40,547 bases of DNA from positions 1-40,547 of the forward strand of contig CALRDL010000006.1 in the NCBI GenBank assembly GCA_943354905.1, written 5' to 3'. Every line of letters starts with the position of its first letter. The first letter of the stretch is position 1. This document shows, in pieces, positions 1 through 40,547 of this stretch. Origin of the DNA: Candidatus Nomurabacteria bacterium (GTDB lineage Bacteria; Patescibacteriota; Minisyncoccia; Phycocordibacterales; UBA9973). The notes beneath the pieces are model-generated. The model saw only the letters and a program-made list of their open reading frames with translations, was not told the origin of the DNA and made no database searches. Made by a program: the position numbers and the translations under genes.

Positions 1-78
1 CTCGATCCATTTGCTCTCAGGAAAGAAATTGATGAGCTTGTACACAAAATCCAAAAGCTTTCCAAATGGCATTTATGA
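1..78 (+). CDS. C-terminal fragment of a CDS cut by the window edge (...LDPFALRKEIDELVHKIQKLSKWHL*), possibly a transposase/integrase tail
   Basis: Open frame from base 1 to TGA at 76-78; family assignment is weak. Confidence 0.3.
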   Translation, partial: LDPFALRKEIDELVHKIQKLSKWHL

Positions 79-158
79 TATACTTTTTGTATTAAAAACT
101 TAATCCGCCCAGATTAATTCTTGGTAACATTATTAGATGAGGCCATACGTTGAGATTA

Positions 159-222
159 AGTTAGGAAAAGCCACTATTTTGCCTCTTCCTATGTTAGCAA
201 CATAGGAAGAGTTAGGAAAAAG
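159..222. promoter_or_regulatory. Repeat cluster upstream of the hsdM promoter: perfect 13-bp inverted repeat (CTCTTCCTATGTT-agc-AACATAGGAAGAG, 183-211) flanked by direct repeats AGTTAGGAAAA (159-169, 210-220)
   Basis: Read directly; the TAGGAARAG motif occurs at 162, inverted at 183, at 203 and at 213. Confidence 0.7.
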
Positions 223-232
223 TGTATTACGC

Positions 233-261
233 TTGACATTTGAAACGAATGGGTATATACT
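233..261 (+). promoter_or_regulatory. Sigma70-like promoter TTGACA-N17-TATACT, ATG begins 6 nt after the -10
   Basis: -35 TTGACA 233-238, -10 TATACT 256-261, ATG at 268. Confidence 0.85.
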
Positions 262-267
262 ATCCTT

Positions 268-1965
268 ATGACTAACAATTATTCAATTAAACAAGCAGCG
301 AAACTATTAGGGGTTAATGAAGATACTTTACGCAACTGGGAAGAAAAGGGTCTTATTAAGCCATTACGTGTTGGAATAAGGCAAGATAGAAAATTCACTC
401 AAGATATAATAAATGAAATAATTGAGAAGGGTTTAGCTCATCCAATTTTAAGTTTAGATAAAGACGCTCCAGAGAAAAAAGAAAAAATGAAATTACCAGA
501 ACTTCAAGCATTTTTATGGAAAAGTGCAGACATACTTCGTGGTAAGGTTGACAGTGGAGATTATAAAACATACATTTTCGGACTTCTTTTTTTAAAAAGA
601 TTAAGTGATACATGGGATGAAGAGTATGAAGATCTTTTAGCAAAATTTCACGATGAAGAACTTGCCAATGCCGACTACAATCATAAATTTCAAATGCCAA
701 AAGATTGTCGCTGGGCAGAAATTCAAAAAGAAGCCATCAATATTGGAGCAAAACTCAATGATGTTTTTGATAAATTAACCACAGCAAACAATCCAAAACT
801 TGATAAGATTTTTAATAATTTAAATTTTGGAGACAAAGATCGTTTTCCAAATGAAACACTTCAACGACTTATAAATCATTTTTCAAGATATAATTTTGGA
901 AACACTTATATTAATTCCGATATTCTTGGTGACGCGTATGAATATCTTATAAAACAATTCGCTACTGATGCAGGCAAAAAAGGAGCAGAGTACTACACTC
1001 CACGCGAAATTGAAAGAGTAATTATAAAAATAATAAAACCTGACGCCAAAAGTCATGTGACAGATATAACATGTGGCTCGGGTGGGTTTTTATTGGAAGC
1101 TTACCATTACGTTCGGGAAAAATTTGGAGACAAAGAAGCTCGCAAAATGTATTTATCAGGACAAGAAATAAATATAGGCACTTATGCAATTGCAAAAATA
1201 AACATGTTCTTGCACGGGCTTGAAAGCACCGACATCCGCCGAGGAGATACACTTGCAGATCCTCAATTCTTAGACAAGGCAGGGAAAATTCAAACTTTTT
1301 CTCATGTGGTTGCAAATTTCCCTTATTCAATCAAAGAGTGGGAATGGGAAACTTTTACACACGACAAACATGCTCGCACAGATGGATACGAACTTCCCCC
1401 AAAGAAAAATGCTGATTACGCCTTTATTCTTCATATCATCAAATCTTTAAACGAAAATGGCAAAGCCGGCATCGTTGTACCTCATGGCGTGCTTTTCAAA
1501 TCCGACACTTCTGGTAGAATTCGCGAACAAGTTTTAAAAAATGACTTGATAGAAGCTATCATCGCAATGCCCGCAAAACTCTTTTCTGGTGTTGGTATTC
1601 CTGTTGCTCTTGTAATACTAAATAAAAATAAGCCAGAAAATCATAAAAACAAAATAATGTTTATTGATGCAGAGCGATATTATCAAGAAGGCAAAAATCA
1701 AAATTCGTTACGTAATCAGGATATAGAAAAAATAGTCTCTGCTTTTGATAATTGGAAAGATATAAATAAATACGCTCGAGTGATTAGTGCTGAAGAAATA
1801 AAAGAAAATGATTATAACTTAAATGTTCGTAGATATATTGACTCGTCGGAGATAGAGGAAAAAATTGATGTTTCTATTGTGTGGAAAGAGTTGAAACAAA
1901 TTGAAAAGGAGAAAGAAGAAATTAACAAAAAAGTCGAGGGATACTTAAAAGAATTAAAATATTAA
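268..1965 (+). CDS. hsdM: Type I restriction-modification DNA methyltransferase subunit HsdM with N-terminal MerR-like HTH
   Basis: N-terminal YSIKQAAKLLGVNEDTLRNWEEKGLI is MerR-like HTH; DITCGSGGFL SAM motif I; NFPY at motif IV; HsdM-like flanks. Confidence 0.93.
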   Translation: MTNNYSIKQAAKLLGVNEDTLRNWEEKGLIKPLRVGIRQDRKFTQDIINEIIEKGLAHPILSLDKDAPEKKEKMKLPELQAFLWKSADILRGKVDSGDYKTYIFGLLFLKRLSDTWDEEYEDLLAKFHDEELANADYNHKFQMPKDCRWAEIQKEAINIGAKLNDVFDKLTTANNPKLDKIFNNLNFGDKDRFPNETLQRLINHFSRYNFGNTYINSDILGDAYEYLIKQFATDAGKKGAEYYTPREIERVIIKIIKPDAKSHVTDITCGSGGFLLEAYHYVREKFGDKEARKMYLSGQEINIGTYAIAKINMFLHGLESTDIRRGDTLADPQFLDKAGKIQTFSHVVANFPYSIKEWEWETFTHDKHARTDGYELPPKKNADYAFILHIIKSLNENGKAGIVVPHGVLFKSDTSGRIREQVLKNDLIEAIIAMPAKLFSGVGIPVALVILNKNKPENHKNKIMFIDAERYYQEGKNQNSLRNQDIEKIVSAFDNWKDINKYARVISAEEIKENDYNLNVRRYIDSSEIEEKIDVSIVWKELKQIEKEKEEINKKVEGYLKELKY

Positions 1966-1969
1966 ATTT

Positions 1970-2800
1970 ATGGATAAAGCACTTATACAAATACAAGAAG
2001 ATTTAGAATCAATAAAAAGAACATCGAATGATAAGGATTCAATGGAGTTTTGGCACGCTCGTGATTTGATGCTGGTGCTTGGATATACAACATGGCGACA
2101 GTTTGCAGAAGCTATTGAGAGAGCAAAAGAAGCTTGTAAAATAAGCAATCAGCCTGTGGATAACCACTTTTTGCCGGCGCCAGCAAAAAGTTCCGGTGGT
2201 CGCCCTAAAGAGGACTTTTTCCTTACTCGTTATGCATGTTATCTCATTGCTCAAAATGGCGATCCCAGAAAACCGCAAATTGCTCTCGCTCAGACATACT
2301 TTGCGACACAAACTCGTAAACAAGAATTGCTTGAACATAGAGAGTACGAAAATAAAAGGCTAGAAGCACGAGCAAAATTAAAAGATACTGAAAAAGGTAT
2401 TGAATCTACAATATATCAGCGAGGAATTAAACTTTCTGTGGAGTTCGCAACATTTAAAAATAAACACATAGAAGCATTGTATGGCGGTGTCACAGCAAGC
2501 CAGTTAAAAAGAGTTAGAAAAATTCCCACAGGTAGATCCTTGGCGGATTTTGACAGTCACGTTGAATTAAAAGCAAAAGATTTTGTGCTCGCGATGACAG
2601 ATCATAATATTAAAGAGAAAAATCTTCAAGGCCATTATCAAATGACCGAAGAAGTGATAAAAAACAGTAAAGCTACAAGGCAGACGCTTTTGTCTCGTGG
2701 AATAAAACCAGAAAATCTTAAAGCAGAGGAAGATTTGAAAAAGATTGAAAGTCGAAGAAAAAAAGAATTAAAAGCATCTGCGGTTAAAAAATTAAAATAA
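1970..2800 (+). CDS. dinD: DinD-like DNA damage-inducible protein D (BRO-N-like N-terminus)
   Basis: EFWHARDLMLVLGYTTWRQFAEAIERA ... GRPKEDFFLTRYACYLIAQNGDPRKPQIALAQTYFATQTRKQE typical of DinD. Confidence 0.88.
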   Translation: MDKALIQIQEDLESIKRTSNDKDSMEFWHARDLMLVLGYTTWRQFAEAIERAKEACKISNQPVDNHFLPAPAKSSGGRPKEDFFLTRYACYLIAQNGDPRKPQIALAQTYFATQTRKQELLEHREYENKRLEARAKLKDTEKGIESTIYQRGIKLSVEFATFKNKHIEALYGGVTASQLKRVRKIPTGRSLADFDSHVELKAKDFVLAMTDHNIKEKNLQGHYQMTEEVIKNSKATRQTLLSRGIKPENLKAEEDLKKIESRRKKELKASAVKKLK

Positions 2801-2802
2801 AA

Positions 2803-3984
2803 ATGAAAAACGATACAAAAAATATAAACTGTCCGAATTGTGGTGAATTGATTTCAATCGACGATGCCTTGACGAGCCAAATGGAAGCAAAGTATAAAAA
2901 AGAATTTGAAGAAAAAGAAAATATATTAAGAAGTTCAATTGAAAAAGAAAATGGAGAAAAACTTCTTGAACAAGAAAAACTTCTTGAAAAACGTGTTAAA
3001 CAAAAAATAGAAAAAGAATCAGAGTCCGAAAAGAAATATATGGCGGAACAATTAACTGAAACAGAAGCGAAACTTAAAGAAGCTCGAAAAGATGCACTTG
3101 AAGCTATAAAAGAAAAACAAAAAATTAAAGACGAAAAAGATGCTTTTGCGTTGGAGAAAGAAAAACAATTAAATGAAGAAAGAAAAAAGATAGAAGAAGA
3201 AGCATCTAAAAAAGCGACAGAGGCAAAACAGGCTGAAATTGATCAATATAAAAAACAAGTTTCTGATGCTCAGAAGGCTAACGATGAATTAAATAGAAAA
3301 CTAGCCCAAGGCTCACAACAGACACAGGGGGAAGTGCAAGAAATAATTTTAGAAGAACTTTTAAAATCTGAATTTATATATGATGACATAGCTCCTGTTC
3401 CCAAAGGGGTTAACGGTGCTGATGTGATACAAACTGTTAAAACAAAAAATAGTATTGAATGCGGTAAGATAATTTGGGAATCAAAGAAAACTAAAACTTG
3501 GACAGAAGGTTGGATACAGAAGCTCAAAGATGATCAAAGATTAGTAAAAGCTGACCTTGCAGTGATTGTTACTTCTGCTATGCCTCAAGGAACCAGCGGC
3601 ATCATACAAAAAGATGGTGTTTGGATTTGTGATATCAAACTTGCAATATCAATCGCTACGCTACTAAGACAATCTCTTGAAGCTGTTTCCAGAGAAAAAA
3701 CAATGTCTGTAGGTAAAAACGAAAAAATAGAGATTTTGTATTCCTATATAAATAGTACTGAATTTAGACAAAGAATAGAAACTATTGTTGAAACTTTTTC
3801 TTCAATGAAATTATCTTTAGATAAAGAGAAAGTCTATTTTGAAAAATCTTGGGCGGAACAAGAAAAACAAATTCAGAAAGTTATTAAAAATACTGTCGGT
3901 ATTTATGGTGACATGAGCGGCATTGTTCAATTACAAAAGATTGAAGCGTTAGAATTACCAGAACCATCTAAAAAGAAGAATTAA
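2803..3984 (+). CDS. DUF2130-like protein (N-terminal zinc-ribbon CPNCG, long coiled coil, C-terminal nuclease-like domain)
   Basis: INCPNCGELISIDDAL, heptad-rich middle, then FIYDDIAPVPKGVNGADVIQTV...CGKIIWESKKTKTWTEGWIQKLKDDQ. Confidence 0.85.
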   Translation: MKNDTKNINCPNCGELISIDDALTSQMEAKYKKEFEEKENILRSSIEKENGEKLLEQEKLLEKRVKQKIEKESESEKKYMAEQLTETEAKLKEARKDALEAIKEKQKIKDEKDAFALEKEKQLNEERKKIEEEASKKATEAKQAEIDQYKKQVSDAQKANDELNRKLAQGSQQTQGEVQEIILEELLKSEFIYDDIAPVPKGVNGADVIQTVKTKNSIECGKIIWESKKTKTWTEGWIQKLKDDQRLVKADLAVIVTSAMPQGTSGIIQKDGVWICDIKLAISIATLLRQSLEAVSREKTMSVGKNEKIEILYSYINSTEFRQRIETIVETFSSMKLSLDKEKVYFEKSWAEQEKQIQKVIKNTVGIYGDMSGIVQLQKIEALELPEPSKKKN

Positions 3985-4006
3985 TTATAATTAATAATAA
4001 AAAAAT

Positions 4007-4321
4007 ATGAAAGAAAAATTTCTACACGCAATTGATAATAAATTAAAGATAAGCATTACTTTTAATGCAAAGAAAAAAGGTCAAATAACAAGAGAATGCA
4101 TACCTTTTGACTTTGGGGCTTCTCAAAAGATAGATGCTATTAATAAAATAGAAAAATATCATATTTGGGATTTGAATAGTCCTGATGGTCCCCATAATCT
4201 TGCCTTAAATCCTGATGAGGTTATTGAGATAGAAGTTTTAAATGAAAATTTCGACCCGGCTGATTATGTGACTTGGCAACCAAAATGGATATATAAAAGA
4301 GATTGGGGAAATAAGTCATAA
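4007..4321 (+). CDS. Small WYL-domain-like protein
   Basis: Short beta-rich protein with ITFNAKKKGQITRECIPFDFGASQK pattern, in the RM operon. Confidence 0.5.
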   Translation: MKEKFLHAIDNKLKISITFNAKKKGQITRECIPFDFGASQKIDAINKIEKYHIWDLNSPDGPHNLALNPDEVIEIEVLNENFDPADYVTWQPKWIYKRDWGNKS

Positions 4322-4884
4322 TGTATATGAAAACTAATTTATTACAAAAAAGTATTTCAAATGGCTGGCAAGTAAAATCATTTAATGATTGTTTTGATGT
4401 TGCATCTAAATTACAAGGCTTAAAAAAAATTGATTATAGAGAACAAGGAAAATATCCAATTATTGATCAAGCACAGAATTTTATTACTGGCTACACAGAT
4501 AGTAATGATTTAATTCAAGAAAAAATACCAGCAATAGTTTTTGGTGACCACACAAGAATACTAAAATACATTGATTTTCCTTATGTACTGGGAAACGATG
4601 GAACTAAAATAATTTGGGCAAAAAAAGAAAATGACCCAAAGTTTTTATTTTATTCTTTACTAAGATTGGAAATTCCAAATACGGGATACAATCGCCATTT
4701 TAAATATTTAGAACAATCAAGATTTTCTCTTCCATTGAAACCTGAGCAAGTAAAAATCTCTGAAATTCTTTCATCCGTTGATGAGAAAATCTCGGTTAAT
4801 AAAAAATTAAAAGAGAAACTTACACAATTAAAAAAGGGATTAATGTCGGATCTTTTGAGTGGAAAAGTTAGAACAAATAAATGA
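4321..4884 (+). CDS. hsdS: Type I restriction-modification specificity subunit HsdS, half-size (one target-recognition domain)
   Basis: TRD-like body plus SEILSSVDEKISVNKKLKEKLTQLKKGLMSDLLSGKVR helical region typical of HsdS; 187 aa. Alternative start at 4327 (M3). Confidence 0.9.
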   Translation: MYMKTNLLQKSISNGWQVKSFNDCFDVASKLQGLKKIDYREQGKYPIIDQAQNFITGYTDSNDLIQEKIPAIVFGDHTRILKYIDFPYVLGNDGTKIIWAKKENDPKFLFYSLLRLEIPNTGYNRHFKYLEQSRFSLPLKPEQVKISEILSSVDEKISVNKKLKEKLTQLKKGLMSDLLSGKVRTNK

Positions 4885-5537
4885 ATACAATAACACAATT
4901 ACATACAACTTTTTCACCAACCCCAACAGATACTCTTCAAAATTATCTTTGGAAGAAAATAGACAATACGTGGAATTCAGAATCTTACGAATATGCTTTG
5001 AGAAAAAATATAGCCTATTATTTTCAATATTTACAGTACTTGGATTATGAAATTAATAGAGATTTAAGTAGACATGTAGTAATAGTTAAAATGCTTTATA
5101 AAACTTTTATTATAGTTGCCTTTAGTATTATAGAAGCATTGATTTATCATGACTTGAAAAAGAAAAATTTAATTAAGAAGGAAGAGTATGAAGAAATAGG
5201 AAAATATTGTAATAATATACAAAATTCAGACTTACGAATCAATACAATTGTCTTTAAAAAGAAGAATGACGGAGTATTGCTTGACGAATTTTTGAAAACG
5301 AAGGATTTATTTAGAAGGGCAAAGGATAGTGATCTTTTTGGAAACGATAGTGGCTTGTACTCTAAATTTAATGGTATGAGAAAATTGAGGGATAAAGTAC
5401 ATATTCATATTTCTGATCTTCAAAAAGAAACAGATTATAATATGTTTAATAAAGAAGTGTATAAAAGAAACAAAGAAACATTTTTATATATTTATTCAGT
5501 TTATTTTGGTTTAGAAGATTTAACATTAGCAATATGA
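4881..5537 (+). CDS. Uncharacterised protein, HEPN-like candidate (RKLRDKVHIH)
   Basis: ATGA overlaps with hsdS and hsdR; mostly helical composition; C-terminal GMRKLRDKVHIHISD fits Rx4-6H. Confidence 0.6.
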   Translation: MNTITQLHTTFSPTPTDTLQNYLWKKIDNTWNSESYEYALRKNIAYYFQYLQYLDYEINRDLSRHVVIVKMLYKTFIIVAFSIIEALIYHDLKKKNLIKKEEYEEIGKYCNNIQNSDLRINTIVFKKKNDGVLLDEFLKTKDLFRRAKDSDLFGNDSGLYSKFNGMRKLRDKVHIHISDLQKETDYNMFNKEVYKRNKETFLYIYSVYFGLEDLTLAI

Positions 5538-8452
5538 AATTCAACGAACAATATACAATTGAAAATCACATTATAGAGTTTATTCAAAAAGAGCTTGGTT
5601 TTGAATATATCAAGCCAGAGATTTTTGAGAAGTTTCACTATTATGAAAATGAATATATTGCAGAACCACTTTTGCAGGATGCTATTCGCAAAATTAATGG
5701 AAAAGTAGAAAGCGGAGAGATGAGAAATATTATTCAAATAATTCGTAGAGTGGAAACAAATAAAGAATTTTTAAATTTATTGCGAAAAGGTGTTGATCTG
5801 ATAGATTCTGATACTCGCAAAACAAAAAATTATAAAATTATTGATTTTGATAATATAGACAATAACCATTTTGTCGTTACTAATCAATTTTATTTTGCGG
5901 GGAATGCTGAAAACATCCGACCCGACATTATTATTTTCTTAAATGGGATTCCAATAGTTGATATTGAAGCCAAAAGTCCCACAGCTTCCGAGCAAGTTGA
6001 TTACGCTATTGCTATAGGACAGATAAAACGTTATGAAAGAAACGCAAAAAGCCTTTTTATCTCAAATTGCTTTAACATCGCCACAGATGGCATCAAAACG
6101 GTTTATGGGGCTACTTTTGCACCAGAATTGGGTTTTCTAGAGTGGAAAGACAAAGAGCTTGAAGAACAATATGGGGGCAAATTGGAGAGCACTCTTGTTT
6201 CTCTCTTAGCTCCACGTAATTTATTAGATATAATTCAAAATTTTATAGTTTTTGAAGATACAGACGATGGTTCAATTAAAAAAGTAGCGAGATATCAACA
6301 ATTTAGGGCGACAAATAAAATTTTTGAACGTGTTAAAGAAGGAAAACAAAAGAGAGGTCTTGTTTGGCACACTCAAGGGTCAGGAAAAAGTTTGACTATG
6401 TTTTTCACAGCTTGGAAATTACGTTACGAAAAACTTTTACAAAATCCTAAGGTTTTTGTGTTAGTGGATAGAGTAGATTTAGATGATCAAATTTTTGAAA
6501 CTTTTTTAAACTGCGGTGGGGAAAATGTTGAAAGAGTGACGTCTAGAGAGCAATTATTAAAAGTTATTGGATCAGACGAAGCTGGAATTTTTATTTCAAC
6601 AGTTCACAAGTTTGATGAAAATATTAAAGATATAAAAAATGAAGCCTCAAATATTATTGTTTTAATTGACGAAGCACACCGTACGCAATACGGAAGCATG
6701 GGCATATTTTTAAGACATGCTTTACCAAATGCCAGTTTTATTGGATTTACTGGAACTCCAATATCTAAAACGCATGAAGAATTTGGGCTTTTAACTTCCG
6801 GTAATCCTGAAAGATATCTTGATTATTATTCTATAAAACAAGCAATAGAAGACAATGCTACTGTTCCTGTCGTTTATGAAGCAAGATTGTCAAAATTCTC
6901 AATTGATGAAAAAGAAATTGATGCTCAATTTGATATGGCAACAAGTGATTTATCAGTAGAACAAAAAGATTTGCTTTCTAAAAAATATAGCAAAAAAGAA
7001 GCTTTCACTAAACTAGAAAAAAGAATGGAAGCTATTGCCAGAGATATTTATGAACATTTTAATACCTATGTTGCTCCTGCGGGATTTAAGGCACAAGTTG
7101 TTTGCTATGACAGAGAAACCACGGCTAGATATAAAGAAATTTTTGATCAAATAATGCCAAAGGAATATTCTGAAGTTATTTATTCACCGGGCGAAGTCAA
7201 TACTGATTCTCCTGAACTCAGTAAATATAATAAAACTAAAAGTGAGATAAAAGAAGCCGTAAAGAAATTTAAGGATAAAAATAATCCACTTAAATTTTTA
7301 CTTGTGTGCGATATGCTTTTGACTGGATTTGACGCCCCTGTTGAACAAGCTATGTATTTAGATAAACCCTTGCAACATCATAATCTTTTGCAGGCAATTG
7401 CACGCACGAACAGAACCTATCCGCAAAAAACAAACGGTTTGATAATTGACTATTATGGTATTACTAGAAATTTAAAAGACGCCTTAGATTTTGATGAAAG
7501 CGAAATAGCAGATTCTATGATAGATATGGATTCTATTAAAAAAGATTTTGAAATCAGTTTTGAAAAAGTAAATAAAATCTTTCATAGAATAAATACCGAA
7601 GATCCTAGAATGGAAAACTTGCGAAAATGCTTCGATATTTTTCGAGATAATTCTGAAAAACAAGAAGATTTTAAAGAAGGATGGAATAAGTTAAAAATAT
7701 TTTACGAAATAATTTCCCCAGACCCTTATCTTTTACCATTTACAAGACAAGTGGAGTGGTTTGCTTGTTTTTATATAGCCTTTAAAAAAGAATTTGAAGC
7801 AGACACTCGAGATGTTCACGCACTTCTTTTTGAATATGGTTCAAAACTAAAATCAATAATTCAATCCAAGGTAGACTACGAAGGAATTATGAAAAACTAT
7901 ACACCTATCAGGCTAGATCAGCTTGCAGAACTTGAAAAATACAAAGACCCAGATGAAGACAAAGCTAGAATGCTTGAGCGAGCTTTAAATTATGAAATTT
8001 CAATAAATTTTGACACAAGCCCAATATTCAAGAAATTTTCTGAAAGATTAACACTTATTAAAACAGAGTTTGAAAAGCGTCAGGTAGCTTTACAAGAAAC
8101 ACTAAAAAAATTACATATCCTAGCGGATGATATTAAAAAAGTTGATGTTGAAGCAAAGGACTTAGGTCTTAATATGGAACAATTTGCACTTTATTCTTTA
8201 TCAAGGGAAGAGGGCTATGTGAAAGAAGTTGAAAAAGATGCACTTAAACAATTTTCAATTGATTTATCTAAATATTTAGATGATTTACTGGATGAAGGTT
8301 GGCAAGATACAATTAGAAGAGAAGACTTACTAAAAGATATAAAAAGACAAGTCCAACAAATGCTCCTACAAGAATATAAAGAAAGTTTGATAGTTAATAA
8401 TTTTCAGAAATATCTTAATAGATTAATTGATATAATTTTGAAAAAGTTTTAA
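5534..8452 (+). CDS. hsdR: Type I restriction endonuclease subunit HsdR
   Basis: PD-(D/E)xK: RPDIIIFLNGIPIVDIEAKSP; Walker A HTQGSGKSLTM; DEAH box IDEAHRTQYG; QAIARTNRTYP motif VI. Confidence 0.97.
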   Translation: MKFNEQYTIENHIIEFIQKELGFEYIKPEIFEKFHYYENEYIAEPLLQDAIRKINGKVESGEMRNIIQIIRRVETNKEFLNLLRKGVDLIDSDTRKTKNYKIIDFDNIDNNHFVVTNQFYFAGNAENIRPDIIIFLNGIPIVDIEAKSPTASEQVDYAIAIGQIKRYERNAKSLFISNCFNIATDGIKTVYGATFAPELGFLEWKDKELEEQYGGKLESTLVSLLAPRNLLDIIQNFIVFEDTDDGSIKKVARYQQFRATNKIFERVKEGKQKRGLVWHTQGSGKSLTMFFTAWKLRYEKLLQNPKVFVLVDRVDLDDQIFETFLNCGGENVERVTSREQLLKVIGSDEAGIFISTVHKFDENIKDIKNEASNIIVLIDEAHRTQYGSMGIFLRHALPNASFIGFTGTPISKTHEEFGLLTSGNPERYLDYYSIKQAIEDNATVPVVYEARLSKFSIDEKEIDAQFDMATSDLSVEQKDLLSKKYSKKEAFTKLEKRMEAIARDIYEHFNTYVAPAGFKAQVVCYDRETTARYKEIFDQIMPKEYSEVIYSPGEVNTDSPELSKYNKTKSEIKEAVKKFKDKNNPLKFLLVCDMLLTGFDAPVEQAMYLDKPLQHHNLLQAIARTNRTYPQKTNGLIIDYYGITRNLKDALDFDESEIADSMIDMDSIKKDFEISFEKVNKIFHRINTEDPRMENLRKCFDIFRDNSEKQEDFKEGWNKLKIFYEIISPDPYLLPFTRQVEWFACFYIAFKKEFEADTRDVHALLFEYGSKLKSIIQSKVDYEGIMKNYTPIRLDQLAELEKYKDPDEDKARMLERALNYEISINFDTSPIFKKFSERLTLIKTEFEKRQVALQETLKKLHILADDIKKVDVEAKDLGLNMEQFALYSLSREEGYVKEVEKDALKQFSIDLSKYLDDLLDEGWQDTIRREDLLKDIKRQVQQMLLQEYKESLIVNNFQKYLNRLIDIILKKF

Positions 8453-8454
8453 TT

Positions 8455-9015
8455 ATGAAAAGAAAACTTTTAATAAAAAATCAAAATATTACTGTTGACA
8501 TCAAAAAAAGCAAGAGAGCCAAGCGTATGAGAATTGCCGTATATTGTGATGGTTCAGTTGTGGCTGTGCATCCAGACAACATAAGTTTTTCTAAGATTTT
8601 ATTAATTATTGAAAATAAGATTAGTTGGATTAAGGAAAAAATTGATTTTTTTAATTCAAGACCAAATATCCCTATTTTTAAAGGAGGGAAAAGAGAATAT
8701 ATTAAAAATAAGGATAATGCTTTTGAATTGGTTAAAAATAAAGTTGAGTATTTTAATCAATTTTACAAATTTCACTACAATAAAATAAATATTAAAAATC
8801 AAAAGACACGCTGGGGTAGCTGTTCAAGCAAAAAGAATTTAAATTTTAATTATAAAATAATTTTCCTTTCTGAAGAATTACAAAATTATTTAATTGTTCA
8901 TGAATTATGTCATTTAAAAGAATTTAATCATTCCAAAAAATTTTGGGATTTGGTTAGGTTAAAAATTACAAACCTTAACCAAATCAGTAAAATTTTAAGA
9001 AAGCATATAAGATAA
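8455..9015 (+). CDS. YgjP-like (DUF45) metal-dependent hydrolase
   Basis: TRWGSCSSKKNLNFNYKIIFLSEELQNYLIVHELCHLKEFNHSKKFW: HExxH-like zinc site. Confidence 0.9.
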   Translation: MKRKLLIKNQNITVDIKKSKRAKRMRIAVYCDGSVVAVHPDNISFSKILLIIENKISWIKEKIDFFNSRPNIPIFKGGKREYIKNKDNAFELVKNKVEYFNQFYKFHYNKINIKNQKTRWGSCSSKKNLNFNYKIIFLSEELQNYLIVHELCHLKEFNHSKKFWDLVRLKITNLNQISKILRKHIR

Positions 9016-9018
9016 TAA

Positions 9019-9047
9019 GCCCGCATTCCCCCAAACCCCCTGCGGGC
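9019..9047. repeat. Hairpin GCCCGCA-(ttcccccaaaccccc)-TGCGGGC downstream of the RM operon
   Basis: Perfect 7-bp inverted repeat with C-rich 15-nt loop. Confidence 0.6.
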
Positions 9048-9350
9048 AGAATTCGAAATCTCACCGAAAAGATACAGTTAAGGAAAATGGAAATCCTAAT
9101 CCCCAAAATATTTGTTTCCATTTTCCGAGTCCATTTGAATTAAAACATTAGTCGAGCGTAGTAGAAAAATTAGAAGAAAAATAGTCGTAGAGCGTAAGAT
9201 TAGCTTTCTTGCTTTTCAAAAAAAGTTCGCGTAAAGGACATTAATACATCACAAAACTTTGTGACTACAAATAATTTTTCGTCGCCACTCAAAATTTTCG
9301 CAGTCCGCCCCTCGTGGTTTTACAAGCTTGCAAAACATCACTGCGGTCGT

Positions 9351-9398
9351 CACCAAACATAAAAAGACTGGAGCAGTCCAGTTTTTTTATGTTTGGTG
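9351..9398. terminator. 22-bp near-perfect inverted repeat / bidirectional intrinsic terminator overlapping the 3' end of tRNA-Glu
   Basis: CACCAAACATAAAAAGACTGGA-GCAG-TCCAGTTTTTTTATGTTTGGTG, one mismatch, A/T tracts on both sides. Confidence 0.75.
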
Positions 9399-9468
9399 AC
9401 CCCACAGAGAATCGAACTCTGATTATCGGATTGAAAACCCGGTGTCCTAACCGTTAGACGATGGGGCC
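9394..9468 (-). tRNA. tRNA-Glu (anticodon TTC), CCA encoded
   Basis: Reverse complement GGCCCCATCGTCTAACGGTTAGGACACCGGGTTTTCAATCCGATAATCAGAGTTCGATTCTCTGTGGGGTCACCA folds as cloverleaf with TTC anticodon. Confidence 0.93.
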
Positions 9469-9688
9469 AATAAAAACTTATGCCTCATCGTCCTGAAAAT
9501 ATTGAACGGGCGATGGGGCCAAACACAGATATAATAGCATTTTTTAGAGAAAATGCTAGCCTCTGTAGCGGAGCGACCGTTGACTCATAGCTATATTCTC
9601 ACATAAAGGGTATAATGATAATCTAGGTGAGGCAAAGTTTAGTCAACATGCCTATCTGTAGATTTATTATTAAATATCTTTTAAAATT

Positions 9689-9802
9689 ATGAGTGAAGAA
9701 ACAACAACACCATGTACTGCTTGTGGCAATAGCCCTTGTACTTGTGCTCCAGCTGATACAACTGCTCCTGCTGATGTAAGTGCTCCAACCTCACAAGAAT
9801 AA
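9689..9802 (+). CDS. 37-aa Cys-containing small protein MSEETTTPCTACGNSPCTCAPADTTAPADVSAPTSQE
   Basis: Uninterrupted ATG-TAA ORF, TATAAT upstream at 9611-9616, strong terminator immediately downstream. Confidence 0.5.
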   Translation: MSEETTTPCTACGNSPCTCAPADTTAPADVSAPTSQE

Positions 9803-9816
9803 ATTATTCTTGAGGC

Positions 9817-9861
9817 AAAATAAAAAACACCCTGAGTTTATCGAAGGGTGTTTTTTATTTT
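9817..9861. terminator. Bidirectional intrinsic terminator AAAATAAAAAACACCCT...AGGGTGTTTTTTATTTT
   Basis: Perfect 17-bp inverted repeat with A- and T-tracts, between convergent genes. Confidence 0.88.
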
Positions 9862-9895
9862 GTAAATTATATTTAATTATATATTCAAAAATAAC

Positions 9896-10837
9896 TTATT
9901 TTGCATGCAAATATAAATAAATATCCTCAAGAGCTCGGACTGCGTCACCGGAAGCTATATTGTTTTGATGGTAGAGGACATTGGTGCAATCCCCAGCAGC
10001 CCAGATGCCTTTGGTTTCAGTTTTTTGAGTCATAGGGTCTATCTTGACTTGGCCGTAGTCATTTAAAGCTACGACATTTTTTGCAAAATCCGTATTTGGG
10101 ATCTGACCTATTTCTACGAAAATCCCAGAGACTTTGAGTTCGGTTTCTACTCCGGTGGTCTTGTCTTTATAAATTATTCCTTCTACAAATTTATCTCCTT
10201 TAATTTCTAAAATCTCCACATTTTTAATAGCTTTCATTTTCGAATTACTTAAAACTTTCTCCACAGTAACTTCGTCGGCGCGAAAAGAATCACTTCGATG
10301 AAGGAGAGTTACGGATTTACAGTAAGCCAGAAGTTGGGAAGCGGATTCAAATCCAGCATTACCTCCACCGACGACGACTACATCCATATCAGAGAAAAGT
10401 GGACCATCGCAAGAAGCGCAATAGGTTAGCCCCTTGTGTTCGAGTTGGTCTGCGTTTTTGGCTTCTAACTTTCTGCGTCCACTACCTGTGGCTATCAAAA
10501 TAGTTTTGGTTTCAAATTCTGTACCGGATTCTATTTTTACTTTAAAACTAGTTTCAGTTTTTTCGATTATTGTGGCTTTTTCTCCCTCTTTTATTTCTAA
10601 GGTTTGGCCGACTCCTGTATTGGCTACGACATGTTTTTTTAAATTGTCCGCTAGTTCTGACCCTGAAATAGTTGGAGTTCCGATCCAGTTGTAAATCTTT
10701 TCTGAGACTATACTTTGTCCTCCCCATTCGGAAGTTATAAAAAGGGTATTTAGTCTTTTACGGGAAGCGTAAACCCCAGCCGAGACCCCAGCCGGTCCAC
10801 CACCGATAATTATTAAATCGTAAATCATATTCTTCAT
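9896..10837 (-). CDS. trxB: Thioredoxin-disulfide reductase
   Basis: GGGPAGVSAGVYASRKRL, CASCDGPLF redox motif, GIWAAGDC. Likely real start at M4 (10828), see findings. Confidence 0.95.
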   Translation of the reverse strand: MKNMIYDLIIIGGGPAGVSAGVYASRKRLNTLFITSEWGGQSIVSEKIYNWIGTPTISGSELADNLKKHVVANTGVGQTLEIKEGEKATIIEKTETSFKVKIESGTEFETKTILIATGSGRRKLEAKNADQLEHKGLTYCASCDGPLFSDMDVVVVGGGNAGFESASQLLAYCKSVTLLHRSDSFRADEVTVEKVLSNSKMKAIKNVEILEIKGDKFVEGIIYKDKTTGVETELKVSGIFVEIGQIPNTDFAKNVVALNDYGQVKIDPMTQKTETKGIWAAGDCTNVLYHQNNIASGDAVRALEDIYLYLHAK

Positions 10838-10878
10838 TATACACTAAAAAATAGAATTCAAAATACTCTTTTCGAATT

Positions 10879-12087
10879 TTATTTCTTCCTTCTTAGAAAT
10901 GCTGGAACAGCGCTCCAGTCATCTGTGTCATCGTCGATGATGATATCTTCGATAACATTCTCTTTCTTTTCTATCTTTTTTATAAAGTCGTTGTTGTTTA
11001 GAACACTTCCGCTTTTGACAGCGTTGATCGTATTATTTATTTCTTTTTTTGCAACCACAGCATTTTCTTCTTTGAGGATAGTTTGACCGACAGTTCCAAG
11101 ATTTGCGCTAAAGAGATTTTTCTTTGGCATATCAGAAGGGAAGTTGGTAGCGATGACTGTGACTGTGAGTTCGCCTTTCTTGATTTTTTCATCACGAATA
11201 GTTCCGAAAATAATTTTGGCATCTTTGTCGATGGATTCGGTGATGATCTTGGCTGCTTCTTGGATCTCGTGGATAGTGACGTCGTCGCCACCAGAGATGG
11301 CAAAGAGAACTCCCTTTGCTCCATGGATAGATATCTCAAGGAGGGGAGAATTGATAGCTGCAAGAGCAGCTTTCTCCGCACGTTTTTCTCCAGAAGCAGT
11401 ACCTATACCCATAAGTGCAGAACCTGCGTCTGACATAACAGCTTTAATATCGGCAAAGTCTACATTGATGACACCAGGAGTGGTGATCAAGTTTGAGATA
11501 CCTTCGACAGCTTGACGCAAGACATCGTCAGCAGAAGCGAAAGCATCTTTGAAATTTGTATTTTTGTCAGCGAGTTGGAGAAGTTTGTCATTTGGAATGA
11601 CGATGATAGCATCGACTTCTTTGGAAAGTTCTTCGATACCTTTCTCAGCAATTTTCATCCGATGATTTCCTTCAAAGAAAAATGGTTTGGTTGTGACAGC
11701 GACAGTGAGTATTCCTTGCTCTTTGGCAGCTCGAGCGATGATCGGAGCGGCACCTGTACCAGTGCCTCCACCCATACCACAAGCGAGAAAGATCATATCT
11801 GCACCCTTGATCACGTCTTGGATTTCAGATTTTGTTTCTTCGGCAGCTTTTTTACCAATTTCCGGATCCATCCCTGCACCGAGACCTTTGGTTAAGTTTT
11901 TTCCGATGTGAATTTTCTTTTCAGCGAGAGAGTGGTGTAAATCTTGAGTGTCAGTATTCATACAAATAAAACTAACGCCTTTGACTTTAGAATTTATCAT
12001 ATGGTTTATGGCGTTTTTCCCAGATCCACCAACACCGATGACCATAATCCGTGCAAAACTTTCTATTTCTTGGTTTATTTTTGGCAT
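10879..12087 (-). CDS. ftsZ: Cell division protein FtsZ
   Basis: Tubulin signature GGGTGTGAAP, VGVGGSGKNAINHM, C-terminal peptide DDWSAVPAFLRRKK. Confidence 0.98.
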   Translation of the reverse strand: MPKINQEIESFARIMVIGVGGSGKNAINHMINSKVKGVSFICMNTDTQDLHHSLAEKKIHIGKNLTKGLGAGMDPEIGKKAAEETKSEIQDVIKGADMIFLACGMGGGTGTGAAPIIARAAKEQGILTVAVTTKPFFFEGNHRMKIAEKGIEELSKEVDAIIVIPNDKLLQLADKNTNFKDAFASADDVLRQAVEGISNLITTPGVINVDFADIKAVMSDAGSALMGIGTASGEKRAEKAALAAINSPLLEISIHGAKGVLFAISGGDDVTIHEIQEAAKIITESIDKDAKIIFGTIRDEKIKKGELTVTVIATNFPSDMPKKNLFSANLGTVGQTILKEENAVVAKKEINNTINAVKSGSVLNNNDFIKKIEKKENVIEDIIIDDDTDDWSAVPAFLRRKK

Positions 12088-12126
12088 ATAAAGTATACTA
12101 GCATCAGAACAAAAAAAAGCAACTTT

Positions 12127-13305
12127 CTACGGCATCAGTTGTTTTATGCTTGATTTTATTGCACCTTTTATTTCTTTAAAGAGATTCGTGAAAGAACCTT
12201 CGGCGTAGGCGTTGAAGTCTTTACTTCCGATTATTAAACCAAGAGCTACGAACCAAGATGAGTCTCGAAGTTTGGTTTTTGTATTTCCAAATATTCCTGT
12301 TGTACCTATACTTGTCGGAAGTTTTAAAATTGATTTAGATAATTCTTCGATGTTTGGAGTATTTGCTCCACCACCGACAAAAACAATACCAGCCGGTAAG
12401 AGCTCAGATCTTTTTATTTTTTTCAAATGATTTTCTAACAATTCAAATATATCTGACAGACGAGCTTCGATTATCTCATCCAATTTTTTCTTTGGATTTC
12501 CTGCCTGCGCAGGCAGGTCCTCGAGAATTCCACGTTTCAAACTCTCAGCTTTATTTAAAGGAATTTTAAATCCGAGGGCTATGTCGTTTGTGATATCTGA
12601 AGAGCCGATGGAAAAGCTGTGGATTGATAATGGTAGTCCATTTTCAAAAATAGAGATGGTAGTGGTTTCGGATCCGATGTTTACCAAAGCAACCCCGACT
12701 ATTTTTTGTTTTTCTGATAAAACGACTTCCGCTCCGGCAATAGGAGCGCTCACGACATCTATAGTCTCTACTCCAGCTTGGGCCAAGATCTCTACAAGAT
12801 CTTCTAAATGTTGGATCGAATATGTCATCACCAAATTCTTTACTTCGAGTTTGGTGCCGTGCATGCCTTCTAGTCTACCGAGAACTTCTTTATTGTCGAG
12901 ACGAAAAGAAATAGGGAAACTCTCTATAACTTTTTTATTATTTAGATTAAGGTTGTTCTCCGAATCTTCTAAAGCTTTGTTTACATCGAGAGTAGTGACT
13001 TCACCATCAGCTTTTGAAACTATAGCCGAACCATAACTCATCTCTCCACGGAGAGATGTACCACTGACCGAGATGAATGCGCGTTTGATTTTTACAAGAG
13101 AAGATGACTCAGCCATTTTGATAGCACTCTGTACAGAAATTAAGGCCAAGCTCGGGTCTACGATATATCCATGACGCATTCCACGAGTTTCGCTCTCACC
13201 CACGCCAATAATTTTAGGATTTTTTTCTCCTTTTAAAAATTCTCCGACGACTACTCTGGTCATTGCGGATCCCACGTCTATGCCGATTGAAATATTTCTC
13301 ATCAT
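12127..13305 (-). CDS. ftsA: Cell division protein FtsA
   Basis: Actin-fold GIDVGSAMTRVVVGE, GGGANTPNIEEL; adjacent to ftsZ. Confidence 0.96.
   Translation of the reverse strand: MMRNISIGIDVGSAMTRVVVGEFLKGEKNPKIIGVGESETRGMRHGYIVDPSLALISVQSAIKMAESSSLVKIKRAFISVSGTSLRGEMSYGSAIVSKADGEVTTLDVNKALEDSENNLNLNNKKVIESFPISFRLDNKEVLGRLEGMHGTKLEVKNLVMTYSIQHLEDLVEILAQAGVETIDVVSAPIAGAEVVLSEKQKIVGVALVNIGSETTTISIFENGLPLSIHSFSIGSSDITNDIALGFKIPLNKAESLKRGILEDLPAQAGNPKKKLDEIIEARLSDIFELLENHLKKIKRSELLPAGIVFVGGGANTPNIEELSKSILKLPTSIGTTGIFGNTKTKLRDSSWFVALGLIIGSKDFNAYAEGSFTNLFKEIKGAIKSSIKQLMP
12500..12517. repeat. Perfect 18-bp palindrome CCTGCCTGCGCAGGCAGG inside ftsA (encodes LPAQAG)
   Basis: Read directly; related palindromes at 18108 and 21775. 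Confidence 0.85.
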
Positions 13306-13367
13306 TCTGATACTAAAATTTTAAATTCTAATTTTAATATTTTTATTATATCACTTAATTAAAAATT

Positions 13368-13715
13368 TCAGAAAGACTTACTGCGGGACAAGTACTTTTT
13401 CTCTAATTTCTCCATTTTCCCCCCATGAGTCAATCCTTTTAAGTGAAGCATTCCGTGGATAACTAAAAAAAGTAAAAATTCGTCGAAAGTTTTGTCAAAA
13501 TCTTTAGCTTCTCTTTTTATAACTGGTTTACAAAAAACCAACTCTCCCAAGTTTTCTTTCAGTGAAAAAGACAAGACGTTTGTCGACTTATCTTTCTTTC
13601 TATATGTTTTATTTAACTCTCGAGATTTCTTTTCAGAAACGAAAGCGATAGATAGTGAATATTCTTTGCCTAGAATATCATTTTTTATTTTTTCAATTTG
13701 ACTTGCTAGGAGCAT
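13368..13715 (-). CDS. ybeY: rRNA maturation endoribonuclease YbeY
   Basis: STNVLSFSL and zinc motif HGMLHLKGLTHG. Confidence 0.92.
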   Translation of the reverse strand: MLLASQIEKIKNDILGKEYSLSIAFVSEKKSRELNKTYRKKDKSTNVLSFSLKENLGELVFCKPVIKREAKDFDKTFDEFLLFLVIHGMLHLKGLTHGGKMEKLEKKYLSRSKSF

Positions 13716-13717
13716 TT

Positions 13718-13951
13718 TTATTTTGCCACCATTTTACCGAGTTTTTTGAGCTTTTCTATCTCTTTTCTACGATCCATTTTTTTGAGAGCACTTTTTTTCA
13801 TCTTGAGCTTTGATTCTTTGCGGAGGTTGTAGCGAGAACCTTTGACTTTACGGATAATACCAGATTCTTGGATTCTGCGAGAAAAACGTCGCAAAATGCT
13901 CGAATTGTTCTCATTTGAGTTTTTCTTGATTTCGATTACTGTTTTTGCCAT
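13718..13951 (-). CDS. rpsU: 30S ribosomal protein S21
   Basis: MAKTVIEIKKNSNENNSSILRRFSRRIQESGIIRKVKGSRY; start refined from the longer ORF. Confidence 0.85.
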   Translation of the reverse strand: MAKTVIEIKKNSNENNSSILRRFSRRIQESGIIRKVKGSRYNLRKESKLKMKKSALKKMDRRKEIEKLKKLGKMVAK

Positions 13952-14059
13952 ATAAAAGATATTATCATAGAAATTATTTTTTGTAAACTTCTTATTTTTT
14001 TTCTTATTTCTTTTATCCCAAAATTGACTTTTTAAGAAAAAAAGATAATATATTAAGAT

Positions 14060-14539
14060 ATGAATCCGAAAGATGATTATATAACCGAAGAAAAAAGACA
14101 CGCACTCGAAATCGAGCTCGCTGACCTAGAAGGTCCAAAAAGGCAAGAAGTTTTGTCGGCTTTGGCCTATGCGAAATCTTTAGGAGACCTTTCCGAAAAT
14201 GCTGAATACCATCAAACTCGTGAAGATCAAGGCAAACTTGAAGGACGAATCACAAAAATCAAAGAAATTTTACAATCTTCAAAAACTGTTTCCAAGACAG
14301 GAAGTGATACTGTGGAGATCGGCTCTATCGTCGTCGTAAAAAAAGACGTAAAAGAGCAAGAGAGTAATGAAACAAAAACTTACGTAATAGTCGGTTCGGA
14401 AGAGGCGGATATGTCTCTTGGAAAGATCTCAAACCATTCTCCATTTGGTATGGCTCTTTTTGGCAAGAAAAAAGGAGAGAATATTTCCTTCCAAACTCCT
14501 AAAGGTGTGGTAAAATATAATATAATCAGTGTAGCTTAG
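14060..14539 (+). CDS. greA: Transcription elongation factor GreA
   Basis: LGDLSENAEYHQTREDQGKLEGRI; SPFGMALFGKKKGE. Confidence 0.96.
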   Translation: MNPKDDYITEEKRHALEIELADLEGPKRQEVLSALAYAKSLGDLSENAEYHQTREDQGKLEGRITKIKEILQSSKTVSKTGSDTVEIGSIVVVKKDVKEQESNETKTYVIVGSEEADMSLGKISNHSPFGMALFGKKKGENISFQTPKGVVKYNIISVA

Positions 14540-14552
14540 TTTTTTAAAATTT

Positions 14553-16013
14553 ATGTCTTCAATTGATGAAATTCGGGACAGCAGAATACAGAAATTAGAA
14601 ATCTTAAAAAAAAGAGGTCTGAATCCGTATCCAGCCGAATCATATCGGGAGTTAAGTCTAAAAGAAGCGATAGAGGATTTTGAAAATTTAGAAAAAAATA
14701 AAGATGTAAAATGGATTGCTGGACGTATTATGTCTATCCGTGGACAGGGAGCGATTATTTTTGTTACTCTTTATGATGGCACGGCTAGTTTTCAAGGTTT
14801 ACTTAAAAAAGATGTTATTGGTGATGAAAAATTAAATTTTTGGAATGAAGTTGTTGATATCGGAGACTTTGTTGAAATTCAGGGGAAATTTTTTACTACC
14901 AAAAGAGGTGAGAAGACTCTCGAGGTCACAGATTGGCATATGCTTAGCAAGAGTTTACGTCCGCTTCCAGAAAAATGGCATGGGCTTGTCGATATCGAAG
15001 AGAGATTTCGAAAAAGATATTTGGATATTTTAATGAATGGAGAGTTAAAAGATATTTTTGAGAAGAAAGCAAAATTCTGGGATACTGTACGTGAATTTAT
15101 GAAGAGTAAAGGTTTTCTAGAAGTAGAAACACCAACACTCGAGACGACGACCGGGGGAGCAGAGGCTACGCCATTCAAAACTCATCACAATGATTTTGAC
15201 CTAGACGTTTATCTCCGAATTTCCATCGGAGAATTGTGGCAAAAGCGTTTGATGGCTGGAGGATTTTCTAAAACTTTTGAAATAGGTAGGGCTTATAGAA
15301 ATGAAGGCTCTAGTCCAGAACATACTCAGGAATTTACTAATATGGAATTCTATTGGTCTTATGCAAATTACAAAGACGGGATGAAACTCGTTCGAGAACT
15401 TTATATTGAAATAGCCGAAAAAGTTTTCGGTACTACAAAGTTTACCAGTCATGGACATGAATTTGATTTGAGTAATGAGTGGGAAATTATTGATTATGTA
15501 AAAAAAGTAGAAGAGATGACTGGTATAAATGTACTGACTTCAAACGAGAAAGACATGATGAATAAACTCGATGAATTAAAAGTAAAATACGACGGCACAA
15601 ATAAAGAACGCTTGACTGACTCCCTCTGGAAATATTGTCGCAAGCAGATTTCTGGTCCAGCTTTTTTGATCAATCATCCGACTCTTATCGCTCCTCTTTC
15701 CAAAACAAACGAAGATATTCCTATGACCACTCAAAGATTTCAACCCATCATCGCGGGGAGCGAAGTCGGGAATGGATATTCAGAATTAAATGATCCGATA
15801 GATCAAAAAGAAAGATTTATTGCCCAACAGAAATTAATAGTAGAGGGGGACACTGAAGCTATGATGATGGATAATGAATTTATAGAAATGCTTGAACACG
15901 GTATGCCTCCGACTTGTGGTTTTGGTTTTGGGGAAAGACTTTTTGCTTTTTTTGTAGACAAACCTCTACGCGAGACACAAATGTTTCCCCTTATGCGTCC
16001 AAAGAGTGAGTGA
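14553..16013 (+). CDS. lysS: Lysyl-tRNA synthetase, class II
   Basis: FRKRYLDIL, FLEVETPTLETTTGGAEATPF, FEIGRAYRNEGSSPEHTQEFTNMEFY, GFGFGERLFAF. Confidence 0.96.
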   Translation: MSSIDEIRDSRIQKLEILKKRGLNPYPAESYRELSLKEAIEDFENLEKNKDVKWIAGRIMSIRGQGAIIFVTLYDGTASFQGLLKKDVIGDEKLNFWNEVVDIGDFVEIQGKFFTTKRGEKTLEVTDWHMLSKSLRPLPEKWHGLVDIEERFRKRYLDILMNGELKDIFEKKAKFWDTVREFMKSKGFLEVETPTLETTTGGAEATPFKTHHNDFDLDVYLRISIGELWQKRLMAGGFSKTFEIGRAYRNEGSSPEHTQEFTNMEFYWSYANYKDGMKLVRELYIEIAEKVFGTTKFTSHGHEFDLSNEWEIIDYVKKVEEMTGINVLTSNEKDMMNKLDELKVKYDGTNKERLTDSLWKYCRKQISGPAFLINHPTLIAPLSKTNEDIPMTTQRFQPIIAGSEVGNGYSELNDPIDQKERFIAQQKLIVEGDTEAMMMDNEFIEMLEHGMPPTCGFGFGERLFAFFVDKPLRETQMFPLMRPKSE

Positions 16014-16024
16014 TAAAACTTTCT

Positions 16025-16047
16025 ACCCCGAAGAAAGTCTTCGGGGT
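16025..16047. repeat. REP-like hairpin, copy 1: ACCCCGAAGA-AAG-TCTTCGGGGT
   Basis: Perfect 10-bp stem between lysS and the pilin gene. Confidence 0.9.
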
Positions 16048-16078
16048 AAAACGACTGGTGAATTTACTTTTATAAAAA

Positions 16079-16636
16079 ATGAAAATAGAAAATAATTCCA
16101 AAAAGATAAGAGGTTTTACTCTCATAGAACTGCTTATGGTTGTCGCCATCATCGGGTTGCTCTCTAGTGTTGTTTTAGCCAGTTTAAACAGTGCAAGAAC
16201 AAAGGCCAAATACGCGAAAGGTAAGACTGATATCAAGCAGATTACGCTTCTCGTCGAGGTGGCAAAAGGCCAAAGCGGAAAACATTTCGGCGAAATCACT
16301 GGGTCTTACTGCACAGAATGCGCTTGTCGTGGTAAGGGCAATGTCCAACTTTTGCCAAAATCAGATTCTTGCTGGACTACGTCCGATTCAGCTATTTCTT
16401 TGCTTAATACTGCTGCAGGTGGGGTTGTTAAATTTAGAAGTGGGGTTTCCGATCCATGGGGAGGGCCATATTTATTTAACGAAAATGAAAATGAAGGTGG
16501 CACTTGTTATACAGACAATATCTTGTCTGCCGGACCTAATGGTATTTATTATGATTCTGATGACATTGTTTATAATTTACCAGTTATAAACTGTTCTCCT
16601 GCCCTCGGCTCACATCATCCTAATGTAAATTTCTAA
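16079..16636 (+). CDS. Type IV pilin-like / pseudopilin protein
   Basis: Prepilin N-terminus KIRGFTLIELLMVVAIIGLLSSVVLASLNSARTKAK. Confidence 0.92.
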   Translation: MKIENNSKKIRGFTLIELLMVVAIIGLLSSVVLASLNSARTKAKYAKGKTDIKQITLLVEVAKGQSGKHFGEITGSYCTECACRGKGNVQLLPKSDSCWTTSDSAISLLNTAAGGVVKFRSGVSDPWGGPYLFNENENEGGTCYTDNILSAGPNGIYYDSDDIVYNLPVINCSPALGSHHPNVNF

Positions 16637-16685
16637 TCACATTTAAGGATTTATGTAGGATTCGACTTCCACAACAATTTCTCTT

Positions 16686-16707
16686 CCCCTAAGACTGTCT
16701 TCGGGGT
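16686..16707. repeat. REP-like hairpin, copy 2 (one stem mismatch): CCCCTAAGA-CTG-TCTTCGGGGT, abutting the RAYT -10
   Basis: Same right arm as copy 1; next to TACAAT (16707-16712). Confidence 0.85.
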
Positions 16708-16718
16708 ACAATATAAGT

Positions 16719-17444
16719 ATGGGATTAAGAAAAATACCAATTTTAAATGGTGAGTTCTATCATATATATAATCGTGGTAACAGTCGTCAGAAAATATTCT
16801 TTGACGAAGAAGATTATCAGCATTTCATAAAATTACTTTTTATTTGTAATTCTATAAAACAGGTGAGTTTTCGTGATGATATTATTGAAAAAAAAATTGA
16901 CGCGTGGGATTTTGATAGAGGAGAAACTATAGTCTCGATAGGTGCGTGGGTGTTGATGCCAAATCATTTTCATATTTTCATGACTTCTAATAAATCCCCC
17001 GAAGAAAGTCTTCGGGGTGAATCAAATATTACTATTTTTATGCGTAAGTTTTGTACAGCTTATTCAAAATATGTAAATACTAAATATAAACGCACAGGAT
17101 CACTTTTTGAAGGTAAATTTCAGGCGGTTCATGTAGTGAGTGATGCTCAAGCAAAGTATCTTTTTGCGTATGTTCATTTAAATCCTGTGAAATTGTTGCA
17201 AAAAGATTGGAAAGAAAATGGTATAAGTAATAAAAAAAGAGCTCTATTGTTTTTGGAAAAATATAAATGGAGTAGTTATCTTGATCACTTGTCTCTAGCT
17301 AGGTTAGAAAGTCGATTATTAGATCGAGAGAATTTTATAAGTTGCTCGACTAATGAAAAGGATTTTAAAAAAGAAATTTTTGAATGGTTTGAACTCTACC
17401 CCGAAGAAAGTCTTCGGGGTAATTTCGATTTAAAAAAGTACTAA
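16719..17444 (+). CDS. REP-associated tyrosine transposase (RAYT / IS200-like Y1 transposase)
   Basis: FYHIYNRGNSRQKIFFDEEDYQHF, MPNHFHIFM (HUH), FAYVHLNPVKLLQKDW. Confidence 0.93.
   Translation: MGLRKIPILNGEFYHIYNRGNSRQKIFFDEEDYQHFIKLLFICNSIKQVSFRDDIIEKKIDAWDFDRGETIVSIGAWVLMPNHFHIFMTSNKSPEESLRGESNITIFMRKFCTAYSKYVNTKYKRTGSLFEGKFQAVHVVSDAQAKYLFAYVHLNPVKLLQKDWKENGISNKKRALLFLEKYKWSSYLDHLSLARLESRLLDRENFISCSTNEKDFKKEIFEWFELYPEESLRGNFDLKKY
16997..17018. repeat. REP-like hairpin, copy 3, inside the RAYT ORF: CCCCGAAGA-AAG-TCTTCGGGGT
   Basis: Identical core to copy 1; reads PEESLRG in frame. Confidence 0.92.
17398..17420. repeat. REP-like hairpin, copy 4, near the 3' end of the RAYT ORF: ACCCCGAAGA-AAG-TCTTCGGGGT
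   Basis: Identical to copy 1; reads PEESLRG in frame. Confidence 0.92.
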
Positions 17445-17478
17445 GTCAAATTTGCTGAAACCTATAAAATCTTATGAG

Positions 17479-17487
17479 TTATCCACA
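17479..17487. promoter_or_regulatory. Consensus DnaA box TTATCCACA upstream of mraZ
   Basis: Exact 9-mer match. Confidence 0.5.
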
Positions 17488-17528
17488 GTTTTTGAGGGCT
17501 GGTTTCTTGTGTTATTTCGTAGGTGGTT

Positions 17529-17559
17529 TATAATGTATATCAGGTGGGAAAAAGTGGGA
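17529..17559 (+). promoter_or_regulatory. mraZ promoter -10 (TATAAT 17529-17534) with two MraZ-type boxes TGGGA (17545-17549 and 17555-17559)
   Basis: GTGGGAAAAAGTGGGAAA: 10-bp spaced TGGGN repeats as known for MraZ operators. Confidence 0.75.
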
Positions 17560-17588
17560 AATAATAATTTTAGGAAAAAAAGAAATTT

Positions 17589-18038
17589 ATGTTGATCGGC
17601 GAATACATACATACCATAGATGAGAAAAACAGAGTTTCTTTGCCCGCAAAATTTCGAAAAGAAATGGGCAAAAAAATTATTATCACTCCAGGGCTTGGGC
17701 AATGCCTTTTCATTTTTACCCTGAAAGAATGGGAAAAAGTGAGTCATAAACTTTCTGACAGTAACGCAGACCTTTCTTTTTTAAAAGCAGATCAGAGAAG
17801 TTTTAATAGATACATGTTCGGACGAGCAGCGGAAGTAGAAGTGGACTCTATCGGACGAATATTGATACCAGAATTTTTACAGGAAGGAATAAAGTTGCGA
17901 GGACTGGCGGTGATCATCGGAGTTCAAGATCGTATTGAAGTTTGGAATGAGAAAGCCTGGGGTGAGCAAAAGGAAAAGATAGGGAAGGAAGCGGATCAAT
18001 TAGCAGAAAAGTTGGGCAATATAAATCAGAGGAATTAG
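17589..18038 (+). CDS. mraZ: Transcriptional regulator MraZ
   Basis: GEYIHTIDEKNRVSLPAKFRKEM; FGRAAEVEVDSIGRILIPEFLQE. Confidence 0.96.
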   Translation: MLIGEYIHTIDEKNRVSLPAKFRKEMGKKIIITPGLGQCLFIFTLKEWEKVSHKLSDSNADLSFLKADQRSFNRYMFGRAAEVEVDSIGRILIPEFLQEGIKLRGLAVIIGVQDRIEVWNEKAWGEQKEKIGKEADQLAEKLGNINQRN

Positions 18039-18989
18039 ATGCACGAGAAAATTTTTTCAGTACATAAGACAGTTCTTTTACAAGAAACAATAGATGGTCT
18101 AAATTTACCTGTCCGCGTAGGCGGGAGTGAGTCTATAGTCGTAGTAGACGGCACATTTGGTGGCGGAGGACATAGTGCCGAGATTTGCAAAAGGTATCCA
18201 CAAACAAAGATCATAGCCATAGATCAAGACAAGAGAGCTTGGAAATTAGCAGAACATAAATTTATAGATTCAAAGTGTGACATTGTTTTTATTAATGAGA
18301 ACTTTCGAAACATAGATAAAGTTTTGAAAGAAAAAAAGATTAGGCAAGTGGATGGAATTATTTTAGACCTAGGTTTGAGTTCAGATCAGTTGAGTTCGCC
18401 AGCTGACGGATCTGGAAGAGGATTTTCTTTTATGAAAGATGAGCCTTTATTTATGCAAATGAAATTTTCAGATAAAGAAAGTCATTCAGAGGAGGATATA
18501 ACGGCAGAAGAGATAGTGAATGATTGGAGTGAAGAGACTTTAGCCGACATTATCTATGGTTATGGTGAAGAGAGATATAGTCGCAGAATTGCCAAAAGGA
18601 TAGTAGAAGTTAGAGGTAAAATCAGAATCAAAACTACATTTGATCTGGTTGGGATCATAGAAAGTGTAGTGCCGAATGTTTACAAAAGAGGGAAGATACA
18701 TTTTGCGACCAGAACTTTCCAAGCATTACGGATAGCAGTCAATGATGAATTGGGAGCATTGAAAGAAGGTTTGGATAAAAGTTTTAAGTTTTTAAAAGAG
18801 GGAGGACGGATTTCAGTAATTACTTTTCATAGTTTAGAAGACAGGATAGTCAAAAGATTTTATAAAGAGAAAGAAAAAAATGGTGAGGCGAGATTGATAA
18901 ATAAAAAGGTAATAACAGCAAGTGAAGCAGAGCTAAAAAATAATCCACGTTCGCGAAGTGCAAAGTTGAGGATTTTATCCCGCTTATAA
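18039..18989 (+). CDS. rsmH: 16S rRNA (cytosine(1402)-N(4))-methyltransferase RsmH
   Basis: HKTVLLQETIDGLN, VDGTFGGGGHSAEI, GIILDLGLSSDQL, TFHSLEDRIVKRFY. Confidence 0.97.
   Translation: MHEKIFSVHKTVLLQETIDGLNLPVRVGGSESIVVVDGTFGGGGHSAEICKRYPQTKIIAIDQDKRAWKLAEHKFIDSKCDIVFINENFRNIDKVLKEKKIRQVDGIILDLGLSSDQLSSPADGSGRGFSFMKDEPLFMQMKFSDKESHSEEDITAEEIVNDWSEETLADIIYGYGEERYSRRIAKRIVEVRGKIRIKTTFDLVGIIESVVPNVYKRGKIHFATRTFQALRIAVNDELGALKEGLDKSFKFLKEGGRISVITFHSLEDRIVKRFYKEKEKNGEARLINKKVITASEAELKNNPRSRSAKLRILSRL
18108..18125. repeat. Degenerate palindrome CCTGTCCGCGTAGGCGGG in rsmH (encodes LPVRVGG)
   Basis: Same layout as the ftsA/murF palindromes with substitutions. Confidence 0.55.
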
Positions 18990-19037
18990 CGGGACCCAGC
19001 CAAGGCGGTGGGAAAAAGTTGTATATTTTAAAATAAA

Positions 19038-19412
19038 ATGCAAATAATTAGTGAAAAATTTAATATATATACGAGCAATATCAAAAATACTACAGTGATG
19101 AGTAATAATTTTTCTAGTATTGCTCTCAAATCCATCTTGGGATTTTTCGGCCTATTCGCTGTCTGTTATATTTTTATTTTAGGCAATATGGTCGTGAATA
19201 TCATAGCTCGGAAGGGTTTTGATATTAATTCTAGGTCTTTGTCCAGCGAAGTTAATGATCTAGAATTGAAATATCTAGCTCTCTCTAATAGTTTGGATAT
19301 CCCTTTTTCTTATTCTCTCGGCTTCAAAGAAGTAAAAACGACTTTTGCCGTTCGTAAAACTTTTGGATTTAGAACTTCTAGTGATATTCAAGTAGTTCAA
19401 AATGATCTATAG
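19038..19412 (+). CDS. Small membrane protein, FtsL-like by position
   Basis: One TM segment followed by a short coiled coil, between rsmH and ftsI. Confidence 0.6.
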   Translation: MQIISEKFNIYTSNIKNTTVMSNNFSSIALKSILGFFGLFAVCYIFILGNMVVNIIARKGFDINSRSLSSEVNDLELKYLALSNSLDIPFSYSLGFKEVKTTFAVRKTFGFRTSSDIQVVQNDL

Positions 19413-19415
19413 TTT

Positions 19416-21143
19416 ATGAAGAACAATTTTACATTGAGGTCAAAGATTATTATTTTATGTATTTTTGTTTTCTCTTTGATATTACTTGCAAAACTTTTTT
19501 TGGTTCAAGTTATCAATAAAAATGTCTATAAAGAATCTGCTGACAGGCAGTATGCTACCAATTCCAGTAATATTTTCGAACGTGGGACCATTTTTTTTCA
19601 AAATAGAGACAAAGATGGTGATGGTGGACAACTGATATCGGGAGCGACTCAAACTTCCGGATTTAAAATAGCTATAAACCCTAGCAAGATTATCGACAAA
19701 GAAGAAGTCTATAAAAAGTTAGTAAAAATAATCCCTCTCGATTACACTGATTTCATAACTCGGGCGAATAAAAAATCTGATCCATATGAAGAAGTCGCAA
19801 ATCATATTGGGAAAGATTCTGCCGATGCTATCTCGGCTATAAAGATTCCAGGTGTTAGTATTTTTAAAGAAAAATGGCGTTTTTATCCTGGAGAATCTCT
19901 TGCGTCTCATACTCTCGGATTGGTTGCTTATAAGGATTCGGAACTTGGTGGGCGTTATGGTTTAGAGCGACAGTATAATACCGAATTAGCCCGAAACAAC
20001 AACGAACCCTATGTAAATTTCTTTGCTGAAGTTTTTTCAAATATCAATAAAACTTTTTTTGAAAAAGAAAAAAGAGAGGGAGATGTCGTGACGACTATCG
20101 AACCGCAAGTGGCGAATTTCTTGGAGAAAAAATTAGAAGAAGTGAAAAAAAAGTATCAAGCGGACTCCATCGGAGGGATCATCATGAATCCGATTGATGG
20201 AGCTATCTATGCTATGGCGGTCAAGCCAGATTTTAATCCAAATGATTTTTCTCAAATTAAAAATAGTATGACTTTCTCCAATCCTTTGGTAGAAAATGTT
20301 CTTGAATTCGGCTCGGTGGTCAAACCACTCGTCATGGCGAGCGCCCTTGATTTTGGAGTAGTTAGAGCTGATACCACATACAATGACAAGGGTTCGGTGA
20401 TTATTGAAAAAAAAGAAATATTTAATTTCGATAAAAAAGCAAGAGGTTCGAATATTAGTATGCAAGAAGTCTTAAATCAATCTCTAAACACAGGGATGGT
20501 CTATGTGATGCAAAAACTCGGTCGAGAAAATATGCGGGATTATTTATTATCTTTTGGGATTAAAGACAAGACTGGTATTGATCTACCAAATGAGACCAGT
20601 GGTCTGATATCAAATTTAAATAGTCCGCGAGAAATAGAATATGCCAACGCAGCTTTCGGTCAGGGGATAGCATTGACGCCGATCCAGATGATTCGGGCAC
20701 TTGCCTCACTCGCAAATGGAGGAAATCTGGTCGTTCCACATCTGGTAGAGAAAATAAAATACAGTGATGGAACTTCCACTACAAAAGAATATCCAACTAT
20801 TCCAACTAAAATCAAAAAAGAAACTGGCGAAGAGATAACCCGGATGTTAGTGGAAGTTATGGATAAATCTATCAAAGGAGGTTTAGGGAAATTTGAAAAT
20901 TTTAGTGTAGCAGTGAAGACTGGTACGGCTCAAGTTGCAAATAACACAAATGGCGGGTACTATGAAGATCGACACACCCATTCATTTTTTGGTTATTTTC
21001 CAGCCTATGATCCAAAATTTATTATTTTATTGTATGCTGTAAATCCAAAAGGTAGTCCATATGCTGCGACGACTTGGTCCGATCCATTTTTAGAAATTAC
21101 AAAATTTTTATTAAGTTATTATGAACTACCACCAGACCGATGA
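19416..21143 (+). CDS. ftsI: Peptidoglycan D,D-transpeptidase FtsI / PBP2-like
   Basis: SxxK in EFGSVVKPLVMA, SxN in QSLNTGMV, KTG in VKTGTAQV. Confidence 0.93.
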   Translation: MKNNFTLRSKIIILCIFVFSLILLAKLFLVQVINKNVYKESADRQYATNSSNIFERGTIFFQNRDKDGDGGQLISGATQTSGFKIAINPSKIIDKEEVYKKLVKIIPLDYTDFITRANKKSDPYEEVANHIGKDSADAISAIKIPGVSIFKEKWRFYPGESLASHTLGLVAYKDSELGGRYGLERQYNTELARNNNEPYVNFFAEVFSNINKTFFEKEKREGDVVTTIEPQVANFLEKKLEEVKKKYQADSIGGIIMNPIDGAIYAMAVKPDFNPNDFSQIKNSMTFSNPLVENVLEFGSVVKPLVMASALDFGVVRADTTYNDKGSVIIEKKEIFNFDKKARGSNISMQEVLNQSLNTGMVYVMQKLGRENMRDYLLSFGIKDKTGIDLPNETSGLISNLNSPREIEYANAAFGQGIALTPIQMIRALASLANGGNLVVPHLVEKIKYSDGTSTTKEYPTIPTKIKKETGEEITRMLVEVMDKSIKGGLGKFENFSVAVKTGTAQVANNTNGGYYEDRHTHSFFGYFPAYDPKFIILLYAVNPKGSPYAATTWSDPFLEITKFLLSYYELPPDR

Positions 21144-22465
21144 TCAAAAATATTTTTAAAATAATTATAATTTTTATATTACAAATTGAAGCCAAACTTG
21201 TGATTTTGAAATATAAACCCAAGATAGTGGCTATCACTGGATCGGTGGGTAAGACTTCGACCAAGGATGCTGTATATGCGGCCATCTCCCAATTTTCTTA
21301 TGTTCGCAAAAGCGATAAGAGCTACAATAGCGAGATCGGACTTCCACTCACTATTCTCGGTATTCCAAATGGATGGAACAATCCAATTGTATGGTTGAAA
21401 AATATTTTAAAAGGTCTATGGCTCATACTCATGCCCCAGAAATATCCCAAATGGCTCGTGCTCGAAGTCGGAGTGGGTAAACCAGGCGATATGCGGAAGA
21501 CTGCTTCTTGGTTGACTACTGATGTGGTCATTATCACAGCTATAGGAGAGACTCCGGCTCACATAGAATTCTTTAATTCACGCAAACACCTAATCGAAGA
21601 AAAAAGTCAGTTGATAAATACTTTGAAAAAGGACGGACTTCTTATTTTGAATGCAGACGACGAGGATGTGTTAGCAATGAAAAATAATAATAAACATCGA
21701 ACTATCACTTATGGGTTTACAGACGGTAGCGATGTACATTGTTTTGGAGATAGTATTTCCTATGATGACAATGGCCTGCCTACGCAGGCAGGTATTCCAA
21801 AAGGAATAGTTTTTCGAGTCGATGAGGGTGGAAATAGTTTTCCGGTAGTTATCCAAGGTGTTTTTGGCAGGAATCATGTTTATGCATCGCTCGGGGCGCT
21901 CGCCCTCATTTCTGGTTTGAAATTAAATATTTTAAATGCGATAGATAGTCTGGTGGATTATAATGTCTCTCCAGGTAGGATGAAATTATTTCGAGGGATA
22001 AATGAAACTCTCATCATTGACGATACTTACAATTCTTCTCCTTTTGCTTGCATCGCTTCACTTAGAACTTTACAAGAAGTGAAAGGAAATGGTAGAAAAA
22101 TAGTTGTGTTAGGAGACATGCTCGAACTCGGTCACCACACACAAGAAGCTCATAGAAAGATCGGCAAAATTGTCAAAGAAATATTGCAAGAAAAAGATAT
22201 TCTCGTCGTTGTCGGTATGAGAGCCAAGGATATAAAGGAAGGAGCTCTGGAAGAAGGATTCAAAGAAGAAAACATTTTTGAATTTTTAGATTCATACCAA
22301 GCTGGAAGTTTTATAAAAAACTTTTTAGAGGTGGGGGATATAGTGTTAGTCAAAGGCTCGCAAGGTATCCGTATGGAGAGAATAGTAGAAGAAATAATGC
22401 TTGAAAAAGAAAATAAAGAGAGTCTTCTGGTTCGTCAAGAACCAGAATGGCTGGAAAAAAAGTAA
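21140..22465 (+). CDS. murF: UDP-N-acetylmuramoyl-tripeptide--D-alanyl-D-alanine ligase MurF
   Basis: AITGSVGKTSTKDAV, IDDTYNSSPFACIASL, VVLGDMLELGHHTQEAHR. Confidence 0.94.
   Translation: MIKNIFKIIIIFILQIEAKLVILKYKPKIVAITGSVGKTSTKDAVYAAISQFSYVRKSDKSYNSEIGLPLTILGIPNGWNNPIVWLKNILKGLWLILMPQKYPKWLVLEVGVGKPGDMRKTASWLTTDVVIITAIGETPAHIEFFNSRKHLIEEKSQLINTLKKDGLLILNADDEDVLAMKNNNKHRTITYGFTDGSDVHCFGDSISYDDNGLPTQAGIPKGIVFRVDEGGNSFPVVIQGVFGRNHVYASLGALALISGLKLNILNAIDSLVDYNVSPGRMKLFRGINETLIIDDTYNSSPFACIASLRTLQEVKGNGRKIVVLGDMLELGHHTQEAHRKIGKIVKEILQEKDILVVVGMRAKDIKEGALEEGFKEENIFEFLDSYQAGSFIKNFLEVGDIVLVKGSQGIRMERIVEEIMLEKENKESLLVRQEPEWLEKK
21775..21792. repeat. 18-bp palindrome CCTGCCTACGCAGGCAGG inside murF (encodes LPTQAG)
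   Basis: One base from the ftsA copy. Confidence 0.85.
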
Positions 22466-22517
22466 TAAGAAAAGAGGAGAACTTCTTTTTTATGCAGAAA
22501 AATGTTATATATGTTAT

Positions 22518-23129
22518 ATGAAGTTTTATAAACTGATAAACGGATTTCTATACGATAAGCTCTTTGGACCTTTTTGGTTCCGTCCATTTTATTCTGCCTT
22601 AATGAAAGAGGTAAAAAAATATTTTATTGAAAAACAAATCCAGAATCCAATTATTCTTGATGTTGCGTGTGGTACTGGGAATGTGCTTTTTTTACTAAAA
22701 AACATTACTATTGAAAATAATTTATATGGTACGGATTATTCTAAAAATATGACTAAGGCTACAATTCAAAAACTTCCTAATGCACATATTGAAACTGTAT
22801 CATCTGAAATAATGCCATTTCAAAATATATCTTTTGACTGTGTGGTCAATACTATATCATTTCATCATTTCCCTCACCAATTAGAAACGATAAAACAAAT
22901 GAAATCTGTTTTAAAAAATAATGGGTTATTGGTGATAATTGATGTTGTTCCATTTTCTTATTTACCATATTTTTTTACTAAACTTTTTCACTCGTTTGAT
23001 GGAGCTTTTCATGTTTGTTCTAAAAAAGAAATGACTGATATGATTGAAAATGTCTTTCATAAAAAGCCGACAGTCGTACAGCTTTCTCATTTTCCATTAC
23101 CTGTTTTTATGTATTCTGTTCACTCTTAA
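22518..23129 (+). CDS. Class I SAM-dependent methyltransferase
   Basis: ILDVACGTGNVLFLLKN motif I; FDCVVNTISFHHFPHQLETIKQMKSVLKNNGLLVIID. Confidence 0.88.
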   Translation: MKFYKLINGFLYDKLFGPFWFRPFYSALMKEVKKYFIEKQIQNPIILDVACGTGNVLFLLKNITIENNLYGTDYSKNMTKATIQKLPNAHIETVSSEIMPFQNISFDCVVNTISFHHFPHQLETIKQMKSVLKNNGLLVIIDVVPFSYLPYFFTKLFHSFDGAFHVCSKKEMTDMIENVFHKKPTVVQLSHFPLPVFMYSVHS

Positions 23130-23252
23130 TATCATGAATGAATTCATTAGAAACAAAACGATAGTCAGCATTTTCTTCAATGTTAAATTCGACATCTTCC
23201 AGCCTTGTCGAAGCAAAAGGTGGACGAAATTCATCAAAGGTCATTCCAAAAA

Positions 23253-24059
23253 TTATTTATCTTCTTTTACCTCAAAATGGTTTGGTATTTCAGCGAGCAA
23301 CCACGCACCCAGATTATCTTGGATTTCTTTTATTTTCTTTTTATCTGCTGTTGGGTTAAGAGCTAAGTCTAGCACTTCTCTCATTTCAGATTCTTTTTCA
23401 GGATAGTATTCTGAAAAGGTTTCGTAACAACTATATAAATCGCGAGTATATTTTTGTGACCGTTCCATTGTAATCTCAAACCCTGTTCTAAGCATATCCT
23501 TTGCAAACCATACACAGGCAGACTTTATTGATTTTTCAGATTCAGCGTTCTGAAGTTTCTCCTTAAGCAATACTGCTCTACTTTTAAGGTTTGGAATATG
23601 AAACATCATATCTTTACCAGGTTTCACTTTTTGCACATCAATAGGCTTCCCATAGATACATACTGATTGATTTAGAAAAATTATATTCATGGAACTAATA
23701 GCAAAAGGGCGACATATTAATTCAACACCTTCAATAAAAGGATACTTCTTTTCTATCTTATTTCTTGCTTCTTCTTTCCATTCTGTATCAATGGAATCTC
23801 TTGGTAAATCGATATAAGAAACTGAATCAACATCTGAAATGTTTTTGATCGCTTCTCCTTTTGCGACGGAACCTCGGATATAAACATTTTTCAATTTCTG
23901 ACCAAAATGATTTTTGTATGCTTCAACAATATCATCCACCACAGGCTTCCATTCTTCCTGAATCTTTTGGAGAGAGGCAGGATTTATCAAAAAACCATTC
24001 TCATCGATTTGAAAATATGATTCTTTTGGTTGTATTTCAATTTTATTTTTCATAGGCAA
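23253..24059 (-). CDS. Nucleotidyltransferase-domain protein
   Basis: NVYIRGSVAKGEAIKNISDVDSVSYI: GSxxxG...SDxD motif. Confidence 0.8.
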   Translation of the reverse strand: MPMKNKIEIQPKESYFQIDENGFLINPASLQKIQEEWKPVVDDIVEAYKNHFGQKLKNVYIRGSVAKGEAIKNISDVDSVSYIDLPRDSIDTEWKEEARNKIEKKYPFIEGVELICRPFAISSMNIIFLNQSVCIYGKPIDVQKVKPGKDMMFHIPNLKSRAVLLKEKLQNAESEKSIKSACVWFAKDMLRTGFEITMERSQKYTRDLYSCYETFSEYYPEKESEMREVLDLALNPTADKKKIKEIQDNLGAWLLAEIPNHFEVKEDK

Positions 24060-24076
24060 GCAAGTTACTGATTATT

Positions 24077-24316
24077 TTATATTAATCTTTTATTTCTAAA
24101 GGCAAACCCAGAACTTGATTTTAAATATTTTTCAAAACTGTAAGCTTTTTCTTTATTATTAAAAACACTATACCAAACTAATTTATAAGGACCAGACCAA
24201 GAAGTGAAATTAGAATTACCTGAATTATGTTCTTTTAGTCTTCGTTTTAGATTATCCGTAACTCCAGAATAATATTTTTTGATCTTTTCACTTTTTAAAA
24301 TATAAACATAATACAT
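24077..24316 (-). CDS. GIY-YIG nuclease family protein
   Basis: MYYVYILKSEKIKKYYSGVTDNLKRRLKEHNSG; start chosen at MYYVY. Confidence 0.9.
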   Translation of the reverse strand: MYYVYILKSEKIKKYYSGVTDNLKRRLKEHNSGNSNFTSWSGPYKLVWYSVFNNKEKAYSFEKYLKSSSGFAFRNKRLI

Positions 24317-24430
24317 ATTCCACTTCACTTCGTTTCGCGGAATCACCACTTCGCAAAGTAAAAAAAATTAATATTATTATAATAACATGTTTGTGCGTGC
24401 ACCGCGTAGCTCTTATGCTTAAGAGCGAAG

Positions 24431-24505
24431 TGGTGACTCTACAGAGAATCGAACTCTGATTTGATCCTTGAGAAGGATCCGTCCTGACCGTTAGACGATA
24501 GAGCC
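24431..24505 (-). tRNA. tRNA-Glu (anticodon CTC), CCA encoded
   Basis: Reverse complement GGCTCTATCGTCTAACGGTCAGGACGGATCCTTCTCAAGGATCAAATCAGAGTTCGATTCTCTGTAGAGTCACCA; loop TTCTCAA. Confidence 0.93.
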
Positions 24506-24567
24506 ATGTATATTATTTCTAACATATTTTAGACTAATCTTCCATCTTCGCCTGCCTGACTGAACGA

Positions 24568-25620
24568 TCAGTCGTTTGAGTGGGGTCTATCCACTTCGAG
24601 TAATGAAAGTTCTGGAGAAGAGCCAGAAATGCGCAGGACGTCTTTGTCTATCTTTTTTAATTCTTTATTTGAAGCGTTGTAGTGGTTTACTACTGTGCCC
24701 AAAGCATTTCCGAGTTTGTTGTGATACTCGTCATAAGATTTTAAATGCTTGCCAAGGTCTTCGACTTTTTTTATTATTTCTTTGGCGGATTCTTCTATTT
24801 GAAGCGCTTTGAGTCCTTGCAACACAGTTTGTAAATATGCCAAGAATGAAGTGGGTGAAGTAATTATCACTTTGTATTTCCCAGCCGCTCTTTGAATTAA
24901 ATTTTCATTTTCATCGTCTTTGAGCGAACCGATTTTGTTTGTGATTAAGTCATAATAGATGGCTTCGTGAGGGATGAACATAAATGCAAAGTCTGTAGTG
25001 CCTTTGGTCGGCTGGATGTATTTAGAAGTTTCAGTGATTCTATTTTTTAAATCATTTACAAAAACAGTCTCGAGTCTTTTCTTTTCTGTTGAGTCTTTTT
25101 CTTCTACCATTTTATTGTAATTTTCTAGCGAGAACTTCGAATCTATCGGAATGATTTTTTCTTTGACGAAGACGACTGCGTCGACTATGCTCCCATCAGG
25201 AAAAGGGTATTGCATTTGGTAGCTTCCAGGAGGCAGAACATTTTTTAAAACTGTTTCCAAATAATATTCACCCAAGATTCCACGCTGTTTTGGATTTTTT
25301 AAAATATTTTCGAGGCTTTGGAGCTGGTCGGCGAAAGATATGACTTGTTTGTTTGTCTCGTCGAGGCGAGTCAGGCGTTCGGTAACGTCGCGAATTATTT
25401 TGTTGGATTCACTAGAATGAAATTTTAAACTTTCATTGACTTGTCTATGACTCTCGCCGATCTTATTGTCGACTGTGCGAGAGAGTTCATTGATCTGAGT
25501 TAAAATTAAATTCAACCCCACATCCTCATTTTTCTTCTCTTCTTTTTTATTTAAAATAAGATACACAAAAACCCCACCACCCACCACCCCCAAGATGATC
25601 CAAATAATTTGCATATTCAT
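24568..25620 (-). CDS. rmuC: DNA recombination protein RmuC
   Basis: KQRGILGEYYLETVLKNVLPPGSYQMQYPFPDGSIVDAVVFVKEKIIPIDSKFSLENY. Likely start at M3 (25614). Confidence 0.95.
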   Translation of the reverse strand: MNMQIIWIILGVVGGGVFVYLILNKKEEKKNEDVGLNLILTQINELSRTVDNKIGESHRQVNESLKFHSSESNKIIRDVTERLTRLDETNKQVISFADQLQSLENILKNPKQRGILGEYYLETVLKNVLPPGSYQMQYPFPDGSIVDAVVFVKEKIIPIDSKFSLENYNKMVEEKDSTEKKRLETVFVNDLKNRITETSKYIQPTKGTTDFAFMFIPHEAIYYDLITNKIGSLKDDENENLIQRAAGKYKVIITSPTSFLAYLQTVLQGLKALQIEESAKEIIKKVEDLGKHLKSYDEYHNKLGNALGTVVNHYNASNKELKKIDKDVLRISGSSPELSLLEVDRPHSND

Positions 25621-25773
25621 ATTTTAGCATTTTAAATTTAGAAAAAGAAATCACCCACAAGTCCGACTTGTGGCTGGGGAAAAAATTCCTGCATAACGAA
25701 AGAGTCACCTTGTCCAGTCTTTTAATTTTTCAATTTCTACTATCTCGAACAGCTGTCGATTATCGTAGAAAAG

Positions 25774-26490
25774 TTAGATCTTTAAATAATGCTTTAATGT
25801 ATAAATCCAATCTTCGTCTATTTGATCACTCTCGAGTTTTTGTTTTAGGAGCCACTCTAGATAACCACGGTCGAGGTTGCAAACATCTTCTATTTTCTTG
25901 CCGATATGTTTACCAAAGTTAAAGGTGTGTAGAAGAGATGGATGAGAAGATATTTCAATCATTTTGTTTAACGCCTCATCATCGCCCATATGTTCGGTCT
26001 CTTTCAATTTCTTTTTTAATCTTTCAAAAAGTTGCTCGAGGACCAAGACGTCGCCGAGAGCGTCGTGGGCAGTGGCTTCGATTTCTATTTCGAGTAAGTA
26101 TCGCAAGTATTGCAGATTATATTTTTCTATTTTTCCTTCGGGGTCGAGGTAGCGAGCCACACGCAGAGTGCAGATGAATTTTTTTGGCTCTATGTTTTCC
26201 TTTTTTATAATCATCAAATCAAAGGGTGCATTGTGGGCAACGACTATGCTATTTTCATCTTCAAAAAGTTTTTTGATTTTCATCTGATCGCCACTATCGA
26301 AGAAAGATGGCTTGTCGGCGATCATTTTATTTGTGATGTGGTGGATGGCGGAGGCTTCGGGCGGGATTTTGAGTTCTGGTTTATACAAACCAGTGAAAGA
26401 TTCTTCACCATTTTTGTATGCAATCTGGACTAAAAAGTCTTTTTGCTCGTTACCAGTAGTTTCGGTATCAAAAAATATTATTTTATTCAT
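25774..26490 (-). CDS. DnaQ-like 3'-5' exonuclease with ExoX-like C-terminal domain
   Basis: FFDTETTG, VAHNAPFDLMII, TAHDALGDVLVLEQL; C-terminal FNFGKHIGKKIEDVCNLDRGYLEWLL. Confidence 0.88.
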   Translation of the reverse strand: MNKIIFFDTETTGNEQKDFLVQIAYKNGEESFTGLYKPELKIPPEASAIHHITNKMIADKPSFFDSGDQMKIKKLFEDENSIVVAHNAPFDLMIIKKENIEPKKFICTLRVARYLDPEGKIEKYNLQYLRYLLEIEIEATAHDALGDVLVLEQLFERLKKKLKETEHMGDDEALNKMIEISSHPSLLHTFNFGKHIGKKIEDVCNLDRGYLEWLLKQKLESDQIDEDWIYTLKHYLKI

Positions 26491-26516
26491 TTGGATATTT
26501 TAGCATATTTTGGTAT

Positions 26517-26632
26517 AATATAAAAAGTAAATTGTTGTTTTTGGGGTCGCATAATTTTTTGCTAAAAATTTGCTCATTCTCAGCTCGTCAGTCTGCGAAA
26601 GTCCCCAAAAACAACAATTTACTTTTTATATT
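26517..26632. repeat. Perfect 30-bp inverted repeat with a 56-nt loop, immediately upstream of the yqeY-like gene
   Basis: AATATAAAAAGTAAATTGTTGTTTTTGGGG (26517-26546) and CCCCAAAAACAACAATTTACTTTTTATATT (26603-26632). Confidence 0.9.
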
Positions 26633-26639
26633 TATATTT

Positions 26640-27089
26640 ATGCTACACGAACAAATAAAAAATGGAATAAAAGATGCGATGATGAAGAAAGATACAGTCC
26701 TGCTCGAGGTTTTGCGAGGTATGGTTTCAGCTTTTATGAATGAATTAGTGGCTAAAAATCGTAAACCAAATGAAATGCTCTCTGACATTGATGCTCTCGT
26801 AGTTATCACTCGTCTTTCTAAACAAAGAAAAGATTCAATCGAACAATTTACAAAAGGCGGGCGAGAAGACTTGGTCAAAGAAGAATCTGAGCAACTTGCT
26901 ATCCTCGAGACTTATTTACCAAAATTGATGGACAAAAGTGAAGTGGAGAAAATCGCTAAAATAAAAAAAGAAGAACTTGGTATATCTGATGCGACAAAAA
27001 AGGGGATATTGATGTCGGCACTTATGAAAGATCTGAAAGGCAAGGCTGATGGAAGTATTGTGAAAGAAGTCGTTGACGCCTTATTTTAA
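26640..27089 (+). CDS. GatB/YqeY domain-containing protein
   Basis: MLHEQIKNGIKDAMMKKDTVLLEVLRGMVSAF...RKDSIEQFTKGGREDLVKEESEQLAILETYLP. Confidence 0.92.
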   Translation: MLHEQIKNGIKDAMMKKDTVLLEVLRGMVSAFMNELVAKNRKPNEMLSDIDALVVITRLSKQRKDSIEQFTKGGREDLVKEESEQLAILETYLPKLMDKSEVEKIAKIKKEELGISDATKKGILMSALMKDLKGKADGSIVKEVVDALF

Positions 27090-27102
27090 AATCTTATCCA
27101 AA

Positions 27103-28029
27103 ATGAATAAAGAATTAAAATTAATCAAAAAGTTAATCACCCACAATGGGTCTTTCCATAGTGATGATATTTTTGCGGCGGCCACATTATCTTTATTTTT
27201 GGAAAAGCAGGGTGAAGAGTTTGAGATCATTCGTACTCGTGATGAAGAGATAATAAAAACTGGCAAAAAAGAAGGTCAGTATGTTTTTGATGTGGGTGGA
27301 GTCTACGATGCCGAGCAAAATAGATTCGATCATCATCAAATAGGCGGAGCGGGAACACGTGATAATGGAATAAAATATTCATCTTTTGGTCTTATTTGGA
27401 AGAAATTTGGTGAAGAGGTTTCCGGCAATAAAGAAATTAAAGATTTTATAGAACAGAAACTAGTCATGGTCATAGATGCAAATGACAACGGTATTGATTT
27501 ATATAAAAATAATTTTGAAAATGTATCTTTATATACAATAAATGACGCCATGTCCATTTTTTCTCCAACGGCATTGGAAGATATGGATAAAGATCAGCAA
27601 TTTTTAAAAGCTGTTGTTTGGGCTAAAGAAATATTGAAAAGGGAAATAAAAAAAGCTAATGACCGAATAGAAATCAGAAAGATTATTCAAGATTTTTATA
27701 AAAATAGTGAAGATAAAAGATTAGTAGTTGTAGAAAAGCCAAAAGTTTCTAGACATGAAATTTGGGACGCTCTTCAAGATTTTCCAGAATCTCTCTTTGT
27801 GGTGTATGGTGACGATGAAGATTGGTCGGTTGTGGCGATGAGAAAAGAAAAAAATAGTTTTGGAAATAAAAAAGATATGCCAACTAGCTGGGCAGGACTA
27901 AGAGGAAAAGAATTACAAGATATTACTGGTGTCCTAGATGCAATTTTTTGTCATAACAATTTATTCTTGGTTGTAGCTAAATCCAAAGAGGGGGCTATCA
28001 AATTAGCGCAAATTGCGGTATCATCTTAA
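27103..28029 (+). CDS. MYG1 family protein
   Basis: THNGSFHSDDIFAAATLSLF, YVFDVGGVYDAEQNRFDHHQIGG. Confidence 0.93.
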   Translation: MNKELKLIKKLITHNGSFHSDDIFAAATLSLFLEKQGEEFEIIRTRDEEIIKTGKKEGQYVFDVGGVYDAEQNRFDHHQIGGAGTRDNGIKYSSFGLIWKKFGEEVSGNKEIKDFIEQKLVMVIDANDNGIDLYKNNFENVSLYTINDAMSIFSPTALEDMDKDQQFLKAVVWAKEILKREIKKANDRIEIRKIIQDFYKNSEDKRLVVVEKPKVSRHEIWDALQDFPESLFVVYGDDEDWSVVAMRKEKNSFGNKKDMPTSWAGLRGKELQDITGVLDAIFCHNNLFLVVAKSKEGAIKLAQIAVSS

Positions 28030-28031
28030 GA

Positions 28032-29069
28032 ATGGCTTTTATAGATGAAATAAAAATATATGCAGAAGCAGGTCGCGGTGGCGACGGTGTGGTGCGGTGG
28101 CGTCAAGAAAAATTTGTTCCTAAAGGTGGACCTTCTGGTGGTGATGCTGGGCGAGGCGGAGATTTTTATGTGCTGGCAGTGCGTGATGTGCATATACTTT
28201 CCAAATATAAAGCTAAGAAAGAATTTTACGCTGAACGTGGTGAAGATGGTTCAAATAAAAGTTTGCACGGCAAAAATGGTGAGGATTTCTTTTTACAGTT
28301 GCCTATTGGTTCGATAATCACAAATACAGACACAGACGAAACTTGGCAACTGACTGAAGAAGGGCAGAAGATAATGTTGCTCAAAGGTGGGTACGGTGGC
28401 TTTGGCAATGAACATTTTAAAAGTTCGCTAAATACTACTCCGATGGAAGCTCGTCCTGGGGCTGATGGAGATAAAGGGAATTTTCAAATTGAATTGCAAC
28501 TCTTTGCAGACATCGGACTCATCGGTCTGCCGAATGCAGGAAAATCTTCTTTACTCAATACTCTGACAAATGCAGATGCAAAGGTGGGTGATTATGCTTT
28601 CACTACGCTAGATCCAAACTTGGGAGATTTTTACGGATACATAATTGCTGATATTCCAGGACTTATCGAAGGAGCGTCCGAAGGCAAAGGTCTCGGGGTA
28701 AAATTTTTGCGTCACATCAAACGCACAAAAATGCTCGCGCACTTGGTATCTTTCGAAAATCTAAAATCTTCTAGTCCAGCGGGGATGCTGAAAGTTTACA
28801 AAGAAATTCGCAAGGAGCTTGAGAAATACGATAAAAAAATGGACTTGGGTGATGAAGGGCTCTCTCAAAAAGAAGAAATAATTATTTTAACTAAAACGGA
28901 TGCAGTTTCTGACCAGAAAATAATCACAAAAGTTGTTAAAGAATTTGAAAAATTAAAAAGTAGTCAGAAAACTAAGAAAAAAATAAAAGTGTTTAGTTTG
29001 TCGTTATTTGATGATAAATCTATCAAAAAACTCCAAGATAATTTTACAAAGCTTTTAAAAAATAAGTAA
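28032..29069 (+). CDS. obgE: GTPase ObgE/CgtA
   Basis: AGRGGDGVVRWRQEKFVPKGGPSGGDAGRGGD; GLPNAGKSSLL; ADIPGLIEGASEGKGLG. Confidence 0.97.
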   Translation: MAFIDEIKIYAEAGRGGDGVVRWRQEKFVPKGGPSGGDAGRGGDFYVLAVRDVHILSKYKAKKEFYAERGEDGSNKSLHGKNGEDFFLQLPIGSIITNTDTDETWQLTEEGQKIMLLKGGYGGFGNEHFKSSLNTTPMEARPGADGDKGNFQIELQLFADIGLIGLPNAGKSSLLNTLTNADAKVGDYAFTTLDPNLGDFYGYIIADIPGLIEGASEGKGLGVKFLRHIKRTKMLAHLVSFENLKSSSPAGMLKVYKEIRKELEKYDKKMDLGDEGLSQKEEIIILTKTDAVSDQKIITKVVKEFEKLKSSQKTKKKIKVFSLSLFDDKSIKKLQDNFTKLLKNK

Positions 29070-29102
29070 AATCTAAAAATATCTTAGAATTTCGTTATCT
29101 TT

Positions 29103-30596
29103 ATGAATCAGAAATATTATGTAACTATCGGGCTCGAAATACATGCAGAATTAAAGACGAACACGAAAATGTTTTGTTCTTGCAAGAACGATCCGGATGA
29201 AGAGAAACCAAATGTAAATATCTGTCCTGTCTGTATGGCTCATCCAGGGACTTTACCTGTAATCAATAAAAAAGCTATCGAAAATGTTATCAAAGTGGGG
29301 CTTGCAGTCGGAGGAAATATTGCTGACTTTTCTGAATTTGATCGCAAGAATTATTTTTATCCCGATATTCCAAAAGGATATCAGATTTCTCAATACAAAT
29401 ATCCGATTGTTTCTGGTGGGCATTTTGCTGATATGGACATCACTCGTATTCATCTCGAAGAAGATACTGGAACAAATAAACATATTGATGGTGATACTTC
29501 GACCACACCTAGTACAGGCTTTTCTTTGATTGATTTCAATCGCGCTGGAGTGCCACTCATGGAGTTGGTGACTGAGCCACATACTTTTGAGTCTGCGGAT
29601 GTTGCATCCAAAGTGGCTTCAAATTTTGCCAAAGAGTTACAACTTATTCTATGGTATTTAGATGTTGGAGAAGCGAATATGGAAAAAGGTGAAATGCGAG
29701 TAGAAGCGAATGTTTCTATTTCTCCTGATAAAGATAAAAAATGGAAAAATTATGTGGAAGTAAAAAATCTAAATTCTTTTCGTAGTGTCGAACGAGCTAT
29801 AAAATATGAAGTCGAGAGAATGACAGAGTTGTTTGAGTTAGGTAAGGAAATAGAAATCGTCAAAGAAACTCGTGGTTGGGATGAAAATAAGCAAAAAACT
29901 TTTTCTCAGAGAAAAAAAGAATCCAGTGAAGACTACAGATATTTCCCTGATCCAGATCTACCAAAGATGAAGCTTCATGAGGCGTTTGATTTAGAAGCTA
30001 TGAAAAAAGCTTTACCGGAATTGCCGAGTGCTGTACGTAAACGCCTTGTAACTTATGGAATAAAACAAGAAGATGCTAATTTATTAGCCGCTGAACCAGA
30101 ATTAAGATTAGAATTTGAAGGGACACTTTTTTGTTTTAAAGAATTTTTTGGTGATAAAATAATACCTTATGATCCTAGATATGCTATTGCAATAGCTAAT
30201 TTTACACTTTCTGACATTCAGGCAATTCTTAAAAAAGATCCCAAAAAGGGACTTGTGAACGTTGATCAATTGGCAATTTTGATTCGTAAATTTGTCGATG
30301 GGCAAATCTCTTCTCGAGTAGTTAAAGATTTAATTGCAAGGTTAATATATGAACGTCCTGATGATCTCGAAGAGATTCTCATAAAAGAAAATCTTATCCA
30401 AAATAATAATCCAGAAGAATTGAAAGAAATTGTTCAAAAAATAATTTCAGAAAATCAACAAGTAGTGGCGACGTACAAAGCTGGAAAAGAAAATGCTATT
30501 ATGTCTCTCGTCGGAAAAATAATCAAAGAATCTAATGGTTCGGCAAATCCACAGATTGTTATAAAATTGCTCAAGGAAATGCTTACCCGTTCGTAG
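29103..30596 (+). CDS. gatB: Aspartyl/glutamyl-tRNA(Asn/Gln) amidotransferase subunit B
   Basis: YVTIGLEIHAELKTNTKMFCSCKN...NICPVCMAHPGTLPVIN; DFNRAGVPLMELVTEP. Confidence 0.97.
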   Translation: MNQKYYVTIGLEIHAELKTNTKMFCSCKNDPDEEKPNVNICPVCMAHPGTLPVINKKAIENVIKVGLAVGGNIADFSEFDRKNYFYPDIPKGYQISQYKYPIVSGGHFADMDITRIHLEEDTGTNKHIDGDTSTTPSTGFSLIDFNRAGVPLMELVTEPHTFESADVASKVASNFAKELQLILWYLDVGEANMEKGEMRVEANVSISPDKDKKWKNYVEVKNLNSFRSVERAIKYEVERMTELFELGKEIEIVKETRGWDENKQKTFSQRKKESSEDYRYFPDPDLPKMKLHEAFDLEAMKKALPELPSAVRKRLVTYGIKQEDANLLAAEPELRLEFEGTLFCFKEFFGDKIIPYDPRYAIAIANFTLSDIQAILKKDPKKGLVNVDQLAILIRKFVDGQISSRVVKDLIARLIYERPDDLEEILIKENLIQNNNPEELKEIVQKIISENQQVVATYKAGKENAIMSLVGKIIKESNGSANPQIVIKLLKEMLTRS

Positions 30597-30632
30597 CTTT
30601 TTGAGCGTTGGTGGGCTACAATAGTGGTATGA

Positions 30633-30753
30633 ATCCCGTTAGAGACCGCGATCACGAAGTAATATAAAAAATAATTCAATAAATTTATGACGATCAATAT
30701 TATAAAAAATAATTCACAAGTTGCGAAGATCGTGACCTGTCTCTAAACGGGAT
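30633..30753 (+). promoter_or_regulatory. Interrupted long hairpin whose 3' arm runs into the fba start codon
   Basis: ATCCCGTTAGAGAC (30633-30646) pairs with GTCTCTAAACGGGAT (30739-30753, one bulge); TCACGA (30652-30657) pairs with TCGTGA (30730-30735). Confidence 0.6.
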
Positions 30754-31618
30754 GAAAACACTTCGTGAATATATAAAGGAAGCAAATGATAAAAAAGTTG
30801 CCATAGGGCATTTTAATATTTCAAATTTAGAAACATTACATGCTGTTTATAACATGGCAAAAAAATTAAATGTACCAGTCATTATAGGCCTTTCTGAGGG
30901 TGAAGAAGATTTTGTCGGTAAGGTTGAAGCTGTGGCTATAATAAAAACTTTACGCGAAAAAGAAAATTTTCCGATTTTTTTAAATGCTGATCACCATTAT
31001 AGTTTTGATAGAGTTAAAACCTCGATCGATGCTGGTTTTGATTCAGTTATTTTTGATGGAGCAAATTTGAGTTTGGAAGAAAATATTAAAATTACTAAAA
31101 AGTGTGTAGACTATGCCCGCAAAGTCACAACGGAAACGGGACGCGATATTTTAGTCGAAGCCGAACTCGGATATATAGGTTCTGGTTCAAACATCAAAGA
31201 AACTATTCCCGAAGGCGCAGGCATCAAAACAAAACCCGAAGATGCAAGAAACTTCGTAGAAATGACCGGCATAGATATGCTGGCTCCATCTGTCGGTTCT
31301 ATTCATGGAATGATAAAAAGTGGCAAGCCCCACATCGATGGGGAATTAGTCGCAGAAATAAAAAAAGTGACTGGAGTACCTTTAGTATTGCATGGCGGTT
31401 CAGGTCTCCGTGACGAAGATTTTACAAATGGTATTAAGGCTGGAATAAACATCATCCACATAAGTACAGAGATACGTCTCGCCTACGACGAAGCTCTAAA
31501 GAAATCTCTAGCCGACAAACCCGACGAAGTCGCTCCATACAAAATCCTACAACCAGTAGTAGAGGCGATAGAAAAAGTGGTAGAGGATAGATTGAAACTT
31601 TTTAATAATTTATATTAG
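30752..31618 (+). CDS. fba: Class II fructose-bisphosphate (or tagatose-bisphosphate) aldolase
   Basis: VAIGHFNISNLETLHAV, LNADHHYSFDRV, VLHGGSGLRDEDF, INIIHISTEIRLAY. Confidence 0.9.
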   Translation: MKTLREYIKEANDKKVAIGHFNISNLETLHAVYNMAKKLNVPVIIGLSEGEEDFVGKVEAVAIIKTLREKENFPIFLNADHHYSFDRVKTSIDAGFDSVIFDGANLSLEENIKITKKCVDYARKVTTETGRDILVEAELGYIGSGSNIKETIPEGAGIKTKPEDARNFVEMTGIDMLAPSVGSIHGMIKSGKPHIDGELVAEIKKVTGVPLVLHGGSGLRDEDFTNGIKAGINIIHISTEIRLAYDEALKKSLADKPDEVAPYKILQPVVEAIEKVVEDRLKLFNNLY

Positions 31619-31622
31619 ATAT

Positions 31623-31650
31623 ATCCCAACATTCGTACGAATGTTGGGAT
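31623..31650. repeat. Perfect 28-bp palindrome ATCCCAACATTCGTACGAATGTTGGGAT
   Basis: Read directly; 8 nt before the winged-helix start codon. Confidence 0.9.
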
Positions 31651-31658
31651 GAAAAAAT

Positions 31659-31937
31659 ATGAAAAATAAATTGGAATATAGAAAATTAGAAAGAATTGTC
31701 AAAGGATTTGCGAATCATCGCAGGTTGCAGATTTTAGAATTGCTCAAAAGGCAACCAGAACTTTCTATTCAAGAAGTTGCAGAGCAAGTTAAATCTGATG
31801 AAAAGAATGTTTCTTCACATGTAAATAAAATGGCGATATCTGGTTTGGTTATTAAAAGAAATGATATTAGATCTGTCAGATTAAAATTAACAAAACGCGG
31901 AAGTATCATTCTAAAGTTCGTTAGAATGTTAGAATAA
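31659..31937 (+). CDS. Winged-helix (ArsR/MarR-like) transcriptional regulator
   Basis: FANHRRLQILELLKRQPELSIQEVAEQVKSDEKNVSSHVNKMAISGLVIKR. Confidence 0.85.
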   Translation: MKNKLEYRKLERIVKGFANHRRLQILELLKRQPELSIQEVAEQVKSDEKNVSSHVNKMAISGLVIKRNDIRSVRLKLTKRGSIILKFVRMLE

Positions 31938-31944
31938 AATATTT

Positions 31945-33669
31945 ATGCAGAGTAAAACTCCAAAATTTGATATATTAATGAGTAGAATCTTAGATGAGCT
32001 TATTCCACATACGCAAATTTGTGGAGACTGTAAAAAAGATTTTAAAATTGAGAGTGAGGATATAGTTTTTTATAAAATGTTTCGAGTTCCTGCACCAAAG
32101 CTTTGCCCGAGATGTAGACAGAAGAGACGACTTTCTTTTGTAAATTATTCAAATATATACAAACGCAAATGTGATGTTCCTGGTCATAAGGATACGATGA
32201 TTTCACCTGTGGCGCCAGTTATGCCGTGGGTCACATATGATCATGAGACATACTTTAGTGATGTTTGGGATCCAACTTCATATGGTAGAGATGTAAGCGA
32301 TAAGCCTTTTTTTACTCAATTTTTAGATTTATTAAAAATTATTCCTCAACCCGGTGTTCGTAGAGGAGTAAATTGCGTGAATAGTGACTTTAGTTTTTAT
32401 GGAAAAAACATGAAAGATTGTTATTATGTTTTTGGTGGTAGAAATTCAGAAAATGTGATGTATGGTTCCTCAATTTATAAATCTAGACACGTTGTTGATT
32501 CTTATTTTGTAAAAAAAGTCGACATTGCATTTGAGAGTATACGCACAACTGATTCTTTTAAAACAAAATATTCCTATTTTTCTTCAAACTGTATTGATTG
32601 TGATTTTATTTTTGATTGTAGAAATTGTCAAAATTGTTTTGGCTGTGTAAATCTTCGTAATAAAAATTATTGCTGGGAGAACGTTCAACTTTCCAAAGAA
32701 GAATATCAAAAACGAAGAGCAAGTGTGGATCTAGGAAGTCGGGTAGTGAATAAAGAATATCAAAAAAAGTTTTGGGATTTAGTAAGGATAAGCCCTGTAC
32801 GGGCTACGAGAGTTCATCAATCACAAAATGTTTCTGGGGACGATATTATCACATCAAATAATTGCCAAAAATGTTTTCAAGTGGAAAATGGTGAAAATCT
32901 AAGATATGTGGCTTTTGCTGTAGTTAATTTAAAAGATTCAATGGATGTGGGTTATTCTGGAGGAGCGGAACGTATTTTTTGTTCACAAAATACGGGGGAT
33001 AAATCTTTTAATGTAAAATTCTCCTTTGCTGTCAAAGAATCTGTTGATTGTGAATATATGATGTCATCTAATAATTGTCATAATTGTTTTGGTTGTGTGG
33101 GTATAAAGAATGCCTCGTATACAATTTTTAATAAAAAATACTCTCCAGAAGAATATTGGGTTGTTTTAGATGATATAAAAACTAAGATGCTCGAAGACGA
33201 TATATATGGTGAATTTTTTCCAATGTCTTTTGCTCCCCACCCATACAACAGTTCTTTTGCAAATATTATTTATCCAATGACTGAAGCTGAAGCCAGAGAG
33301 CGAGGTTTGTATTGGCAAGGAGATGTTGATGTCGATATAAAATTTTTAAAAACTATATCAGTTGATGAGTTGCCAGATAATATTATGGATGTTACAGAGG
33401 ACTTATTTAATCTTGTTATTCTTGGCATAGAGTCAAAAAAACCTTTTAAAATTATTCCGCGCGAGGTTGAATTTTATAAACAAAATAAAATTCCATTACC
33501 GACAGATACGCCGTATCAGAGAATTATTAATCGTTTTAAAATTTTAAATAATTTTCAAATTCATCAGGAGAATTGTTTTGCGTGTAATAAAGTAATTGAC
33601 TCATCTTATAAAAAATCTGATGGTTATAAGCCATATTGTGAGGAATGTTTTCAAAAAGAAGTGTTATAA
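31945..33669 (+). CDS. Uncharacterised large multi-cysteine protein with terminal zinc-ribbon-like motifs and internal Cys repeats
   Basis: CGDCKK...CPRCRQKRRL; CRNCQNCFGCVNLRNKNYCWEN; NNCHNCFGCVGIKNASY; C-terminal CFACNK...CEECF. Confidence 0.75.
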   Translation: MQSKTPKFDILMSRILDELIPHTQICGDCKKDFKIESEDIVFYKMFRVPAPKLCPRCRQKRRLSFVNYSNIYKRKCDVPGHKDTMISPVAPVMPWVTYDHETYFSDVWDPTSYGRDVSDKPFFTQFLDLLKIIPQPGVRRGVNCVNSDFSFYGKNMKDCYYVFGGRNSENVMYGSSIYKSRHVVDSYFVKKVDIAFESIRTTDSFKTKYSYFSSNCIDCDFIFDCRNCQNCFGCVNLRNKNYCWENVQLSKEEYQKRRASVDLGSRVVNKEYQKKFWDLVRISPVRATRVHQSQNVSGDDIITSNNCQKCFQVENGENLRYVAFAVVNLKDSMDVGYSGGAERIFCSQNTGDKSFNVKFSFAVKESVDCEYMMSSNNCHNCFGCVGIKNASYTIFNKKYSPEEYWVVLDDIKTKMLEDDIYGEFFPMSFAPHPYNSSFANIIYPMTEAEARERGLYWQGDVDVDIKFLKTISVDELPDNIMDVTEDLFNLVILGIESKKPFKIIPREVEFYKQNKIPLPTDTPYQRIINRFKILNNFQIHQENCFACNKVIDSSYKKSDGYKPYCEECFQKEVL

Positions 33670-33676
33670 TAGATTA

Positions 33677-35425
33677 GTGAAAAAAGAAATTCAAAAATTT
33701 TTTAAGGGGGAGGTGGAGGATGGGGTGGAGACGCTTTCAAAATATTCGCATGATGCGAGTTTGCTTGAAGTGCGACCGAAAGTTGTGGTTTTTCCGAAAG
33801 ATAAAGAGGATATAAAAAATTTAATTAAATGGATAAATGCAAATAATACGAGAGCTGACCTAGTCGGTTTGTCTATCACTCCACGGTGTGCGGGGACGGA
33901 TATGTCTGGTGGAGCGATCGGTGAATCTATAATTATGGATTTTACTCGATATATGAATAAGCTGATCGGGGGGCCGCTTCCAATTAATAAATCCTCTTGG
34001 TCTATTACTGTCGAGCCCGGGATGTTTTATCGTGATTTTGAAAAAATTACTTTAAAGAAAGGTTTGATTTTGCCTTGCTATACAGCTTCGAAAAGTATTA
34101 ATGCTATGGGAGGTATGTTTGGCAATAATTCTGCTGGTGAACGAACCTTGAAATACGGGAAGACTGAGGATTATATTTTGGAATCTAAAGTAATTTTTGC
34201 AGATGGAAATGAATACATTGTAAAATCTCTAAATAAAAATGAATTAGAGCAAAAAATATCTCAAAATGATTTTGAAGGAAATGTTTACAAAAATATATAT
34301 AACCTCATAAAAGAAAATGAAAGTGACATAAAAAATGCCAAACCAAAAGTACACAAAAATTCTGCCGGATATTATATTTGGAATGTGATTTCTGAACGAA
34401 ATGAAGAAATCATCCCGAGAGCAATCGAGGGATCAAGAGAAAAGTATTTCGATCTAAATAAATTATTAGTGGGTTCGCAAGGAACTCTCGGGATTGTCAC
34501 AGAAATAACTTTTAAAATTATTCCGGACAATAAATATTCCAAACTTGTCGCTATATTTATGAACGATCTTGAACCTCTCGGGCGTTTAGTTGGAGAGATA
34601 CTTGAATTAAATCCAGAAACTATCGAAGCTTATGATGATAAGACTATGAAATTGGCAGTCAAATTCTTTCCAGATTTTTTAAAAAATAAAGGTTTGGTGG
34701 GAATGATGAAATTCGTATGGAGTTTTTTGCCAGAATTTTTTATGATGTTTAATAGTTTATTTGGTGGAGGATTTCCAAAATTAATTTTGCTTGTAGAATT
34801 TTCAGGAGAAAATGAGGAAGAAGTAAATGCGGAGTGTATAAAACTCGAAGAAAATATAAAAAATTTCAAACTTCAAGTTCGTATAACTAAAAATCAATCA
34901 GAAGCAAATAAATATTGGGACATTCGTCGAGAAAGTTTTGGCTTACTACGGAGGCATGTCAAAGGTACTAGGACAGCACCATTTATCGACGACATCATCG
35001 TGCGTCCAGAATTTTTACCTAAATTTATTCCAGAGTTGAATAATATTTTGAGTAAGTATGATCTGATATATACTATAGCTGGGCATGCGGGAGATGGAAA
35101 TTTTCATATTATTCCTCTCATGGATTTTTCACGCAATGATACCAAAAAAATCATTATGGAACTTTCTGAAAAAGTTTATGATTTAGTAGAGAGGTATCAT
35201 GGGTCTATCACTGCTGAGCACAACGATGGTATAATCCGCACACCGTATCTAAATAAAATGTTCAAATCTGAGATTTTGGATATTTTCAAGAGGATTAAAA
35301 ATATTTTTGATCCGAAAAATATTTTTAATCCAGGGAAAAAAGTTCCTACTCATTATATGGGGGGTACCAAGGAATATATATCTAACCATATCGCTATCGA
35401 ACATAAAATCATCCACAAAGTCTAG
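33677..35425 (+). CDS. FAD-binding oxidoreductase (GlcD / D-lactate dehydrogenase-like)
   Basis: PRCAGTDMSGGAIG, GGMFGNNSAGERTLKYGKTEDYI, GSQGTLGIVTEITFKI, GHAGDGNFHIIP; GTG start after the previous ORF. Confidence 0.9.
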   Translation: MKKEIQKFFKGEVEDGVETLSKYSHDASLLEVRPKVVVFPKDKEDIKNLIKWINANNTRADLVGLSITPRCAGTDMSGGAIGESIIMDFTRYMNKLIGGPLPINKSSWSITVEPGMFYRDFEKITLKKGLILPCYTASKSINAMGGMFGNNSAGERTLKYGKTEDYILESKVIFADGNEYIVKSLNKNELEQKISQNDFEGNVYKNIYNLIKENESDIKNAKPKVHKNSAGYYIWNVISERNEEIIPRAIEGSREKYFDLNKLLVGSQGTLGIVTEITFKIIPDNKYSKLVAIFMNDLEPLGRLVGEILELNPETIEAYDDKTMKLAVKFFPDFLKNKGLVGMMKFVWSFLPEFFMMFNSLFGGGFPKLILLVEFSGENEEEVNAECIKLEENIKNFKLQVRITKNQSEANKYWDIRRESFGLLRRHVKGTRTAPFIDDIIVRPEFLPKFIPELNNILSKYDLIYTIAGHAGDGNFHIIPLMDFSRNDTKKIIMELSEKVYDLVERYHGSITAEHNDGIIRTPYLNKMFKSEILDIFKRIKNIFDPKNIFNPGKKVPTHYMGGTKEYISNHIAIEHKIIHKV

Positions 35426-35483
35426 TCAGAGAGTGTAGTTAGATTTGATTTGCATTTTTATTATTTTTCTGTATACTGTTTTT

Positions 35484-36143
35484 ATGTTTATAATCAAAGC
35501 TTCGAAGAGAAATAACGGTATAAAATTAGATGTTCTAAGAAAATCTGGAGTTATCCCAGCGGTTTTTTACGGAGTTGGAGAGGAGACCACTTCTATTTCT
35601 GTACCGACTATTGAGTTTAAGAAAGTTTGGAGAGACGCGGGAGAATCTTCTGCTGTCAAAGTAAATGTTGAGGGTAAAGATATTGATGTGCTTATCCATG
35701 AAGTTCAAGTCGACCCTGTTACTGACGAACCCATCCACGTAGACTTCTTGGCTATTGATATGAAGAAAAAAATCAAAGTCAAAGTTGAGGTTGTTTTTGA
35801 AGGTATTTCTGGTGCTGTCAAGAGTGGTATTGGAAACCTTGTTAAAGTTTTACATGAAATAGAAATCGAAGCTTTGCCTGCTGGTCTGCCACACAATCTC
35901 GTGGCTGATATTTCAAAATTAGAAGGTTTGGATAGTAGTATTTTAGTTTCTGATATAAAACTTCCTACTGGTGTCGTGGCTATCACTGATGGCGTTGATA
36001 TCGTAGCTTCTATTGTTGCTCAAGTTGAAGAAAAAGAAGAAGAAGTCGCTCCTGTTGACCTATCTGCTATTGAAGTAGAAAAGAAAGGCAAGAAAGAGGA
36101 GGAGGGTGTTGCGCCTGAGGGAGATGCTCCATCTAAGGAATAA
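35484..36143 (+). CDS. rplY: 50S ribosomal protein L25 (CTC family)
   Basis: LRKSGVIPAVFYGVGEETTSISV, VLIHEVQVDPVTDEPIHVDFLAI; start refined to M14 by promoter position. Confidence 0.93.
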   Translation: MFIIKASKRNNGIKLDVLRKSGVIPAVFYGVGEETTSISVPTIEFKKVWRDAGESSAVKVNVEGKDIDVLIHEVQVDPVTDEPIHVDFLAIDMKKKIKVKVEVVFEGISGAVKSGIGNLVKVLHEIEIEALPAGLPHNLVADISKLEGLDSSILVSDIKLPTGVVAITDGVDIVASIVAQVEEKEEEVAPVDLSAIEVEKKGKKEEEGVAPEGDAPSKE

Positions 36144-36174
36144 TTTTTTAATAAAATATGTTATAATAAAAGCT

Positions 36175-37533
36175 ATGACCACGAATAAAGTCATAGTTTT
36201 TGTTTTTATATTGTTTATTTTTGGTGCTTCTTTTCTACACAAAACTGAGGCATTTTTTGATTGTTTAAAATTAACTCCTTCTTCTGGTGAAAGTGAAAAG
36301 AATTATTGCAAAAATGAATTGGCTAATATTGAGGCTGAATTAATAAGACTTCTGGATTTACAAAAACAACAGCAAAAACAAACTGGTACATTGATAGGTG
36401 ATGTGAATTATCTCACTAGCCAGATCAATGCTTTAAAAGCAAAGATCAAAGCCAGATCTCTAGTCATTGCTCAACTCAAAGTACACATAACAGAAAAAGT
36501 AAAGACGATAGAGTCATTGTCTAAAAAGATTGAACGTGAACACGAATCCTTAGCTCAGCTTTTACGTCATACAAATGAATTCGATGATGAAAACATAGTG
36601 CATCTGATTTTATCGGATGATAGCATTTCCAATTTCTATATTGACATAGAAGCGTATTCTGTTATAAAACAAGCAGTCAAAGAATCTGCCGATCAGATAA
36701 GAGGTATAAAATCAGAAAATGAATTAGCTAAAAAGGATCTAGAAAAAAAACAAAATGCGGAGACTGACGCCAAAACAGAATTAGAAAATGCTCAAAAAAA
36801 AATTGTTCAAAGTGAAGCTGATAAAAAAGTTCTTTTAGCTGTCAGTAAACAACAAGAATCAGAATACCAAAAATTGGCTATTCAAAAAAAAGCTCAAGCC
36901 GACAAGATTCGTGTAGCTCTGTTTCCTTTGGCTGGAATATCCACAAAGATTGATTTTGGTACGGCTTTAAAATATGCGAATGAAGCTAAAGCTAAAGTAG
37001 GTATCGATCCAGCTTTCTTGCTCGCTATTTTAACCCAAGAATCAAATCTCGGAGCAAATGTCGGTCAATGTTATCTGACAAATCCTGAGACTGGTTCCGG
37101 AGTCGGTAAAAATACAGGGACACCTTTTTGGAATGTTATGAAGCCTACTCGTGATGTTGGTCCATTCACAGAGATCACGACTGCTCTCGGGGTAGATACA
37201 TACAAAACTGCTGTATCTTGTCCTATTGCTGGAGTCGTGGGCTGGGGTGGAGCTATGGGTCCTGCTCAATTCATCCCTTCAACTTGGAAAATTTTTGCAA
37301 AGCGTCTCGAACAGGCTTTGGGTCATTATGCAAACCCTTGGGCACCAGAAGATGCGTTTATGGCGTCCAGTATGTATCTGACAGATCTAGGAGGATTTGG
37401 CACTAGTCAAAGTGCTCAAAATATAGCTGCTTGTAAGTATTACGGTTCAGGAGGATCTAGTTGTACTTATAGTAAAGGCGTAGCTAATTTAAAGGCGAAG
37501 ATTCAAGCTAATATAGATTTGCTTTCGGAGTAG
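36175..37533 (+). CDS. Secreted coiled-coil protein with C-terminal lytic transglycosylase domain
   Basis: N-terminal signal/TM, long coiled coil, then LLAILTQESNLGANVGQCY and GWGGAMGPAQFIPSTWKIF. Confidence 0.88.
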   Translation: MTTNKVIVFVFILFIFGASFLHKTEAFFDCLKLTPSSGESEKNYCKNELANIEAELIRLLDLQKQQQKQTGTLIGDVNYLTSQINALKAKIKARSLVIAQLKVHITEKVKTIESLSKKIEREHESLAQLLRHTNEFDDENIVHLILSDDSISNFYIDIEAYSVIKQAVKESADQIRGIKSENELAKKDLEKKQNAETDAKTELENAQKKIVQSEADKKVLLAVSKQQESEYQKLAIQKKAQADKIRVALFPLAGISTKIDFGTALKYANEAKAKVGIDPAFLLAILTQESNLGANVGQCYLTNPETGSGVGKNTGTPFWNVMKPTRDVGPFTEITTALGVDTYKTAVSCPIAGVVGWGGAMGPAQFIPSTWKIFAKRLEQALGHYANPWAPEDAFMASSMYLTDLGGFGTSQSAQNIAACKYYGSGGSSCTYSKGVANLKAKIQANIDLLSE

Positions 37534-37600
37534 ATTTGTGATAATATCTGGAAGTTATGATCCTTCAATTAATTCAGGATCATGATGAAGAATTTGAATC

Positions 37601-37819
37601 ATGAAAAAAGACATTCACCCAAAATATGATATAAAAACAAAGGCTACTTGTGCGTGTGGGGCAGTTTTTGTCGTTGGTTCGACTATGCCTGATATCGCAA
37701 TGGAAATCTGCAGTCAATGCCATCCTTTTTATACTGGTAATGAAAAGATTATGGACACTGCTGGACGTGTAGAACGTTTCAATAAACGCAAAGCGGCGAC
37801 TATTAAAGCTAAGAAATAA
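37601..37819 (+). CDS. rpmE: 50S ribosomal protein L31
   Basis: [28 protein letters not shown]...[10 protein letters not shown]. Confidence 0.95.
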
Positions 37820-38791
37820 ATGTTAGATCTGGACGAACTTAAAAAAGATCACCGGACAAATTATCTAGCTCTTATGCTCGAGAAGATTTTGCGTGAAGAA
37901 GCTGAGGTGCGAGAGATGCTCGCTAGTGATGAAACTTTACATGAATTAGCTTCCAAAGAACTTAAAACTATTCAAGAAGAAAAAGAAAGGATCGAGAAGC
38001 AAGTAGAAGATATTTTAGAGAAGGATAAAGAAGAAGAGGAAGAATCACCAAATGAAATAGTCATCGAAGTGCGAGCTGGGGCTGGGGGAGACGAAGCCAG
38101 TCTTTTTGCGTGGGAGCTTGCTCATATGTATGAGAGATTTTGTGAGATGCAAGGTTTTAATTGGAAAACAAACTATGAATCCAAGAGCGATCTATCTGGA
38201 TACAAAGAAGCGAGTTTTGAAGTTAAAGGAAAAGATATTTATAATAAAATGCGTTATGAGACTGGAGTGCATCGTGTGCAAAGAATCCCAGCCACTGAAA
38301 AAAATGGCCGAGTGCATACTTCGACTGCGTCAGTAGCAGTTTTACCAATTAGAAAAAAAGTAAATTTTGTGATCAATCCGGCAGATTTTGATATGGAATA
38401 TTCTCGTTCTGGTGGAAAGGGAGGTCAGAATGTAAACAAAGTCGAGACAGCGGTACGCATCATCCACAAACCGACTGGTCTAGATGTGCGGTCTACAAAT
38501 GAACGTAGTCAGCTGGCAAATCGTGAGAAGGCTATGTCCATTTTGATTGCCAAACTTCAACAACTCGAAGAAGAAGTCGAGGCCAAGAAATATGCAGGAG
38601 TACGTAAAGAACAGATCGGTTCTGGAGATAGATCGGAAAAGATTCGCACTTATAACTTTGCTCAAGATAGAGTCACCGATCATCGTATTAAAAAATCTTG
38701 GCATAATTTACCCAAAATTCTTGATGGATATATTGGTGATATCATTGAATCTTTAAATTCCGGAGAAGTGGGAAATGCAGAAGAGGAATAA
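37820..38791 (+). CDS. prfA: Peptide chain release factor 1
   Basis: VHRVQRIPATEKNGRVHTSTASVAVLP; SGGKGGQNVNKVETAVR (GGQ); PAT tripeptide context of RF1. Confidence 0.94.
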   Translation: MLDLDELKKDHRTNYLALMLEKILREEAEVREMLASDETLHELASKELKTIQEEKERIEKQVEDILEKDKEEEEESPNEIVIEVRAGAGGDEASLFAWELAHMYERFCEMQGFNWKTNYESKSDLSGYKEASFEVKGKDIYNKMRYETGVHRVQRIPATEKNGRVHTSTASVAVLPIRKKVNFVINPADFDMEYSRSGGKGGQNVNKVETAVRIIHKPTGLDVRSTNERSQLANREKAMSILIAKLQQLEEEVEAKKYAGVRKEQIGSGDRSEKIRTYNFAQDRVTDHRIKKSWHNLPKILDGYIGDIIESLNSGEVGNAEEE

Positions 38792-38796
38792 AAAAT

Positions 38797-40374
38797 ATGA
38801 AAGAATTTAGTTCTCAAATTGAATATCCTAAAACTCCCAACACTCCTGTTTCTCCTGATTTTTACTATAAAGTAATGGCTGGAATATCTGAAAAGATTGG
38901 CGAAGATAGCCCAGTACAAAAAATGGCTTCCATTTTTTGTGATACTTTACAAATTCCTGTTGGGCCGACAAGCAGTTTAACAACTAGAAATATCAGACAT
39001 CAAAATGGAGAAATAGTTGGGGGGCTTCGCACAGAAGAAGATGTATCTAGAGACAGAATTATAGGCACAGTATTCGCAAATATCCCAGGTGTTTATGTTG
39101 GTATGGGAGAAAATAGACTAAAAGAACATGCTCCCATCATAACCTTAGATATAAATAAAATACTAGATGCTCTAGAAGAAAAAAAACAACTAGGAAATAT
39201 TGGAATTTCATTTCAACAATTTATAGAGGCATTACCAGAAAAAGAAAGGAGTATAATTTTAAGCGAAAGGAAACTACGAAAGGAAAAAAAAGGATTATTT
39301 CCCGGAATAAATGTGATTTTAGGAAAAATTAATCATTCTTTAGTTTATTTTGGACTTCCCGGAGGCGTAGGTATCTTTTTACGTGGATACGAACATCATA
39401 AAAGATGGCAGAAATTATATGGAACAGAATTAATAAAAATATATGCCCCCAACTCCTCTATCGCATTAATAGAAGGTTTGCATGATAACGATATTGGTAA
39501 ATCTTTAGAATATCGGTGGAAAGGATTTTTTGTGGATGGTGCTTATGATACTTTAATGAGGGGGATTATTGATAAAAACCCAAAAATACTATTTGGGGAA
39601 ATAGATGGACGAAATGATCAAAATGTTAAAATGGATACCAGTGATTATTTAAACTTTACAAATTTACCCCCAAAATTTTATGAAAATTATTATGAATATA
39701 TTTTAAAAATAAATCCAGAATTTATTAAAAAAGATCCGAGAGACTTAAAAAATATTTTGAAATTACAATCCACATCTTATCAAGGAACAGAGCAAAGAGA
39801 TATCACTAAGAGAGACAAATATACGGATATGAAATTTCATTCTTTTCCATCAGTAACTAGCGAAGGAAAAATATCATCACATATGACGGGGTTTGAATTA
39901 GGTCAAATGATGTATGCCGATGCACTATCTGCAGTAAAACTACATATGCTTGCAAAATTATCTACTGATGGGCATTTACCACCTGGCCCAATTGTTGATT
40001 TTCAGGGAGCTTTCCATCTTTCAGGTAAAACATTTTTTATGCAATATCCACAATATGCATTGATGGTTGTGTTAATGAATATACACGAATTAATGGCGGG
40101 CACAGCCAGAAAACTAGAAACAAACGATAAAACAGCTGTAGCGTATTCAGAAAAAATATTTAAAAATCCAAATTGGAAAGATGTAATAAAAGAAATATTA
40201 AAATTACCAATTATGGCTGTAGAACAAGACCCAAAAAAGACTGTAGAACCAGGATTAAATCAAAAAACATTAATTAACGTAAGTCCAGATTTTGCAAAGA
40301 TATATAATATAAATATAAATGAGATTGCAGGGAAATTAGAAGTTTTATTTAATTTGCATAAAAATAGTGCGTAA
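38797..40374 (+). CDS. Hypothetical protein of unknown function (525 aa)
   Basis: Long single ORF directly after prfA with normal codon usage; no recognised domain. Confidence 0.8.
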   Translation: MKEFSSQIEYPKTPNTPVSPDFYYKVMAGISEKIGEDSPVQKMASIFCDTLQIPVGPTSSLTTRNIRHQNGEIVGGLRTEEDVSRDRIIGTVFANIPGVYVGMGENRLKEHAPIITLDINKILDALEEKKQLGNIGISFQQFIEALPEKERSIILSERKLRKEKKGLFPGINVILGKINHSLVYFGLPGGVGIFLRGYEHHKRWQKLYGTELIKIYAPNSSIALIEGLHDNDIGKSLEYRWKGFFVDGAYDTLMRGIIDKNPKILFGEIDGRNDQNVKMDTSDYLNFTNLPPKFYENYYEYILKINPEFIKKDPRDLKNILKLQSTSYQGTEQRDITKRDKYTDMKFHSFPSVTSEGKISSHMTGFELGQMMYADALSAVKLHMLAKLSTDGHLPPGPIVDFQGAFHLSGKTFFMQYPQYALMVVLMNIHELMAGTARKLETNDKTAVAYSEKIFKNPNWKDVIKEILKLPIMAVEQDPKKTVEPGLNQKTLINVSPDFAKIYNININEIAGKLEVLFNLHKNSA

Positions 40375-40547
40375 TAGTATGGTTAACTGTACACCCCCAG
40401 TATTTTCTAATCCAACTATGATACTCAAATAAATATATCATAAAGTGAAGTTTTTAAATAATTTCGACTTGTTAATTTGCATTTTTTGAGCACATTCGTT
40501 GTCGCTTTGTTCTACAGAAATTAGTTGGAGAGATGATATCGATATCT

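Follow-up and report, generated by a model that had tools for sequence, protein, structure and literature searches.

We describe a clade of REP-associated tyrosine transposases (RAYTs), from one genus of Nomurabacteria-type Patescibacteria, in which alignment and phylogeny show that one REP hairpin has become fixed within the reading frame of the RAYT. Comparison within each gene further shows that this internal hairpin and the two hairpins flanking the gene have changed together through about 17 changes of stem sequence. At slightly less than even probability, we read the system as a REPtron (a RAYT with its cognate REP hairpins) whose RAYT would rewrite REP sites, its own gene included.

The window, meaning the whole stretch of DNA analysed, is 40,547 nucleotides long and is contig 6 of a source genome (G000) of 750,840 bases in 31 contigs. 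All genomes used are draft assemblies, and those that are named derive largely from metagenomes; the results are read from sequence alone.

The window RAYT and its hairpins

The window gene is identified as a RAYT, as a preliminary description had proposed, by its HUH motif (H83-F84-H85) and by profile matches. Of the 11 proteins in the family alignment, 10 match Pfam Y1_Tnp (best 2.9e-10), and NCBIfam NF047646 matches the window RAYT itself with E=1.6e-10, under the curated cut-off of 80 bits. H83, H85, Y147 and Y151 are invariant in the family alignment, and either of the two tyrosines is a candidate for the catalytic residue. A sequence search of solved structures found no credible relative, and an AlphaFold2 model from two sequences reached a pLDDT of 36, too poor for use. 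The gene has a neighbour with a prepilin methylation motif on one side and mraZ-rsmH on the other; lysS, assigned by its tRNA-synt_2 match, lies upstream.

Four hairpins of the form CCCCGAAGA-NNN-TCTTCGGGG lie inside 1.4 kb. None is expected from 100 shuffles, which rules out chance palindromes as their origin. The preliminary description had noted all four, giving the exact starts of copies 2 and 3; copies 1 and 4 begin one base later than it placed them, and copy 2 is imperfect. The features are:

16026..16046, + strand: copy 1, solitary REP hairpin between lysS and a pilin-like gene (pattern search)
16686..16706, + strand: copy 2, 5′-flanking REP hairpin with one mismatch (pattern search, folding)
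16707..16712, + strand: -10-like box TACAAT, directly after copy 2 and 12 nt before the ATG (sequence)
16719..17444, + strand: RAYT ORF, Y1/HUH, 241 aa (HUH motif, NF047646 and Y1_Tnp profile matches)
16997..17017, + strand: copy 3, internal REP hairpin, in frame, encoding PEESLRG within the turn that joins the HUH strand to the helix after it (alignment, covariation)
17399..17419, + strand: copy 4, 3′-flanking REP hairpin within the extended C-terminus, encoding PEESLRG (alignment with relatives)

Copies 1, 3 and 4 share one sequence (CCCCGAAGAAAGTCTTCGGGG). Copy 2, with a single stem mismatch and a different loop (CCCCTAAGACTGTCTTCGGGG), is therefore the weaker hairpin: folded as DNA it reaches -5.1 kcal/mol, the other three -10 to -11.4. 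Folding z-scores of the four range from -2.5 to -4.2. Copy 1 starts about 12 nt past the lysS stop codon. Intrinsic terminators were rejected as an explanation, since a T-rich tail accompanies some copies only and the many genes with in-frame copies speak against it; the hairpins have no Rfam match to a known RNA family. Other strong hairpins (stems of 12-20 bp) occur at 182-211, 9350-9398 and 31622-31650 of the window, have no known RAYT partner and could be terminators or further REPs.

Copies 3 and 4 share one frame of the RAYT ORF and both code for PEESLRG, as first described, and the two differ in standing. Copy 4 sits 45 nt ahead of the RAYT stop codon. In the nearest relative (L077, of genome G042) the ORF is shorter and the hairpin lies 18 nt past the stop. 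Because relatives hold this REP at or near the stop codon, the comparison identifies copy 4 as an ordinary 3′-flanking REP that a longer reading frame has taken in. The proposal that REPs serve as coding sequence of their own transposase gene thus holds, as a conserved feature, for copy 3 alone.

Hairpin copies in the genome and beyond

A search allowing three mismatches found nine copies of the window hairpin type in G000 and none of a reversed-pattern control, so the worry that the hairpin might be absent elsewhere in the genome falls away. Five copies lie outside the window: one is intergenic and four are in frame within genes, namely those for AtpG (ATP synthase gamma subunit), RecR, an M1 aminopeptidase and a SAM methyltransferase. 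Two related REP types (CCACANGT types) have 20 copies in G000, and such elements are also found in frame within several other genes. Ten RAYT matches were found in G000, including a few partial or distant ones; most have their own hairpin type near the gene. The C12 RAYT is a relative of another REP type (CCACATGT). A second REP type in the window, CACCCACAAGT[CCG]ACTTGTGGCTG at 25651-25676, lies between two genes and matches the contig 7 RAYT of the same genome. No GTAG or GTGG tetranucleotide was seen at the 5′ foot of the nine G000 copies inspected.

The exact hairpin was sought in 85,462 genomes, yielding 45 stretches, mostly single matches in unrelated taxa. These scattered matches are probably terminators or chance. 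Several copies together occur in a single stretch, from a Patescibacterium; matches also came from two Nomurabacteria genomes. Rarity in other organisms contradicts a wide spread of the exact hairpin. The element is also present in Candidatus Nomurabacteria and Patescibacteria MAGs matching the same-genus genomes. One genome (G014; L020, L024) has two in-gene REPs of the window's type but, at a threshold of E<=1e-25, lacks any such RAYT, making them orphan REPs. Inverted REP pairs (REPIN-like) occur in the relatives G051, G004 and G006 and, within G000, among the related types (C14, C24); the window's own four copies include no inverted close pair.

Two classes of RAYT in the genus

We compared the segment following the HUH motif (MPNHFHI) in 78 RAYTs from the genus. 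In 43 it is an 8-residue turn with no hairpin. In the other 35 the turn has 13-28 residues, encoded by a hairpin in 33 of them: a hairpin of at least 7 bp (score >=7) is present in 31 of the 35 long turns, against none of the 43 short ones, and two further cases have one mismatch. Equal windows elsewhere in the same ORFs contain a hairpin in 16 of 1277 draws (1.3%). The 35 long-turn RAYTs form one clade (support 100/98, present in 100% of bootstrap trees) in a maximum-likelihood tree from which insert columns and the C-terminal end were excluded. By alignment, copy 3 is the conserved in-ORF element of this clade and copy 4 is not.

That PEESLRG might be an insertion is borne out, since the in-ORF hairpin is inserted relative to other RAYTs; those lacking the palindrome lack the segment altogether, and so do not conserve the peptide. 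Within the clade the peptides at the insert are unrelated (PEESLRG, SHMSDMW, HKSDLW, EARLP, PKSNLGE), and the alignment rules out a conserved peptide motif. The comparison indicates that the DNA palindrome persists while the peptide drifts, PEESLRG being incidental. In real internal hairpins the centre of the loop is in codon phase 0 or phase 2 and in no case phase 1; the lone phase-1 case comes from a decayed copy whose hairpin is spurious. Two related RAYTs (L089 and L111) share one more cognate hairpin inside the ORF, at aa 163 (nt 486-488).

Despite intact ORFs, the internal hairpin is decayed or absent in 2 of the 35 long-turn RAYTs of the genus and in 7 of 16 outside it. The latter belong to the same order, where the hairpin was found in the other nine long-turn RAYTs and in none with a short turn. 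An even sample of the phylum showed close relatives to be nearly confined to this order.

Promoter hairpin

Most RAYTs of both classes have a hairpin at most 70 nt upstream. In 69 of the 78 the ATG is preceded, at 10-15 nt, by a -10-like box (TATAAT-like), against 9% at random positions, and Shine-Dalgarno-like sites were seen in two of the 78. The pattern suggests that the RAYT mRNA is probably leaderless, with the REP just upstream of the -10 box. The spacing between hairpin and box varies among RAYTs. The promoter is assigned from the conserved -10 box, because a sigma-70 scan at the window RAYT found no -35 element and no full promoter. Copy 2 does abut TACAAT, as had been observed; across the 78 genes, a hairpin beside the -10 box is a general RAYT feature of the genus, present with or without an internal hairpin.

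Concerted change of internal and flanking stems

The internal stems are of 17 distinct kinds (inner seven pairs), which map to 17 changes on the tree. Compared with the flanks of its own gene, the internal stem is identical to the upstream one in 23 of 24 cases and to the downstream one in 22 of 25. Over eight bases, internal and flanking stems differ by 0.25 mismatches when cognate (n=16) and by 3.75 when non-cognate (permutation p<5e-5, a value inflated by relatedness, of which the count of changes on the tree is independent). The upstream and downstream stems likewise differ by 0.34 of 8 when cognate and 4.69 when non-cognate (n=35).

Among 29 distinct internal hairpins, aligned, compensatory changes are seen at eight of nine stem pairs. 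Their positions are 95% paired (63% shuffled), and covariation is 0.81, compared with 0.17 in shuffles and at most 0.20 with partners slid. The loops change orientation between near relatives, with AAG in L083 and CTT in L078, and again with AAG in L080, L082 and L085 and CTT in L089 and L111.

REPs inside host genes

AtpG, RecR and aminopeptidase orthologues were compared across the genus. Several REP types and REPIN-like dimers occupy variable turns, in frame. At one aminopeptidase site the same REP type has different loops: AAG/CTT (G000's own), CGG (G014) and a decayed CCG (G032). This REP changes the net length by 0-1 residue relative to most REP-free orthologues; in L267, L281 and L273 it replaces 7-8 residues, which looks less like clean insertion than like overwriting. 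At the AtpG site a monomer is present in G000, and dimers are present in G055 and, in decayed form, in G032. In-frame inverted hairpin pairs were also seen in glycerate kinase-like, RsmI-like and AtpG genes (L022, L026, L029 and L031 of G051; L190 of G055). CCACA-type REPs are in frame in a helicase-like gene after GDFFQLPPIV (L162 and L163 of G000, L160 of G076); the place, apparently shared by all three loci although one belongs to another species, is possibly an insertion hot spot.

Since in-frame REPs occur in unrelated housekeeping genes, coding by REPs does not set the transposase apart; its distinctions are the fixed place of the REP and the concerted change with the flanks. Intragenic REPs are already known (PMC3733652), and the host-gene part is an extension rather than a discovery.

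How the hairpins stay matched

The TnpA-REP transposase binds and cuts single-stranded REP DNA, its DNA-binding helix and other parts making contacts, according to the structural account in PMC8266576. If our RAYTs likewise recognise their cognate hairpins as folded single strands, cutting and rejoining could rewrite REP sites with the currently preferred REP sequence. Rewriting would reach the RAYT gene itself and housekeeping genes, and the internal copy would follow whatever specificity the RAYT acquires. The proteins could tolerate this, as the sites fall in loops or turns and the stems of the REPs can be translated in frame without meeting a stop codon. We prefer rewriting, to which we give not quite an even chance, over autoregulatory selection because of the loop flips in near relatives and because host-gene copies appear to follow the REP type of their genome. 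Both observations are suggestive, not decisive: repeated insertion at one site could mimic them, and a comparable pattern would arise if REPs had inserted independently and repeatedly at these sites, or if selection acted on nothing but the stem. Against rewriting, the sequence in common amounts to just 21-25 bp or so, leaving no long conversion tract to mark an event; the GT[AG]G tag of classical RAYT substrates was not seen beside the G000 copies inspected; and internal hairpins have decayed or vanished from some intact ORFs, both within and outside the genus.

A possible but less probable course is autoregulation, in which the RAYT binds the hairpin by its own -10 box, and the hairpin in the coding strand or mRNA, lowering its own expression, so that selection for binding keeps the three copies in step. 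A protein bound to the upstream hairpin would occupy the promoter in most RAYTs, the stems match within a gene, and the internal copy is kept in nearly the whole clade. Yet the other RAYT class has the promoter hairpin without an internal one, some RAYTs have lost the internal hairpin from an intact ORF, the distance from hairpin to -10 box is variable, and the apparent tracking of REP type extends to housekeeping genes, where autoregulation cannot be the cause. Far less probable is a role for the encoded peptide, by which it would help to recognise the hairpin that encodes it, enzyme and site changing specificity together. Alignment and a low-confidence predicted secondary structure place the insert between the HUH strand and the following helix. 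From the order of elements, this helix may correspond to helix alpha3 of TnpA-REP, which contacts the REP in the structure described (PMC8266576). However, one stem (GCCAAAGC) is read in two phases (0 in L083, 2 in L088) and gives different peptides, and RAYTs without the insert have cognate REPs too. Least probable of all, by a small margin, is a passive relic, that is, one ancient in-frame insertion inherited as coding sequence whose likeness to the flanks reflects shared ancestry only. The single origin on the tree agrees with it, but a relic would decay rather than follow its flanks, and the 17 stems carry compensatory changes and nearly all equal those of their own flanks.

The rewriting account can be carried further, to a version that we consider doubtful. 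The transposase would hold its own substrate as coding sequence, continually rewritten, and a change of specificity would be copied into its own frame and into host proteins as hairpin-encoded peptides. The turn beside the DNA-binding helix would then be written by the DNA that is recognised.

Comparison with known systems

The system shares with the REPtrons described in PMC2817692, PMC6006769 and PMC8266576 an HUH-Y1 transposase, one REP type per RAYT, flanking and scattered REPs, RAYT-REP coevolution and inverted pairs (REPINs). The accounts cited describe flanking REPs only, whereas here a cognate REP stands in the reading frame at a fixed place. Our search of the open-access literature found no report of a REP within a RAYT reading frame, which does not prove absence. 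Compared with classical REPs, those of G000 are few (nine, plus the 20 of the two related types) and often inside genes. They were also not seen to carry the GT[AG]G tag where inspected. RAYT subclasses without it are among those reported in PMC6006769.

Intragenic GTAG/CGTC REPs and the Rickettsia palindromic elements are likewise short palindromes or dimers in frame in functional genes (PMC3733652). The likeness to the latter consists in the in-frame palindromes of AtpG, RecR, the M1 aminopeptidase and the methyltransferase, and we claim no membership. The account in PMC3733652 gives no known transposase for these elements, whereas here resident RAYTs carry the same hairpins, and it does not report REPs in a RAYT itself or in concert with its flanks. 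Inverted repeats are also coding in Nematomorpha mitochondrial genes (PMC6649704); unlike ours, these are long perfect repeats in animal mitochondria, and that account, so far as cited here, mentions no transposase-REP pair.

The finding bears on the spread of REPs and on what keeps them matched to their RAYTs. An in-frame REP that tracks its flanks through about 17 changes is a natural record that separates REP copying from simple inheritance, and it offers a direct test of self-action against autoregulation. For in-gene palindromes with no known enzyme, those of Rickettsia among them, it also suggests what kind of enzyme to seek. The finding shows, too, that very small bacterial genomes tolerate such elements within their housekeeping genes.
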